Under the pieces are notes generated by a model. The model did no database searches. It was not told the DNA's origin and saw nothing but the letters and a program-made list of their open reading frames with translations. 64,000 nt of DNA from Denitrovibrio sp. (GTDB taxonomy: Bacteria; Chrysiogenota; Deferribacteres; Deferribacterales; Geovibrionaceae). The stretch covers positions 62,001 to 126,000 of the forward strand of contig PKTM01000015.1 in the NCBI GenBank assembly GCA_002869145.1, read 5' to 3'. How positions within the stretch are numbered: position 1 is the stretch's first letter; each line of letters opens with the position of its first letter. Positions 1 through 64,000 of the stretch are shown here, piece by piece. A program made the position numbers and the translations under genes.

Positions 1-515
1 TCCTTAAAACAGCCAGAAACAGCATTAAAGCAGGACAGGACAGCCAGAAATACACTCCGGAAGATGTCCCTGTTGAGCTTGATTTTAACAGCGGATGTTT
101 TGTAACACTGCATCTGCGAAACAGGTTAAGAGGCTGTATCGGGAATTTTCGTGACGACATTAATGTTGTCAAAAATGTTTCTGAAATGGCATCTCAGGCA
201 GCATTTGCAGACCCGCGCTTTGGTCCGGTTTCCAAAGATGAACTGGGTATGGTGGATATCGAGATATCTGTCTTATCACCCATGATCAAAACATCTGCCG
301 AAGATATTAAAATAGGCAGAGACGGAATATATATTGTCAAAGGACTTGACCGTGGAGTTCTTCTGCCTCAGGTAGCTACAGAGAACAAGTGGGATAGAGT
401 AACCTTTCTGGAGCAGACATGCATCAAAGCAGGTTTGCATCCTAACGCATACACAGAGCCTGACACTGAAATATTCAGATTTGAAGCACTGATTTTCAGC
501 GAAGACAATCATTAA
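1..515 (+). CDS. AMMECR1 domain protein, 5' end outside window
   Basis: The reading frame is open from base 3 and ends at TAA 513-515, so the N-terminus lies upstream of the window. The visible 170 residues show the AMMECR1 signature: a GCFVTL strand, then the family hallmark RGCIG (about bases 128-143), followed by a region ending in FEALIFSEDN. The family is also called AmmeMemoRadiSam system protein A; in that system it sits with a Memo-like protein and a radical SAM enzyme, neither of which is visible here. Its biochemical role is unknown. It ends 16 bases before korA and may share its transcript. An internal ATG at 186 is not the start, because conserved motif residues lie upstream of it. 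Confidence 0.85.
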   Translation, partial: LKTARNSIKAGQDSQKYTPEDVPVELDFNSGCFVTLHLRNRLRGCIGNFRDDINVVKNVSEMASQAAFADPRFGPVSKDELGMVDIEISVLSPMIKTSAEDIKIGRDGIYIVKGLDRGVLLPQVATENKWDRVTFLEQTCIKAGLHPNAYTEPDTEIFRFEALIFSEDNH

Positions 516-531
516 TTAATGAGGAGAGTTT

Positions 532-2220
532 ATGGATAAGTCATACGTATGGAAAGCAGGAGGCCCTGCAGGAGCAGGAATAAGCACCCTCGGCCCCGTT
601 TTCGCAAACATTATTAAAAAATGCGGATACTACTCACACGGGTATCTGGAATATCCGTCACTCATCAGAGGCGGGTACAACAGCTATCAGACTGTCTTTT
701 CCAGAACACCGGTAACTGCACCTAAAAAGAGGATAGATATTTATCTGGCTCTGGCAGATGTCTGCTTCGAGCGAGAAGAGTTTGACGATGACACAATTAT
801 TATTGGCGATTTTGAGAACCTTAAAAAAGCAGAAAATGCAAATGGTGTTAAAGTCGATATCCCTATGAAAAAGATCATAAAAGATATCGAAGGCAAAGAT
901 ATCATGAAAAACACGGTAGCCTTGGGGGCATCTATTGCTGCACTTGGTCTGCCGAAAAAGATAATGGAAGAGGTAATCCGAGAGAGTTATCCTGAAAAAA
1001 TAGTAGAAATTAACGTTAAGGCCGCTGCGGCAGGCTTTGATGCCTGCGAGCAGAAGATAGATGGACTGGATGCCACACCGGAAAAAGGCTGCGAAGAGTG
1101 CGCTATAATGAACGCTAACGATGCAGTTTCAATAGGAGCCATAAGAGCCGGGTTATCTTTTTACAGTACATACCCCATGACACCCGCCAGCTCAATACTG
1201 CACACGCTTGCCAAACACAGCAGAGACTATGGCATCACTGTAAAACATACCGAAGATGAGATCTCAGGCATTTTAATGGCTATAGGTGCATCTCACGCAG
1301 GCGGCAGAGCTATGACAGGCACATCAGGCGGCGGATTTGCCCTTATGAACGAGGGTCTGGGGCTTGCAGCCATAACAGAGACACCTCTTGTTGTGGTGCT
1401 TTCTCAAAGACCCGGACCTGCAACAGGAATGCCTACGTGGACAGAGCAGTGTGATATGCAATACGCAATACACGCTTCCCAAGGAGAGTTCCCAAGGGCG
1501 GTCTATTCCCCCGGAGATCTGGAGGAAGCATATAAGTTTGCAATAGACGCTTTTAATCTTACAGAAAAATATCATGTACCTGTAATAATCCTTCTGGACA
1601 AATTCCTCTCAGAATCTGTTTTTATGTCGGGCGGTCTCGACCCTGATTATGGCGAGGTGGACAGAGGCAACCTCTTCGAAGGCGACAGCGAAAACCCTTA
1701 TAACTATTTTGAACGATACAAGGACGTCAAAAACGGAGTCGGTGCCAGAAGTTTTCCCGGTACTCCGGGAGCATTATATAATGCTGACAGCACAGAACAT
1801 GACGACATAGGTTTTGTTGTGGACACTGCAAAAAACAGAAAAAAACAGACTGACAGAAGGTACAGCAAAATGCCTCATATAGCTTCTGAAATGCCTCTGC
1901 CCGAGCTTATAGGCAAAAAGGATGCAAAGCTTACTTTTGTGTCATTCGGCTCTATGAAGCAGGTACTTCTTGAGGCTATGAAATTCGACGACAGGTTTAA
2001 CTTCATACATTTCCCTGCTGTATGGCCGCTTGACTGGGAAGCTGTCAGTAAGCTTTTGAAAGATAAAAATCTGATAGCATTTGAAAATAATAAAACAGCT
2101 CAGCTAGCGTCACTAATAGCTGAAAATACCGGAATAATGATAGACAAGAAATTTCTGAAATATGACGGAAGACCTTTCTTCACCGAAGAAGTTCTAGAAT
2201 ACGTTAAGGAGGTGCTTTAA
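532..2220 (+). CDS. korA: 2-oxoacid:ferredoxin oxidoreductase, alpha subunit with fused gamma domain
   Basis: Catalyses, with KorB, ferredoxin-linked oxidative decarboxylation (or reductive carboxylation) of a 2-oxoacid, probably 2-oxoglutarate, in the cytoplasm. Residues about 8-190 form the gamma domain with the glycine-rich GGPAGAG segment. Residues about 195-430 form the pyrimidine-binding domain (TYPMTPAS, then HTEDE, GTSGGGF and LSQRPGPATG), followed by a PFOR domain II-like part. At 562 residues it fits the fused gamma-alpha KorA type. A GAGGAG ribosome site at about 521-526 supports ATG 532. The stop overlaps the korB start by one base (TAATG). No ferredoxin-like delta subunit is adjacent. 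Substrate choice between 2-oxoglutarate and other 2-oxoacids cannot be fixed from sequence alone. Confidence 0.9.
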   Translation: MDKSYVWKAGGPAGAGISTLGPVFANIIKKCGYYSHGYLEYPSLIRGGYNSYQTVFSRTPVTAPKKRIDIYLALADVCFEREEFDDDTIIIGDFENLKKAENANGVKVDIPMKKIIKDIEGKDIMKNTVALGASIAALGLPKKIMEEVIRESYPEKIVEINVKAAAAGFDACEQKIDGLDATPEKGCEECAIMNANDAVSIGAIRAGLSFYSTYPMTPASSILHTLAKHSRDYGITVKHTEDEISGILMAIGASHAGGRAMTGTSGGGFALMNEGLGLAAITETPLVVVLSQRPGPATGMPTWTEQCDMQYAIHASQGEFPRAVYSPGDLEEAYKFAIDAFNLTEKYHVPVIILLDKFLSESVFMSGGLDPDYGEVDRGNLFEGDSENPYNYFERYKDVKNGVGARSFPGTPGALYNADSTEHDDIGFVVDTAKNRKKQTDRRYSKMPHIASEMPLPELIGKKDAKLTFVSFGSMKQVLLEAMKFDDRFNFIHFPAVWPLDWEAVSKLLKDKNLIAFENNKTAQLASLIAENTGIMIDKKFLKYDGRPFFTEEVLEYVKEVL

Positions 2221-3041
2221 TGAAACCATTAGACTATAACACCGGAAAAGTACCTCAGTGGTGTCCGGGATGCGGAAACTTCGGCATATGGAACAGTATA
2301 AAAAAAGCTATGGCAGAGACTGAACTGGAACCTCACAAGACTGCACTGGTCTCAGGTATCGGCTGTTCGGGAAAGATGGCAGCCCATGTAAGGTGCTATG
2401 TTTTCCATTCGCTCCATGGAAGAACCCTCCCTGTGGCAACAGGCATAAAGCTTGCCAGCCCCGAGACTACAGTTCTTGTTAACGGCGGTGATGGCGACGG
2501 ATACGGTATGGGTGTAGGTCACCTTATCCACGCCATGAGAAGAAATATTGATGTAACATACATAGTGCATCATAACAAAGTATATGGTCTTACAACTGGT
2601 CAGGCGGCTCCCACTTCACCAGAGGGAACCAAGACTAAGTCGACCCCTTTCGGCGTTGTTGATTCTCAGATCAACCCTCTGATAATGGGGATGGCAAACG
2701 GAGCCACTTATGTAGCAAGAGGATACACAACAGACTCTGATCATCTCTCTGACCTTATTGTAGGCGGGATAAAACATAAAGGGTTTGCTCTGATAGATGT
2801 GCTTCAGCCATGTGTGACTTTCGGCGGTCAATATCAGTACGACTACTATAACGACAGAATTAAAAAGATGGATGAGATCCCCTCCACAGAGGATGCCATA
2901 AAGCTGGCATCGGACACAGACACTTATAACATTGGTGTTTTCTCTCAATATGACAGACCAGCATATAACGAGCTTCATCCGGAGATTACTACCGAGATAA
3001 AAGCTAAAGACGTAACAAAACTAATAAAATCATTTGTTTAA
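2220..3041 (+). CDS. korB: 2-oxoacid:ferredoxin oxidoreductase, beta (TPP) subunit
   Basis: The thiamine-diphosphate subunit paired with korA. Residues 14-19 carry WCPGCG, a typical entry to the Fe-S/TPP region of these beta subunits. The TPP-Mg site is seen as GDGDGYGMG near residues 88-96, followed by HNKVYGLTTGQ, the standard KorB segment. At 273 residues the length is normal. The start overlaps the korA stop by one base, implying translational coupling, and the strong terminator just downstream makes korAB the end of this transcript. No in-frame anomalies are seen. Confidence 0.92.
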   Translation: MKPLDYNTGKVPQWCPGCGNFGIWNSIKKAMAETELEPHKTALVSGIGCSGKMAAHVRCYVFHSLHGRTLPVATGIKLASPETTVLVNGGDGDGYGMGVGHLIHAMRRNIDVTYIVHHNKVYGLTTGQAAPTSPEGTKTKSTPFGVVDSQINPLIMGMANGATYVARGYTTDSDHLSDLIVGGIKHKGFALIDVLQPCVTFGGQYQYDYYNDRIKKMDEIPSTEDAIKLASDTDTYNIGVFSQYDRPAYNELHPEITTEIKAKDVTKLIKSFV

Positions 3042-3042
3042 T

Positions 3043-3073
3043 AAAAAAAGCCCCGCAAATGCGGGGCTTTTTA
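3043..3073. terminator. Bidirectional intrinsic terminator between korB and the permease
   Basis: A perfect stem (AGCCCCGC / GCGGGGCT, loop AAAT) flanked by an A-run on the left and a T-run on the right. It sits 2 bases after korB and 6 bases from the stop of the opposing permease gene, so it can end both convergent transcripts. Confidence 0.9.
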
Positions 3074-3078
3074 TTTAT

Positions 3079-4149
3079 CTATGAACAACAACTTGTTTCT
3101 GGTTCTGGGCTTTTTCTGAAAAGTTTCTGTTTAGCAGTAACCCAGATCACAGCCAGCAGAAAAAGACCGGCTGTAAGATTGAAAAGACCACTAAATGATT
3201 CTTCCTCTCCTGCGAAATCTGTAAAACTCAAACCTGTTCTGAAGTAAAGGAAGTCTGTTCCAAGAGCGAATATAAGTGTAAAAAAGACTATGGATACCAA
3301 ATATATCACAAGTCCTCGCTTGCCAAGCATATTTCTCACAACATTCAGGGCAACCATATTAGTCGCAGGGGCAGCAGCTAAAAACACAAATGCAGCACCC
3401 GGTGAAAAACCGGCGATCAGAAGAGACATAGCCACTGGTATGGCAGAGATGGAACACACATAAAGCGGTATCCCCGCAGCAAAAGCTATCAGGTAGCCGG
3501 ACACAACACCTGCATCACTGCTGACCATGTCTGGAGATATGATCATTGTGATAAATGCCGCCATAAAAAGACCCAAAAGAAGCGGATAGGCGAGATCTCC
3601 AAGCAGGTCTACGAATGCATACCGGAAAATATTTTTGATTCTGTCAGCAAGTGATGCCTTGGCAGGTTCGATTGTTTCACAGCAAGAGCTTGAGCAACCG
3701 CATCCTTCTGTTAAATCAGCAGTTTCATCCGGCTCGTCTTTATATATAAGATCAGTTACAAACCCGGCAAATATAGCCGCCAAAGAAGCACTGACTACTC
3801 TGAAAAGAGTTATTACCCAGCCGAAGACACAGTATGTGGCTATTATAGAATCTGCTCCAGTCATAGGTGTGGATATAAAAAAACTGGTTACAGCTCCTTT
3901 GCCTGCACCGCTTTTTTTCAAAGAAGCTGCAAGAGGTATGACACTGCACGAACAAAGCGGCAGCGGCAAACCAAGCAATGAAGCCTTTACGGAAGGCCAC
4001 AACCCTCTTCCGCCAAGATTTTTTTTGATATAATCATCAGAAATGAACTCCCTCATTACTCCCGCCACAATAAGGCCGAAAATAATGTAACCGTGCATAA
4101 GAAGTGTCATCTCCCAGAATGTATCGAAATAGTCGTAAAAGTATTGCAT
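3079..4149 (-). CDS. ArsP/DUF318-type permease, SO_0444-like Cu/Zn efflux family
   Basis: A polytopic inner-membrane permease of PF03773 type. The hallmark LPLCSCSVIPLA segment lies in the first third, followed by GAVTSFFISTP. A central hydrophilic loop contains a cysteine cluster (GCGCSSSCC) and the C-terminus ends with another CC pair, both plausible metal ligands. Family members related to SO_0444 are annotated as Cu/Zn exporters, so metal export is inferred, not shown. An upstream GTG at 4170 is possible, but AGAGGA five bases before ATG 4149 makes 4149 the better start. It stands alone between a terminator and a 2-hydroxyacid dehydrogenase gene. Confidence 0.75.
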   Translation of the reverse strand: MQYFYDYFDTFWEMTLLMHGYIIFGLIVAGVMREFISDDYIKKNLGGRGLWPSVKASLLGLPLPLCSCSVIPLAASLKKSGAGKGAVTSFFISTPMTGADSIIATYCVFGWVITLFRVVSASLAAIFAGFVTDLIYKDEPDETADLTEGCGCSSSCCETIEPAKASLADRIKNIFRYAFVDLLGDLAYPLLLGLFMAAFITMIISPDMVSSDAGVVSGYLIAFAAGIPLYVCSISAIPVAMSLLIAGFSPGAAFVFLAAAPATNMVALNVVRNMLGKRGLVIYLVSIVFFTLIFALGTDFLYFRTGLSFTDFAGEEESFSGLFNLTAGLFLLAVIWVTAKQKLFRKSPEPETSCCS

Positions 4150-4234
4150 TAAATCCTCTGAAGTAATCACTACTAGATTAATAGGAGTTATTTAAGAAAA
4201 AGTCAACTATGTTATTGGTTCACAGGAAAAACTA

Positions 4235-5179
4235 TTAACTCACAAGATTATGCGGAGTTTCGCCCTTGAAAACCTTTATCACAGAATCACAGCATAGTTT
4301 TGCCATTGCATCTCTGGTAGCGAACGAACCGCTGCCTATATGAGGTGCCAGAACAACATTATCCAGCTTAAAAAGTCCCTCGTCAATTTTCGGTTCAAAC
4401 TCATACACATCTAGTCCTGCGGAAAAGATCACATTGTTTTGAAGTGCGACAACAAGGTCTGATTCCTTTACTATCTCTCCCCTGCCTATGTTGACTAAAA
4501 CAGCAGAGGATTTCATCTGACGAAATGTCTGCATGGTGAATTTATGTTTTGTTTCGGGTGTTGCCGGAGCTGTGATAATAACAAAATCTGACTTGCGTAT
4601 CATATCCTCAAAGCTGACCTTTTTCGCACCGGTAAGCAGCTCTGCCTGAGTCTTTTCAGACCTTGAGTTATACAGTATATTCATATTAAAACCGGAGGCC
4701 ATCTTCGCAACAGCCTGACCTATCCTGCCGAATCCGAATATGCAGAGAGTTTTGCCGTGTAGATCCATTCCTAAAAAAAGATCAGGCTTCCACCCTTTAA
4801 ACTTTTTAGCACGTGTAAACTTTTCGCTCTCGCTGATACGTCTGGCCGCTGCCATCATAAGCGAAAACCCAAGCTCCGCTGTTGACTGGGTGAGAACGTC
4901 AGGAGTATTGCACACAGCAACGCCTCTTTCTGAGGCAGCCTGAACATCGATATTGTTATAACCAACGGCGTAATTTGCCACTATCTTCAGATTTTCACAG
5001 CTGTCTATAAGTTCTTTATCTATTTTATCAGACAGCATAGAGATGATGCCGTCTGCATCCTTTGCTCTTTTTTTAAGTTCTTTCGGGCTTAACTGGTCAC
5101 CTTTGTTATAGTCCAGTTCATAATCTTTCAGGTATTTTTCGATTTCGAACGGAAGTTCCGCAGTAATTAAAATCTTCAT
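4235..5179 (-). CDS. D-isomer-specific 2-hydroxyacid dehydrogenase (glyoxylate/hydroxypyruvate reductase-like)
   Basis: An NAD(P)-dependent cytoplasmic reductase of the D-2-hydroxyacid family. The nucleotide-binding GFGRIGQAVA is near the middle, and the catalytic triad is visible as the Arg of NIGRGE, the Glu of DVYEFEP and the His of APHIGSG. About 314 residues is typical. The frame is open up to 5200, but an AGAGGAAG ribosome site lies just before ATG 5179 and the protein then starts MKILIT, as in relatives. It sits 27 bases after def on the same strand and probably shares a transcript. The substrate (glyoxylate, hydroxypyruvate or another 2-oxoacid) cannot be told from the sequence. Confidence 0.85.
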   Translation of the reverse strand: MKILITAELPFEIEKYLKDYELDYNKGDQLSPKELKKRAKDADGIISMLSDKIDKELIDSCENLKIVANYAVGYNNIDVQAASERGVAVCNTPDVLTQSTAELGFSLMMAAARRISESEKFTRAKKFKGWKPDLFLGMDLHGKTLCIFGFGRIGQAVAKMASGFNMNILYNSRSEKTQAELLTGAKKVSFEDMIRKSDFVIITAPATPETKHKFTMQTFRQMKSSAVLVNIGRGEIVKESDLVVALQNNVIFSAGLDVYEFEPKIDEGLFKLDNVVLAPHIGSGSFATRDAMAKLCCDSVIKVFKGETPHNLVS

Positions 5180-5206
5180 AGCTTCCTCTCTGCATGACAC
5201 AAAAGT

Positions 5207-5710
5207 TTATTTGTATTTTTTACGTCTAAAAAGATCAGTACGCTTAGATATAACACGATCTATGAAAAGCGTTCCGTCGAGGTGGTCTGTCTCGTGCTGA
5301 AGCAGAACAGCCTCGAAACCTTCAGACTCAATAACTCTTTCGTTAAAATTCTCGTCTTTGAATTTTATCAATATCTTTCTAGCGCGATTTACATTTCCTG
5401 TAAAATCAGGAACCGACATACACCCCTCTCTGAACTGAAGCATGCCTTCCCACTTCAATATCTCAGGGTTTATGATGATAAGCCTGCCGTGATGATCTTC
5501 ACATTTTTTATTCTTAGATGCATCAGCAACAACAATGCGGAGCGGTTCGCCTATCTGAGTAGCCGCTATACCTGTTGAATGGCCTGATGCCTCCATTGTG
5601 TCTAAAAGGTCTTGAATAACCTGTTTAGCCTTATCATCAAGGCTTTGCACATCTTCAGCCATCTCTTTCAAACGGGAATCCGGATATATTAATACTTCTC
5701 TTATTGCCAT
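5207..5710 (-). CDS. def: Peptide deformylase
   Basis: Removes the N-formyl group from nascent proteins; a metal-dependent cytoplasmic enzyme. All three family motifs are present: GIAATQIG, EGCMSVP (metal-binding Cys) and QHETDHLDG (two metal-binding His and the catalytic Glu). The 167-residue length is normal. It follows the ACT-domain gene by 3 bases and precedes the dehydrogenase gene by 27, suggesting one reverse-strand operon. The C-terminal tail is short and basic (FRRKKYK). Confidence 0.95.
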   Translation of the reverse strand: MAIREVLIYPDSRLKEMAEDVQSLDDKAKQVIQDLLDTMEASGHSTGIAATQIGEPLRIVVADASKNKKCEDHHGRLIIINPEILKWEGMLQFREGCMSVPDFTGNVNRARKILIKFKDENFNERVIESEGFEAVLLQHETDHLDGTLFIDRVISKRTDLFRRKKYK

Positions 5711-5713
5711 TTT

Positions 5714-6256
5714 TTAAAACTCATATGTCTCGATGTGCCTGATATTAACATCAGTGCCAAGGTCTCTGGATATCTTTTTCAGATCATCCTCCCACCCTTT
5801 CACATCTTCTTCATTTTCTATGATAACTTCCAGAACCATTATATATATAGGGCTTGCTTCGCCCCCTGCAACCTTCGTCTGAAGATCCATAATATTTATC
5901 TTTTTGTCAGCCAGATACTCAGCAATACCATTCACTATACCGGGTTTATCTGAACCGTAAACGGAGATAACATAATGCTCCCCGTCAGGTTTAGGCACAG
6001 AATCTTCCATCACCTGAACATAGACTACAATATCCAGCTCTTCCTCTAGGTTTTTAAAGAGCGCTTTAACCTCTTCCACACTTCTCCCCTCTTTCCCTTT
6101 CACAATGAAAATGGCGGAGAAAAAACCTTGAAGCAGTGTGGAGCTTGAATCCTCAATATTAAATCTGTTGTCATAAAATACTTTTGAAACACCTGCCACT
6201 ATACCCGGTCTGTCCGATGCTATCAATGTAACAGCAAAAAGCTTTTCGTTCCCCAT
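5714..6256 (-). CDS. Tandem ACT-domain protein, GcvR-like
   Basis: About 180 residues made of two ACT domains. The first begins near residue 5 with the SDRPGIVAGVS type of turn, the second near residue 100 with SDKPGIVNGIAE. This arrangement matches the glycine cleavage system repressor-like (GcvR) family, which binds small ligands, often amino acids, and acts through protein partners; the actual target here is unknown. The frame extends to a TTG at 6268, but GAGGTG precedes ATG 6256. It is the first gene of the run with def and the dehydrogenase, and it is divergent from clpC. Confidence 0.75.
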   Translation of the reverse strand: MGNEKLFAVTLIASDRPGIVAGVSKVFYDNRFNIEDSSSTLLQGFFSAIFIVKGKEGRSVEEVKALFKNLEEELDIVVYVQVMEDSVPKPDGEHYVISVYGSDKPGIVNGIAEYLADKKINIMDLQTKVAGGEASPIYIMVLEVIIENEEDVKGWEDDLKKISRDLGTDVNIRHIETYEF

Positions 6257-6374
6257 AACACACCTCAACTACTGATACTAAAAATATTATCAGTCTCCCT
6301 GCACCCTGTGTCAACCTTATTCTATAACAGAAGGGACTTAGTCTTAAATAATAATTTTTTCATAAAGATTACTC

Positions 6375-6408
6375 TTGAAAAAGAGACGTTATCAGCAATA
6401 TAATAACG
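6375..6408 (+). promoter_or_regulatory. Candidate sigma-70 promoter of clpC with inverted repeat over the -10
   Basis: TTGAAA at 6375-6380 and TATAAT at 6399-6404 with an 18-base spacer, 23 bases before the clpC start and followed by a GGAAGG ribosome site at 6411-6416. A 6-base inverted repeat (CGTTAT 6387-6392, ATAACG 6403-6408) brackets the -10 and could be an operator. It does not resemble a CtsR box. The promoter call rests on consensus match and position only. Confidence 0.5.
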
Positions 6409-6426
6409 CAGGAAGGTAAATAAATA

Positions 6427-8835
6427 ATGTTTGAATTATTCACAGATAGAGCAAGAAGAGTAATACTTTTTGCGAGGGAAGCCTCAGAAAGACTGATGCA
6501 AACCTCTATAGATACAGAGCATATCCTACTGGGACTGCTTAGAGAACGTTCAGGGCTTGCAGCAGAAATCTTCAGCCGCAGGGGGATAGACGTCACTCTG
6601 CTTATGAATGACGTAAAAGGTGTGAGCGAAAAAGGGCAGAACCTTATGATTAAAGGTTCGCTCCCTTTCAGCCAAAACGGCAAAAATGTTCTGGACTATT
6701 CTGTTGAGGAAGCGAAAGCTCTTAACAACAAATATGTAAACACAGAGCATCTCCTGCTGGGTCTTTTAAAAGAGAAGAAAGGTAAGGCATCCATGCTCCT
6801 TTCAAAGCTCGGCTTTGACCTTGCAACACTCAGAGAAGAGATTCAGAATATCTCCAGAAACTACACTAAAAATAAAGAACAGGCAGCCACGCCGACTCTT
6901 GACGAATTCGGCCGTGATCTGACCCAGCTCGCCCGTGACGGTAAGCTTGACCCTGTTATAGGCAGAGAGACAGAGATAACAAGGCTGATACAGATACTTG
7001 GAAGGCGAATAAAAAACAATGCCGTCATCATTGGCGAGCCTGGAGTTGGTAAAACAGCCATTGTGGAAGGTTTAGCTCTTAAAATGGCAACTGAAGATAT
7101 ACCTGATTTTCTCCGTAACAAGCGACTTTTTTCTCTGGAGCTTGGAAATGTGGTTGCCGGTACTAAGTACCGAGGTCAGTTTGAAGAGCGGATGAAAAAC
7201 CTTATAAAAGAGATAGAGACTGACGGCAATGTCATTGTTTTCATAGACGAAATTCACACTATAGTCGGCGCAGGTGCAGCAGAAGGCTCTATAGATGCAT
7301 CTAATATGCTGAAACCCGCTCTGGCAAGAGGTGTCTTCCAGTGCATAGGCGCAACAACACTTGGAGAATTCAGAAAGAATTTTGAAAAAGACGGCGCGCT
7401 GAACAGACGCTTTCAGACCATACCCGTTGATCAGCCTGATACAGAAGAGACTGTGCAGATACTGGACGGAGTTAAGAGATTTTATGAAGATTTTCACAAA
7501 GTATTTATCCCTCACGACGTACTGGAAGAGATATCACGTCTCACCGACAGATACATTACAGATAAATTCCAGCCAGACAAAAGTATAGACGTTCTGGACG
7601 AGGCATGTTCAAGGCTGAAGCTGGCAACACGCCAAATGCCCGAAGACATGCAGCGCATGAAACATAAACTTGACCACTACAAAGAGCTTCGTGACGAAAA
7701 ACTGCGCTCTAACGACTACGATGATATACAGAAGTATTCTAAAAACGTTGAACGCTGGGCGAACAAGCTGTCTGTGGCGCAAAAAGAGTGGGAAGAGGAG
7801 CTTGATCTTGACTGGCCGACCCTCACCATTGACAACATCTCTGAGGTTGTAGCACACATGACGGGTATCCCCGTGCAGAAGCTGAAAACCGACGACATGG
7901 CACGCATAGCAAATATAGATTCCGACATAAAAGAGCATATCATAGGACAGAACGAAGCAGTGGAAGCACTCTCCAAATCTGTGAAAAGAAGCTTCGCCGG
8001 ACTCTCTAACCCTTCAAGACCGCTAGGTTCTTTCATCTTCATGGGCCCCACAGGAGTGGGTAAAACCGAAGTTGCAAAAAAACTTGCAGAGATAGTTTTC
8101 GGTTCTGAAAGTGCTCTCATCCGCATAGATATGAGCGAATATATGGAGCGCTTCAACTCATCCAGACTAATTGGCGCACCTCCGGGATATGTAGGGTATG
8201 AAGAAGGCGGAAAGTTAACCGAGCAAGTGAGGCGGAAGCCATATTCAGTAATACTTTTTGACGAGATAGAAAAGGCTCATCCTGATGTACTTAACATACT
8301 GCTGCAAATACTTGATGACGGACACATAAACGACAGCCTGGGGCACAAGGTAAACTTTAAAAATACCATTATAATAATGACTTCAAATCTGGGCACAAAG
8401 CTTAGTATGAACAAAAAGACTCTCGGTTTCGACACAAAAGAGTCACCTGAAACCGGAATAGACTACGATATTTACAGCTCTAACGCTAACAAAGAGCTGA
8501 AAGATAAATTTCCGCCTGAATTCATAAACAGAGTGGATTCACTTGTGGTTTTCAAGCCTCTAGGCAAGCAAGAGCTTATGGATATCATGGATCTTCAGAT
8601 AATAGAGATCAATAAGCGTCTCGCAAACATCGGGAAAAATATTACTGTTGATAAAGATGTCAAAGAACATCTTGTCACAAGCGACTATGAGTACAATTAC
8701 GGCGCAAGACCTATTAAGAGACTTCTCCAGTCACAGATAGAAGATCCGCTCAGTGGACTTATTCTGGAAGGTAAATTTGCCAAGAGGAAAAATCTGAAAG
8801 TGAAATTGATAAAAGATGCCATCTCATTCAGATAA
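6427..8835 (+). CDS. clpC: ClpC-type AAA+ unfoldase, ATPase subunit of a Clp protease
   Basis: An ATP-driven protein unfoldase that would feed ClpP. Residues 1-145 are two Clp N-terminal repeats. The first AAA+ module has Walker A GEPGVGKT near residue 203 and Walker B VFIDEIH. A middle coiled-coil segment (about 410-470) links to the second module with GPTGVGKT near residue 539 and [13 protein letters not shown]. An LGF tripeptide near residue 664 fits the ClpP-docking loop. At 802 residues it is the usual ClpC size and shorter than ClpB. The adaptor gene mcsAB is not in view. The last 20 bases overlap the next gene. Confidence 0.88.
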
Positions 8836-10129
8836 AAGAATACTCATAGCAGGTGCTGGAGCTATAGGCAGCTTTTATGGCGGCCTCATGGCAAAAGCAG
8901 GATACAATGTAGAGCTTCTAGCCAGAGGACCACATCTGCAGGCTATGCAGAACTCCGGCACGCTGAATATTAAAAGCTGGAAATACGGCGAACCCTCTAT
9001 AAAAGTAAAAGCCGTCAGGGAAGCTGACGGGATTTACGACCTGATTATACTCTGCGTAAAAACTCAGGACACCCTCACCACATGCGCACAGCTTAAAGAC
9101 AGCCTTGCACCGGATGGATGTGTCCTCTCATTTCAAAACGGGGTGGAAAATCCAGACATAATAGCAGGTTTTTTCGGCAGTGAGAGAGTGCTTGCGGCCA
9201 GTCTTTTTGTTGGGCTGTGGATAGACCCGCCCGGAACAGTTAACCACACAGCATCAGGCGACTGCATCTTCGGCGCATGGAGCGACCAGTCAAAAATATT
9301 TGAAAACATCATTAAAGAGATATTCGACCAAAGCGGTATCTCATCAGAAATAAGCAGCGATATCCGCCATACTCTATGGAGCAAACTTGTGTGGAATGTG
9401 GCTTATAACCCTCTTTCCGCACTTCTAGAAAGCACTTGCGGCCCCATGATAAAAAGCGACACCGTCAGACCTCTGATAGAAAATATGGTATTGGAAGTGG
9501 TTGCTGCTGCAAAAATGCACGGTGTGACCATAACAGAAAAAGAGTGGCGTGAGAAAATCGAGCACAGAGATTCTTTAGATAAATACAAAACAAGCATGCT
9601 TCAGGATATTGAGCGCCATAGAAATCCAGAAGTGGACGGCATTCTTGGCCCGGTTATCAGAACTCACGAGGCAAACGGACAGAAAGCACCATACTGTGAT
9701 ACTATTTTGAGATCACTTGAGTTCAAATACGGCGGCAGCTTCATATACTGTCCAAGACTTACCGTGGATATGGTCGTTAAAAAAGATGACTGCATACTTC
9801 TCATTGAAAGAAAAAATGAACCACACGGCTGGGCACTACCCGGCGGATTTGTTGACTACGGCGAATTTGTAGAAGATGCCGCAAAAAGAGAACTTTTGGA
9901 AGAAACAGGAATAGAGGCGGGTGAGATACATCTTTTAGGGGTATATTCAGACCCTGCCAGAGACAAACGAGGGCACACAGCATCTGTAGTCTATTACACA
10001 ACAGCCAAAAGAGACCCTATTGCAGGTGACGATGCAAAGAACGCAAAGTTCTTTACTATAAGGGGACTTCCTGATGATATTGTTTTTGATCACAAAAAAA
10101 TTATCAACGACTATTTAATAAAATCCTAA
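8816..10129 (+). CDS. Ketopantoate reductase-like protein fused to a Nudix hydrolase
   Basis: A two-domain protein. Residues 1 to about 300 look like 2-dehydropantoate 2-reductase (PanE/ApbA): GAGAIGS nucleotide loop near residue 13, CVKTQDT, SFQNGVEN, and the WSKLVWNVAYNPLSAL segment with the catalytic-type Lys. Residues about 309-437 are a Nudix hydrolase, with GG before a complete box (G x5 E x7 REL x EE x G) around 343-365. PanE makes pantoate for coenzyme A synthesis using NADPH. Nudix enzymes cleave nucleoside diphosphate derivatives, so a link to CoA or nicotinamide nucleotides is possible but not shown. There is no stop or start signal at the junction. ATG 8816 lies inside the end of clpC, with a weak ribosome site. 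Confidence 0.8.
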   Translation: MPSHSDKRILIAGAGAIGSFYGGLMAKAGYNVELLARGPHLQAMQNSGTLNIKSWKYGEPSIKVKAVREADGIYDLIILCVKTQDTLTTCAQLKDSLAPDGCVLSFQNGVENPDIIAGFFGSERVLAASLFVGLWIDPPGTVNHTASGDCIFGAWSDQSKIFENIIKEIFDQSGISSEISSDIRHTLWSKLVWNVAYNPLSALLESTCGPMIKSDTVRPLIENMVLEVVAAAKMHGVTITEKEWREKIEHRDSLDKYKTSMLQDIERHRNPEVDGILGPVIRTHEANGQKAPYCDTILRSLEFKYGGSFIYCPRLTVDMVVKKDDCILLIERKNEPHGWALPGGFVDYGEFVEDAAKRELLEETGIEAGEIHLLGVYSDPARDKRGHTASVVYYTTAKRDPIAGDDAKNAKFFTIRGLPDDIVFDHKKIINDYLIKS

Positions 10130-10218
10130 ACACTGTCAGTTACTTTTCACATATTTTTAAAATTATTTTACACTTGTTTTATTGCCAAATTTTGCGATAT
10201 TAATATTAGAGGCTTACA

Positions 10219-10680
10219 ATGACACATAAACAAACCTCTGAAACTAATCGCAGAGACAATATGCGGGTTCAGGCTCGCTTGCATTTCTGTGTTTCAATTA
10301 TTGAGGGCATAAACCAAAAGACTGGGACTTACACCTACGACAAATGTTTCTGCACAACAAGTGCAGACATTTCTCTTGGCGGTATTTGTATCGCACACAA
10401 TGGAGAGCTTAATGTCGGGTTTGACGTGGAGATATCTACTCCAGAGAAGATGACCAGACCTGAATGTATCTCCTGTGAAAAGGCTTTTTTGTATACTAAC
10501 GAGCTGGAACTCCAGCCGATTATAGGAAAAGTAGTCTGGTCCACAGGAAACAGATGCGGCATAAGCTTTAAAAAAATGACAGTAAGAAATGAAAATATTC
10601 TGTCTAAGTTTATTTGGGACGAACACCTCAATGATGTTCGGAGTGTAAAACAGCAGGTAACAAAACAAAGAAAGTTTTAG
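10219..10680 (+). CDS. PilZ domain protein, probable cyclic-di-GMP receptor
   Basis: A 153-residue cytoplasmic protein with a single PilZ domain. The RxxxR ligand motif is seen as RDNMR near residues 12-16, and the second motif DxSxxG as DISLGG near residue 53. Both together are the usual cyclic-di-GMP contact residues, so binding is likely. A CxxC-like pair and further cysteines in the middle are not part of the family core. AGAGG precedes ATG 10219. The partner is unknown; the flagellar genes in this window are 30 kb away. Confidence 0.8.
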   Translation: MTHKQTSETNRRDNMRVQARLHFCVSIIEGINQKTGTYTYDKCFCTTSADISLGGICIAHNGELNVGFDVEISTPEKMTRPECISCEKAFLYTNELELQPIIGKVVWSTGNRCGISFKKMTVRNENILSKFIWDEHLNDVRSVKQQVTKQRKF

Positions 10681-10843
10681 CATGATCTAACCGATTTTCG
10701 TTATTTGAATTTGGTTGCTCACTTGAGAAAAACAATAGATTTGTGTTTTTCAAATCAAATAATGTAGTGTAGATCTGTAAAAAACGATTAATTTATTCTC
10801 AATTAATTATCATCAATAATCAGACTTTTTTAGTCCTTTAGTC

Positions 10844-10872
10844 TTGACTAATTTAATTTTTTAATATATTCT
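10844..10872 (+). promoter_or_regulatory. Candidate sigma-70 promoter of the peroxiredoxin gene
   Basis: TTGACT at 10844-10849 and TATTCT at 10867-10872 with a 17-base spacer, in an A+T-rich gap, followed by AAGGAGAG at 10893-10900 and ATG 10906. A small inverted repeat (ATTAT 10806-10810, ATAAT 10816-10820) lies upstream and could bind a peroxide or iron regulator, but it is too short and A+T-rich to assign. Confidence 0.5.
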
Positions 10873-10905
10873 TTTGAAAAATTACATTTAACAAGGAGAG
10901 TATTA

Positions 10906-11502
10906 ATGAGTTTAGTTACCAAAGCTGCACCATTATTTGAAGCAGAGGCAGTTGTAAACAAAGAATTCAAGCAGGTAAAGCTTGATGGATACAAAGGCAA
11001 ATGGGTAGTTCTATTCTTTTACCCTCTCGATTTCACATTTGTATGTCCAACAGAGATAACAGCACTTTCTGATGCCTATGGCGAGTTCCAGAAGCGTGAC
11101 TGTGAAGTTATCGGCGTTTCCACCGACTCAAAATTCAGCCACCTTGCATGGATAAACACTCCTCGTACTGAGGGCGGTTTAGGCAACATAGCATATCCGC
11201 TTGTTGCAGACTTTACTAAATCTATATCTGAAAGCTACGGTGTTCTTCTTGAGCCTGGAATGGCTCTTCGTGGCACATTTATAATAGACCCTGACGGAAA
11301 AGTTCAGTTTGAGCTTATCCACGATTTAGGTATAGGACGTAACGTTAACGAGATAATCAGAAATCTTGATGCTCTTCAGTTTGTCCGCAAGCATGGCGAA
11401 GTTTGCCCTGCCGGCTGGACACCAGGCAAAGAGACTATGACACCAGATCCTGAAAAAATGAAAGACTACTACAAAAACAATCCAGACGGATGGCAGAAGT
11501 AA
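10906..11502 (+). CDS. 2-Cys peroxiredoxin (AhpC/Prx1 type)
   Basis: Reduces hydrogen peroxide and organic peroxides using a cysteine thiol. The peroxidatic Cys is in FVCPTEI near residue 47, and the resolving Cys is in GEVCPAGW near residue 165. The length (198) and a C-terminal extension ([11 protein letters not shown]) match the typical 2-Cys Prx class. A perfect ribosome site and its own promoter and terminator make it monocistronic. No AhpF-type or thioredoxin reductase gene is adjacent, so the electron donor is unknown. Confidence 0.9.
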
Positions 11503-11525
11503 CAAGGTAGAGTATATACATAACG

Positions 11526-11559
11526 AAAAAAGGGAACCTCAAACAGGTTCCCTTTTTTT
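11526..11559. terminator. Bidirectional intrinsic terminator after the peroxiredoxin gene
   Basis: A long perfect stem (AAAAAAGGGAACCT / AGGTTCCCTTTTTT, five-base loop) with T-runs in both directions, 23 bases after the peroxiredoxin stop and 5 bases from the end of the opposing permease gene. Confidence 0.9.
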
Positions 11560-11564
11560 ATTTA

Positions 11565-12869
11565 TTAGCTGCCTTTTTTCTTTCTTATATACATCTTTTC
11601 ACCAGCAAAAATAAAAATCAGAAATATTACCGCAGTATATATGATTGTAATATCAGACTGTATCTTCACATAGACGAGCGCTCCAAGCACCACCGCATCT
11701 AACAGCAGCGCTGTTATCAATACCCACGCCCGTGTTTTTACCTCATTTTTCAAATGAGTCAGCAGTCCCCAGTGAACCGCCATATCCATTAAAATATACA
11801 ATATAGCCCCTATTGCAGCAATACGGCTAAGGTCAAAAACAAGAGTAAGCACAATAGCAAATACAATAGTGTATACAAGTGTGTGTTTTTGGATTGAACC
11901 GGGCATGCCGAAGTGACTATGCGGCACAAGCTCCATCTCCGTAAGCATTGCAAGCATCCTGGAGACTGCGAATGCACTCGCAATAACACCTGAAACTGTT
12001 GCTATAACAGCAAACAACACTGTGATGCGCATGCCGTAAACACCAAAAACAGGCCTGGCTGCCTCTGCAAGTGCATAGTCCTTCGCTATTACTATCTCTT
12101 GTATAGAGAGGCTTCCACCAACGGCAAAATAGACAAACATATAAAGCACAAAGCATATACTCAGGGATATAATAATAGCCCTTCCGATATTTTTCTTTGG
12201 TTCTTTAATCTCGGAGCCGCTGTTTGTGATTGTGGTGAACCCTTTATATGCAAGGACACCTAGTGCAGTTGCACCTAGAAATCCTGCAAATCCTGCATCC
12301 GGCGCTTTTGAGGCAGAGAAACTAAACCCTGATGCCCACAAACCGCCTACACCAAGCAGCGCAACACTTCCAATTTTGATAAAAGCTGTAAAAAGAGCAA
12401 CTTTCTGTATCTTTTCATTTCCAGAGACATTGATGATAAAGGCAAATATTAACAGACCTACACCAAGCAGAGAAATTACCATACTGCTTTGAGTGTTGAA
12501 CAGCTGTCCTACGTAGCTACCAAAGGTTCTTGCCACGAGACTTTCATTGATAACCATTGAAAAATACATCAAAAGCGCATGACCGCCTGTAATATACGTT
12601 TCGCCATACGCCTTTTTCAAGAACATAGCAATACCGCCAGCTGACGGGTATTGCGAACTCATCATTACGTATGAATATGCACTGAATCCTGCCACAACAA
12701 AAGCTGCTGCAAAAGCCAGAGGGAAAAGGCTTCCCGCCAGATCAGCTATCTGTCCGGTAAGGGCAAATATACCAGCTCCTATCATAACCCCGGTACCCAT
12801 AGATACCGCACCTGCTAAGGTTAAACTGTTTTTCTTATAATCGTTTGAGTGATTTTCATGTGTATGCAT
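11565..12869 (-). CDS. APC-family amino acid permease
   Basis: A 434-residue inner-membrane protein with about 12 hydrophobic segments. The N-terminal helix carries the family glycine motif GTGVMIGAGIFAL, which in APC transporters surrounds the substrate amino group, and a GSEIKEPKKNIGRAI loop is typical of the cationic/neutral amino acid branch. The substrate cannot be named. The first 15 residues are His/Asn rich (HTHENHSND). No convincing ribosome site precedes ATG 12869. It ends at the terminator shared with the peroxiredoxin gene. Confidence 0.85.
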   Translation of the reverse strand: MHTHENHSNDYKKNSLTLAGAVSMGTGVMIGAGIFALTGQIADLAGSLFPLAFAAAFVVAGFSAYSYVMMSSQYPSAGGIAMFLKKAYGETYITGGHALLMYFSMVINESLVARTFGSYVGQLFNTQSSMVISLLGVGLLIFAFIINVSGNEKIQKVALFTAFIKIGSVALLGVGGLWASGFSFSASKAPDAGFAGFLGATALGVLAYKGFTTITNSGSEIKEPKKNIGRAIIISLSICFVLYMFVYFAVGGSLSIQEIVIAKDYALAEAARPVFGVYGMRITVLFAVIATVSGVIASAFAVSRMLAMLTEMELVPHSHFGMPGSIQKHTLVYTIVFAIVLTLVFDLSRIAAIGAILYILMDMAVHWGLLTHLKNEVKTRAWVLITALLLDAVVLGALVYVKIQSDITIIYTAVIFLIFIFAGEKMYIRKKKGS

Positions 12870-12956
12870 ACTACTTACTATAATGACTATGTCAAATTAT
12901 GCAAACGGGAGCCTAACTAATTATTTCAGAAAAACCAATTCAGCTATATTTACAGA

Positions 12957-13502
12957 CTATTTTACAATTTTTGATATCTCTTTAAACTCTGGTGTGCCGG
13001 CTTTGCCAAGAAGCATAAAAAGCACTGACTCGGCACATGTAACAACAGCGCCTGCTTTCTCCATCATACCGAGAGCTATCTCCCAGTTAAAATCTTACCT
13101 GCTGCAAATAGCATCCGCCGCCACATGAACATTATACCCCTTCTCCAACAGATCAAGCACTGTCTGCAAAACACAAACATGTGCCTCCATTCCTGCAACC
13201 ACAACACTTTTAGCACCTTTCTCTTTAAGTGCCGCCTCGAAAGTCTCCTCGCCGCAGCTTGAAAAGGTAACTTTCTCAATATGCCCATCTATATCCTTTG
13301 CAAGCTCGCCAACTGTGCCGCCAAGACCTTTTGTATACTGCTGTGTGGCTATCACAGGTACACCAAGAACATTTGCACCCTGCACCAGTTTGGAAGTGTT
13401 GGAAAGCATATCCGCATAAATCTCCTGATCCATTGCAACCACAAGCCGCTCCTGAACATCTATAACGACAAGTGCGGTCTCTTCCTTATTTAACTTAAAC
13501 AT
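12957..13502 (-). pseudogene. Isochorismatase-like (YcaC-type) hydrolase with an in-frame stop
   Basis: A cysteine hydrolase-fold protein of the isochorismatase superfamily. The first 135 codons carry VVIDVQ (catalytic Asp), the KVTFSSC region and GMEAHVC (nucleophile Cys). Codon 136 is TAA (13095-13097). The same frame continues with DFNWEIALGMMEKAGAVV and ends at TAG 12957, giving 181 residues in total, the normal family length, and the continuation matches the usual SR-x-x-NWE end of the fold. No frameshift is present. AAGGAG precedes ATG 13502. The substrate is unknown. The truncated product would lack the last helix/strand but keep the catalytic residues. Confidence 0.85.
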
Positions 13503-13530
13503 GTTCTACACTCCTTAATTTTTACTACCG

Positions 13531-13574
13531 TGTGCTCCCAAGATGGCGATAGCTTATATTATCTATAATTTTAA
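13531..13574. repeat. Direct repeat A, copy 1 (44 bases)
   Basis: This 44-base stretch reappears at 13685-13728 with two mismatches. It lies between the isochorismatase-like gene and the HAD gene. The second copy includes the final codons and stop of the HAD gene, so copy 1 looks like a displaced copy of that gene end plus its downstream flank. Confidence 0.85.
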
Positions 13575-13684
13575 ATTATTACTATCGGCTTCTTATTCAT
13601 ACTCCGGCAAAGCCGGAAGCATGCAACGAAGCCTTCGACCCTCCGTCGCCCTGCATACGCAGCTCTGTCGGGCGGGTCGCACCT
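13575..13684. other. Hairpin-rich insert between the direct repeats A
   Basis: A 110-base stretch visibly richer in G+C than its surroundings, between two 44-base direct copies. It holds a TCCGGC-AAA-GCCGGA hairpin (13603-13617), the palindrome CGAAGCCTTCG (13627-13637) and a CGCCC/GGGCG pairing further right. No coding potential is seen. It may be a copy of a dispersed intergenic repeat; that needs a genome-wide search. Confidence 0.5.
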
Positions 13685-13728
13685 TGTGCTCCCATGATGG
13701 CGATAGCTTACATTATCTATAATTTTAA
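13685..13728. repeat. Direct repeat A, copy 2, covering the end of the HAD gene
   Basis: The 44-base partner of 13531-13574 (two mismatches). It spans the HAD stop codon (13717-13719), about 9 bases of coding sequence and 32 bases downstream. Confidence 0.85.
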
Positions 13729-14316
13729 TAATTGCTCTATCTCTTTTATCTTCTCTTCGACATTATCAAAATGGCATACCTGGAGTCCGCTATCTGATGC
13801 CCTTTTTATGTGACCTGCATTGTCATCCACAAAAAGCACCTCTTCCGGCTTTACACCAAAACCGTCACATACTTCGGCAAAAACAGTTATATCCTTCTTC
13901 CCTTTGCCAAGATAATAAGAGTTATAAACCTTTTCAAACAAATGGTAAAAACTGTGCTCTGCATTGAGCTCATCAAGCCAGTTGGTCTGATCGGAAAGGA
14001 TGGCAAGCCTGTATCCGGCATTGCCTATTCGCTCTATCAGCTCAATAACCTTAGGGCGTATTTTGAATCTTTCAAATATTTTTTCACGCATCTGGTGGTA
14101 GCTCATTTTAAATTCGTAGCGCTTTGCCAAAGTTGTCCAGAAGACATTCTCCATGGCTCTGCCGTACATATACCCCGTGTTCCAAAGAACGTCACGAGCA
14201 TCATCAAAAAACAGTTGAGGGTCAAAACCGTGAAAAGAGGCAATATCATTAAGCCCGTTCTCCCACCCCTCTTCTGCTATCACTCCGCCAAAGTCGAAAA
14301 ATACTGCAGTAATCAT
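13717..14316 (-). CDS. HAD-superfamily hydrolase, subfamily IA
   Basis: A 199-residue phosphatase-like protein. Motif I is FFDFGGV (nucleophile Asp, with Gly at the second Asp position as in YihX-like members), motif II is the Ser of LSDQTNW, a Lys-rich GKGKK segment fits motif III, and motif IV is VDDNAGH. The cap would be the alpha-helical segment between residues 15 and 85. The natural substrate is unknown; sugar phosphates are common for relatives. The frame extends to a TTG at 14328, but GGAGG five bases before ATG 14316 favours the latter. The 3' end is duplicated downstream (repeat A). Confidence 0.82.
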   Translation of the reverse strand: MITAVFFDFGGVIAEEGWENGLNDIASFHGFDPQLFFDDARDVLWNTGYMYGRAMENVFWTTLAKRYEFKMSYHQMREKIFERFKIRPKVIELIERIGNAGYRLAILSDQTNWLDELNAEHSFYHLFEKVYNSYYLGKGKKDITVFAEVCDGFGVKPEEVLFVDDNAGHIKRASDSGLQVCHFDNVEEKIKEIEQLLKL

Positions 14317-14372
14317 CCAAGCCTCCAATAGATATAAGATACAATATTAGTCCTGAATGTCAAAGAATGAAG

Positions 14373-14401
14373 TTGAAAAACATACGGCCGTGACCTATCC
14401 T
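14373..14401 (+). promoter_or_regulatory. Candidate sigma-70 promoter of mnmA
   Basis: TTGAAA at 14373-14378, a 17-base spacer and TATCCT at 14396-14401. Transcription would start near 14408, leaving about 25 bases to the TTG start at 14433 with a GGAG at 14423-14426. This supports TTG 14433 over ATG 14421. Confidence 0.45.
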
Positions 14402-14432
14402 AATAACCTAAATTAAAATAATGGAGCATGTT

Positions 14433-15467
14433 TTGAATAAAAAGGTTTTGATTGCGATGAGCGGCGGGGTGGACAGCACACTCACCGCACACATAATGAA
14501 AGAGAAAGGCTATGATGTTATAGGCTGTACCATAAAGTTCTTTGACGAGCAGGAAGAGGCCATCAGAGACGGTGAAAAGGCCGCAAAAGAGCTGGGCATC
14601 GACTGGTACTGGGCTGATTATACCAGTTATTTCAAAGAGGATGTCATGGCGTATTTTATAAGAACATATCTTCAGGGAAAAACACCAAACCCCTGTGCGC
14701 ACTGCAACAGACACGCCAAATTTAACTACCTTTTCCGTGAAATGAAGGCAAAAGGCGCAGATATGATTGCCTCCGGCCACTACGCTAAAAAGGTGAAGAT
14801 AGGCGATCAATACTTCTTTGCAAAAGGCGCAGACGCTATGAAAGATCAGTCATACTATCTATGCCTGCTTAAAGACTACCAGAGAGAAGTAATAGAGTTC
14901 CCGCTGGGTGATATGGAAAAAACCGAAGTAAAGGCTCTGGCGGCAAAACTAGGGCTCTCAGTGGCAGACAAAGAGGAAAGTCAGGACATATGCTTCCTGA
15001 AAGGCGGGGATTACAGGCAATTTCTCGAAGAGAAGCTCGATCCGGCTGCAATAAAGAAAGGGTGGTTCATTAAGGATGGAGAAAGGTTCAAAGAGCACGA
15101 AGGTATAATATATTATACAATAGGTCAGAGAAAAGGACTTGGAATAGGCTACCATGAGCCACTTTTTGTAAAAAGCATAGACGGTAAAACCGGAGATATT
15201 GTCGTTTGCGGCAAAGATGAAGTTACCGGCCGTGGTGTAAAGGTGCACGACATGGTTTTCCCCTCTGAACATGACAGAGTTTTCCGTGCAGAAGTAAGAG
15301 TGCGCTACAGGATGGCTCCTGTGGGCTGCATGGTTGAGATACATCCTGACAACAAGGCAACCATACTTTTTGATAAGCCAGAATTTGCCCCAACACCCGG
15401 TCAGATAGCTTGTGTTTATGAAAATGATGTAGTGAGCTGTGGTGGGTACATTGAATCAGTTTTTTAA
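14433..15467 (+). CDS. mnmA: tRNA-specific 2-thiouridylase
   Basis: Makes the 2-thio group of the wobble uridine in tRNA-Lys, -Glu and -Gln, taking sulfur from a persulfide relay. The PP-loop AMSGGVDST is at the N-terminus. Catalytic cysteines are in NPCAHCNR and in SQDICFL. QSYYLCLL and the YTIGQRKGLGIG segment are family hallmarks. Length of about 344 residues is slightly short but normal for the group. An ATG at 14421 has no ribosome site. TTG 14433 is preceded by GGAG and gives the standard NKKVLIAMSGG start. The gene end overlaps the LarE-like gene. Confidence 0.93.
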   Translation: MNKKVLIAMSGGVDSTLTAHIMKEKGYDVIGCTIKFFDEQEEAIRDGEKAAKELGIDWYWADYTSYFKEDVMAYFIRTYLQGKTPNPCAHCNRHAKFNYLFREMKAKGADMIASGHYAKKVKIGDQYFFAKGADAMKDQSYYLCLLKDYQREVIEFPLGDMEKTEVKALAAKLGLSVADKEESQDICFLKGGDYRQFLEEKLDPAAIKKGWFIKDGERFKEHEGIIYYTIGQRKGLGIGYHEPLFVKSIDGKTGDIVVCGKDEVTGRGVKVHDMVFPSEHDRVFRAEVRVRYRMAPVGCMVEIHPDNKATILFDKPEFAPTPGQIACVYENDVVSCGGYIESVF

Positions 15468-16125
15468 AAAATATAATAATGCTGTAGTGGCACTGAGCGG
15501 AGGCGCTGATTCTGCCGCTGTTCTTATGCTTGCAGTGGAGCATATGGGCGCGGAAAATGTTTCTGCTGCCACATGTATAAACAGCCACGTATTCGCTTCT
15601 GAGATAGAAAACGCTGAAAGTATCTGCAAAAGACTTGGCGTGAAGCATATAAAATTTACGGTGGAATCACCACCTGAATTTTACAAAAATGATAATGACA
15701 AATGCTACTACTGTAAAAAAGCCGTGATGGGAGGTATTTCCTCCATTGAAGGTTTTGATGTGATTTTTGACGGGACAAACGCAGATGATGACGAAAGCGA
15801 CAGACCGGGAAGCCGAGCTGTCAGCGAACTTGGAATAGTTTCGCCCCTTCAGGCAAATGGACTTGGTAAAAAATTTACTCTGGATAAAGTGAAACAGCTA
15901 AGCGGAATAACTTTCAGAGACGAATCATGCAAAGCCACAAGACTCACTCACGAGATAGACGAAGACCGCATGAACAGGGTTGAAGCATTTGAACAGCCGC
16001 TAAAAGATAAAATGCCAGGAATCAGATACCGCATAGATGAGGCGTATGTGTATTTTAAAAAACCACTTATACTGACAAAAAAGGACTTTGTACTTATAAA
16101 TGAGGCTAAACGAACACTCAGATGA
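15439..16125 (+). CDS. LarE-like ATP-dependent sulfur transferase (PP-loop family)
   Basis: A PP-loop ATP pyrophosphatase with ALSGGADSAA near residue 18, RPGSRA after DGTNADDD, a KCYYCKK segment and SCKATR, where the Cys aligns with the sacrificial Cys of LarE (CxA[ST]R). LarE proper supplies sulfur to the nickel-pincer cofactor of lactate racemase. No larA, larB or larC is in the window, so the acceptor may differ. It overlaps mnmA by up to 29 bases and the exonuclease gene by 26. The start is uncertain: GTG 15439, GTG 15442 or TTG 15451, the last with GGTGGG upstream. Confidence 0.75.
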   Translation: MVGTLNQFFKKYNNAVVALSGGADSAAVLMLAVEHMGAENVSAATCINSHVFASEIENAESICKRLGVKHIKFTVESPPEFYKNDNDKCYYCKKAVMGGISSIEGFDVIFDGTNADDDESDRPGSRAVSELGIVSPLQANGLGKKFTLDKVKQLSGITFRDESCKATRLTHEIDEDRMNRVEAFEQPLKDKMPGIRYRIDEAYVYFKKPLILTKKDFVLINEAKRTLR

Positions 16126-16720
16126 AATTCTGGACACACCATTAAGCAAACTCTCTTATGTTATCTTTGATATAGAGGCTACTGGCGCACGCCCTGACCT
16201 TGGCGACAGGATGGTGGAGATAGCTGCATTTATAGTGGAGCCGGGGTTCAGACTGAACAGAAGAAATTATTTTCATTCTCTGGTAAATCCTGAAATAGAT
16301 ATACCCGACAGAGCTTCCAAAATACACGGTTTATCCGCTGCTCAGCTTAAGTCTGCGCCGGATTCGTGCAGTGTGCTTTATGACTTTTTTGATTTCGCAG
16401 GGTCAAGCATACCCGTTGCGCACAGAGCATCAAAAGATCTGTCATACATAAAAAACGAAATGAGCGACTACGGTGTGAAAATGGACTTCAGCCTTTTTGT
16501 GGATACCCTCAGGCTGTCACGCAAACTTTACCCCCGCCAAAAAAACAATCTGGACGCACTCACTGACAGATTTAACATAACCACCAGCACAAAAGCACCC
16601 AGACACAGAGCAACCTATGATGCTGAAAGCACAGCAATCGCATTTTGCATTATGATGAGAAAAGTATTTGAAGACAGGTGCTATACACTTTCTGAATTGC
16701 TGGTATATCTTGGTAAATAA
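16100..16720 (+). CDS. DnaQ-type 3'-5' exonuclease
   Basis: A 206-residue DEDDh exonuclease. Exo I is FDIEATG (Asp and Glu), Exo II is the VAHRASKDLSYI segment with its Asp, and Exo III is HRATYDA (His and Asp). It resembles the proofreading epsilon subunit and PolC-like exonuclease domains, but stands alone. Substrate could be DNA or RNA. It overlaps the LarE-like gene by 26 bases, so it is translated as part of the mnmA operon; no strong ribosome site precedes ATG 16100. Proofreading activity of the replicase is a possible but untested role. Confidence 0.8.
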   Translation: MRLNEHSDEILDTPLSKLSYVIFDIEATGARPDLGDRMVEIAAFIVEPGFRLNRRNYFHSLVNPEIDIPDRASKIHGLSAAQLKSAPDSCSVLYDFFDFAGSSIPVAHRASKDLSYIKNEMSDYGVKMDFSLFVDTLRLSRKLYPRQKNNLDALTDRFNITTSTKAPRHRATYDAESTAIAFCIMMRKVFEDRCYTLSELLVYLGK

Positions 16721-16796
16721 CATCTTTTACTGGGAAAACGTACCAAAGTACTTGTCCCCAGTTACGCAATGAAATATTTTTAAAATAGGTATAAAA

Positions 16797-16821
16797 AAAG
16801 GCGGTCGCATTGACCGCCTTT
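16797..16821. terminator. Intrinsic terminator of the rplM-rpsI operon
   Basis: A perfect stem (AAAGGCGGTC / GACCGCCTTT, loop GCATT). On the reverse strand it is followed by seven T, 22 bases after the rpsI stop. It could also slow transcription from the exonuclease gene on the other strand. Confidence 0.85.
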
Positions 16822-16842
16822 GATATTTTGTAATATTGAATA

Positions 16843-17235
16843 TTATCTTTTTGAGAACTGAGGGGACTTTCTGGCTTTTGGCTTACCAGCCTTCTTCCTT
16901 TCCACAGCTCTGGCATCCCTTGTAAGGAAGCCTTTCTTTTTAAGGGCAGGACGGTTTTCTGCATCGACCTCGCAAAGAGCTCTGGATAAACCGTGTCTGA
17001 TGGCTCCAGCCTGTCCAGTTTTACCGCCGCCTTTCACAGTGATATAGAGGTCAAATTTGCCCTCTACGCCAACTGTAGCAAGTGGCTGCAAGCTGATCAT
17101 GCAAAGAGTATCTCTCTGAAAGTATGCTTCAGGAGCTTTTCCGTTGATAGTTACAACACCTTTGCCCGGTTTAATGAAAACTCTAGCGCAAGATGTTTTT
17201 CTTCTACCTGTTCCGTATATATAGTCAGCCATCAA
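16843..17235 (-). CDS. rpsI: 30S ribosomal protein S9
   Basis: A 130-residue small-subunit protein whose C-terminal tail reaches the P-site tRNA. It starts with YGTGRRKTS, has [14 protein letters not shown] in the middle, and ends in the universal KSPQFSKR tail. It is the second gene after rplM (8 bases apart), the standard L13-S9 pair. The terminator lies directly downstream. Confidence 0.97.
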
Positions 17236-17243
17236 TAATCTCC

Positions 17244-17672
17244 TTAAATCTCAAGTACTTCAGGGCTCTGAGCAGCGTGTGGGTGCTCTGATCCTGTGTA
17301 AATCTTAAGCTTTTTAAGCATAGCTCTGCCCATTTTTGTTTTGGGGAGCATTCTTCTTACAGCCATTCTGATCACTTCTTCCGGTTTCTTTTCGAGCTGC
17401 TCTTTAAGAGTTCTCTCTTTGATACCGCCAAGGTAGCCAGAGTGTCTGTAGTATTTTTTATCTTCCATCTTAGCACCAGTAACAGCAAATTTCTCTGCGT
17501 TTACAACAACTATAAAGTCGCCAGTGTCTATGGATGGTGTGTATGTAGGCTTATGTTTTCCCATAAGTCTTACTGCAACTTCAGAAGCGAGACGGCCGAG
17601 TATTTTGTTATCAGCGTCCACTAAAAACCATTTCTGTTCTATTTCGTCGGGTTTTGCCCAATAGGTCTTCAT
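17244..17672 (-). CDS. rplM: 50S ribosomal protein L13
   Basis: A 142-residue large-subunit protein. It begins KTYWAKP and contains the LGRLASEVA and [17 protein letters not shown]-like segments, then [12 protein letters not shown] near the end. It starts the rplM-rpsI pair behind its own promoter (17704-17732). Length and motifs are normal. Confidence 0.97.
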
Positions 17673-17703
17673 TACATATACCTCTTCTAACTGTGAGCCT
17701 TCT

Positions 17704-17732
17704 CTTTTATTAAAAAAGCACCATTATGTCAA
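17704..17732 (-). promoter_or_regulatory. Candidate sigma-70 promoter of rplM-rpsI
   Basis: On the reverse strand, TTGACA (17727-17732), a 17-base spacer and TAAAAG (17704-17709), about 31 bases before the rplM start. It separates rplM-rpsI from the upstream trmD-rplS transcript. Confidence 0.55.
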
Positions 17733-17798
17733 GCAGTTTTTACTTGAAAAACCGCACTCATGCCTTTTCCAGCGTTATTTTCAGAAAAATAAAGCTGT

Positions 17799-18155
17799 TT
17801 AGAAGCCCTTTCTTCTCTCTTTAATTCTTGCAGCCTTGCCGCGAAGCTCTCTCATGTAGTAGAGTCTAGCCTGACGTACACGTCCCTTTCTTACCAGTTC
17901 GACCTTGTCAATCTTTGGTGAGTAAAATGGGAAAATTCTTTCTACGCCAATGTCTCCAACCATCTTTCTAACTGTAAAAGTGGAGTTAGAGCTGTTATTG
18001 TGAACCTTTATTACGAGGCCTTCGTAGATCTGAACACGTTCTTTGGTGCCTTCTTTAATTCTGAAGTGAACCTTTACTGTGTCACCTGAGCGAAACTCAG
18101 GGATCTCTTTATTTGAAAATGCAGCCTCGACAGATTCGATCAATTTATTCTTCAT
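17799..18155 (-). CDS. rplS: 50S ribosomal protein L19
   Basis: A 118-residue large-subunit protein at the 30S-50S interface. The [15 protein letters not shown] start and the [21 protein letters not shown] segment are typical. It follows trmD by 12 bases and closes the rpsP-rimM-trmD-rplS group in the standard order. Confidence 0.97.
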
Positions 18156-18167
18156 CGAAAAGTCCTC

Positions 18168-19445
18168 CTAAAACCTGTATATCCTATCTAATATTATTGC
18201 CACAGCACTTCTAACCGAAAGGTGGTTGAAATCTCCAGCCCCGTTTATCGGTTTAAGCACTCTGTCAGACATTTTAAAAACATCCTCGGTAAAACCCCAT
18301 CCTGTACCAAAAATGATAAGGCAAGGTTTGTCCTCGGATAGTGCGGACATCTCATCGAAGTCGATGTTTGCTCTGCTGTCCCTCGCTGTGGTGGCGATAA
18401 CAACAGGGCGCTCACCCTCTTCTTTTTCAATGTCTGCGATCACGTCAAGCAGTCCCTCCTTCAGGTGTGTACCACCGAAGGCCTGCTTACGGTTAACATT
18501 GTAAGTAGCTCCAAACCCTTCAAGCCAGTGCTTAATAACCCTTGAGGCTATCTCTCTTTGAGCCGCAAGCGGTGTCACCACAAAATATTTTTTTACATTG
18601 TAAGTGGTGCAGCTTCTGGAGATGTCGTGCAGATCCATATTTGTTATGGATGTTGCCACATTCTCCTTCTCTTTGTCTTTCATCGGGTAGTGAAGCAAAG
18701 CGACGTATATTCTCTTTTTTCTGCCCAGTGTGTCAAGGTATTTTTTGTCATCATCGCTGAGTTCTGCTGTTGCCAGCATGTCTTTTCTGTTTTCGAAAGT
18801 CTTTTTGAGAGATTGCTCTCTGCGCCAGCTTTCGATCTGTGCGTGATGTCCACTGAAAAGTATCTCCGGAACCTTTAGTCCTTCGTACTCCGCAGGCCTT
18901 GAATAGTGTGGATGTTCCAGCAGCCCTGACTGGTGCGATTCCTCAAGAGGAGAATTTTCGTCACCCAGAACACCCGGAAGCAGTCTCGCTATGTAATCTA
19001 TCATCACCATTGAGGCAAACTCTCCGCCTGTGAGAACGAAGTCCCCAAGTGATAATTACTCATCCACATCCAGGTCAACAACTCTTTCATCAACACCCTC
19101 GTATCGTCCGCAGACGAATGTGAGACTGTCGTACTCTTTGAGCCGTTCGGCATCCTCTTGGGTAAATCTCTTACCCCGAGGGTCCATAAGTATAACCCTC
19201 GTACCGCCCTGTTTCTGCTTAATATCCTTCACTGCGCGGTGTATGGGCTCGACTTTCATCACTAGCCCCTGTCCGCCGCCGTACTGGTAGTCGTCTGTGG
19301 TTTTGTGCTTATCTGTTGTGTAGTCTCTGATATTAACGGGATTTATTTGGAAAAAACCAGAATCCGCAGCCTTGCTAAGCACACCCAGCGAAAAAGGATC
19401 ACGAAACATGTCAGGAAATATTGTAAGGATATTATATTTCTTCAC
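18168..19445 (-). pseudogene. trmD: tRNA (guanine-37-N1) methyltransferase fused to a second SPOUT methyltransferase, with an in-frame stop
   Basis: TrmD methylates G37 of tRNA and is essential in most bacteria. Codons 1-129 give MKKYNILTIFPDMF, GGGQGLVMK and CGRYEGVDERVVDL. Codon 130 is TAA (19056-19058), where relatives have Glu. The frame continues directly with LSLGDFVLTGGE, LLPGVLGDE and SGLLEHPHYSRP, all core TrmD. From about residue 245 a second domain (KKRIYVALLHYP to the end) matches the standalone SPOUT-type RNA methyltransferase family often encoded between trmD and rplS; here it is fused. A DLDVDE where DLVVDE is usual suggests another substitution nearby. GTG 19445 with AAGGAG upstream is the likely start. 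It overlaps rimM by 14 bases. Confidence 0.88.
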
Positions 19446-19944
19446 TGACCAGTCCGCTCCTTTCAACAACCAGTTTCTTTTCTTTCACATTTATCTCTAA
19501 AACATGGTCTGTATTATTGGAGATAAGGTAGTATCCGTTTTCGGATTTAATGCGGAAGACCTCTGCAGGACCGTTATCCATGTAGTCAACCAGCGTACCA
19601 ACCTCAGCTCCGTTACTGTCTAACACCAAACTCCCTACAAACTCGTGCCAGTATATTTCGTCTTCGTCAAGCACGGGGAGTATCTCTTCGGGGACAACAA
19701 CGTCCATCCCCTTATATTTAAGTGCTTCATCTATATCATAAACACCTTTCAGCTCTACTAGGATATTACCCTTATAGTCTGACATGTTTTCAACAGCGAA
19801 AGAGGCTTTAACATCTCCGCCTTTTGAAAGCATCATATATTCGATCTCTTCAAAGATCTCCGGACTATCTGTAAGCACCTGCATAACAAGCGCCCCTCCA
19901 AGTCCGTGTGTATTTATAAGTTTTCCTACTTTAACTAATTTCAT
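19432..19944 (-). CDS. rimM: Ribosome maturation factor RimM
   Basis: An about 170-residue 16S processing factor that binds S19 and helps 30S assembly. It starts KLVKVGKLINTHGLGG, the family N-terminus, with a C-terminal PRC-barrel part around ISNNTDHVLEIN. ATG 19944 is the natural start; an in-frame TTG lies at 19956. It precedes trmD with a 14-base overlap, as in the standard operon. Confidence 0.92.
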   Translation of the reverse strand: MKLVKVGKLINTHGLGGALVMQVLTDSPEIFEEIEYMMLSKGGDVKASFAVENMSDYKGNILVELKGVYDIDEALKYKGMDVVVPEEILPVLDEDEIYWHEFVGSLVLDSNGAEVGTLVDYMDNGPAEVFRIKSENGYYLISNNTDHVLEINVKEKKLVVERSGLVSEEI

Positions 19945-20043
19945 GAACCAAGCCAAAAAAGGCGCAAAAAAACATGCTCCTTTTGTTTATCATATTCAAT
20001 CTTCTCCAGCTTCAACCTGGCTTACACCAGATATTAAAAAGTA

Positions 20044-20274
20044 TTACTCGAGAATTTCGAGAACCACTTTTTTTCCGCTTTTAACACCTGAGGCATTCAG
20101 AATTGTTCTGATAGACTTAGCTGTGCGGCCCTGTTTGCCAATAACTTTACCGAGGTCTGACTGATCAACCCTCAGTTCGAGGATAGAAGCCTTTTCACCT
20201 TCGACCTCTTTCAGACTAACAGCATCCTGGTTATCTACAAGTGATCTCACTATGAATTCAACAAGCTCTTTCAT
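20044..20274 (-). CDS. khpA: KH-domain RNA-binding protein (KhpA/YlqC type)
   Basis: A 76-residue protein made of one KH domain with the GKQGRTAKSIRTIL variant of the GxxG loop. KhpA proteins bind RNA and, with KhpB, affect cell elongation and division in Gram-positive bacteria; the role in this group is not known. It lies between rpsP and rimM, the usual place. Confidence 0.9.
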   Translation of the reverse strand: MKELVEFIVRSLVDNQDAVSLKEVEGEKASILELRVDQSDLGKVIGKQGRTAKSIRTILNASGVKSGKKVVLEILE

Positions 20275-20394
20275 GGTCCACCTCTATAATTAGAGAATTA
20301 GCCTTATTATTACTGAAAAACGTCATTGCAGAAACTTTTCAGTAAACTTTTTCATCGAGATGCAATTAAATTACCCGCAATTGAGTAATCTAAA

Positions 20395-20658
20395 CTATCT
20401 GCTCTCGTGATATTTTTTCATAACTCCGTTTTTGGAGAGTATATTCTTTACTGTGTCAGTCGGCTGTGCGCCTTTCTGGAGCCAGTTGAGAGCTTTGTCT
20501 TCATCCACTCTGATCTCTGCAACCTCTGGCATAGGGTTGTAGTATCCGAGTATTTCGATAAAGTTACCGTTACGTCTCTCTCTGCTGTCACAAACAACAA
20601 TTCTGTAAAAAGGTCTTTTTTTACGACCAAGTCTCATAAGTCTTATTTTGGTAGCCAC
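20395..20658 (-). CDS. rpsP: 30S ribosomal protein S16
   Basis: An 87-residue small-subunit protein. It begins [20 protein letters not shown] and contains [11 protein letters not shown], the classic S16 motifs. It sits between ffh and khpA; the spacer to ffh holds two hairpins. Confidence 0.97.
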
Positions 20659-20698
20659 GTGATATTACCTCACTAAATTTTATTTTATACATTCTTTT

Positions 20699-20749
20699 CA
20701 GAAGCTTTCGCTTCTGCTTATTTTGTCAGCCAGCCGGAGATAATCTCCG
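20699..20749 (-). other. Two hairpins in the ffh-rpsP spacer
   Basis: On the reverse strand, CGGAGA-TTA-TCTCCG (20735-20749) then CAGAAGC-GAAA-GCTTCTG (20699-20716, a GNRA-type tetraloop). Neither has a clear T-run, so they look like mRNA stabilisers or processing sites that could set different levels of Ffh and S16, not strict terminators. Confidence 0.5.
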
Positions 20750-20760
20750 CCCTGCCCAGC

Positions 20761-22113
20761 TTATCTCATTTTGAGAAAATCTTTCATCATAGCCGGGTTA
20801 AGCTTGTTTGATCCTCCGAGCTTCTTTGTCATCTGCTTCATCATCTTATTCATCTGATTAAGCTGATTCACAAGCCTGTTTACATCAGCGACATGTGTTC
20901 CGCTCCCTCTAGCTATCCGTTTCTTACGGCTTGAGTTGAGGATCTTTGCATTTTTACGTTCTTTCTTTGTCATAGAGAAGATGATGGCCTCAACTCTTTT
21001 GAGCTGTTTGTCATCCACTTCACCCATGTTTGTATTGCCGAGTCCGGGGATCAGCCTGAGTATGCTGTCCATAGATCCCATCTTTTTGATCATGCGGAAC
21101 TGCTTAAGCATGTCCTCAAAATCAAGACCATGCTTGGCCATTTTAGCGGCCAGCTCTTCGGCATCGCCTTCTTCGATAGAGTCCTGAGCACGCTCAACAA
21201 GCGTAACTATGTCCCCCATACCAAGGATACGTGAAGCCATACGGTCTGGGTAAAACTGTTCAAACTCTGTGAGCTTTTCACCTGTACCGATAAATTTCAG
21301 AGGCTTGCCTGTCACTTCTTTGATAGAGAGCGCAGCACCGCCTCGTGCATCGCCGTCCATCTTTGTCAGTATGATACCAGTGGCATCAAGCTGTTCGTTG
21401 AATGTCTTAGCAACATTCACAGCATCCTGACCTGTCATGGCATCAGCCACAAAAAGAACCTCATCAGGGCTCACAGCTTCTTTTGTACGGACAATCTCGC
21501 CCATCAACTCTTCGTCAATGTGCAAACGACCGGCCGTGTCGATAATAACTATATCTTTGGCAGTTTTCTTAGCCTGTGAAAGCGCATCTTTTGCGATCTT
21601 CACCGCATCTTTGCTCTCTCTGTCTGAATAAACATCACAGCTAAGCTGTCTGCCCAGTGTCTCTAGCTGGTCAATAGCCGCGGGACTGTAGATGTCACCT
21701 GCCACCAAGAGCACCGATTTGCTTTGCTTCATAAAAAAGTTCGCCAGCTTTCCGGCTGTTGTTGTCTTACCGGAACCCTGTAGACCCGCCATCATAATAA
21801 CTGTGGGAGGGTTTGAATTGAGCTTGATCCTTGCTTCTTTATAATCTTTTCCGCCGAGGATATCTACCAGCTCATCATTCACAATCTTTATGAAAACCTG
21901 ATCGGGTGTGAGGCTCTTCTTAACCTCTTCCCCAAGCGCCTTTTCAAGAACATTGCCTATGAAGGTTTTTACTACTTTAAAATTAACGTCAGCCTCGAGC
22001 AGAGCCATACGGACCTGTTTCAAGGCTTCGTTTATATTCTCGTCATCAATTCTTACCTGCTTTTTCAGCTTAGAAAAAACAGCATTTAGCTTATCATTTA
22101 ACGTCGCAAACAT
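20761..22113 (-). CDS. ffh: Signal recognition particle protein
   Basis: The GTPase and 4.5S RNA-binding protein of the signal recognition particle; delivers membrane proteins co-translationally. N and G domains hold GLQGSGKTTTAGKLA near residue 107, DTAGRLHIDEELM and TKMDGDARGGAALS. The methionine-rich M domain at the C-terminus includes SRKKRIARGSGT for RNA binding and a run of Met residues. At 450 residues it is normal. It heads the ribosomal group with rpsP downstream. Confidence 0.96.
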   Translation of the reverse strand: MFATLNDKLNAVFSKLKKQVRIDDENINEALKQVRMALLEADVNFKVVKTFIGNVLEKALGEEVKKSLTPDQVFIKIVNDELVDILGGKDYKEARIKLNSNPPTVIMMAGLQGSGKTTTAGKLANFFMKQSKSVLLVAGDIYSPAAIDQLETLGRQLSCDVYSDRESKDAVKIAKDALSQAKKTAKDIVIIDTAGRLHIDEELMGEIVRTKEAVSPDEVLFVADAMTGQDAVNVAKTFNEQLDATGIILTKMDGDARGGAALSIKEVTGKPLKFIGTGEKLTEFEQFYPDRMASRILGMGDIVTLVERAQDSIEEGDAEELAAKMAKHGLDFEDMLKQFRMIKKMGSMDSILRLIPGLGNTNMGEVDDKQLKRVEAIIFSMTKKERKNAKILNSSRKKRIARGSGTHVADVNRLVNQLNQMNKMMKQMTKKLGGSNKLNPAMMKDFLKMR

Positions 22114-22223
22114 ATTTTAAACGCACCTCTATCAACGTATAAGGGTGAACTAAAGTTTATAGGTGAAAGCAGAGGCTATGTCAATGAATTTATTTAAGAT
22201 TATCTGTGTGTACAAAAAACTCG

Positions 22224-22280
22224 TTATCCTGAAAATCTGCCCATGAACTGAGCCCGTTTAAGCCTGTTACAAAGTGTTTC
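22224..22280. repeat. Direct repeat B, copy 1 (57 bases)
   Basis: A 57-base copy of 22428-22484 with one mismatch. On the reverse strand it still spells the last 18 codons and the stop of the YihY-cNMP gene, and the single difference is synonymous (CGG for CGA). It lies 147 bases beyond the real gene end, in the gap before ffh. Confidence 0.92.
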
Positions 22281-22427
22281 TGATTATACAGGCAAAAAAC
22301 TTCCATCCTAGAGTTTTTTGCAAGCCGCTCAGCCGAACAAGTACAGGCTTCGCTTACACTACGCTGAAACCTCAGGAACAAGTACCTTCGGTTCGCTCCG
22401 TGAGGCACCTCCTGTGCCTTATGAATA
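22281..22427. other. Structured insert between direct repeats B
   Basis: This 147-base stretch fills most of the gap between ffh and the YihY gene. It has a 10-base stem GCAAAAAACT/AGTTTTTTGC (22292-22321), a compact hairpin AGGCAC-CTCCT-GTGCCT near its right end, and a twice-repeated ten-base word around GAACAAGTAC. No coding signal is convincing: a 103-codon frame across it exists only because the flanking repeat is read twice. The remaining bases 22114-22223 show nothing I can name. Confidence 0.5.
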
Positions 22428-22484
22428 TTATCCTGAAAATCTGCCCATGAACTGAGCTCGTTTAAGCCTGTTACAAAGTGTTTC
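22428..22484. repeat. Direct repeat B, copy 2 = 3' end of the YihY-cNMP gene
   Basis: The original gene end (18 codons plus stop). The spacing to copy 1 is 204 bases, so repeat plus insert form one unit that looks tandemly duplicated or inserted with target duplication. Confidence 0.92.
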
Positions 22485-23711
22485 CATGGTGCGGCGTGCA
22501 AAGTCTTTGTTGTCCCGCACTATCTCGTTGAAAATTCTAGGAGGCATAACCACAAGCTCGCTGTCTACTGCGGCTTTTACATCTGCACTGCGCGGTTCGT
22601 CAGTAATGTGAGCCATCTCGCCGAAAATCTCCCCTTCAGTAATAGTCCCTATCACTTTGTCTTTGACAATAGCATTAAGACGGCCACTCAGCACATAGTA
22701 CACATTTACCGATTCATCACCCATGTTGAACAGAGTCTCCTCGGCAGGGATTGTCATCGTGAATTTTTCAAGCACTTTCTTATTGATGACCATAAATTTG
22801 TGATCAGGCCTTTCATCGCTGAAAAGCTGGTTCAAAATCAGATAATCAGCTCTGTATGTAACAAACACATACTGCGCACAGAATAAAAACAGCAGAAATA
22901 CAAAATAAGACCAGATAAGAATGATAAAAACACTTCCAAGAACACCATATGCAGTGTTAGTGGATACCTGGATAACAAATGAATATGCCGCTGATTTGAC
23001 CAAAACAAACATAATAACAAATAGCAGAGCACCTTTGAGTGCGCTTTTACTATCTGGCCTTCTTACTGGAAGATATCTATAAGTGAAAAAAACAAGAAGA
23101 AACGCTATTAGCCCCGGAACAATGTAAAGCAATAAGTTTAATATGGGCGCAATATAATATATGCTTATGCCGCTTACCTGAAGGTATTTGAGCAAAATAA
23201 ACTTTGTTGATGTCAATGCACTGACCACTACCACAAAAATTATGAGAATCGGGATAATGCCTATTGAAATGAAGTTTTCTTTTATAAAATTGCGTTTCTT
23301 CTCCGCTGGAAAAATAACAGCAAAAGCCCTCTGGATAGAAGCAAGCATTAACCTGCTGGTGAACAAAAGGTTGAGGAGGCCAAAAGCCCCTATTGCACTT
23401 CCTGCCTTCTTTGATATCTGAAATTTTTCAAACAGTTCAGGGGTTAATTTTTCATTAAATATGGCTAAAACTATAAACAGGTCTTTTGAAAAACTGGGGT
23501 AGCTTTTTAGGAAAGTTTCGAAAATAAACATCAGAAGAAGAAAGAGCGGAACGAGACTTACCAGTAAATAAAATGCTCCGGCAGCAGCGTGGTTACGCAG
23601 CTCGTTTTTGGTAAAGAACGAATATGTAATGTTTAGTTTATGATAAAAATCCAGAACATACTTATCTTTGTCTTTAAGACTGCCTGTAAGTTTATTTATA
23701 AACACACTCAA
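22428..23711 (-). CDS. YihY/BrkB-type membrane protein with C-terminal cyclic-nucleotide-binding domain
   Basis: Residues about 35-290 contain six hydrophobic segments of the YihY/virulence factor BrkB family, including the AAAGAFYLLVSLVPL start and TAYGVLGSVFIILIWSYF. Residues about 310-420 form a cyclic-nucleotide-binding (CRP-like) domain, with the phosphate-binding cassette GEIFGEMAHITDEPRSADV. The family was once misassigned as RNase BN; its transport function is unknown. The fusion suggests nucleotide control of the membrane part, but binding is not shown. The start overlaps the VanY-like gene stop by 4 bases. The last 18 codons are repeated downstream. Confidence 0.82.
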   Translation of the reverse strand: MSVFINKLTGSLKDKDKYVLDFYHKLNITYSFFTKNELRNHAAAGAFYLLVSLVPLFLLLMFIFETFLKSYPSFSKDLFIVLAIFNEKLTPELFEKFQISKKAGSAIGAFGLLNLLFTSRLMLASIQRAFAVIFPAEKKRNFIKENFISIGIIPILIIFVVVVSALTSTKFILLKYLQVSGISIYYIAPILNLLLYIVPGLIAFLLVFFTYRYLPVRRPDSKSALKGALLFVIMFVLVKSAAYSFVIQVSTNTAYGVLGSVFIILIWSYFVFLLFLFCAQYVFVTYRADYLILNQLFSDERPDHKFMVINKKVLEKFTMTIPAEETLFNMGDESVNVYYVLSGRLNAIVKDKVIGTITEGEIFGEMAHITDEPRSADVKAAVDSELVVMPPRIFNEIVRDNKDFARRTMETLCNRLKRAQFMGRFSG

Positions 23712-24574
23712 ACGACCTTGACGTGCCAGGGCTCAAATCGCACTCCGTAAGGATTCTTCTTGTCATATCTGATGCGCATATAACCTTTGCTCATCAGCTT
23801 AGAATATTCATCAGTGGTTGCGAACTTATCAGTGAAGTTGTCGTAACCCCAGCCTTTAATGCCAACGTCAAAATCTCCTATGCCGTGATAAGAATAACCA
23901 ACATGTGCTATAGATCTGGAAGCCATAGAGAGATTCCCTTTTGTCTCTACCACTTTGCTCAAAAAGAGGTGAAGCTGCTTAACAACACTGCGCACGCCTG
24001 ACGTTAGTGTAAGAGACTTCATCTCTGTAGTTATGTTCCTGTATATAGAGAGTGAACTGCTTTTGTAAACATAGTGCCCGCTTCCGGGTATCTTTTCAAG
24101 CTTGCTTTGGTCGACATTATCAGTAAGACTATCGAAAATACGTTCACCGAAGAAACCATACACCGAAGCATCTCTGGCAAATAACATATCCAGGTAGTTC
24201 AGCTCCTGTTTCGTGAATGGAGTCAGAGCGCTGACGTTATTCATGTACTTGAGTGCTTCATCGAAATTTACAATATTGAAATTGCCGAAGCCAATATAGC
24301 GCATAAGAGCGTATGTCTTTTTTTGACATGATCTGATAAGGGCAAACTCAGCGGAATCTGCTATCAAGTCGTCACTGAATGCGTGATTGAAATTTCTTAT
24401 CTTTTCGAAATATTCTCTGGAAGAGAAAACGTTCTCAGAAGGACCTGACTCAAAACTGCGGATAGGAACAGGTTTATTCAGGCCGTACCCGGAGAATGCG
24501 CTCAGTGTGGAAGGTGAGGCAGTTATTAAAGCAGCAGAAAATGATAACTTTAAAAAATCTCTTCTAGTGGTCAT
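23708..24574 (-). CDS. Tat-exported VanY-like (M15) D-alanyl-D-alanine carboxypeptidase
   Basis: A 288-residue protein with a twin-arginine signal (TRRDFLK followed by a hydrophobic stretch and a likely cut near residue 25). The C-terminal part carries the M15 zinc motif as SYHGIGDFDVG (SxHxxGxxxD type) and FEPWHVKV, the WH end of the site. Such enzymes trim peptidoglycan stem peptides in the periplasm. The Tat route is unusual among peptidoglycan peptidases and suggests folding before export. It overlaps the YihY gene by 4 bases, pointing to joint expression. Confidence 0.78.
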   Translation of the reverse strand: MTTRRDFLKLSFSAALITASPSTLSAFSGYGLNKPVPIRSFESGPSENVFSSREYFEKIRNFNHAFSDDLIADSAEFALIRSCQKKTYALMRYIGFGNFNIVNFDEALKYMNNVSALTPFTKQELNYLDMLFARDASVYGFFGERIFDSLTDNVDQSKLEKIPGSGHYVYKSSSLSIYRNITTEMKSLTLTSGVRSVVKQLHLFLSKVVETKGNLSMASRSIAHVGYSYHGIGDFDVGIKGWGYDNFTDKFATTDEYSKLMSKGYMRIRYDKKNPYGVRFEPWHVKVV

Positions 24575-24738
24575 AAGTCATGTACCTGTTCATACAATCG
24601 TTCTGATATTATATTACTAAATTGAAAATATTATTGAAAGCGAAATATGCATATACACAGCTATATAGCGAGCTATGATAAAATTTTTTAATCTCACTGC
24701 TTTGCGAATTCCAGATTTTTGCGAGCAATGTTATATAA

Positions 24739-24764
24739 AAAAAAGGGGCTAAATGCCCCTTTTA
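24739..24764. terminator. Intrinsic terminator of the tyrS-DUF1015 transcript
   Basis: A stem AAAAGGGGC / GCCCCTTTT with loop TAAAT; on the reverse strand it ends in a run of eight T. It lies 4 bases after the DUF1015 stop. Confidence 0.85.
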
Positions 24765-24768
24765 ATAC

Positions 24769-26028
24769 TTATAGTTGGTTGATTACTAATCCGGTCTGAA
24801 GCTTTGGATAAAAATAAGTAGATTTCTGAGGCATAACAAGCCCGCTCTCAGAAATTTCTCTAACTATATCAATATCCACGCCCTTCAGTATAAAAGCTAT
24901 AGCCTTCTTATCCGATGTAAGATGCTCTATCTTTTCCATGGTCTGAACAAAATAAACGCCTTCTTTTCGAAGTATCTGTTCTTCTGTCATACCCAGAACA
25001 TCTATCATAACAGCCTTTTGCAGAAGGTATGTATCTATCTTTCTGTAAACAGGGTGAAGGTTTTCTATTGTCTCGTCGTTTGCTTTCAGACCATAAAACT
25101 TCCCGTCAAAATATGCGGCCAACGTTCTGCCAGTTGCAGGATCGTTCACATATTCCAGGGCAGCCTCTTCGTCAGCAAGGGTTTCCAAATCAAAGTTTTT
25201 GCCAACTTTATCAAGAAACCCGTCAATGCTGAAGCTAGAGTCAACCTCGCAAACTCTGTGTGTAGGGAATATTTTGAGCCCTTCATCATAAAAGTTTACA
25301 AACATCATCATGACATAGTCGTAAGGCTTCTCTTCACCGGGTACATCACCTTTCTGCTCTCGCATATAGTCGCGGAAATTTAGTGCTGTCTCGTATCTGT
25401 GGTGTCCGTCGGCTATATAAATAGCCTTACCTTTCATAAAATCCTCTATAAAAGAGACCGGTTCATCACCACTCACAGCCCATATTGTATTTTTAACCCC
25501 TTCATCGTCCACAGCGGAGGATGATGGCATATTCTTTTTAGCATCAGTAAAAACTGAGTTCAGCATGTTTTCCTGATCCAGGTACAGTCCGAATATCTGG
25601 CTGAAGTTAGTTTTGCACTCTTTCATCAGCTCGAATCTGTCTTTTTTAGGGCCGGAAAGAGTCTTTTCGTGCGGGTACACAGAACCTTTGCCAAGCTCTT
25701 CCAGCTTCAGAAGGCCCACAAACCCTGTTCTCACATACTCTTTTCCGCCAAACTCGTATATCTGTTCATATACATAAAAACCGGGTTTCTTGTCTTTCAT
25801 AAGGATTTCTTTATCCAGCAATTCCTTATAGATCTTTGCCGCACCTGCATATTTTGTCTCAACATCGCCGTCCGGCAGATCCATAGTCACGACATTATGC
25901 GGGCATTTAGCTTTAAGCTTCTCTTTCATCTCAGGTGAGATTACGTCATATGGAGGAGCTATCACATTTTTGAGGAGAACTTCCTCAAGATTGTATCTGA
26001 CTCCTGTTAAAGGTCTTACTATAGACAC
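24769..26028 (-). CDS. DUF1015 family protein
   Basis: A 419-residue protein of the conserved DUF1015 family. The characteristic IADGHHRYETAL lies near residue 213, and the N-terminal APPYDVIS segment is typical. The family function is not established from what I can see. No membrane segment or signal peptide. It is 17 bases downstream of tyrS and ends at a clear terminator, so it is probably co-transcribed with tyrS. Confidence 0.85.
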   Translation of the reverse strand: MSIVRPLTGVRYNLEEVLLKNVIAPPYDVISPEMKEKLKAKCPHNVVTMDLPDGDVETKYAGAAKIYKELLDKEILMKDKKPGFYVYEQIYEFGGKEYVRTGFVGLLKLEELGKGSVYPHEKTLSGPKKDRFELMKECKTNFSQIFGLYLDQENMLNSVFTDAKKNMPSSSAVDDEGVKNTIWAVSGDEPVSFIEDFMKGKAIYIADGHHRYETALNFRDYMREQKGDVPGEEKPYDYVMMMFVNFYDEGLKIFPTHRVCEVDSSFSIDGFLDKVGKNFDLETLADEEAALEYVNDPATGRTLAAYFDGKFYGLKANDETIENLHPVYRKIDTYLLQKAVMIDVLGMTEEQILRKEGVYFVQTMEKIEHLTSDKKAIAFILKGVDIDIVREISESGLVMPQKSTYFYPKLQTGLVINQL

Positions 26029-26045
26029 TCTTTCCTCCGAATTTT

Positions 26046-27251
26046 TTAATTTACGACCAGTTTCGCAAATTTTCTTTTTCCAACTTTAAGGATATATTCC
26101 CCAGGCTGAAGTGTTTGGTCAATATTTTCGGTCTTTTCGCCATCTATATAAATTCCGCCCTGTTTTGCCAGTCTTCTGGCTTCGCTGTTGCTTGGCAGAA
26201 ATTTCAAGCCTTTCACAATAGTTTCTAATAGTTTCTCACTTGCTTCCATCGCATGTTCATGCATATCATCGGGGTTTTCCCGCTTTGAAAAAATCTGTTC
26301 AAAACCTTCTCTGGCATCTATTGCAGCTTGTTCTGTATGAAACCTTGCCACTATCTCCATAGCAAGTTCTTTCTTTGCATCCATAGGGTGCTTCTGACCG
26401 TCAGCGACTGATTTTTTCAGTGCATCCAGTTCCTGAAGCGACTTATCAGACAGCAGAAGATAATATCTGAACATCAGCTCGTCTGACACAGACATAACTT
26501 TTCCAAACATATCCTGTGGTGTTTCATTAATGCCTATGTAGTTATTCAGAGACTTCGACATCTTCTGAACACCGTCAAGACCCTCCAGTATAGGCATAGT
26601 GAGGGCAACCTGCGGTGCCTGTGCGTCGTGCCTTTGAAGGTCACGTCCAACCAGCAGGTTAAACTTCTGGTCAGTTCCGCCAAGCTCCACATCACTTTTC
26701 AGCGCTACAGAGTCATAACCCTGTACCAGCGGATAGAGAAACTCATGTATGCTTATAGGTCTGTTCTCTTTATATCTTTTTGAAAAATCGTCACGTTCAA
26801 GCATCCTGGCCACAGTGTACTGGGAAGCGAGTTTTATCATGTCAGAGGAGTCCATTTTTTCCATCCATGTAGAGTTAAATGCTACCTCTGTCTTTTCAGG
26901 GTCAAGTATCTTAAATACCTGCTCTTTGTATGTCTCAGCATTAGCTAGAACATCCTCTTTTGTGAGAGCTTTTCTGGTTTCATTCTTGCCTGTAGGATCT
27001 CCTATCATACCAGTAAAGTCTCCTATGAGAAATATTACCTGGTGACCAAGTTCCTGAAAATGTTTTAATTTCTGAATAAGAACCGTATGCCCAAGATGAA
27101 GATCCGGCGCAGTAGGGTCAAATCCCGCTTTTATTCTAAGCGGCGTACCAGTTTCATAAGATTTCTGTAGTTTTTTAAGGAGCTCTTCCTCAGAGATAAT
27201 CTCTTCGCTCCCTCTTCTGATTTGTTCAAGCTGTTCTTCAGGCTTTAACAC
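26046..27251 (-). CDS. tyrS: Tyrosyl-tRNA synthetase
   Basis: Charges tRNA-Tyr. Class I motifs are HLGH near residue 52 and KMSKS near residue 228. A C-terminal S4-like RNA-binding domain begins at about residue 340. About 401 residues is the standard length of the TyrRS group of many Gram-negative bacteria. The frame begins at a TTG (27266), but AGGAGG is spaced five bases before GTG 27251. Confidence 0.95.
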
Positions 27252-27351
27252 ATTTCCTCCTGTCAAAGCTCCAAAAGAGCTTTAAGCAAAATGTATGTAG
27301 TTTATATATGATAATGAAGAATTGTTCAAGAGAACTGTTGCTTTTAGTATA

Positions 27352-28080
27352 CTATACTCCGTAAAGCAGCCTATCCATGCGGGTTTCAAAGAAAAGATAA
27401 ATTATGGCAGCAGCAGAAATAAACGGTCCGAACGGAATCATCATATCTTTTCTGCGTGCAGTCAACTGCCAGAGTATCCCCACCACAGCACCCAAAAGTG
27501 CCGAGCAGAATACCAGAAAAAATACTGACTTCAGCCCCAGAAACGCTCCGCATACACTCACCAGCTTTATGTCGCCAAACCCCATACCTTCACGCTTTCT
27601 GACCATCTTGTAAAGCATAGCAGGGATATATAATGCTAAAAAACCCACAGCCGCACCGTACACTGGAAAAAGTATATTGCCATGAACTATATATGAAGTG
27701 ATAAAACCTGATATAAGCCCAAACACAATGAGACTGTCAGGTATTATTCCACATTCAAAATTTTCAGTATCTATTGCTGAATAAAGATCTGCAAAACCCG
27801 CAGATACTGTCACTATTATAAGACAAACAGCAAGAACAAACTCTGCACCCAGACCAAACCGCATATATGAAAAAAGGAAAAGAAGTCCTGTCAAAAGCTC
27901 TGTTATCGGATACATCAGAGATATCTTTGATTTGCAGAATCTGCATCTGCCGCCAAGAATGACCCAGCTTAAAACAGGTATGTTATCAAAAAAACGTACG
28001 TATTCCCCGCAACTGGTGCAGTGAGAAGCTGGTTTAATAATGGATAGGTTTCGTGGAAGTCTGTGGATAAGAACATTCAT
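27352..28080 (-). CDS. Type IV prepilin peptidase, N-terminus apparently without standard start codon
   Basis: An inner-membrane aspartic protease that cleaves and methylates prepilins. CTSCG and CRFCKSK are the paired-Cys motifs of a cytoplasmic loop, ADLYSAID with IIPD holds one catalytic Asp, and GMGFGDIKL the other. From the first ATG the protein begins NVLIHRLPR, but the frame is open upstream and encodes IYIFFIGLCAGSF, the conserved first helix of the family (GSF-NV motif). No ATG, GTG or TTG exists there; only ATT 28119 or ATA 28131, the latter behind an AGGCGGTG. So the real start is non-standard or mutated. It follows cheX by less than 30 bases. Confidence 0.78.
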   Translation of the reverse strand: MNVLIHRLPRNLSIIKPASHCTSCGEYVRFFDNIPVLSWVILGGRCRFCKSKISLMYPITELLTGLLFLFSYMRFGLGAEFVLAVCLIIVTVSAGFADLYSAIDTENFECGIIPDSLIVFGLISGFITSYIVHGNILFPVYGAAVGFLALYIPAMLYKMVRKREGMGFGDIKLVSVCGAFLGLKSVFFLVFCSALLGAVVGILWQLTARRKDMMIPFGPFISAAAIIYLFFETRMDRLLYGV

Positions 28081-28148
28081 GAAGCTACCGGCACATAGGC
28101 CTATAAAGAATATATAAATCTGAGATGCTATAATACACCGCCTGAAAC

Positions 28149-28616
28149 TTAGCTGCCCTCATTCAGTGAAACTTCTATTACAAAGTTTTCATCACCGACC
28201 TTAAAAGACATACCTATAGACTGTACATTCTTCTGTTTGCCTACTCTGTGATTCTTACCAACCACAACATTCGGAATGGATATTTTGAATCTAATCCCTT
28301 TTTTGGAGAATATCTGTTTGGCGCCGCCAGCGATCATGTTGAGAATTTCGCCAATAGCGTCCATCACATCTTCGTCCATCTCAGTCTTCACTTCGCCAAG
28401 AAAGTTTTCAAGGACATTGTAAGCAAGCTTTTCGCTCATACTGATCACAACAAATCCAGATGCCTGACCTGCAAGTCCTATTATACCTGAAATGTCGTAA
28501 GGGAGTTTATCACTTGATTTCAGATACAGTTCACCCCTTTCAGGGTTAATTCCGACCATAGTTTTAAACACCTCGCTAGTGGAGGTGATGAAGGGGTTCA
28601 CATACTCTGCTTTCAT
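28149..28616 (-). CDS. cheX: CheX-family chemotaxis phosphatase
   Basis: A 155-residue protein; CheX dephosphorylates CheY-P. The diagnostic helix DVMDAIGEILNMIAGGAK (Glu and Asn of the catalytic ExxN motif) is near residue 82. It is 2 bases after lpxI and, oddly, part of the lipid A gene run instead of a chemotaxis cluster. Confidence 0.85.
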   Translation of the reverse strand: MKAEYVNPFITSTSEVFKTMVGINPERGELYLKSSDKLPYDISGIIGLAGQASGFVVISMSEKLAYNVLENFLGEVKTEMDEDVMDAIGEILNMIAGGAKQIFSKKGIRFKISIPNVVVGKNHRVGKQKNVQSIGMSFKVGDENFVIEVSLNEGS

Positions 28617-28618
28617 AG

Positions 28619-29419
28619 TTATTTTGCCAGAAAAATTATTTTATGTTCGTCTGCAAATTTTATGCAGGCTTGTTTGTCTACAACAAATGTTTTACCAGCT
28701 TCCACTGCCAAAACTCTACCATTATTATCAGATAAATTCATCAAGGTGTCAACACCCACTGTGGGAATATCGAACCTTTCATCCTGAGAAGGTTTTGAAC
28801 ATTTAACAACGACCGCATCCTTTTTCGCAAGCTGACAACCTCTTTTTACAGCCTCATCTGTCCCTTCAATAGCCTCAAGAGCCATCACAGCTTTATCTTT
28901 CACAACCACTGTCTGACCAATGTCAAGTCTGCCCAACTCCTTTGCTATTTCCATTCCAAAATCTATATCTGCTAAATGATCTTTAGACGGTTTCTTCTTG
29001 CTGTATACGCCTGATTCCAGAAACATCTCCTTAAGAACATCGGATTGTTTCATCACCTCAATACCGTTTGCTTCCATCTCTTCACACACAGCCTGCATTA
29101 AAGTATCGTCTTTTCTGTTTATGGTGGAAGCGAGAAGTTTTACAGCCGTTATGTCGAATTTGATATCAGAAAAGAGGAGTGACTTATTCACCTTTCCGGC
29201 AAAAAGAACTCTTTGAACACCAGCTGACCGCATAGTTTTTATAATCTTGCCAACCTGAGTGACACTGAACTGCTTTATCTCAGCATTTTCCAGTGAGCTA
29301 AAATCTGCAGTAACCTCTTCGTACAAAGGGATAACAAGAAGATTGTCACCCATTTTAATGAGGTTTTCTGCCGCAATTAAAGGTATTACCCCATAGCCGG
29401 CAATAAGGGCTGTTTTCAA
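28619..29419 (-). CDS. lpxI: UDP-2,3-diacylglucosamine pyrophosphatase, LpxI type
   Basis: A 266-residue protein of the LpxI (DUF1009) family, which replaces LpxH in many bacteria and makes lipid X for lipid A. Signature parts are GYGVIPLIAAENL at the N-terminus, FAGKVNKSLLF and GQTVVVKDKAVMALEAIEGTD. It overlaps the oxidoreductase gene by 4 bases, in the usual lipid A context; lpxB is not in view. Confidence 0.9.
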   Translation of the reverse strand: MKTALIAGYGVIPLIAAENLIKMGDNLLVIPLYEEVTADFSSLENAEIKQFSVTQVGKIIKTMRSAGVQRVLFAGKVNKSLLFSDIKFDITAVKLLASTINRKDDTLMQAVCEEMEANGIEVMKQSDVLKEMFLESGVYSKKKPSKDHLADIDFGMEIAKELGRLDIGQTVVVKDKAVMALEAIEGTDEAVKRGCQLAKKDAVVVKCSKPSQDERFDIPTVGVDTLMNLSDNNGRVLAVEAGKTFVVDKQACIKFADEHKIIFLAK

Positions 29420-30393
29420 ACTTTAACCTCAATTTTGTTGCCGTTAGAGCCTGTAAGAAGCTCGTCAACCTTCAAAGCTACCTTAAGAGAGCGAAGTTCG
29501 TGCTCCACAGTGACATTTCTGCACTGTTTACCCATCACGCAATCAAGGAAATGCTTTATCTCCATTTTCAGGGGATTGTCCTTATATACAAAAAGTTTTT
29601 CATACATATATTCATTTTTATACTTAAGCTCTTTCACTCCAAACTCTTTACCCTCTCTGGCCTCACGATATATGTTGATATCCTGTGTGGTGTAATCAAG
29701 ATATATAAAAGCACCCTTCTGTGAGATGCTCATTGTGCGGTCTTTCTTCTGGGTCACTCGACTTACAAGGATTGTAGCTACGCAGTTGTCTTCGAACTGG
29801 CTAATAACAGATGCGAAATCCGGCTTAGGAGAATATACGCAGTTGCCATGTGCCTGAATGCTTCTTATATCCTTATTTACCATGTTTAAAATGATGTCTA
29901 TGTCGTGTATCATCAGATCCAGAACAATAGAATCATTGCCAAAACTAGGGTTGTAAGGCCCTACTCTTCTTGATTCTATGAGATAAGGATCGTCTGTAAT
30001 GTTATCAAGCTCCTGCACAGCACCGTTGAATCTTTCAACGTGTCCTATGTGAAGAACAAGGTTTTTCTTCGCTGCTATATTAAAAAGCTCTGTGGCCTGT
30101 TCAATGTTTGTGGTTATTGGTTTTTCAACCAACACATGTTTGCCCTCTTCCAGACATTTTTTTGCTATTTCAAAGTGGTATTTGGTCGGAGCCGCAATAG
30201 TAACGGCTTCCACCTTTTTCAGCATCTCGGTAAAATCTCCTGTCATAGGGTAATTGTAGTTACCTGAGACAGCATCTCTGACAGCGCTGTCAGCATCACA
30301 AAGCATCTGAAGGTTTGATTCCGCCATTTCATCGTTTAGGTTAAGATGATACCTGCCCATTCTTCCTAATCCGATAATTCCAGTTTTAACCAT
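29416..30393 (-). CDS. Gfo/Idh/MocA family oxidoreductase in the lipid A operon
   Basis: A 325-residue NAD(P)-dependent oxidoreductase; GLGRMGRYH at the N-terminus is the dinucleotide loop, and EKPIT with the later HDIDI segment fits the catalytic family pattern. It lies between lpxA and lpxI. In some bacteria a Gfo/Idh/MocA enzyme beside lpxA (GnnA) oxidises UDP-GlcNAc at C3 so that amide-linked lipid A can be made with GnnB. No gnnB-like aminotransferase is present, so that role is only a possibility. Confidence 0.8.
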   Translation of the reverse strand: MVKTGIIGLGRMGRYHLNLNDEMAESNLQMLCDADSAVRDAVSGNYNYPMTGDFTEMLKKVEAVTIAAPTKYHFEIAKKCLEEGKHVLVEKPITTNIEQATELFNIAAKKNLVLHIGHVERFNGAVQELDNITDDPYLIESRRVGPYNPSFGNDSIVLDLMIHDIDIILNMVNKDIRSIQAHGNCVYSPKPDFASVISQFEDNCVATILVSRVTQKKDRTMSISQKGAFIYLDYTTQDINIYREAREGKEFGVKELKYKNEYMYEKLFVYKDNPLKMEIKHFLDCVMGKQCRNVTVEHELRSLKVALKVDELLTGSNGNKIEVKV

Positions 30394-30399
30394 AATAAA

Positions 30400-31173
30400 T
30401 CATCTCCTGGTAAAGCTGCGCTTGCTGTCCTGTAAAAAATCTATGAATGTTTTGATCTCGTCAAACTGCTGAAGTCCGGCCAGTTTATCAGGCAGGTCTG
30501 CAAGCTTTATGTTAAGGTCCTGATAGATATTCAGAGCCCTTTTTATCTCTGCTCTCACTTCTGGTTTTGCCCCGCGCCTTTTAAGCCCTATGGAGTTTAA
30601 TCCCTCTATGGCAGTTGGCGTCCCGGCATACATTACAAATGGTGGAATATCTTTTGTCACACTTGCCCTGCCGCCAAGCATAACGCCTGTGCCGACTCTG
30701 ACAAACTGATGACATGCTGCATAGCCGCCGAAAACAACATAAGACCCTACCCGGCAATGTCCGCCAAGGGATGCATAACTAGTCATAGTAATGTTGTTTT
30801 CAATTTTGCAATCATGGCCAACGTGAGCATAAGCCATCAAAAAACAGTTATCACCAACCACAGTCTCCCACACATCCTCTTTGGTGCTGGCTCTGTGTAT
30901 GGTGGCAAACTCTCTTATCACACAGTTTTTACCTATGATAAGTTTTGTGTCTTCGCCGCTGAAAGAATAATCCTGCGGGTCGCCGCCTATATGGGCATTA
31001 GAACACACTACAGTGCCCTCGCCCACAGTGGTATGAGACTGAATAACTGCGTTGTAACCAACTTTTACATTCTCTTTGATGACACAATGTTCACCTATGT
31101 AAGCACCGGGTGCTATCTCGGCAGAATCTGCTATCTCGCATGTAGGGTGGATCACTGCGCCTTTATGTATCAT
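30400..31173 (-). CDS. lpxA: UDP-N-acetylglucosamine acyltransferase
   Basis: Transfers a 3-hydroxyacyl chain to UDP-GlcNAc, first step of lipid A. The N-terminus is a left-handed beta helix of hexapeptide repeats; the catalytic His is in AYAHVGHDC near residue 120. The length (257) is normal. It starts 3 bases after the fabZ stop and precedes the oxidoreductase by 6. Confidence 0.94.
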   Translation of the reverse strand: MIHKGAVIHPTCEIADSAEIAPGAYIGEHCVIKENVKVGYNAVIQSHTTVGEGTVVCSNAHIGGDPQDYSFSGEDTKLIIGKNCVIREFATIHRASTKEDVWETVVGDNCFLMAYAHVGHDCKIENNITMTSYASLGGHCRVGSYVVFGGYAACHQFVRVGTGVMLGGRASVTKDIPPFVMYAGTPTAIEGLNSIGLKRRGAKPEVRAEIKRALNIYQDLNIKLADLPDKLAGLQQFDEIKTFIDFLQDSKRSFTRR

Positions 31174-31176
31174 GAA

Positions 31177-31617
31177 TTACTTCTCCGAAGGTGTCATCAT
31201 TGCTGTCAATTCACCTTCACAAGCAAGCTGTCCTTCCACAAATGCTGAACCTTTAACTTTTACAATATTTCTCTTCTTTTTAACAAGCGTAACAACGAGT
31301 TCAAGCTGATCCCCCGGAACCACCTGCTTACGAAACTTTACACCGTCAATAGCCATAAAAAAGCAGAGAGGGTCCTAGCCAAATTCATCTCCCGAATTTT
31401 CAACAGCGTGGATTCCTGCGCACTGTGCAAGAGCCTCCACAATAAGCACACCAGGCATAACGGGATAACCCGGAAAATGCCCCTGAAAAAATGGTTCGTT
31501 CATAGAAACATTCTTTATCGCTTTGATATACTCAGGTGTAACCTCCAGAACTCTATCCACAAGAAGGAACGGGTATCTGTGAGGAAGTTTTTGCATAATG
31601 CCTTTTATATCTATCAT
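31177..31617 (-). pseudogene. fabZ: 3-hydroxyacyl-ACP dehydratase with an in-frame stop
   Basis: FabZ dehydrates hydroxyacyl-ACP in fatty acid elongation and is usually essential. Codons 1-80 show [11 protein letters not shown] and [20 protein letters not shown] with the catalytic His and Glu. Codon 81 is TAG (31375-31377). The same frame continues DPLCFFMAIDGVKFRK to MMTPSEK and TAA 31177, making 146 residues, exactly FabZ length and typical content. The product of the first part alone would lack half the hot-dog fold. It overlaps lpxD by 4 bases and precedes lpxA by 3, so it is in its normal operon. Confidence 0.92.
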
Positions 31618-32612
31618 TTATTCTTCTCCAATTCGGATATTCTTTTAACAATATTCGGAAGGTCACGGACAAGTGCAATCTCTCGCATCCAGCCTTTTCT
31701 TGTTGTGGCAGGTGCACCGCCGTATATGCCAGGTTTATCTATGTCAAAAATAGCACCAGTACCTGCTGCAAGCATAACCTTTGAACAGACAGACACATGG
31801 TCACCAATCCCCGCTCTGGCTCCTACCATAACATAGTCACCTGTTCTGGAACTGCCTGCTATGGCTGACTGTCCGGCCATTATATTGTGTTTACCCATAA
31901 CCACGTTGTGAGCTACCTGTACCTGATTGTCTATCTTTGTGCCTTCGCCAACAACCGTGTCAGAAAATTTCCCTCTGTCTACACAGCTGTTAGAACCTAT
32001 CTCAACATCATTTTCTATTACCACTGAAGCTATATGCGGAATCTTTACATTAGTCCCCATCTTCTGGTAATATCCAAAGCCGTCAGAACCGATAACTGTA
32101 CCAGAGTGAATTATCACTCTATCGCCAAGGGTGCATCCATCGTATATTGATACATTGGAATAGATAATACAGTTTTCACCTATTTTCACGCCCTCGCCTA
32201 TCACAGCTCCCGGATATACTTGTGTTCCTCTGCCAATCTCAGCACCATCTTCTATCACGGCAAAAGCCCCAACAGAGATATCCTCTGCAAGGATTGCACT
32301 GTTTGAAACATATGCATTTGCATGTACGCCCAGCTCTTTCTTTTTTGGCGGATAGATGGCATTTACAGCCGCCACAAGGGCAAGCTCTGCATCTTCAGCT
32401 ACAAGTGATGATACACACTGAGAGGTGTCAAAGTCCTTCTTAACCAAAAAGAGACAGTTCTTAGATGAGTAAACATCTTCGGGTATCTTTTTTTCAAGCA
32501 GAGGTACAAGACTGCCTTCAGCAATATTATCATAAGGGGAAACACAGCAGACATCAATGTCCTCACCTTTCAGTTCGGCATTAATTATTTCTGCAAGTTC
32601 GGAAGCTTTCAT
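31614..32612 (-). CDS. lpxD: UDP-3-O-acylglucosamine N-acyltransferase
   Basis: Adds the second acyl chain in lipid A synthesis. An N-terminal uridine-binding domain (to about residue 100) is followed by a hexapeptide-repeat beta helix with the catalytic His of VQVAHN near residue 235. It is 332 residues, normal. Its start overlaps the skp stop by one base and its stop overlaps fabZ. Confidence 0.93.
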
Positions 32613-33127
32613 TATTTTCCTTGTTTATATACTTTGTTGTATCTTTTTATAACATTGTCTGTAATGTCTACACTGTCAGCCATGTAAAGCACTGCAGAGT
32701 TTTGAACTTCGAGGATAACTTCATAGCCGAGCTCTTTACCAAGGTCAGTAACTATCTTCATCACCTCATCCTGAACCTTTTTAAGATGTCTCATCTCAAG
32801 TCTTTTAAGCTCTTTTGTGTAGTCTTCTTTGGAAGTGTTGAAGCTTCTGATCATCCTCTGAATCTCAGTCCTCTTCTTCTCTTTTGTCTCTTCTTTGTAT
32901 ATGCTCTCTTTCTGGGCATATTCATCCTGAACAACCTTAATCTCATTGCCTAGATCGCTCAGCTTTTTATCATATTCATCAGCCTGAGTCTGAAGCTTGT
33001 TATAAACTTCTTTGCCGGCCTCGGACTGTTTAAGCACTTCCTGAAAATTAAGCACGCCTATCTTTGCAAAAGCATTCACAGAGAACGCCATCATTAAAAT
33101 AACCACTAAAATTGAAACTCTTTTCAT
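32612..33127 (-). CDS. OmpH/Skp family periplasmic chaperone
   Basis: A 171-residue secreted protein with an N-terminal signal (KRVSILVVILMMAFSVNAFA) and a long charged coiled-coil body, matching Skp, which holds outer membrane proteins for BamA. GGAGG precedes ATG 33127. It lies between bamA and lpxD, the standard place, and overlaps lpxD by one base. Confidence 0.88.
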   Translation of the reverse strand: MKRVSILVVILMMAFSVNAFAKIGVLNFQEVLKQSEAGKEVYNKLQTQADEYDKKLSDLGNEIKVVQDEYAQKESIYKEETKEKKRTEIQRMIRSFNTSKEDYTKELKRLEMRHLKKVQDEVMKIVTDLGKELGYEVILEVQNSAVLYMADSVDITDNVIKRYNKVYKQGK

Positions 33128-33247
33128 CAAATCCTCCTAATTAACTGTATCGTGTTCTTATTCCTGCACAATCTTACCAAAAGCAAACAGCAAAGCCTGT
33201 GTTCACAAGAAACCGATAATTATATTTTTTATTTACTTTCTTTTCTT

Positions 33248-35485
33248 TTAAAGCATACCGCCGATGGAAAATTCCCATTTTCCTTCGCTTTGTCCATCAG
33301 GTGAGTTATGCGGAATACCATACTCTAGCCTAAGCGGTCCAACCGGTGAATACCATCTGAAACCAAACCCATATGAGCTGTAAAAATCTCCGCTCAGAAA
33401 CTGATCATCCTCTGTAAGCGATTGGGCTGCATCGTAAAAAACAACACCCATAAGCTGTGCTTCTTCCGCCACAGGAAATATGAGTTCTGCGTTGGCCTGA
33501 GCAAACTTCACTCCGCCAAACTTATCTCCGTTCTCATCCACTGGTGAAACATCACCATAATTGTAACCTCTTACACTATACATACCGCCAAGCCTGTATC
33601 TTTCACTTACAGGCACCTCGCTGTCTTTATAATCCCAAACCCGTCCAGCTTCAACATGCCCCATGACAACAAACTTCCAAAAGAGCGGAACATAGTGAGT
33701 GTACTCTCCGCCAACTTTTATAAAATCATTGTCTCCACCAAAAACGCCGCCAGCAATTTTGGAATAAATAACAGCTTTGTTTCCAGCATTTGGGTTATAT
33801 GGGTGATTAAGTGTGGTCCATCTGAGAGTAGGGGTAAAACTAACAGTTGTGGTCTCCCCTTCCTGAGTCTTAATCAAATCAGAGGCATCACTGTCAATAT
33901 CGTTGATGTTTATAATCTCGTAACGAAGACGATAATTTGCGTAAAGTTTCCTTTTTATCGGCTGGTGGCCTAAACCAATAGCGCCTCCATATGATTCTTT
34001 GTCATACTCATAGTAGCTTCTGTCAGTTTTGAAGACATCTGCGCTGAAAGAGTAAGGTCTGTCAAAAAGCCACGGATTCACAAAACTTACAGTATAGTCA
34101 GCTTTTTTAGATTAAAATTCGCCCTTGGTAGTAAGCTCATATCCTTTGCCAAAGAGGTTTTTCTGTGTAATGGACACCATACCAATTAACTGATCAATTG
34201 TGGAGTAACCAGCGCCAACACTGAACATACCTGTCATTTTATCTTTAACATCAACGTCAAGATTGACCTTATCACTTGCGACTGGAGTTTCAGAGACTCT
34301 AACCTCACTGAAGTAATCAGTGAACTCCATGTGGCTCTTTGAAGCAGCTATAAGGGAACTGCTGTAAAGGTCACCTTCAGTTATATCAAACTCTCGCCTG
34401 ATAACTCTGTCCCTTGATTTGGTATTACCTCTGATGTTTATTCTGTTTATATATACAAGCTGGTTTTCTTCCACCTTGTAATTTATAGATACTGTCTGTG
34501 AGTCGTTCTTAAAAACAGTCTGGGGCTCAACGTTCGCATAAGCGTAGCCTTTTGTGGTAAAAGCCGCCGTGATCCTTTTTACATCTTCCTGGTAGGTCTC
34601 AACATTAAACCAGTCACCAGTGTTAAGTTTGGTTGCTTGTTTTAGGCGGTCAAGCTCCACATGCTCATAACCTTCATAAGTCACATCAGCAATCTTAAAC
34701 CGGACGCCTTCTTCTATCACAAGGGTTATCTCAATCTTTTTATTGTCTTTTGAAAGATCTATTCTGGGCTCTCCAACCTGAATGTTGGCAAAACCTTCTT
34801 TCAGATACATCCCTTTAATTTTCTCAATATCGATCTCCAGTTCGCTTCTTTTAAGTTTTCAGCTCCCTGTGACCCATGACCAAAATCCCTTTTCTGAGGT
34901 CTCTATCTCTTTCAGAATTTCTTTATTTTTAAAGAATTTGTTACCTACTATTTTTATATCAGTAATTTTAGCTTCGACACCTTCGTTTATCAGATAAACA
35001 ACATCAACAGTGTTGTTTCCTCTGTCTTCGATGTCTGCGGTGATTTCAACAGAATAAAACCTTTCATCGTGATATTTATCTTCTAATATTCTCAGATTCG
35101 CCTCAACCTTTTTACTGTCAAGAAGCTGTCCTGTCATCGGGACTATCTCCTCTTCCAGATTTCTGGTTTTAACATCGACATTACCGTTGAAAAAGACCTT
35201 ATTAACAAAAGGTTTCTCTTTGACGATATACACAAGCACAAGCCTGTCATCAGCAAGTCTCATATCTACTTCAACATCTGTGATTATGTCTGCGCTGAAA
35301 AGATTTTTGATACTGTTGTCAACTTCAGCCAGGTCAAACTCAGTGCCCGGTTCGACAGTATATTTAAGGATTGTGCTGGTGGGAACTCTTCTGTTTCCTT
35401 CTACCTCAACGGCATCAATCACTGCGGCAAAAGAATTCGCCGCGTATAAAAAAATCAGTGCAATAAAAAATAAATACTTTTTCAT
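33248..35485 (-). pseudogene. bamA: Outer membrane assembly factor BamA with two in-frame stops
   Basis: BamA folds outer membrane proteins and is essential. The frame reads a signal peptide (to about residue 20), POTRA domains to about 420 and a beta-barrel to 745. Codon 209 is TGA (34859-34861), codon 458 is TAA (34112-34114); both sides continue in the same frame with family sequence (for example VTGS before and KLKRSELEI after; KGEF before and SKKADYTVSF after). GFRWYSPVGPLRLEYG near the end is the barrel signature. It overlaps hisG by 4 bases. Each break is a single substitution and no frame changes. Confidence 0.9.
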
Positions 35486-36111
35486 GCTGTCTCCACGGTA
35501 TCTATTATTTCCTTTATTCTCTGGTATTTAACCTTAGCCATGCTTTTATTACCAATAAGCCTGGCAGTTGATTCCAGTATGGTCTCTATCTCCATCAGAC
35601 CATTCTTTTTCAGGGTCTGACCTGTAGAAACAAGATCCACAATAAAATCTGAAAGTCCCACAATAGGGGATAACTCTATAGAGCCATACAATTTAATAGT
35701 TTCCACAAATACACCTTTGCCGGCAAAAAAGTTTTTAGTCAGCATGGGATATTTAGTTGCAACGACCATGTCATGTCTGTAGGAGAGATCTCGGTCTGTC
35801 ATCCCAGCTACACAGAGCCTGCAGTAACCGAATCCCAAATCAAGATACTCGTAAACATCGCTGCCGGATTCCAGCAGTATGTCTTTCCCCACAACACCTA
35901 TGTCAGCTGCACCGTGTTCAACATATGTGGAGACATCCATATTCCTCACCATCATAAACTTGATATTGTTTTTTTCATCGTAAAAGGTGAGCCTTCTGGA
36001 ATTAAAATCCACCACTCCTTCATTAGTGATGCCTTTTTTAAGAAAAAGTTCAATTGTATCTTCTGCGAGTCTGCCCTTCGGCAGAGCAACGTTTACACAG
36101 TTTTCATTCAT
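35482..36111 (-). CDS. hisG: ATP phosphoribosyltransferase, short form
   Basis: First enzyme of histidine synthesis. The 209-residue length is the short form that needs the HisZ regulatory subunit, which is not in this window. PKGRLAED near the start and VDLVSTGQTLKKNGL near residue 160 are its phosphate and PRPP motifs. It overlaps murA by one base and bamA by 4; placement with envelope genes is common in some anaerobes. Confidence 0.92.
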   Translation of the reverse strand: MNENCVNVALPKGRLAEDTIELFLKKGITNEGVVDFNSRRLTFYDEKNNIKFMMVRNMDVSTYVEHGAADIGVVGKDILLESGSDVYEYLDLGFGYCRLCVAGMTDRDLSYRHDMVVATKYPMLTKNFFAGKGVFVETIKLYGSIELSPIVGLSDFIVDLVSTGQTLKKNGLMEIETILESTARLIGNKSMAKVKYQRIKEIIDTVETA

Positions 36112-37370
36112 TATTCTTTTACCCGTTTAAGTTTTGCGCCCACAGCAGTGAGCTTGTCCACAAAATTCTCATACCCTCTGTCCAGATGATAAAGTCTGGA
36201 TATATGAGTCTCACCTTCTGCCATCAGCCCGGCTATTACCAAACTTGCGCTTGCACGCAAATCAGAAGCCATAACAGGAGCACCTGTCAGTGTATCTGTA
36301 CCCTGTATTATTGCAGATTTATCTTTCAACTTGATTTCCGCACCCATCCTTTTCAGCTCTGCAACATGCATGAATCTGTTCTCAAAGATGGTTTCAGTAG
36401 CTACAGAAACTCCTTTGCTGCAAGCCATAACAGCCATAAACTGAGCCTGCATATCTGTTGGGAAGCCGGGATACGGAAGGGTGGTTATATCTGTTGCAGA
36501 TAACGGTTTGGTTTTGGTCACATTTATAGTGGTGTCGTCAAGCTTGTCTATGTTCAGTCCTGATTCTTTTAGTTTGTTTAAGGTGGAGCGCATCTCGTGC
36601 AAAGGGACATTAGTCAGCTCTAAATTGCCTCCGGCAGCAGCAACACAACACATAAAGGTTCCCGCTTCGATCCTGTCAGGCATTACAGTATAATCAACAT
36701 TGTTCAGGGTTTTCACCCCTTTGATGCGAATCTCTTTTGTACCTTCGCCATCAATATCGGCACCCATCTTTTTCAGAAATCTGGCAAGGTCAACAACCTC
36801 CGGCTCCTGAGCTGCGTTACGCAGAACTGTTTCCCCTTCGGCGAGTGCTGCGGCCATCATAATGTTTTCTGTTCCGGTCACGGTAACTATATCAAAAGTT
36901 ATCTCTGCGCCTTTCAGCTTTTCGCAGGCAGCCTCAACATATCCATACTCCACAGTTATCTCTGCGCCCATGGCTTCTAAAGCCTTAAGGTGAAGATCCA
37001 CTGGTCTCTCACCAATGGCGCACCCGCCGGGCAGAGAAACTCTTGCACGTCCTTTTCTGGCCAAAAGAGGCCCAAGTGTAAGTACACTGGCTCGCATGGT
37101 CTTAACCAGTTCATATGGCGCTTCTATCTTTTCTTTATCGAATTTGCTGTTTAAAATAACGGTTTTACCATCTCTGTGAGACGAGATGCCAAGCTCTTCA
37201 AGGAGCTTCAGCATTGTGGAGATGTCCACCAGCTCAGGTGCTTCTGAAATTCTGAATTCGCCATCTGCGAGAATCACAGCAGCGAGAATAGGCAGAGCTG
37301 CATTTTTGGCTCCGCTCACACGTATGGAACCGTTAAGTTCGTATCCGCCTTCTATTACAAGTTTATCCAA
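36111..37370 (-). CDS. murA: UDP-N-acetylglucosamine 1-carboxyvinyltransferase
   Basis: First committed step of peptidoglycan synthesis, using phosphoenolpyruvate. The catalytic Cys is in GGCAIGERPVDLH near residue 115, and GAKNAALP appears near residue 20. The length (419) is normal. The start is TTG 37370, inside the end of prmC (16-base overlap), with AAGGG upstream. Confidence 0.95.
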   Translation of the reverse strand: MDKLVIEGGYELNGSIRVSGAKNAALPILAAVILADGEFRISEAPELVDISTMLKLLEELGISSHRDGKTVILNSKFDKEKIEAPYELVKTMRASVLTLGPLLARKGRARVSLPGGCAIGERPVDLHLKALEAMGAEITVEYGYVEAACEKLKGAEITFDIVTVTGTENIMMAAALAEGETVLRNAAQEPEVVDLARFLKKMGADIDGEGTKEIRIKGVKTLNNVDYTVMPDRIEAGTFMCCVAAAGGNLELTNVPLHEMRSTLNKLKESGLNIDKLDDTTINVTKTKPLSATDITTLPYPGFPTDMQAQFMAVMACSKGVSVATETIFENRFMHVAELKRMGAEIKLKDKSAIIQGTDTLTGAPVMASDLRASASLVIAGLMAEGETHISRLYHLDRGYENFVDKLTAVGAKLKRVKE

Positions 37371-38167
37371 CTAATTACCCTTTTAATGCCCTGAAAATCT
37401 TTAGTTACTGAGTAGTCTTCACAATATCCCTCGTTCTTCAACAATTCGTATTGCCCTAGACCGAGTTCGAAGTGAGCACTTCCAGAGTTTTTATTACATA
37501 TATTAGGTATCATGTCCATTAATTTTTTATAAAACAAAAGACCGTCCACACCAGCAGAAAGTGCATTTTTAGGCTCATACTTCAAGGAGTTAGGCGAGTC
37601 AGACCACTCCTGTTCCGTCAGATAGGGCGGGTTGCAGGTTATAATGTCAAAATTGCTCAGGTCAAGCTCGTCAATTCTGAGCGCATCTGCACACAAAAGT
37701 TCCGCTTTAAGGTCATATCTTTTAAGATTTTTTAAGGCTGTTTCAAGTGCATCAGAGCTTATATCAAGCCCCACACCTTCGGCGTTTTCCAACTTAGAAA
37801 GCAAAGCAGTCAGCACACAGCCTGAGCCTGTACATATGTCGAGTATACGCAGATTTTTTCTGCCGGCTGCTGTTTCCAAAGCTTTTTCTACTAGCAGCTC
37901 CGTCTCCGGTCTTGGAATAAGCACGGATTCGTCAACATATATATCAAACCCATAAAAATTCTTATTATTAATAACATAAGCCAAAGGCTCACCGCTTTTA
38001 ACTCGGTCTAGTTTTGATTTTGTTTCGTCTGTGATTAGTATATTGTCTGACAAGTGCATGGGAATTTGTGAATAGGGTATCCCTGATGTGTGCGATGCAA
38101 ACTCTAAGACATCGCTTCTGTTTGTAAAATATTTCTGCAAATAGTTGAGATACTCAGCAATCTTCAA
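37355..38167 (-). CDS. prmC: Release factor glutamine methyltransferase
   Basis: Methylates the Gln of the GGQ motif in RF1 and RF2. The SAM site is DICTGSGCVL and the catalytic NPPY is in TCNPPYLTE. It lies next to prfA, as expected. The frame opens to a TTG at 38206, but a second TTG at 38167 has AGGTG before it and fits the usual N-terminus; the start is uncertain. It overlaps murA by 16 bases. Confidence 0.92.
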   Translation of the reverse strand: MKIAEYLNYLQKYFTNRSDVLEFASHTSGIPYSQIPMHLSDNILITDETKSKLDRVKSGEPLAYVINNKNFYGFDIYVDESVLIPRPETELLVEKALETAAGRKNLRILDICTGSGCVLTALLSKLENAEGVGLDISSDALETALKNLKRYDLKAELLCADALRIDELDLSNFDIITCNPPYLTEQEWSDSPNSLKYEPKNALSAGVDGLLFYKKLMDMIPNICNKNSGSAHFELGLGQYELLKNEGYCEDYSVTKDFQGIKRVISWINL

Positions 38168-38220
38168 AGGACAACACCTATGTCTATAAACAGCATTCAG
38201 AGGCAATTCGGCCTATAAAG

Positions 38221-39288
38221 CTACAGACCCGACTGCTGAAGGCGTTCTGCCTGATCAAAGGCTATTGTCGCATCAATCATATCTTCCATATAACCCAGCA
38301 GAAATCTGTCGAGGTTCGCTGATTCCTTTATGCGGTGGTCAGTGACCCTGTTTTGAGGGAAGTTGTATGTTCTGATACGTTCGCTTCTGTCGCCGGAGCC
38401 CACCTGAAGCTTTCTGTTTTGAGCTTCTTCGGAATTCTTTCTCTCTATCTCCGCCTCAAGTATTTTTGAACGAAGCAGTTTCATCGCTTTCTCTTTATTT
38501 TTTATCTGGCTTCTCTCGTCCTGACAGGAAACAACAACTCCAGTTGGAATGTGCGTGATACGTACAGCCGAATCAGTTGTGTTTACGTGTTGACCACCAG
38601 CACCTCCAGCACGAAAGACGTCCACGCGCAGGTCTTTTTGTTCCACTTTAACATCTATATCTTCAGCCTCAGGCAAAACAGCAACTGTGCAGGCCGAAGT
38701 GTGTATACGTCCGCCTGATTCCGTCTCTGGAACTCTCTGCACTCTGTGACCGCCCGCCTCAAACTTCAGCTTGCTGTAGGCTCCATGCCCTTTAACAAGA
38801 GCTACCACTTCTTTGTATCCGCCAACACCAGTATCGCTGAAATCAACAACTTCAACTTTCCAGCCGAGCATCTCAGCATATCGAGTATACATCTTCAGAA
38901 GATCTACGGCAAAAAGAGATGCCTCATCTCCGCCTGTCCCTGCTCTTATCTCTAAAAAAATATTCTTGTCATCATAAGGATCTTTTGTAAGGAGTGATTT
39001 CCTAAGAATATCTTCAAGCTCTTCCATAACACCGTGCTTCTCTTCGAGCTCCATCTCTGCAAGCTCAATAAGGTCTTTATCATCAGAGGTTTCTATAATA
39101 TTTTCGGCTTCTTCCACTGATGCCTTTTCTGCCTGATATGCTTCATATTTCTCAACCACAGGCTTAAGCTCTGCATGTTCCTTAGCAGTCTTTTGAAATA
39201 GACTATGATCATTCATAAGCTCAGGATCAACCAGCTTATTTGTCAATTCGTAATATTTCTTTTTGACTTCGTCAAGTTTATCAAACAT
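38221..39288 (-). CDS. prfA: Peptide chain release factor 1
   Basis: Reads UAA and UAG and releases the peptide. The GGQ catalytic loop is in [12 protein letters not shown], and the codon-recognition segment carries a PET-like PETESGG near residue 180 (P-E-T sequence expected for PXT). Normal length of 355. It precedes prmC. Its intactness argues against loss of termination as the reason for the in-frame stops elsewhere. Confidence 0.95.
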
Positions 39289-39297
39289 TTTTTTTCC

Positions 39298-40200
39298 TTA
39301 AACTACGGTGGTGATTCCTTCTGTAGCTATATCCATGTCCAAAGAGGCTCTGATAGATATCAGCGCAACTTCAAGCTGGCTGTCGTCCGGTTCCTGCGTA
39401 GTTATATTCTGTACAAAAAGACCGGGCATTATAAGTATTTTTACAAGCGGATTTTCAAAATGCTTTCCGCTGAATTTCAATATTTCATAACTTACCCCTG
39501 CAATAATAGGGATAAAAAACAGTCTTGCACCAAGCTTTACTAAAAAATGTGAATCATTGGGGATGATTGAAAAAACCAAGATGCACACAACCATAAGAAT
39601 GATAAGAAAGCTTGTACCGCATCTGGGGTGAAAACGGCTCTGGGCACGGGCGTTTTCTATTGTAAGCTCCAGCCCCTGCTCATATGCAAAGATAGCCTTA
39701 TGCTCCGCACCGTGGTATTGAAAAACACGCTTAATGTCCTTCATAAAAGAGATCAGCCACACATAAATGACAAAAAAGAGCACTCTTATTACTCCGTCAA
39801 TGCCATTATAAAGAAGCGACGAATCCTCAACCGCAGGGAGAACGTATTTTGTAAGCTCTGTAACCTGAAGAGGGAGATATATGAAAAGCAAAAGCCCAAG
39901 GCCAATGCCTGCGGCCATACTTAGAAACATAGCCCAGCTGCTTACCTTCTCCTCACCCTCGCCTGTGGAATGGTATGCGCTAAAATTCAGAGCTCGTATA
40001 CCAAGTATCAAAGCGTCATAAAGCGCTATAAGACCCCTTACAAGAGGCTTTTTAAAGAACCAGTTTTTATCTAGCTTAACTTCCTCTTTTTTGAGGACAA
40101 TCTCATTTTCACTTTTACGGACAGCGATCACAAATTTCGAAGGTGCTCTCATCATAACACCTTCAATAACAGCCTGACCGCCTATGTTCGGTTTACTCAT
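39298..40200 (-). CDS. DUF1385 membrane protein
   Basis: A 300-residue integral membrane protein of the DUF1385 family. It starts NIGGQAVIEGVMMR, the family hallmark, has about four hydrophobic segments, and contains YHGAEHKAIFAYE and HPRCGTSFL, probable metal or substrate ligands. The gene usually sits between rpmE and prfA, as here. Function unknown. Confidence 0.88.
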   Translation of the reverse strand: MSKPNIGGQAVIEGVMMRAPSKFVIAVRKSENEIVLKKEEVKLDKNWFFKKPLVRGLIALYDALILGIRALNFSAYHSTGEGEEKVSSWAMFLSMAAGIGLGLLLFIYLPLQVTELTKYVLPAVEDSSLLYNGIDGVIRVLFFVIYVWLISFMKDIKRVFQYHGAEHKAIFAYEQGLELTIENARAQSRFHPRCGTSFLIILMVVCILVFSIIPNDSHFLVKLGARLFFIPIIAGVSYEILKFSGKHFENPLVKILIMPGLFVQNITTQEPDDSQLEVALISIRASLDMDIATEGITTVV

Positions 40201-40305
40201 ATAAATAGACTCCTATTAAGTACCGTTTGATAGTATAGGAAACTTGCAGGAAAAAACCAGAGAATTTTTATTTTGTACTAAGCTTTTAAATTCGACATAA
40301 ACAAA

Positions 40306-40340
40306 TAAGCCCCGATGGATTAACATCAGGGCTATTTTAT
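40306..40340. terminator. Likely intrinsic terminator after rpmE
   Basis: An imperfect 10-base stem (AGCCCCGATG / CATCAGGGCT, one mismatch) with loop GATTAA, 29 bases past the rpmE stop on the reverse strand, followed by a modest T-rich tail. Moderate confidence because the T-run is weak. Confidence 0.55.
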
Positions 40341-40368
40341 TCGAATTTTCAAAGAAGAAATGTATTAA

Positions 40369-40581
40369 TTACTTCTCGTTTTTTTTGTACTTCTTCATGA
40401 ACTTCTCAACACGGCCAGCAGTATCGATAAACTTCTGCTTTCCTGTAAAGAACGGGTGGCATGAAGAGCAGATGGCAACAGAGGCCTTACTTGGGTCTAC
40501 AGTGGACTTAGTAACTATCTCTGCACCACAGGCACATTTGAAAGTTGTGTCATTGTATTCTGGATGAATATCTTTTTTCAT
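40369..40581 (-). CDS. rpmE: 50S ribosomal protein L31
   Basis: A 70-residue protein with the Cys-containing zinc type: FKCACG and [14 protein letters not shown]. This is the C+ form rather than the zinc-free paralog. It sits between rho and DUF1385-prfA, the usual order. Confidence 0.95.
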
Positions 40582-40748
40582 TATATTATTACCTCTTATT
40601 TCCGCATTTATTGCGCCCTTTGGACATAGCTATTACCGACAGCCAGTCAGGGAACACGGTTTATAACACAGTACATTATATTATTCAAGGTATTATTTTG
40701 CAAACAATCTCTTCAATAATGTGTGTTCTTCTGATTTGCAGTTACAGG

Positions 40749-41990
40749 CTACTTTGCCATACTTTCAAGGAACTCAGTGTTGGATTTTGTCCCCTTCATC
40801 TTATCAAGAAGGAACTCCATTGCATCCACAGAGTTCATGTTTGAAAGGAAACGGCGAAGTATCCAGACTTTGTTTAACTCGTCTTTTGTAAGCAGAAGCT
40901 CCTCACGGCGAGTACCTGACCTGTTAATGTCAATAGCAGGAAATGTCCTGCGCTCAACAAGCCTTCTATCAAGGTGAAGCTCCATGTTACCTGTACCTTT
41001 GAATTCTTCATAAATAACTTCATCCATCCTGGAACCTGTCTCTACCAGACCTGTTGCAATGATGGAGAGTGAACCACCCTCTTCTATGTTTCTAGCAGCA
41101 CCGAAAAATCTCTTCGGCTTGTGCAGGGCGTTTGAATCCACACCACCGGAAAGAACCTTTCCTGATGGCGGCTCGATGGAGTTGTATGCACGGGCAAGTC
41201 TTGTTATATAATCCAGAAGGATAACTACATCTTTTTTGTGCTCCACAAGTCTTTTAGCCTTGTTCAGAACCATCTCGGATACTTGAACGTGCCTGTATGC
41301 AGGCTCGTCAAAAGTAGAGCTTACCACTTCAGCATTTACTGAACGCTGCATGTCGGTAACTTCCTCTGGTCGCTCGTCTATGAGCAGTATAATCAGGAAT
41401 ACCTCAGGGTGGTTAGCCGTAATGGCGTTTGCAATGCTTTTCAAAAGCATAGTCTTACCAGTTTTTGGAGGTGCTACAAGGAGGGCTCTCTGACCTTTAC
41501 CAATAGGCGCCAAAAGGTCCATAATCCTTGTTTCATATGCATTTGCTTTATATTCAAGCTGAAATCGTTCTTCTGGAAAAAGAGGGGTGAGGTTTTCGAA
41601 AAGAGTACGCATGCGTGATGCGGCTTCGAAGTTTACCTCTTCCACTTTTAAAAGAGCGAAATATTTTTCATTGTCTTTCGGTGGTCTGATCTCTCCGGCA
41701 ACAGTATCACCGTTTCTGAGGCCAAACTTCCTTATCTGCGCAGGAGAGACATAAATGTCGTCTGGTCCCGGAAGATAATTATAGCTAGGGCTTCTGAGGA
41801 AACCGAAGCCGTCAGGGAGTATCTCTATGACACCCTGTCCGTATATCTGTCCGTTTCTGGCGCTGGTTTGTTTAAGCATCTCGAAAATGAGTTCCTGTTT
41901 AAGGAGTCCGTCTGAGTTCTCAATGCCTGCAGAGTTGGCTATCTCCACAAGTTCTTCAATGGGTTTCTTTTTTAAATCAGTAAGATTCAC
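40749..41990 (-). CDS. rho: Transcription termination factor Rho
   Basis: Hexameric RNA helicase that ends transcription. An N-terminal Rho-N helix domain ([18 protein letters not shown]) and the cold-shock RNA-binding fold come first. The ATPase has PPKTGKT near residue 175 and [11 protein letters not shown]. The 413-residue length is normal. It precedes rpmE and has a long leader with a possible promoter at 42172-42200. Confidence 0.96.
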
Positions 41991-42171
41991 GCTATTTCTC
42001 CAATAGTTATGTGTAATTGTTTAGGTTTTAATGAACCGATTAATATAATTTGCAACGGGTTAGTATTATGAATAATCTCGTTAGTTTTTTAATTGATTTA
42101 TTAAATATACGGTACACTGCCAGATAGCAGTAATTCCTGAAAGACTGCATATCAGCCGTTCGTCAGTATTT

Positions 42172-42200
42172 AAATTAGTCTTATTGTGCAACAAAGTCAA
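42172..42200 (-). promoter_or_regulatory. Candidate sigma-70 promoter of rho with a long leader
   Basis: On the reverse strand, TTGACT (42195-42200), a 17-base spacer and AATTT-type -10 TAATTT (42172-42177). It would give a leader of about 170 bases to ATG 41990. The 297-base gap 41991-42287 otherwise shows no gene; long leaders on rho are often used for autoregulation, but nothing specific is visible. Confidence 0.4.
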
Positions 42201-42287
42201 GCAAAAGGTTAGCATATTTTATACACGTCTTTGTGCAAAACAAATTTACCGTATCGCACCAATTAGCCACTTACGTAGACTCTTAGT

Positions 42288-45057
<2,770 letters not shown>

Positions 45058-46257
45058 CTAAACATACCTTCTCAGTAAGCTTCCAGCCGGAGCTTTCAAA
45101 CCTTTTAAAATGTATTTCATTCCCGGTTTTGTATTAATCTCTGCAATACCGTTCATTGCAAGCAGTCCGCCCACAGTTATCTCGGTTTCGTTCATATCGG
45201 GAGTAAGCAGCATAACTTTTTCTTCCGGTGCAAATTTCGCTTTAGCATCAATCAGCACCCCTTCCTCATGTTCACCTTCCACCAAAGCTAAAAAGTCACA
45301 CCCACGCACATAAGAAGATGTGCCGTATTTCATACTGGTCTCATCCGCCCGGCCATTATAAAAAGCCTCAGTATATTCCCTATGACTCACGCTGGTCAGA
45401 TGGCGCATCCAATCATCTTTTACTTCATACCCGCCTTTCACAGCTTCATCTATTGCCTGTCTATAAACACCTGTGACAGCGGACACATACATAACACTTT
45501 TCATTCGACCTTCTATCTTAAGGGATTTCACACCCATATCTGCCAGTTCGCCAACATGTTCAATGAGGCATAAGTCTTTGCTGTTATAGAAATAAGTGCC
45601 GCGTTCATCCTCTTCCACAGGAAAATACTGCCCATCACGGGTCTCTTCTACCAATGAATAGTTCCAGCGGCAGCTCTGGGCGCAGTCTCCTGCGTTTGCA
45701 TCCCTTCCTGTCATATAGTTACTGATAAGACATCTGCCCGACATAGAGATACACATGGCACCATGAACAAAAACCTCTATTTCGCACTTGGTATTTGCAC
45801 ATATATGTTTAAGTTCATCTCCGGCAACTTCCCTGGCAAGTATTACACGCTCTGCACCGAGAGAGTGCCAGAACTCTACAGCGGAAAGATTTGTAACATT
45901 AGCTTGTGTGCTTATATGAACAGGTATCTCCGGAGCAACCTCACGGGCTATACGAAAGACTCCCGGGTCTGATACTATCAGCGCATCCGGTCTAATGCTT
46001 TTTAACTCGCCAATATATTCTCTAACGCCTTCCAGTTCCCCTGTTTTCAGAAAAGCATTAACTGTTACATATCCCTTTTTCTCACGTTTGTGCAGATATT
46101 GAAAAGCTTCTTCCATCTGAGCGAAGTCAAAATTTGAAGCACGCACACGAAGACCAAACCCTTCACCGGCAAGATATACCGCATCCGCACCGAACCTTTC
46201 GGCTGCCACTAATTTTTCGAAACTTCCGGCTGGTGCCAGCAGTTCAGGCTTGTTCAT
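45058..46257 (-). CDS. U32-family tRNA/rRNA hydroxylation protein (TrhP/YegQ-like)
   Basis: A 399-residue protein of the peptidase U32 family, members of which hydroxylate RNA: TrhP makes 5-hydroxyuridine in tRNA and RlhA modifies 23S rRNA. MSGRCLISNY, DCAQSCRW and SLKIEGRMKS are family motifs with Cys that could bind an Fe-S cluster. It is probably the TrhP type, by the SGRCL-CAQSCRW layout. It overlaps the O-methyltransferase gene by 4 bases. Confidence 0.82.
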   Translation of the reverse strand: MNKPELLAPAGSFEKLVAAERFGADAVYLAGEGFGLRVRASNFDFAQMEEAFQYLHKREKKGYVTVNAFLKTGELEGVREYIGELKSIRPDALIVSDPGVFRIAREVAPEIPVHISTQANVTNLSAVEFWHSLGAERVILAREVAGDELKHICANTKCEIEVFVHGAMCISMSGRCLISNYMTGRDANAGDCAQSCRWNYSLVEETRDGQYFPVEEDERGTYFYNSKDLCLIEHVGELADMGVKSLKIEGRMKSVMYVSAVTGVYRQAIDEAVKGGYEVKDDWMRHLTSVSHREYTEAFYNGRADETSMKYGTSSYVRGCDFLALVEGEHEEGVLIDAKAKFAPEEKVMLLTPDMNETEITVGGLLAMNGIAEINTKPGMKYILKGLKAPAGSLLRRYV

Positions 46258-46859
46258 TTTTCACCATATATAAGAAGTACACCGCTGCCTATTGGCAAAA
46301 TGCAGTGTCTGTGTTCAACTTTAACTCTCGCAATAAAGTTACGAAGTGTTCTCACCACTTCGATATATTTATCAGGCACTTCACAGTCTTGACTGAATAC
46401 ATGACCATACATTAATATATCATCGAAAACTATAACACCGCCGGGTTTTAATTTTTTCAGTGCATAATAAAGTATCATTGGGTATTGTTTCTTCATAGAA
46501 TCCACAAAGATCATGTCATACTTTTCACTTTGTCTCTTCATAAAATCAATCACATCAGCAAACACAAAATCTATACCTGTGCAGTTTTGATGCGCATAAT
46601 CCAGCCTAGACTTATTGTAATCCAAAGCAGTAATGTGCGCATAGGGTGCGCCTTTTTGCATATATCTGGTTGAAACACCTATACCGCAGCCAAGCTCCAG
46701 TATCTTCTCAGGTTTTAAAGTGTATGTAAGAAATTCCAGAAACATCCCCACGTCTGGCTCCACGGATGGCGTTTTCATAAGCTTCGCATCTGCGTGCAAA
46801 GCTTCATCAGCGCCGTCAGCCAGCCCTTTCACAAAGGGGTTCAGGATATCAGTTTTCAT
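46254..46859 (-). CDS. Class I O-methyltransferase, TrmR-like
   Basis: A 201-residue SAM-dependent methyltransferase; the SAM site is ILELGCGIGVST near residue 60, and FVDSMKKQYPMIL with FDDILMYGHV fits the O-methyltransferase 3 family. Together with the adjacent U32 gene it may methylate the 5-hydroxyuridine of tRNA (TrmR type), which is inference from neighbours. The frame extends upstream, but AGGG before ATG 46859 is better. It overlaps the motE-like gene by 11 bases. Confidence 0.78.
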   Translation of the reverse strand: MKTDILNPFVKGLADGADEALHADAKLMKTPSVEPDVGMFLEFLTYTLKPEKILELGCGIGVSTRYMQKGAPYAHITALDYNKSRLDYAHQNCTGIDFVFADVIDFMKRQSEKYDMIFVDSMKKQYPMILYYALKKLKPGGVIVFDDILMYGHVFSQDCEVPDKYIEVVRTLRNFIARVKVEHRHCILPIGSGVLLIYGEK

Positions 46860-47340
46860 CAATACCCTGTATTGACTCTGGAGTAAGTCTCTCAGAAATA
46901 CGTGCAGCAAAGACAGGGTCTGATTTACCCATAGCAGATATTATCTTACCCGCTGTCATCGAGTTCATTCTTAGAAAAAGCTGAACAGCCTTTGCAATAT
47001 CCATCTTTGCAATGATATCTGCTGAGGATTTTGCTTTAGCCGAGCCATAAGCTTTTGCAAGAGCATCAAGATTTTCATCTTCCTGAGTCTTTATCTCGTT
47101 TAACCTTGTGCTTATTGTCTCTTTAAGCTTGCGCAGCTCGCTCTCTTTTTGCAGGAGCTCGTCCTCTAGCGCTTTAAGCCTTTCCTCTTTGCTAGAGATG
47201 ACTTTTTCACGTTTATCCAGATCAATTTTACGTCTCTCCAGCTCCTGAGCTATTGCCTGAAGGTTAGCAAGGCTCTCCGCCATAACGTTACCTGTAAAAA
47301 CTGTCATTATCATTATCAGCAAAGCTGTCTTAATTTTCAT
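46849..47340 (-). CDS. MotE-like flagellar protein
   Basis: A 163-residue secreted protein: signal peptide (to VMAES), a long coiled coil (LERRKIDLDKREKVISSKEE) and a C-terminal MgtE-N-like helical domain. This matches MotE, which stabilises the motor chaperone MotC in some bacteria. It follows fliJ with a short overlap. GAGGAG lies 8 bases before ATG 47340. Direct evidence of motor function is absent. Confidence 0.7.
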   Translation of the reverse strand: MKIKTALLIMIMTVFTGNVMAESLANLQAIAQELERRKIDLDKREKVISSKEERLKALEDELLQKESELRKLKETISTRLNEIKTQEDENLDALAKAYGSAKAKSSADIIAKMDIAKAVQLFLRMNSMTAGKIISAMGKSDPVFAARISERLTPESIQGIDEN

Positions 47341-47758
47341 TTTTGCCACTCCTCGTTACTGCAAGCTCGTCAATGAGCTTCATCTCTTCTTTGTTAAGGT
47401 ACTGTCTGAAATTCTCCACATGTTTCTCTTTCAGTTTCAGTATAATCTTATGTCTCTCTATGGCTTCCATCACCTTCTTTTTATGTATCCCTATATTGAG
47501 TTCAAGCTGGCGTTTCTGCTTCACAAGTGCGTTCTTCTGCCCTGTCAGCTTGGCTATATACTTATCATACATTGACCTGAACATGTTTTCAGCTGTTTGT
47601 TTGTCTTCTACCTGCTTTGCTATTTCATCTTCTGCAGCCTTGACTTTCGCATTAGTATCTGCAAGTTTCGCATTCATGGCAGACAGCTTATTTTTTTCTA
47701 TATCAACTATTCTCTCTCTATATTCAAGAACCTTTTGCAGGCGAAAATTCTTCTTCAT
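47330..47758 (-). CDS. fliJ: Flagellar export chaperone FliJ
   Basis: A 142-residue, highly charged coiled-coil protein starting KNFRLQKVLEYRERIVDIEKNKL, the FliJ family pattern. It is a general chaperone of the export apparatus. TGATG couples it to fliI. The assignment relies on length, coiled coil and position after fliI. Confidence 0.85.
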   Translation of the reverse strand: MKKNFRLQKVLEYRERIVDIEKNKLSAMNAKLADTNAKVKAAEDEIAKQVEDKQTAENMFRSMYDKYIAKLTGQKNALVKQKRQLELNIGIHKKKVMEAIERHKIILKLKEKHVENFRQYLNKEEMKLIDELAVTRSGKNEN

Positions 47759-49065
47759 CAGGAGTTAATAATCTCTTCAAGCAGTTTTGTGCTCTGCTCG
47801 AAATTTATTGAGTTGTCAATTCCTTGCTTGAGAAAATTCTGAATTTTATCAATCTTTGCTATTGATTCGTCAACTTTAGGGTTACTCCCTTTAACATAGG
47901 CACCTATGTTGATAAGGTCTTCAGCTTCGGAGTATGTAGCTAACAGGTCACGAAGACGTCCTGCGTTTGCAAACTGTTTGTCTGAGACTATCTCTTTCAT
48001 CAGTCGGCTTGCACTGCTTAACACATCTATGGCCGGGTAGTGGTTTCTTGCGGCCATAGCCCTCGAAAGCACAATGTGGCCGTCAATGATAGAACGGACA
48101 GAATCAGCAATAGGGTCGTTCATATCATCAGCCTCAACAAGCACTGTATAAAGTCCGGTTATATTTCCTTTACCTTTCTGGGTTCCTGCCCGCTCCAGCA
48201 GTTTCGGCAAAAGTCCAAAAACAGAAGGAGTATAACCTTTGGTTGTGGGGGGTTCCCCTACTGTGAGCCCTATCTCTCTCTGAGCCATAGCAAAACGTGT
48301 GATGGAGTCCATCATCAGCATGACATTTTTCCCTTGGCTTCGGAAATATTCTGCTATAGCAGTCCCGACAAAAGCACCAAGTTTTCTAACAAGAGCCGAT
48401 TGGTCTGACGTAGCGACAACCACAACACTTCTTTTTAGACCTTCTACTCCCAGATCCCTTTCAATGAATTCCCGAACCTCACGGCCACGCTCTCCTATCA
48501 GAGCTATGACATTGACATCAGCGTCCGAGTTTCTTGCTATCATTCCCAAAGTAACAGATTTGCCAACACCGGAGCCGGCAAATATCCCTACCCTTTGCCC
48601 TCGTCCTAAGGTTGCAAGGTTGTCTATAGCTTTGATACCTGTGGACACAGGTGAATTTATGATCTCTCTATCTAGAGCTTTGGGAGGTGAATTATAGACA
48701 TTGACCAGATCGAAATCTTTTATCGGTCCTTTTCCATCTAACGGGTTTCCAAGTCCATCGAGAACCCTGCCAAGAAGATTGTCTGATACTTTTACAGTGT
48801 TGCCGTAGGATTCGTTTGTAACAGCGCTTCCGGGAGCGATACCTTCACTGTCTCCGTAAGGCATCAGTATGATACGGTCATCATTAAAACCAACTATTTC
48901 GGCAAGTATATGATTACCGTCAATATTCTCTATTCTGCACCTGGTTCCGATACCAAGCAGAGGCCCGTCCGCCTCAATGGTGAGGCCGACAATCTTTGTA
49001 ACTTTTCCTTTTATCTGGAGAGAAGACTTGTGGTCAACCCTCTTCAGTCGGGCTAAATTCTTCAT
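47758..49065 (-). CDS. fliI: Flagellum-specific ATPase
   Basis: Energises flagellar protein export. Walker A GIFAGSGVGKSVT near residue 155 and SITRFAMAQREIGL are the F1-beta-like signatures. About 435 residues. The frame opens to a TTG at 49080, but GGAAAG five bases before ATG 49065 fits. It overlaps the fliH end by 32 bases. Confidence 0.95.
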   Translation of the reverse strand: MKNLARLKRVDHKSSLQIKGKVTKIVGLTIEADGPLLGIGTRCRIENIDGNHILAEIVGFNDDRIILMPYGDSEGIAPGSAVTNESYGNTVKVSDNLLGRVLDGLGNPLDGKGPIKDFDLVNVYNSPPKALDREIINSPVSTGIKAIDNLATLGRGQRVGIFAGSGVGKSVTLGMIARNSDADVNVIALIGERGREVREFIERDLGVEGLKRSVVVVATSDQSALVRKLGAFVGTAIAEYFRSQGKNVMLMMDSITRFAMAQREIGLTVGEPPTTKGYTPSVFGLLPKLLERAGTQKGKGNITGLYTVLVEADDMNDPIADSVRSIIDGHIVLSRAMAARNHYPAIDVLSSASRLMKEIVSDKQFANAGRLRDLLATYSEAEDLINIGAYVKGSNPKVDESIAKIDKIQNFLKQGIDNSINFEQSTKLLEEIINS

Positions 49066-49906
49066 GTATTCTTTCCACAAACTCCGATAACAGTCTTTCT
49101 ATACTAAAGTTCATCTCGCCAATATTTGTCGAAACTTTCAGACTACCTTTTATGACACTTTTGTCGGGTTTTGTCTCATAATCCGGGAAAGAGCCTTTCA
49201 TGCTGTCCACATCGTCTGGATGAACTAGAAAAACAACTTTTTCAAGCTCTCGAAGGTGTGACAGCGACTTTCTGGCTATGGAAGCGACAATGTTGTCATT
49301 TATCTTTCTTTCCTCACCTACAATATCACGAACCATGCTTATCAGCATATCAGGCAGCGAATCATCAAGCTGACTCACAGCATCTTTATAAGTCTGAACA
49401 CTGCTTATAACTTGCTTATATGTAGCTTCTAGATTTTTCATATAATCAGCTTTTTCAGCTTCATATCTTCTATCAGATTCTTCTTTACCCGCTTTATGCC
49501 CTAATTTTTTTCCTTCTTCAAGCCCTGCCTGTCTGGCCTCGTTTCGGGCCTTGTTCAGGTCTTCCTCAGTGATGGCAGGTATCTCCGGCTCTGGTTCAGC
49601 TTCCGGCTCAGGCTCCGGCTCAGATTCTTTTTTTATTGCTTTCAAGTCTGCTTCGCTGAATTGCTTTGGGGCATATTTCTGAGCATTTACTTCCCTGTCC
49701 TGAACTATAACAGCTCTGCCCATCTCTATATCGTCATCGAAATTACCGATTGTGTGCTCAACTTCACCGGGGGTATATTCCATCTCAGCGATCTTTTCCA
49801 GCTTTTTAGGCTTTTCGCCAAGTTCTACGGTTTCATATACCTTAAAACCGAAGTGCTTCAGTTTTTCGCCTTTTACAAATTCATCTTTGATTATCTTTTT
49901 TGACAT
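49034..49906 (-). CDS. fliH: Flagellar assembly protein FliH
   Basis: A 290-residue negative regulator of the FliI ATPase. It has an acidic Pro-Glu repeat near residues 95-110, a GxxxG-like coiled region and a C-terminal part that binds FliI. The short spacer to fliI and the conserved NIGEMNFSIERLLSEF end support it. AAGG precedes ATG 49906, but a 256-base gap separates it from fliG, odd for this operon. Confidence 0.82.
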   Translation of the reverse strand: MSKKIIKDEFVKGEKLKHFGFKVYETVELGEKPKKLEKIAEMEYTPGEVEHTIGNFDDDIEMGRAVIVQDREVNAQKYAPKQFSEADLKAIKKESEPEPEPEAEPEPEIPAITEEDLNKARNEARQAGLEEGKKLGHKAGKEESDRRYEAEKADYMKNLEATYKQVISSVQTYKDAVSQLDDSLPDMLISMVRDIVGEERKINDNIVASIARKSLSHLRELEKVVFLVHPDDVDSMKGSFPDYETKPDKSVIKGSLKVSTNIGEMNFSIERLLSEFVERIHEEFSPTEEG

Positions 49907-50162
49907 TATGCTACCTTATTGCTCGTATAAAGTCATATTTAGCTGAAGCTGAGGGGTCAGATCCTTTCATCAAGATCGATCCAGAATCATTAGTGATCAT
50001 CCAGTGTTTTCGCTCTCAGCTCGGGATTACTGCTGCTTGGTTAATGCTGGATTATTTTATGCAGATTCAGTGCGAAAAATGCGAAAATCGGAGCATGTAA
50101 AAACATATGTGAGCACTTTACAGCATTTTTCAACGCCGAAGCTATGAAAAAGAACCAGCATT
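49907..50162. repeat. Hairpin element with inverted ends in the fliG-fliH gap
   Basis: The gap has no convincing gene. Bases 50043-50162 are bounded by an 8-base inverted repeat (AATGCTGG / CCAGCATT), and hold nested pairs GAAAAATGC (50074-50082) with GCATTTTTC (50123-50131) and AGTGC with GCACT. The element ends exactly at the fliG stop codon. The remainder (49907-50042) includes GAGGGGTCAGATCC, a word like those at ends of REP-associated elements. This is probably a small non-autonomous mobile element or dispersed repeat. Confidence 0.55.
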
Positions 50163-51161
50163 TTATACATATTCCTCTTCTTCTCCACCGCCTATTGATA
50201 TAACTCCATCTTCATCAAGTTCACGGACAATGGCGACTATTTCATGTTGAGCTTTCTCCACCTCTTTCAGTTTAATAGGCCCCATGTATTCCATCTCTTC
50301 TTTCATGGTGTCTACAGCACGTGCTGACATATTCTTGAAAAAGCGATCCTGTGTATCCGGGTCTGTACCTTTGAGAGCAAGTGTAAGAGCTTTCTTGTCT
50401 GCTTTTTTCAGTATCTCCTGAAGAGCCACATCGTTGAGAACTTTGATATCTTCGAAAACAAACATCATATCTCTGATGGCCTGTACAAGCTCCGGATCTT
50501 CCTTCTCCAGTTTTTCCAGGGTAGATTTGCTTGTAACCCTGTCCATCCTGTTGAATATCTCTGCTACTGACTTAACACCGCCCACTTCGACGTTGTAGGA
50601 CGAGAGTGATTCAAATCTCTCTTCAAGCACCCTCGCAAGTGTTTTAACAACAGAAGGCGAAATATCCTGAAGGTTTGAGATTCGCAGAGTGATGTCTGAC
50701 TGCAGGTCATCCGGAAGCTGTGCAAGTGATTCTGCCGCCTGCGAAGGATCCAAATGTGCAAGTATCAGTGCTATTGTCTGAGGGTGTTCTGTCTGAATGA
50801 ATTTCGCAAGCTGTTTCGGGTCTATTTTCGAAAGGAAATCAAAACCCGAAGACTGCTCAAGCATCTTTGTGAGACGGTCAATTATTTTTCTGGCTCGTTC
50901 CGGTCCAAGAGATTTGACCAGTACGGATTTAGCATAGTCCAGACCGCCTTTTGCAATAAATTTCTTAGCGAGCATCATATTATAAAAATCTTCTATGTAC
51001 TCGTCCATTTTATCAGGAGAAACAACTTTTGTAGTTGCGATCTCTTTAGTAAGCTCACCAACCTCTTCTTCATCAAGAGCAGCAAGGACAGGGGATGTAA
51101 CGTCTTCCCCCAGTGCAATCATAATAGCTGCCGCTCGTTTTACACCATCTTCGCTCATCAT
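50163..51161 (-). CDS. fliG: Flagellar motor switch protein FliG
   Basis: A 332-residue rotor protein linking torque generation to direction. TEHPQTIALILAHL near residue 130 carries the conserved EHPQ, and the C-terminal charged helix (KEVEKAQHEIVAIVRELDEDG) meets the stator. It ends in an acidic tail EEEEYV. It follows fliF by 3 bases. The stop abuts the hairpin element at 50162. Confidence 0.96.
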   Translation of the reverse strand: MMSEDGVKRAAAIMIALGEDVTSPVLAALDEEEVGELTKEIATTKVVSPDKMDEYIEDFYNMMLAKKFIAKGGLDYAKSVLVKSLGPERARKIIDRLTKMLEQSSGFDFLSKIDPKQLAKFIQTEHPQTIALILAHLDPSQAAESLAQLPDDLQSDITLRISNLQDISPSVVKTLARVLEERFESLSSYNVEVGGVKSVAEIFNRMDRVTSKSTLEKLEKEDPELVQAIRDMMFVFEDIKVLNDVALQEILKKADKKALTLALKGTDPDTQDRFFKNMSARAVDTMKEEMEYMGPIKLKEVEKAQHEIVAIVRELDEDGVISIGGGEEEEYV

Positions 51162-51164
51162 GAT

Positions 51165-52835
51165 TTAATTGTCCCCTCTCATAAGTGATTTAAGCAGACT
51201 TGCCATTGCATCTGGATCTTCAGAGGCAAACTCTTCAATCTTCTTAAGCATAACTTTTGATTTAACAGAATCTACATCCACCGGAGATGATTCATCAAGC
51301 TCAGATTCGATTTCTTTTTCAAGCTCTTCAAGCGACTTAGGATAAGTATCATCTATCCTGATATCTATACCCATATCCCCTTCAAGCTTTCCGTATGTTA
51401 TTGAGCCGTCCTCGTGGACAGTAACAGGTTTGTCGAGTCTTTTAAGTATCTTGCGGATAACGAAAAAGTAAAAGATTATAACAATGAGTGCCGCAAGCAG
51501 ATATTTGGAAACCATACCTACAAGTTCCATAGTCTTTTCTCTCTTCAGGGTGTCATACTCCTGATCTCTTGCAGTTGTGTCGAACGATATGTTTGACACC
51601 TCTATCTGGTCGCCCCTTGTTTCGTTATAGCCCACAGCCATAGCCACAAGGTTTCTTATGGAGCGCATCTCATCTTCCGTGCGCGGTCTGCTTACAAGTG
51701 TTTCTGTTTCTCCGCCTTCAGGGACTTCTCTTACTTTTCGGTCGTCAACAACCACAGCAACAGTAACCCGGTCTATGGTTCCAAAGGCTTTCTGCTCTAC
51801 AGTAACAGTCTTGCTAATTTCAAAGTTCTGAGTCTCCTCAGCCTTGTTATATTCCTGATTGTTCCCGTTATTTGTTATGTCAGGTTCTGCAAGATTGGAC
51901 TGAACACCGGGAATACCTGTAGGTGCGTCCGGTTTGTTTGAACTGTTTATCTCCAGCGACTGCTGGGAACGAAGAACAGGAGTATCATCATACTCCTCTC
52001 TGGTGGATTCTCTTTTATTAAAATCTATCTCCGCAGTCACTTTAGCTACGGCTCTGCCTCTTCCAAGGGTGGCTGTAAGTATCTGATTTACCTTTCTTTC
52101 GAGGTCATTTTCTATCTTTTTTGTATATTCCAGCTGGTTCTGAGTCATCATAAGAGGTGTGCTCTCTTCGTCAAGAAACTCACTCAGAAGCCGCCCCTGA
52201 GTGTCTACTATCTGAACATTTTCAGGTGTAAGACCTTTCACTGAACCGGAAACCAGAGATGCAATAGAACGAACCTCTTCTCTGTTCAAAGTGGCACCAC
52301 CACGAAGCCTAACGACAACTGCCGCTTTGGACGATTCCTCATCGGCGATGAATAATCTATCCTTAGGCACAGTAAGATGTACTCTGGCTTCCTGTATCTG
52401 TTTCAAAGAGGAGATTGTTCTGGACAGCTCGCCCTGGATTGCTCGCTGATAATTGATGTTCTGCATGAATTCTGTCATACCGAAACTAGTATTGTCGAAA
52501 AGCTCAAGTCCGGCACCGCCGCCTCTGGGGATACCCTCTTTAGCAAGTTCCAGTCTTGTTTCATATACGAATTCGTTTGGGATAGTTACCTTTGCGCCAT
52601 TATCTTCTATCTTATAAGGTATTTGCAGCTCTTTCAGTTTATCGACAACCGAGGCCGCATCTTCCTGAACCATACCTGCGAAAAGTGTTTTATACACAGG
52701 TTTGTTAGCCCAAAAGACAATAACAGCAACAGATATAAAAACAGCCGCCAGCGCGGCGGCCACTGATACTTTCTGTAATAAAGACAGTTTAATATAGGTA
52801 TCTTTAAACTGGGATACGATATCGCTGAGAGCCAT
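51165..52835 (-). CDS. fliF: Flagellar MS-ring protein FliF
   Basis: A 556-residue inner-membrane ring protein. Transmembrane segments are near residues 23-45 and 447-470, with a large periplasmic part between (YscJ/FliF domain; GGGAGLELFDNTSFGMTEF). The C-terminal cytoplasmic tail binds FliG. Length is normal. It is 17 bases from fliE. Confidence 0.95.
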   Translation of the reverse strand: MALSDIVSQFKDTYIKLSLLQKVSVAAALAAVFISVAVIVFWANKPVYKTLFAGMVQEDAASVVDKLKELQIPYKIEDNGAKVTIPNEFVYETRLELAKEGIPRGGGAGLELFDNTSFGMTEFMQNINYQRAIQGELSRTISSLKQIQEARVHLTVPKDRLFIADEESSKAAVVVRLRGGATLNREEVRSIASLVSGSVKGLTPENVQIVDTQGRLLSEFLDEESTPLMMTQNQLEYTKKIENDLERKVNQILTATLGRGRAVAKVTAEIDFNKRESTREEYDDTPVLRSQQSLEINSSNKPDAPTGIPGVQSNLAEPDITNNGNNQEYNKAEETQNFEISKTVTVEQKAFGTIDRVTVAVVVDDRKVREVPEGGETETLVSRPRTEDEMRSIRNLVAMAVGYNETRGDQIEVSNISFDTTARDQEYDTLKREKTMELVGMVSKYLLAALIVIIFYFFVIRKILKRLDKPVTVHEDGSITYGKLEGDMGIDIRIDDTYPKSLEELEKEIESELDESSPVDVDSVKSKVMLKKIEEFASEDPDAMASLLKSLMRGDN

Positions 52836-52852
52836 ATACCCTCTCTCTCATA

Positions 52853-53161
52853 CTAGATTTGTGTTCTCATAACCTCTTTGTAGGCCTCCATGATCTTGTT
52901 ACGCACCTCAAGCATCATCTTGAGAGACACGTCGGCCTTTTGCAGAGCCACCATAGTGGAATGTATGTCATTTGTTTCGCCGCTTAAAACTTTCTGCACA
53001 GCTCCATCAGCTTCCATCTTAGCGCCGTTAACATCTTTAATGGCGTTCTTCAGCATAGTGGAAAAATCAACTGAAGCCTCAGCTTTATTGGCTGTGGATC
53101 CTTGCCCAGTTGTGTCCAGCTTGTTAGGCAGCAAAAAGTTTATACCGTTGATCTCTGACAT
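52853..53161 (-). CDS. fliE: Flagellar hook-basal body protein FliE
   Basis: A 102-residue rod adaptor. The VQKVLSGETNDIHSTMVALQKADVSLKMMLEVRNK segment at the C-terminal half is classic FliE. ATG 53161 has AGGGG about 8 bases upstream; the frame opens at GTG 53164. It lies 92 bases from flgC with a small hairpin (ACATG/CATGT) between. Confidence 0.93.
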   Translation of the reverse strand: MSEINGINFLLPNKLDTTGQGSTANKAEASVDFSTMLKNAIKDVNGAKMEADGAVQKVLSGETNDIHSTMVALQKADVSLKMMLEVRNKIMEAYKEVMRTQI

Positions 53162-53253
53162 CACACTACCCCTGCACCGAGTTTACATGAGAAAACATGT
53201 ATACACTCCCTAATAATATAGTATATCTTACCCTGTTTTTACAACCCATTTTA

Positions 53254-53658
53254 TTAAGCTTTACCTAATTCAAGTGCCTTCATTGCAAGCTGTTTTGCAG
53301 TAGAGAGCACTGTAGTGTTAGCTTCATAGCTTTTTGTGGTCTCAAGCATATTTACCATCTCTTCTATGGGGTTGATGTTTGGGTAGGCCACATAGCCCGC
53401 CTCATCAGCATCTGGATGGCCAGGTTCATACTTTAATATCGGCGGTTTTTCATCTTTAATAACTTCTGTTACCTTCACGCCGCCTTTAAGTTCACCATCC
53501 ATTATCTGTTTAAAAACAACGTCCTGTCTTTGGTAAGGCCCGCCTGAATCTGTTCTTGTTGTATGAGTGTTGGCAAGGTTAGCAGAAATAGACGAAAGTC
53601 TTATCCTCTGCGCGCTCATTCCTGTTGATGCAACTCCTAGAATATCAAAAAAGCTCAT
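53254..53658 (-). CDS. flgC: Flagellar basal-body rod protein FlgC
   Basis: A 134-residue proximal rod protein. NLANTHTTRTDSGGPYQRQDVVF near the start and YVAYPNINPIEEMVNMLETTKSYEAN near the end are FlgC hallmarks. It follows flgB by 9 bases. Confidence 0.95.
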   Translation of the reverse strand: MSFFDILGVASTGMSAQRIRLSSISANLANTHTTRTDSGGPYQRQDVVFKQIMDGELKGGVKVTEVIKDEKPPILKYEPGHPDADEAGYVAYPNINPIEEMVNMLETTKSYEANTTVLSTAKQLAMKALELGKA

Positions 53659-53667
53659 AATTTACTC

Positions 53668-54078
53668 CTACTTTACGTTGCCAATAACTTCTTTAAGCTT
53701 AGAAAACTTGCCCGCTGTCAGGTCTGAAAAAAGATTATATCTGATAGTATTTTCAGCCATCTGGCTCATCTCGTAGTCTATATTAACATCGTTTCCGTCA
53801 TTTCTGACAGATGGGTTATTCTGGTCATATATAAAAGCGGCCGGATTTATGCTCGTTGCTGATGGCGGAATATGTTTCTCATTTGTTCTTTCAAGAGGTA
53901 ATTTTTTCCCGTTCCCCAGCGCTTCCTGCATCACGTTATCAAACTTGATATCTTTCGCCTTATATCCCGGAGTATCCATATTTGCAATATTTTCAGCTAT
54001 CACACGGTTTTTGGTAGCAGCTATGTCTACTCCAAGTGAAAGCTTATCTATTTTCATTCTATCAAAAACGTTCTGCAT
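53668..54078 (-). CDS. flgB: Flagellar basal-body rod protein FlgB
   Basis: A 136-residue rod protein, first gene of the operon. It contains NIANMDTPGYKAKD, the rod-family N-terminal motif, and INPAAFIYDQNNPSVRNDGND, then a C-terminal helix. A sigma-54 type promoter and GGAGG lie just upstream. Confidence 0.95.
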   Translation of the reverse strand: MQNVFDRMKIDKLSLGVDIAATKNRVIAENIANMDTPGYKAKDIKFDNVMQEALGNGKKLPLERTNEKHIPPSATSINPAAFIYDQNNPSVRNDGNDVNIDYEMSQMAENTIRYNLFSDLTAGKFSKLKEVIGNVK

Positions 54079-54101
54079 ACTTTCCTCCGTTTGAGTCTAT
54101 A

Positions 54102-54119
54102 TAACAATAACTGTGCCAA
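54102..54119 (-). promoter_or_regulatory. Candidate sigma-54 promoter of the flgBC-fliEFGHIJ operon
   Basis: On the reverse strand, TGGCACA (54113-54118 with one more base), a 4-base spacer and TTGTTA (54102-54107), close to the consensus TGGCACG-N4-TTGCW. The expected start would be just before GGAGG and ATG 54078. A sigma-54 activator is encoded 2.3 kb away. Confidence 0.6.
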
Positions 54120-54259
54120 TAAATAAGGAAATAATAGCAGCCTCTCAGTCTCCTGATGCTTGAGTGGAATATTCGCCGAACATTGTGTTTTTGGTATAAT
54201 TAACTATATTCTCCCTTAATAACTGATATAATATTTTATATTAAAAATTGAGGCTTTAT

Positions 54260-54586
54260 ATGGACGATGTATGCGGAGCTATGGTTCAGATGGATTTAGA
54301 TGGCCGAATAATCTCCTGGAACCAAAGCGCTGAAAATATACTAGGCTTTAAAGAAGAAGAAGTTCTGGGAATAAATGGCGTTCAAAATATCTTCGTGAAC
54401 AACGTCGGAGACGAAGACATGCTCGATGTCGCAAAAACTGGCGAGGTTTATTACAGCTTCGAATCATACGTCAGAAACAGCAACGGCGAAATGCAGCCTG
54501 TGGCCCTTGTTACATCACCCATCTCTGACGAAGAAGGAACCGTAACCGGTGTTACCATTTTAATAAGTAATATTCTTCTTATCTGA
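54260..54586 (+). CDS. Stand-alone PAS domain protein
   Basis: A 108-residue protein made of one PAS domain (GRIISWNQSAENILGFKEEEVLG near the start), with no output domain. It may act as a sensor partner or a small chemoreceptor-like regulator; function unknown. GAGG precedes ATG 54260; a TTG at 54248 is in frame. It lies between the flagellar operon and an ABC exporter. Confidence 0.7.
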   Translation: MDDVCGAMVQMDLDGRIISWNQSAENILGFKEEEVLGINGVQNIFVNNVGDEDMLDVAKTGEVYYSFESYVRNSNGEMQPVALVTSPISDEEGTVTGVTILISNILLI

Positions 54587-54668
54587 CAAACAATCCCGCA
54601 TAACCCTTACAGACAGCTATGCTTTATAATTCTTTTCATAAAATTTAAATAATGCTATAAAGTGCCCA

Positions 54669-56387
54669 ATGAAAAATATATACAGACTTTGGTATTATTT
54701 TAAGAAATACAAAATAGCAATCACTGTGGCAATGATCGCATCAGCTATTGTAGCTAGTACTGATGCTGCTATTGTATATCTTTCAAAAGATGTTTTTGAC
54801 AAGATATTTATAGCCAAAGATACACGCATGCTCAAACTTTTGCCTTTTGCTATAATGTCACTATTTATAGTCCGGCTGATATCCACTTTTTTTCAGAGTT
54901 ATCTTATAAAATCCACAGCCCAAAAAGCCATACAGCAGATCAGAAACGACATGTACTACAAAATGATACTGCTGCCTATGAGCTATTACGATAATAACGA
55001 ACTGGGCACGATGATGACAAAGGTCATAAGTGACGTAAGCAACCTTCAGTCTGCGGTTTCTTCTGCTCTAAATGTTTTCAGAAGTGTGCTTTCAGTTATA
55101 TTCCTTACAGGGGTTGTTTTTTATCAGGATTTTACAATGGCTCTCTCTGTTTTTCTGATTATCCCTATTTTAATGATTATAATTAAAAAATCCGGGAAAA
55201 AGATGAAAAAACATAGCGCTAAATCACAGGAGCAGCTCGGTTTTGTCGGATTCATTCTCAATGAGTCATTTTCCGGTATAAGAGTTGTAAAGGCTTTTAT
55301 AAATGAAGCTAAAGAGTTCAACAGATTTAAGCTAGCCTCTGTAAAAGAGATGAAATACCGTCTTAAGCAGGCTGTGGTCAGCTCAGTCAGCTCACCGCTG
55401 ATAGAAACCATGAGCGGGTTTGGTGTGGCGCTGATAATTTTCTATGGCGGTTTCAAAGTTATCTCCGGAGAGACAACGCCGGGAACTTTCTTTTCATTTT
55501 TAACTGCATTTGGGTTTATGTTTGAACCTTTCAAGAAGATAAATAACTACAACAATTTACTGCAAAAAGCAAGCGCCTCTGCCGACCGGATATTTTCGGT
55601 GCTGGACTGCGAAAATGATATTATAGACAATAATGGTTCCCTGAAATGTGAAGCAGCAAAAAAGGACATCAGATTTGATAATGTCAGTTTCAGGTACAGT
55701 GAAGATGGCCCTGATGTGCTAAAAAATATAAATCTGACTTTAGAGCATGGAAAAAGCACTGCTATAGTTGGACACAGCGGATCAGGCAAAAGTACTCTGG
55801 CATCGCTGCTCTCCAGATTATACGATGTAACTGATGGCAAAATAACCATAAATGATATAGACATAAAAGATTTTGATGTTTATTCCCTAAGAAGAAACAT
55901 AGGTGTTGTGACCCAGCACCCATTCCTTTTTAACAATACGATCATGTACAATATTGCATACGGTTCAGATACAGAGGATATGGAAAAAATAAAAGAAGCG
56001 GCTAAGCATGCATATGCCCTTGATTTTATCGAAGCAATGCCGGACAAATTTGATACCCTAGTGGGCGAAATGGGCGTCATGCTCTCGGGAGGTCAGAAGC
56101 AGAGGATTACCATCTCCAGAGCGATACTTATGGATCCTCCAATACTTGTTCTGGATGAGGCCACCAGCGCATTAGATATGAAATCTGAGCATATTGTTCA
56201 AAAAGCTCTGGAAGAACTTGTTAAGAAAAAAACAAGCATAATTATTGCCCACAGACTTTCTACTGTTATAAATGCTGATAAAATTGTTGTTCTGCACAAA
56301 GGCGAGATAGTTGCCGCCGGAACTCATATTGAGCTTCTGGAGAAATCTGATATCTATTCAAAAATGGTTCTGCCTCAGCTAGTTTAG
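54669..56387 (+). CDS. MsbA-like ABC exporter, fused membrane and ATPase domains
   Basis: A 572-residue ABC exporter: six transmembrane segments in residues 1-300, then an ATPase with GHSGSGKSTLAS near residue 365, LSGGQKQR and ILVLDEATSALD. MsbA exports lipid A-core; other family members export lipids or peptides, so the substrate is open. The lipid A genes in this window are 25 kb away. There is no clear ribosome site before ATG 54669. Confidence 0.82.
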   Translation: MKNIYRLWYYFKKYKIAITVAMIASAIVASTDAAIVYLSKDVFDKIFIAKDTRMLKLLPFAIMSLFIVRLISTFFQSYLIKSTAQKAIQQIRNDMYYKMILLPMSYYDNNELGTMMTKVISDVSNLQSAVSSALNVFRSVLSVIFLTGVVFYQDFTMALSVFLIIPILMIIIKKSGKKMKKHSAKSQEQLGFVGFILNESFSGIRVVKAFINEAKEFNRFKLASVKEMKYRLKQAVVSSVSSPLIETMSGFGVALIIFYGGFKVISGETTPGTFFSFLTAFGFMFEPFKKINNYNNLLQKASASADRIFSVLDCENDIIDNNGSLKCEAAKKDIRFDNVSFRYSEDGPDVLKNINLTLEHGKSTAIVGHSGSGKSTLASLLSRLYDVTDGKITINDIDIKDFDVYSLRRNIGVVTQHPFLFNNTIMYNIAYGSDTEDMEKIKEAAKHAYALDFIEAMPDKFDTLVGEMGVMLSGGQKQRITISRAILMDPPILVLDEATSALDMKSEHIVQKALEELVKKKTSIIIAHRLSTVINADKIVVLHKGEIVAAGTHIELLEKSDIYSKMVLPQLV

Positions 56388-56413
56388 CCCGGTCATTTTT
56401 TTAATATCCTGCG

Positions 56414-57838
56414 TCATCCTGTAATATCGTCAATGTTAAAGCCATCATCTTTATATTCATTAAGTTTGTTTCTGAGGGTTCGCACTGTTATACCAAGCAG
56501 CTCTGCCGCTTTTGTACGATTGCCTCCAGTCTCTTTCAAAGTCTTTATAATCAATTCCCTCTCCATCTCCGCTATGGTTCCTGCGAACTCAATCCCGGCA
56601 GTTTCACCGCCAGAGTTTCCACCATCATTCACATCAAATGTTTCAGCAGAGGTCAGGTCGCTGCTGTCAGCCATAAACTGGTTTATGGTTATTCCGTGAA
56701 GAAAAAGATTTCGTTCCGAAACAACACAGTCTTTGCAAAGTACAACAGCACGCTCTATGGTGTGTTCCAGTTCACGGACATTTCCTGGCCAGTCATAGTC
56801 CAGCAGGGCAGCCTGAGCATCATCAGCAAGCTTACAAGTTCCTTTTCCGTTGATCTGGCAATACTTTTCAGCGAAAAATGATGCCAGTTCCATAATGTCG
56901 TCTTTTCTGTCCCGAAGCGGAGGGAGCTCCATAGAGATAACATTAAGTCGGTAGTAAAGATCTTCGCGAAAATTCCCGGCATCTACCTCTTTCTTAAGTT
57001 CCCGGTTGGTAGTGGCAAGTATTCTTACATTTATCTTAAAAGGTTTTGTGCCGCCGAGCCTCTCGACCTCTTTCTCCTGAAGAACACGAAGAAGTTTTGC
57101 CTGAAGATGAAGCGGTATCTCGCCAAGCTCGTCAAGCAATATAGTGCCTCCGTGGGCTAGCTCAAACTTCCCCGGTTTACGATTTGCCGCACCTGTAAAT
57201 GCGCCTTTCTCGTAACCAAAAAGTTCACTCTCCATAAGGTTTTCCGGCAGTGCTGCGCAGTTTACCGCAACAAACGGCCCTGATCCCCTGCTTGAGTTTT
57301 CATGTATAAACCGTGCAAAAACCTCTTTACCGGTTCCTGATTCTCCGGTTATCAAAACTGTAGCCTCACTGGCCGCCACGTCTTTTGCAAGCATAAAAAG
57401 CTGCGACATGAAAGCACTTCGGAAAATAGCTGTGTTCTTTTTACGCTTTGTAAGGGGTGCTACCTCTTCGATCTCCAGCACACGCCTCACCAGCTCTTCT
57501 ATCACCTCTGGTGCAAATGGTTTTAGGATGTAGTCATATGCTCCCAGTTTCAGTGCCTGAACTGCATTATTTACTGTACCAAAAGCTGTAACAAAACAAA
57601 GTGGAGAAGAGACCCCTGATGACTGCATCATATTCATCATGGTCATTCCATCCACATTCGGCATCCGCATGTCACTTATAATAAGGTCGTAAGGTTTTTT
57701 CGATGCTTTTTCAAAACCCTCCTGACCGTCTGAAGCTGTGTCTATCTGAACACCCATACGGCGCACAGTCTCATACATAGCTTCGCGCATATTGTCATCG
57801 TCATCAACAATAAGTATTCTCTTTGATGATAAGTCCAT
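56414..57838 (-). CDS. Sigma-54 response regulator, NtrC/FlrC type
   Basis: A 474-residue activator. The receiver domain (1-120) has the phosphoacceptor Asp in ISDMRMP. The AAA+ domain has GESGTGKE and GAFTGA, which contacts sigma-54. The C-terminus is a Fis-like helix-turn-helix ([18 protein letters not shown]). Beside a PAS kinase and near a flagellar operon with a sigma-54-like promoter, it is probably the flagellar activator FlrC/FleR; that is inference. Confidence 0.88.
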
Positions 57839-57849
57839 ATCCTTCCCTT

Positions 57850-58977
57850 TTATCTTGGCAGTTCTATTTTGAAAGTTGTATAACTCTTGCCGTCACTGTC
57901 GAGTGTAATGTTACCGTCATGAGCTTTCACTATCTTATACACAATAGCAAGTCCTAATCCTGTCCCTTTAGCCTTTGTTGTCTGAAAAGGGATGAACAGT
58001 TTTTTGCGCATATCTGTGGATATCCCTGAACCGTTATCGTTTACGCTGAAGCCGCTGGAAGAGTTGTCTGTAAAAGACTCCATAGTAATAACTCCGTTAT
58101 CCTCCACAGCATCTATTGCGTTATGGATTATGTTCATAACCACCTGTTTAAAAAGCTCTTTGTCGCAGCTTATCTTATCATCTTCGCTAATGAGATTTTT
58201 GAACCGTATATTTTTGTCACGCATAAGGTGCTGCATATAAAGTATAACATCATCAACAATATCCGCAACATACTGTTCGGTTTTCTCCAGCTGTATCTCT
58301 TTGGTGAATATAAGAATGTTTGTAATTATAGCATTTATTGTGCGAACACCTTTAATAATGGAGCGGGTAAGTTTCATTCCAGATTCATTTTTGTGCAGGT
58401 CGCGCTCCAGCAGAGATGCGAAAAGCTCTATACTGCCTAGCGGATTTCTTATGTCATGAGCTATGTTTGCGGCCATCTCGCCCATCAGCTTCAGTTTCTC
58501 GTCCCTGTTTCTCTCCATCTCCAGATTTTTAAGGTGGGTTATATCATTTATCACATAAACATAACCTTTCTGTTCCTCAGTATCGAGAAGCCCCACAGAA
58601 ACTCTTAATGTGCGTTCGTCTTCCTCGTGGTCAAAAACACCTGAACGGCTGTATTTCTCCAGCATCACAAGAAACTTGTCATCTCCAAGCTCTGCCAGAA
58701 GTTTTTCTGCTACTGGGTTTTTCACCAGAATATTATATTCTTCGTCAACTGCAATAACACAGCTATTAGAGTTATAAAGAACTGACTCTAAAAGAGTACT
58801 TAGCTTCGAAAGCTCTACATTTTTCTCCTGAACCTCTTCACGAAGCTTCTTTGCTTCCTCCTCAATGATAGCGTACTTCTCTTCAAGCTGTATGGATGCT
58901 TTATTGAACTGGTCAAAGGCCTCCATAAGCATTTCGAGTTCTTTCGCCTGTTCAGTTTTGTTCTGCTTTTCTGTCAA
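57850..58977 (-). CDS. PAS sensor histidine kinase, FlrB/AtoS-like
   Basis: A 375-residue soluble kinase: N-terminal coiled coil, PAS domain (about 60-160), the phospho-His in ANIAHDIRNPLGSIELFASLL, and an ATPase with NIIHNAIDAV, DNGSGIS and TKAKGTGLGLAIV. No membrane segment. The His box resembles flagellar FlrB/FleS kinases. It is 11 bases upstream of the regulator gene and in one transcript with it. Confidence 0.85.
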   Translation of the reverse strand: MTEKQNKTEQAKELEMLMEAFDQFNKASIQLEEKYAIIEEEAKKLREEVQEKNVELSKLSTLLESVLYNSNSCVIAVDEEYNILVKNPVAEKLLAELGDDKFLVMLEKYSRSGVFDHEEDERTLRVSVGLLDTEEQKGYVYVINDITHLKNLEMERNRDEKLKLMGEMAANIAHDIRNPLGSIELFASLLERDLHKNESGMKLTRSIIKGVRTINAIITNILIFTKEIQLEKTEQYVADIVDDVILYMQHLMRDKNIRFKNLISEDDKISCDKELFKQVVMNIIHNAIDAVEDNGVITMESFTDNSSSGFSVNDNGSGISTDMRKKLFIPFQTTKAKGTGLGLAIVYKIVKAHDGNITLDSDGKSYTTFKIELPR

Positions 58978-59012
58978 TTAATCATCTCCGGTGTGACTGT
59001 ACAAATAAATTT

Positions 59013-61637
59013 CTATTTTTTCAGGTTTTTACGCCACTCAATCTCTTCCAGTTCTCCTCTGGCTGCACTGGCATAAACAGAATCCGGCACAGATTCCAGC
59101 AGCTCCATAAGTGCATTAACTGACTGTTCGTCTCTGTCCATTTTCATATATGTTTTACCAAGATAGTAAAGACCTTCTGCTCTCTTCTCGTCTCTTGGCG
59201 TATGAACCAGTTTGAACTGCTCAAGAGCGGTCACTGCATTTTCAAAGTTATTCCTCTTATAAAATGCTATCCCTGCATCCAGATACACTTCATCATATCC
59301 TTCAAATCTGGTGTTTTCATCTTTGTCTAGTCTGTTATACAGATCAAAAAGTATCGCTTCACGTTTAAGATCGTCAAAAACACCTTTGCTTATACTGTAT
59401 ATCTGTTTGGATGCATAGGTCTTGTCTTTTGTATAGTTATTAAGCATTTCGACTATATAGTCTGGTTTTCTGCTCTCCAGTTCCTGTACAAGGAAATCCA
59501 GCATTCCTTTAGTAAAAATGTCAGGGTTTATCTGCTGAGTTATTCTGTCCAGCATGATAGACGTCATAAGATAGTAAGGGTTCTGCTTGTTTTCCACACT
59601 GTCCAGCATTTTCCCTGACTCTTCAGACATACCCATTTTATAAAGCGAAAATGCTGTATAGCTCTTCATTTTATCGCGAAAATCAGCATCACCGCCGCTT
59701 GTGATCATGTCCGTGTTTTGGTCATAAAGGCTTATAATCTTCAAAAATTCTTTATCAGCGTAATGATCATCCATCACTTTTTCGATAGAGGTTGCAAGAA
59801 TCTGCTCTGCCTCTTCAACATGTGCTCCCTGTGGAAATGACGCCATATATTCGGACAGAACAACTATTGCATCTGTAAAATTTCTCGACTGAAACAGTTC
59901 TTTACCATAAGCGAATTTTGATTCCTGAAGCATATCCATCCATTTGTCAGGAAATACCAGATCAGTATTCTCGGTCAGAAACTGAGTCAGATCGTCCACA
60001 GTCTGCTTATATTCTCCATCGTAATATTTGTCTTTTATGTCACCGAACCGGATGTCCTGAAGTATCTCCTGAGCCTCTCTTTTATATTCTGTGTCAGGAA
60101 ACACCTCAAGCATGCCTTCTACAAGCTGTTTGGCCTGTGCATACTGAGATTTTTTATAAGCATCTTTAGCTTTTGTAAGGGTGATGCGCTGGCGCATTTT
60201 ATAAACTTCAGGCAAATGCTCAGATGTAAAGTTCATTCTTATAAAATTGTCTACACGGCTATCAGCCTCATCATATTTATTCTGTTCAAAATAGGCTCTG
60301 ATAAGAACTAGCTCAGCCTCTGAGCGTATGTCAATATCTCTGGATTTCAATGCCGGCTCAAGGCTTTTTTCCCACTCCTCGGGCATCTTGGATTGAAGGT
60401 GCCTTCTGGCATACATCACCAGACAGAGCAATCCGCCTTTCTTCTCTTTATAAACCTGCCTGCATATATCCAGCCTTCCATCAGTAGCTGTATTGTTGCC
60501 TAGTTTTTCATACATTCTTGCAGAATGATACATGGCAAGGTCAGAAAATTCACTTGATGGATAAAGGGAGTACAGCTTCTCATAAACCTCTCTGGCGATG
60601 TCAAACTGGTTTCTTTCGTCAAAAATTTCTGCCATAGCATAAAGTTCTTCCGCGTCAAGAAGGCCCATCTGGTCCTTCCTGTCCAAAACGGTAAGAAAAG
60701 ACCTGTATGCTAGGTCGTAATCCTTCTTTTGGTAGTGCAAAAGACCAATCTTTGCATTCTGGCGGGTAAAAGTCTCAGGAAAATTCCTTATAACGTCTTC
60801 CCTGGCATCAATGGCTTTCTCGAAACGACCGGATCTTGAGTAAATATCAGCTATACGCTCGTAAGCCATTTTTCTGATATCCCTGTCGCGAAGAGTTTTT
60901 ATCACAGAGTTGTAAGCGAATATTGCCTCGTTGAAAAGCATAGCCATCTCTTTTGCCTCTGCGGATTTTACCAGTGCGTCCTTCTTTCTGAAAGAATCAG
61001 GGTATTCTTTGATGAAATCATCAAATATCTGGCTGGCGTATATATAATTATCGTTTGAATTTTCTCCTAGCTTGAAATATACCAGACCAAGACGAAACAG
61101 TCCTTCTTGTCTATAATAACCAACGGCACCGCTATTTAGAAAATTTTCAGTCATGGTAAGTGCTGTTCCAAGCTCACCTTCGGCAATAGCCTCGTCTATG
61201 CGGCCAAGAATAACGTCTGCTTCCTGATCCTCAAGAATCCTGTCTGTCCCTTTGATAAGCGGCTGTTCTATCCCGTAAGAAAGCTGAATGTCTTCGGATT
61301 TTTTAGCTCTGGCCGCTGTAATAAGAATATCACCATCTCTTTCAGAGAGTGAATAGTCAGTTTCCGGGTAAAAAGTTATGGTTAGCATTCTGCCGTCTAT
61401 AGATAAGGATTTTATGAATGGATCATTGAAGCTGGTTCCCGAGTCCGCTGCCAAAGGCGTAACAAGCTCAACCATCATCTTGCTTTCACCTTCACTGACA
61501 GAAACAATACTGCTGGCCATGCCGTCAACCACAAACTCAGAAAAATGACCGTTGTTTCGGACATAAATCCCTGCTGCCCAGCCATTTAAGAACACAAAAA
61601 AAGTTAATATAAACAAAAATGTTCTAGCCATTGGCAT
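59013..61637 (-). CDS. Large secreted TPR-repeat protein
   Basis: An 874-residue protein with an N-terminal signal (LFILTFFVFLNGWAAG) and many TPR/Sel1-like repeats from about residue 160 to the end. It is the first gene before the kinase and regulator, so it may be part of the same control system, or be a motor accessory; function unknown. The start is uncertain: ATG 61637 or ATG 61631. A promoter placed so that transcription begins at 61631 favours a leaderless start there. Confidence 0.7.
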   Translation of the reverse strand: MPMARTFLFILTFFVFLNGWAAGIYVRNNGHFSEFVVDGMASSIVSVSEGESKMMVELVTPLAADSGTSFNDPFIKSLSIDGRMLTITFYPETDYSLSERDGDILITAARAKKSEDIQLSYGIEQPLIKGTDRILEDQEADVILGRIDEAIAEGELGTALTMTENFLNSGAVGYYRQEGLFRLGLVYFKLGENSNDNYIYASQIFDDFIKEYPDSFRKKDALVKSAEAKEMAMLFNEAIFAYNSVIKTLRDRDIRKMAYERIADIYSRSGRFEKAIDAREDVIRNFPETFTRQNAKIGLLHYQKKDYDLAYRSFLTVLDRKDQMGLLDAEELYAMAEIFDERNQFDIAREVYEKLYSLYPSSEFSDLAMYHSARMYEKLGNNTATDGRLDICRQVYKEKKGGLLCLVMYARRHLQSKMPEEWEKSLEPALKSRDIDIRSEAELVLIRAYFEQNKYDEADSRVDNFIRMNFTSEHLPEVYKMRQRITLTKAKDAYKKSQYAQAKQLVEGMLEVFPDTEYKREAQEILQDIRFGDIKDKYYDGEYKQTVDDLTQFLTENTDLVFPDKWMDMLQESKFAYGKELFQSRNFTDAIVVLSEYMASFPQGAHVEEAEQILATSIEKVMDDHYADKEFLKIISLYDQNTDMITSGGDADFRDKMKSYTAFSLYKMGMSEESGKMLDSVENKQNPYYLMTSIMLDRITQQINPDIFTKGMLDFLVQELESRKPDYIVEMLNNYTKDKTYASKQIYSISKGVFDDLKREAILFDLYNRLDKDENTRFEGYDEVYLDAGIAFYKRNNFENAVTALEQFKLVHTPRDEKRAEGLYYLGKTYMKMDRDEQSVNALMELLESVPDSVYASAARGELEEIEWRKNLKK

Positions 61638-61666
61638 ATTCTACAATAAGGCTTTAAAGCTGGCAA
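61638..61666 (-). promoter_or_regulatory. Candidate promoter abutting the TPR gene start
   Basis: On the reverse strand, TTGCCA (61661-61666), a 17-base spacer and TAGAAT (61638-61643). Transcription would begin near 61631, that is on the second ATG of the gene, implying a leaderless mRNA. No ribosome site is seen upstream. Confidence 0.4.
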
Positions 61667-61687
61667 CTATCCTTTAATGAATATTTC

Positions 61688-61716
61688 TTGAATAGCCGTT
61701 TTATTCATGGTAACTT
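61688..61716 (+). promoter_or_regulatory. Candidate sigma-70 promoter of cheV
   Basis: TTGAAT (61688-61693), a 17-base spacer and TAACTT (61711-61716), 26 bases before cheV ATG 61742, with GAGGG upstream of the start. Confidence 0.35.
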
Positions 61717-61741
61717 ACTATTACTAATGTGAGGGTAAGTC

Positions 61742-62632
61742 ATGGCAATAGATCACGGAATATTACTCGAAACCGGAACCAACGAATTTGAAATCGTTGA
61801 ATTCATTATTAAGTCCGATACAAAAGAACACCACTTCGGCATTAACGTTGCAAAGGTAAGGGAAGTTATCCGTTTTCCCGATATTGTCAAAGTACCCGAT
61901 GCACACCACAATGTCATAGGCACAGCAAACATTCGACAAAAACTTATACCAATAATTGATCTAGGCAAATGGCTGGAGCTGAGCTATGACGAAGAATATA
62001 AAGAGAAAAAAATAATTGTCACATTCTTCAACCACCAGTACAACGGTTTTGTTGTTGATGAGGTTGTAAGGATTCACAGGATAACATGGGCAGATATTAA
62101 GGATTATTCCTCCATAACAGATTTCAGCCTAGTGGAAACAGTGCTTGGCGTCATTGACATTGGCGGCAATCTTATACAGTTGTTAGACTTTGAAAAGATA
62201 GTTCTGGAAATGAGTCCGGAGACCGGATTGAAAGAGGTAGAGATTGACTACTCAAAATCACACATTAGAGAAAGCAAAATTGTTTATATGGCAGAAGATT
62301 CCAGTGTTATAAGGAGATTTCTCCACTCGCATCTTGAAAATTCAGGCTATCAGACACACTCTTTTGAAAACGGTAAACTCCTTTTGAACAAAGTGAAAGA
62401 GCAGATACCTGATTTAGTCATTACTGACCTTGAAATGCCAGTCACAGATGGAGCATTTGTTGTAAAAACTCTCAGAGATAACCCTGACACAAAAGATATG
62501 CCTATCCTTGTCTTTTCTTCACTCGCTTCAGAAGAAAACGAAAGAAAGGTCATGAGTGTGGGCGCAAACAAATTCATAGGAAAACCGGATACTGATATAC
62601 TCGTAAACGAAGTAGATCAGTACCTTATATAA
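61742..62632 (+). CDS. cheV: Chemotaxis coupling protein CheV
   Basis: A 296-residue protein: CheW domain (about 15-160; NVAKVREVIRFP and TANIRQKLIPIIDL) and a receiver domain with the phospho-Asp in VITDLEMPVTDG near residue 230. CheV couples receptors to CheA and adapts the signal. It precedes cpoB by 10 bases. Confidence 0.92.
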   Translation: MAIDHGILLETGTNEFEIVEFIIKSDTKEHHFGINVAKVREVIRFPDIVKVPDAHHNVIGTANIRQKLIPIIDLGKWLELSYDEEYKEKKIIVTFFNHQYNGFVVDEVVRIHRITWADIKDYSSITDFSLVETVLGVIDIGGNLIQLLDFEKIVLEMSPETGLKEVEIDYSKSHIRESKIVYMAEDSSVIRRFLHSHLENSGYQTHSFENGKLLLNKVKEQIPDLVITDLEMPVTDGAFVVKTLRDNPDTKDMPILVFSSLASEENERKVMSVGANKFIGKPDTDILVNEVDQYLI

Positions 62633-62642
62633 AGGAGAGGAC

Positions 62643-63401
62643 ATGATTAGAAAATTCGCTGTTTTAGCAGTTGCTGCTATTGGACTCACTGCCTGTACTG
62701 GCAACCAGGATATGGTACAGCAAAGTCTTAATAATATAAAAGACGAAATGCTTGGTATTCAGTCAACTATCGGCGATATGCAGGTGAACATGCAGGAACT
62801 GGATAAAAATATCCGCATCAACACCGAAAGTATCAATAGAAATTCCGATGCGCTTTCTCAGCTTCGCGAAGAAATGACTATCACTAATACCGACATAATG
62901 GAGATAAAAGACCGTGTGACTGAGCTTGAAAACTCAAAAATGGAGTTTGCAGAAGCAAAAAGACCACCAAAAGTCATGAATGAAGGCGGCGAAGAGGTCA
63001 TCATTATCGAAGACAATATCAAAGACAAGATAGGCCTTTACACATATGCTTACGAGCTCTACAGAAACGGCAAATACGCTGAGAGCGAAGCGAAGTTTAA
63101 CGAGTTCATTTCAAAATATCCTGATGTTGAAAGATCAGATAACGCTATGTACTGGCTGGGCGAAATCAAATACGCTCAGAAAGATTATGAGGGAGCCATA
63201 GTTAAATTTCAAATGCTGGTAGACAACTATCCGGAAGGCAACAAAGTGCCTGATGCACTGCTTAAAATGGGATACAGCTATGGAAACATTCAGGACAAGG
63301 ACAACGCTGTCAAAGCTCTTCAAAAAGCTGTAGGTGAGTATCCTGAGTCTGATGCTGCAAGACTTGCCACTCAGAAACTCCGTTTCTGGGGCGTAAATTA
63401 G
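62643..63401 (+). CDS. cpoB: CpoB/YbgF-type Tol-Pal-associated lipoprotein
   Basis: A 252-residue lipoprotein: lipobox LTAC near residue 18, an N-terminal coiled coil (to about 110) and C-terminal TPR repeats (YAYELYRNGKYAESEAKF). CpoB coordinates cell wall synthesis and outer membrane constriction with Tol-Pal. Tol and Pal genes are not in the window. AAAGGAGAGG precedes ATG 62643. Confidence 0.85.
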   Translation: MIRKFAVLAVAAIGLTACTGNQDMVQQSLNNIKDEMLGIQSTIGDMQVNMQELDKNIRINTESINRNSDALSQLREEMTITNTDIMEIKDRVTELENSKMEFAEAKRPPKVMNEGGEEVIIIEDNIKDKIGLYTYAYELYRNGKYAESEAKFNEFISKYPDVERSDNAMYWLGEIKYAQKDYEGAIVKFQMLVDNYPEGNKVPDALLKMGYSYGNIQDKDNAVKALQKAVGEYPESDAARLATQKLRFWGVN

Positions 63402-63428
63402 ATTTTTAAAAGAACTATACTATAACAA

Positions 63429-63458
63429 TAAAAAGCCGGACAACAGTCCGGCTTTTTT
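63429..63458. terminator. Intrinsic terminator after cpoB
   Basis: A stem AAAAAGCCGGAC / GTCCGGCTTTTT with loop AACA and a T-run, 28 bases after cpoB. Confidence 0.9.
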
Positions 63459-63598
63459 CATTAAAGACAGCTCGCCAAACTCCTTATATTAAAGCAGGAT
63501 GTGAATTGTACCAATATATTGTCTATTTTTTATGCAATATTTTTGTCAAAAGAAGCACTAATGTTTGATTATTTTTTAATCATGATGTATATTTATCT

Positions 63599-64000
63599 AT
63601 GAGAAAAATCAGAGTACTAGCCGTAGACGACGAAGAGAACATACTCTGGATACTGAAAGAGGGTTTGTCAGATGAGAAGATAGATGTACTGACTACCACC
63701 GACCCGTATCTGGCAGAGACTTACCTTGCAAAAGGTGTGGACATATGTCTTGTAGACATCTTCCTCGGCGATCATAACGGTATCAAGCTTACAGAAAAAT
63801 GGTCCCCTGCATTCAGTGACACCCACTTCATAATAATGACCGCACAGGACACTGGTTCGAATGTAATAGAGTCTATAAAGTCCGGCGCGAAAGACTTTTT
63901 CCCAAAACCTTTTGACCTGCTTGAACTTAAAAACAAAGTGATCTCACTCTGCGGCAATATTCAGCACACTACCATCAGCGACAGCAAAGAATATGATTTT
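63599..64000 (+). CDS. Response regulator, 3' end outside window
   Basis: The 134 visible codons form a complete receiver domain: VDDEE near the start, the phospho-Asp in LVDIFLGD, MTAQD (Thr) and PKPFD (Lys). The sequence runs on past the window end, so an output domain (perhaps sigma-54 AAA+) is likely but unseen. ATG 63599 has no clear ribosome site. It lies 140 bases past the cpoB terminator. Confidence 0.8.
   Translation, partial: MRKIRVLAVDDEENILWILKEGLSDEKIDVLTTTDPYLAETYLAKGVDICLVDIFLGDHNGIKLTEKWSPAFSDTHFIIMTAQDTGSNVIESIKSGAKDFFPKPFDLLELKNKVISLCGNIQHTTISDSKEYDF

Follow-up and report, generated by a model that had tools for sequence, protein, structure and literature searches.

In one bacterial family, the Geovibrionaceae, small structured elements recur at gene stop codons and form a type of genetic element that is apparently undescribed; a literature search for these repeats returned no description. 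The general architecture would be a gene end (D), a small structured element (E), and the gene end again (D), with E a short non-coding hairpin repeat that would typically begin 0-25 nt past the stop codon. Two cases are found in the window, the 64-kb stretch of the Denitrovibrio sp. genome (G000) analysed here. The first, at 13.5 kb, lies in an operon on the minus strand and consists of the following features.

13717..14328, minus strand: HAD-family hydrolase gene, 203 aa (ORF list), stop codon 13717-13719, upstream of the insert
13681..13728, minus strand: first repeat copy in gene direction, comprising the last 9 coding nt of the HAD gene and its stop, the 23-nt 3' flank, and the first 13 nt of element A
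13583..13693, minus strand: full copy of element A, matching C11:9552-9662 at 93% over exactly that span; ends GAAGCCGATA
13527..13574, minus strand: second repeat copy, comprising the HAD end, the 3' flank and a 13-nt stub of element A
13527..13539, minus strand: element A stub GGGAGCACACGGT, followed by AGTAAAAATT (compare locus L163)
13095..13502, minus strand: isochorismatase-like hydrolase, the next gene of the operon, with an in-frame stop (SR*DFNWEI) where orthologs read on

The repeat search yields a 48-nt direct repeat (13527-13574 and 13681-13728) with 3 mismatches (45/48) and a spacing of 154. Its inner 44-bp core (13531-13574 and 13685-13728) matches at 42 of 44 positions, which confirms the 44-base repeat of a preliminary description; that description had also placed one copy over the HAD stop codon and the other 154 bases downstream, and both placements are correct, the right-hand copy covering 13717-13719. 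The segment between the copies, called hairpin-rich in the same description, indeed folds at -49.9 kcal/mol (z = -4.0), with none of 200 shuffles equally good. In gene direction, the first unit opens with the end of the HAD gene and its stop; a stretch of 23 nt leads to element A (111 nt, 13693 -> 13583), and eight nt separate this element from the second unit. That unit again has the HAD end with its stop and 23 nt, and then 13 nt of element A, after which come AGTAAAAATT, a ribosome site and the next gene. The hairpin core is absent from the second unit, and the AGTAAAAATT that follows the stub is similar to the right-end sequence of the full unit, AGTAATAAT. The locus reads as a unit of gene end plus element, then a second unit of gene end plus 13-nt stub.

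A direct-repeat scan (score at least 20, spacing 40-500 bp) covered 464 kb of the Denitrovibrio sp. genome (400 kb of sampled stretches together with the 64-kb window) and 400 kb of a congener. In the former, the only hits are the 13.5-kb pair, a pair at 22 kb, two further loci with elements and a small number of repetitive tracts; the congener sample contains no pairs. Because there are so few such pairs in 864 kb, chance is not an explanation for the 13.5-kb repeat; mis-assembly is unlikely, given the 3 sites that distinguish the two copies. Seven relatives have no insert here, the ATG of the next gene overlapping the HAD stop or lying within about 17 nt of it; in the window 214 bases separate the HAD gene from the isochorismatase-like gene. 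The latter has an in-frame TAA after residue 135, and its frame runs on to about 12957 with a normal-looking C-terminus; it is probably a nonsense allele.

Element A is composed of a small 5' hairpin (GCAC-AAG-GTGC), a hairpin with internal loops, and a long 3' hairpin (GGCTTC..GAAGCC). The preliminary description had asked whether the insert recurs in the genome, always at gene 3' ends and always with duplicated flanks. Two further full copies exist, on contigs C11 (93%) and C13 (87%), each located after a stop codon and before the start of the next gene; neither has a flank duplication, so that duplicated flanks do not always accompany the insert. No copy is found in eleven relatives. Element A is thus known from three copies only, and its D holds just 12 coding and stop nt.

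The second case belongs to a more numerous group, denoted family B.

22428..22484, minus strand: gene-end copy 1, the last 18 codons and stop of a gene for a 427-aa membrane/cNMP-binding protein
22281..22427, minus strand: family B element, with an 8-nt spacer, hairpin 1 AGGCACAGGAGGTGCCT, middle stems, an A/T-rich hairpin 2 and the right end TATAATCA
22224..22280, minus strand: gene-end copy 2, followed by the native downstream region

The two gene-end copies agree at 56 of 57 positions, model R1 matches 22346-22423 (70.3 bits, E 1.3e-20), and six relatives lack an element at this site. The inserts at 13.5 kb and 22 kb both start with a small hairpin and finish with a longer one; as first noted, they are unlike, and they are not sequence relatives. 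The parallel in layout that had been drawn between the two loci is real and recurrent, with duplicated flanks (score at least 15) at 46 of 87 dissected family B elements. The loci reached from the 22-kb insert have the hairpin alone in common, and each has its own long flank duplication. The grouping of A with B rests on this layout, from which we infer that the two cases share a process.

In family B, 0-25 nt of spacer separate the stop codon of the gene from hairpin 1, which has 7 bp and a three-base loop. Next come a stem that is closed by CAC/GTG and contains a 3x3 internal loop, more stems, and an A/T-rich hairpin with about 11 pairs or more. The right end, near TTATCAG, is partly conserved, and the gene end appears again after it. 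The inserts are 75-230 nt long, non-coding and structured. An RNA model built on hairpin 1 and the next stem is supported by covariation (both partners change in 6 of the 12 pairs; 0/500 shuffles) and has about 150 matches in 17 of 46 genomes, all in the order: 5-24 per genome in 11 of the 12 family members and weaker ones elsewhere in the order. The sole family member without a match is G003, which can serve as a natural control in looking for a gene that the elements require. Rfam 15 gives no gathering match in the 64-kb window and, for ten element loci, two weak unrelated matches at E<1. Viral contigs and plasmids contain no match, and a global search of the sampled DNA for over-represented hairpin loops gave no signal, the elements being too rare.

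We note several further observations on repeats in these genomes. Draft contigs of G007 and G011 (L228, L257, L258, L262, L266, L273) end in or just after family B elements, and the arrays at these contig ends are probably longer than assembled. At L357 and L358 a hairpin-1-like palindrome occurs, reversed relative to the usual orientation, just after the stop of a gene ending RDFRYCRDWGY. On contig C26 of G000, L138 (18350-18620) harbors tandem copies of a 22-base unit, AGGTTCGCTCAGATTGTCCGTG, and one isolated copy some 180 bases upstream of them, and L140 (10770-11065) consists of a 100-base unit in three copies with CCTCCTTTGTCAAAGGAGG palindromes; similar palindromes are also found after genes in other family members.

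The duplications are typically 15-60 bp long, some longer, and in protein-gene cases the duplicated stretch extends to the stop codon or falls a few codons short of it. Both gene-end copies keep a stop codon, often different ones. Measured from the stop of an ORF longer than 80 aa, 36 of the 87 elements start at a distance of -2 to 25 nt. In roughly half of the elements no duplication can be detected; comparison at a lower threshold adds at least one further, old duplication (L247). Presence differs between relatives: rsmH has an element in G001 (of the same genus as G000), G007, G009 and G011, and none in G000, G002, G005 and G010. Arrays of two or three units are found at L166, L179, L181, L187 and L251. 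Partly deleted second units also exist, for example at L163, where a hairpin-1 stub comes after the second gene end, as the 13-nt stub does at 13.5 kb; at most B loci no remnant of a second element is seen past the second gene end.

The two gene ends of a locus (D1 and D2) differ in 48 of 321 codons over 18 loci, with 35 synonymous and 13 non-synonymous differences. Random change would give a synonymous share of 21% (p=1.4e-14), and free decay of the second, downstream copy alone about 34% (p=1e-7), hence neutral decay of the downstream copy after insertion is ruled out by the synonymous bias. The differences cluster near the stop, beside the element (34 of 108 codons within five codons of it versus 14 of 213, p=1.2e-8). 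As the differences are mostly synonymous, both copies functioned as gene ends during most of their divergence, a pattern in the codons that points to two alleles brought together. At L184 it is the upstream and not the downstream copy that agrees with congeners at 4 of the 5 differing sites; the direction of replacement is therefore not fixed, and which copy is the newcomer may vary. Within one genome there is no near-identical pair of elements outside arrays or contig ends, even where the duplications are perfect, although many D1/D2 pairs are near-identical; at the same gene in sister species the elements are 89-100% alike. That elements are unlike within a genome and alike at the same gene in sisters argues against recent copy-and-paste within the genome and favours locus-bound lineages that move between strains by homologous recombination.

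A further property of family B concerns the spacer before hairpin 1, which is often the reverse complement of the sequence straddling the outer boundary of the duplication, over up to 13 nt. The best cases have 13, 12, 12 and 10 perfect bp; L177, L178, L187 and L236 each have 10-13 perfect bp, and L328 has 9 pairs, G-U included. In permutation tests the observed complementarity was reached in 0 of 20000 runs for 29 loci and in 32 of 20000 for 15 loci not used to form the idea (p=0.0016). No signal was found 15-75 nt away, and the right end of the elements is not complementary to either boundary. More than half of the loci have no clear spacer-boundary stem. Such a spacer might act as a guide, or might have arisen by snap-back copying in the course of repair. 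The 13.5-kb locus shows no such complementarity where family B has it; an A/T-rich match of 8 nt exists at the opposite end but is not convincing.

The explanation we tentatively place first is that small structured repeats spread between alleles by homologous recombination and thereby double gene ends, with A and B sharing the process. Transfer by homologous recombination is what we infer from the patterns above. For family B, E would most likely spread between strains at fixed places in this manner. The DNA on both sides of E would be homologous to one single recipient gene end, so that integration would import E and leave the recipient with its own gene end plus that of the donor allele. 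Recombination between D and D could subsequently excise E exactly or build arrays. Such allelic recombination accounts for the intact genes, for presence and absence between congeners, for copy differences that are mainly synonymous, and for the lack of a near-identical donor inside the genome. Empty sites in relatives are known for the HAD gene, the 22-kb gene and rsmH. Homologous recombination leaves the spacer-boundary complementarity and the first insertion into each gene unexplained.

Local tandem duplication, possible if rather doubtful as a general account, needs no mobility: a hairpin repeat already located after the gene would be doubled together with the gene end by replication slippage or unequal exchange, and the second core would later be deleted. 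The second unit at 13.5 kb, which keeps 13 nt of the left end of the element and a copy of its right margin, fits this course of events, as do the full arrays and partly deleted units at other loci; taken by itself, element A is explained almost as well by duplication and subsequent loss of the second core as by allelic recombination. It does not account for the synonymous bias, for duplications that end at the stop codon, or for the spacer complementarity, and the missing remnant of a second element at most B loci also speaks against it.

Ordinary transposition of a non-autonomous element with unusually long and variable target duplications seems unlikely. Long direct repeats of variable length flank IS1634 and IS1549 (PMC2266710), and repeats of this kind are present around the elements described here, with a partly conserved right end and empty sites in relatives. 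The elements differ from these insertion sequences in that they have neither a transposase gene nor terminal inverted repeats, their left and right ends not being complementary; moreover, no close donor copy exists in the same genome, the duplications stop at stop codons, and the D1/D2 differences are synonymous.

RNA-guided or RNA-templated insertion, in which the spacer would act as guide by pairing with the insertion junction, located in the 3' coding end of the gene, would fit the complementarity at that junction and its confinement to the boundary; we nevertheless consider it quite unlikely. Snap-back synthesis during repair could yield the same inverted copy, and a clear stem is wanting at more than half of the loci. 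Reverse transcriptases (PF00078) are missing in 8 of 12 genomes, including complete element carriers, and insertion driven by this enzyme is rejected, as it is absent from most carriers. Diversity-generating retroelements likewise combine a gene 3' end, a hairpin and a second gene 3' end downstream. The present loci differ from them in the missing reverse transcriptase and in D1/D2 changes that are of all kinds, mostly synonymous and not adenine-specific.

We give a low probability to a homing element that is anchored at stop codons and encodes no protein. A leader of roughly 12 nt of a small structured RNA or ssDNA would pair 20-60 nt upstream of the stop of one particular gene and direct a break there, and the gene would survive because a copy of its end travels with the element, making the element a natural counterpart of home-and-rescue gene drives. 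Very improbable, finally, is a cis-acting 3'-UTR RNA (e.g. a CsrA-type GGA hairpin) under selection with incidental duplications: the structure is conserved and hairpin 1 can have a GGA-type loop in the context ACAGGATGT, but the loop varies (TGA, CGA, GAA) and congeners differ in element presence at the same gene. A CsrA sponge formed by the ACAGGATGT hairpin is ruled out, as the loop is not conserved.

Integron attC sites also lie after stop codons and have a conserved structure. Among described arrangements, the closest is found in fungal mitochondria, where mobile endonuclease genes displace C-terminal coding ends (Allomyces atp6; Glomus atp6, atp9, cox2 and nad3), which is explained by horizontal transfer (PMC3630166). 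There, too, a gene end is followed by an insert and a downstream second C-terminal copy, and the ends differ mainly synonymously (PMC3630166); in family B the second gene end likewise lies downstream of the insert, and both ends were once functional. The fungal inserts encode a homing endonuclease, whereas the bacterial chromosomal inserts of 75-230 nt carry no gene and hence no endonuclease. REP/BIME repeats, associated with RAYTs, are short palindromes after genes, often by stop codons, with GTAG/CGTC repeats (PMC3733652); they resemble the present elements in size, in their place after genes near stop codons, and in occasional arrays with flanking DNA (PMC3733652). In contrast to REPs, the elements have a covarying multi-stem structure and 15-60-bp gene-end duplications, and no GTAG/CGTC tag was found beside oriented elements, whose conserved starts are AAGGCACAGG (B) and GGGAGCAC (A). 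Y1 transposases (PF01797) occur in 4 of 12 genomes and are absent from G005, G006, G007, G010 and G011, which harbor 5-19 elements each; mobilisation by RAYTs is rejected, the enzyme being missing from most carriers. The only Y1-type transposase match of G000 (G000:C10:66960-67256) is located about 2 kb from a family B element (G000:C10:69127-69189), beside a tRNA-Sec gene. The phenomenon is a member of neither C-terminal displacement nor REP, and is kept apart from both.

For annotation, it matters that the duplications, which can be mistaken for errors or slippage, are systematic and that contig breaks tend to fall on them. The complementarity between leader and junction makes a guided mechanism directly testable. 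If the reading of allelic spread is true, small elements in the Geovibrionaceae would use conserved gene ends as homes without damage, among them rsmH, ilvD, guaB, lon and others (genes named by eye), and each transfer would leave a readable record in the form of two gene ends of different ancestry.
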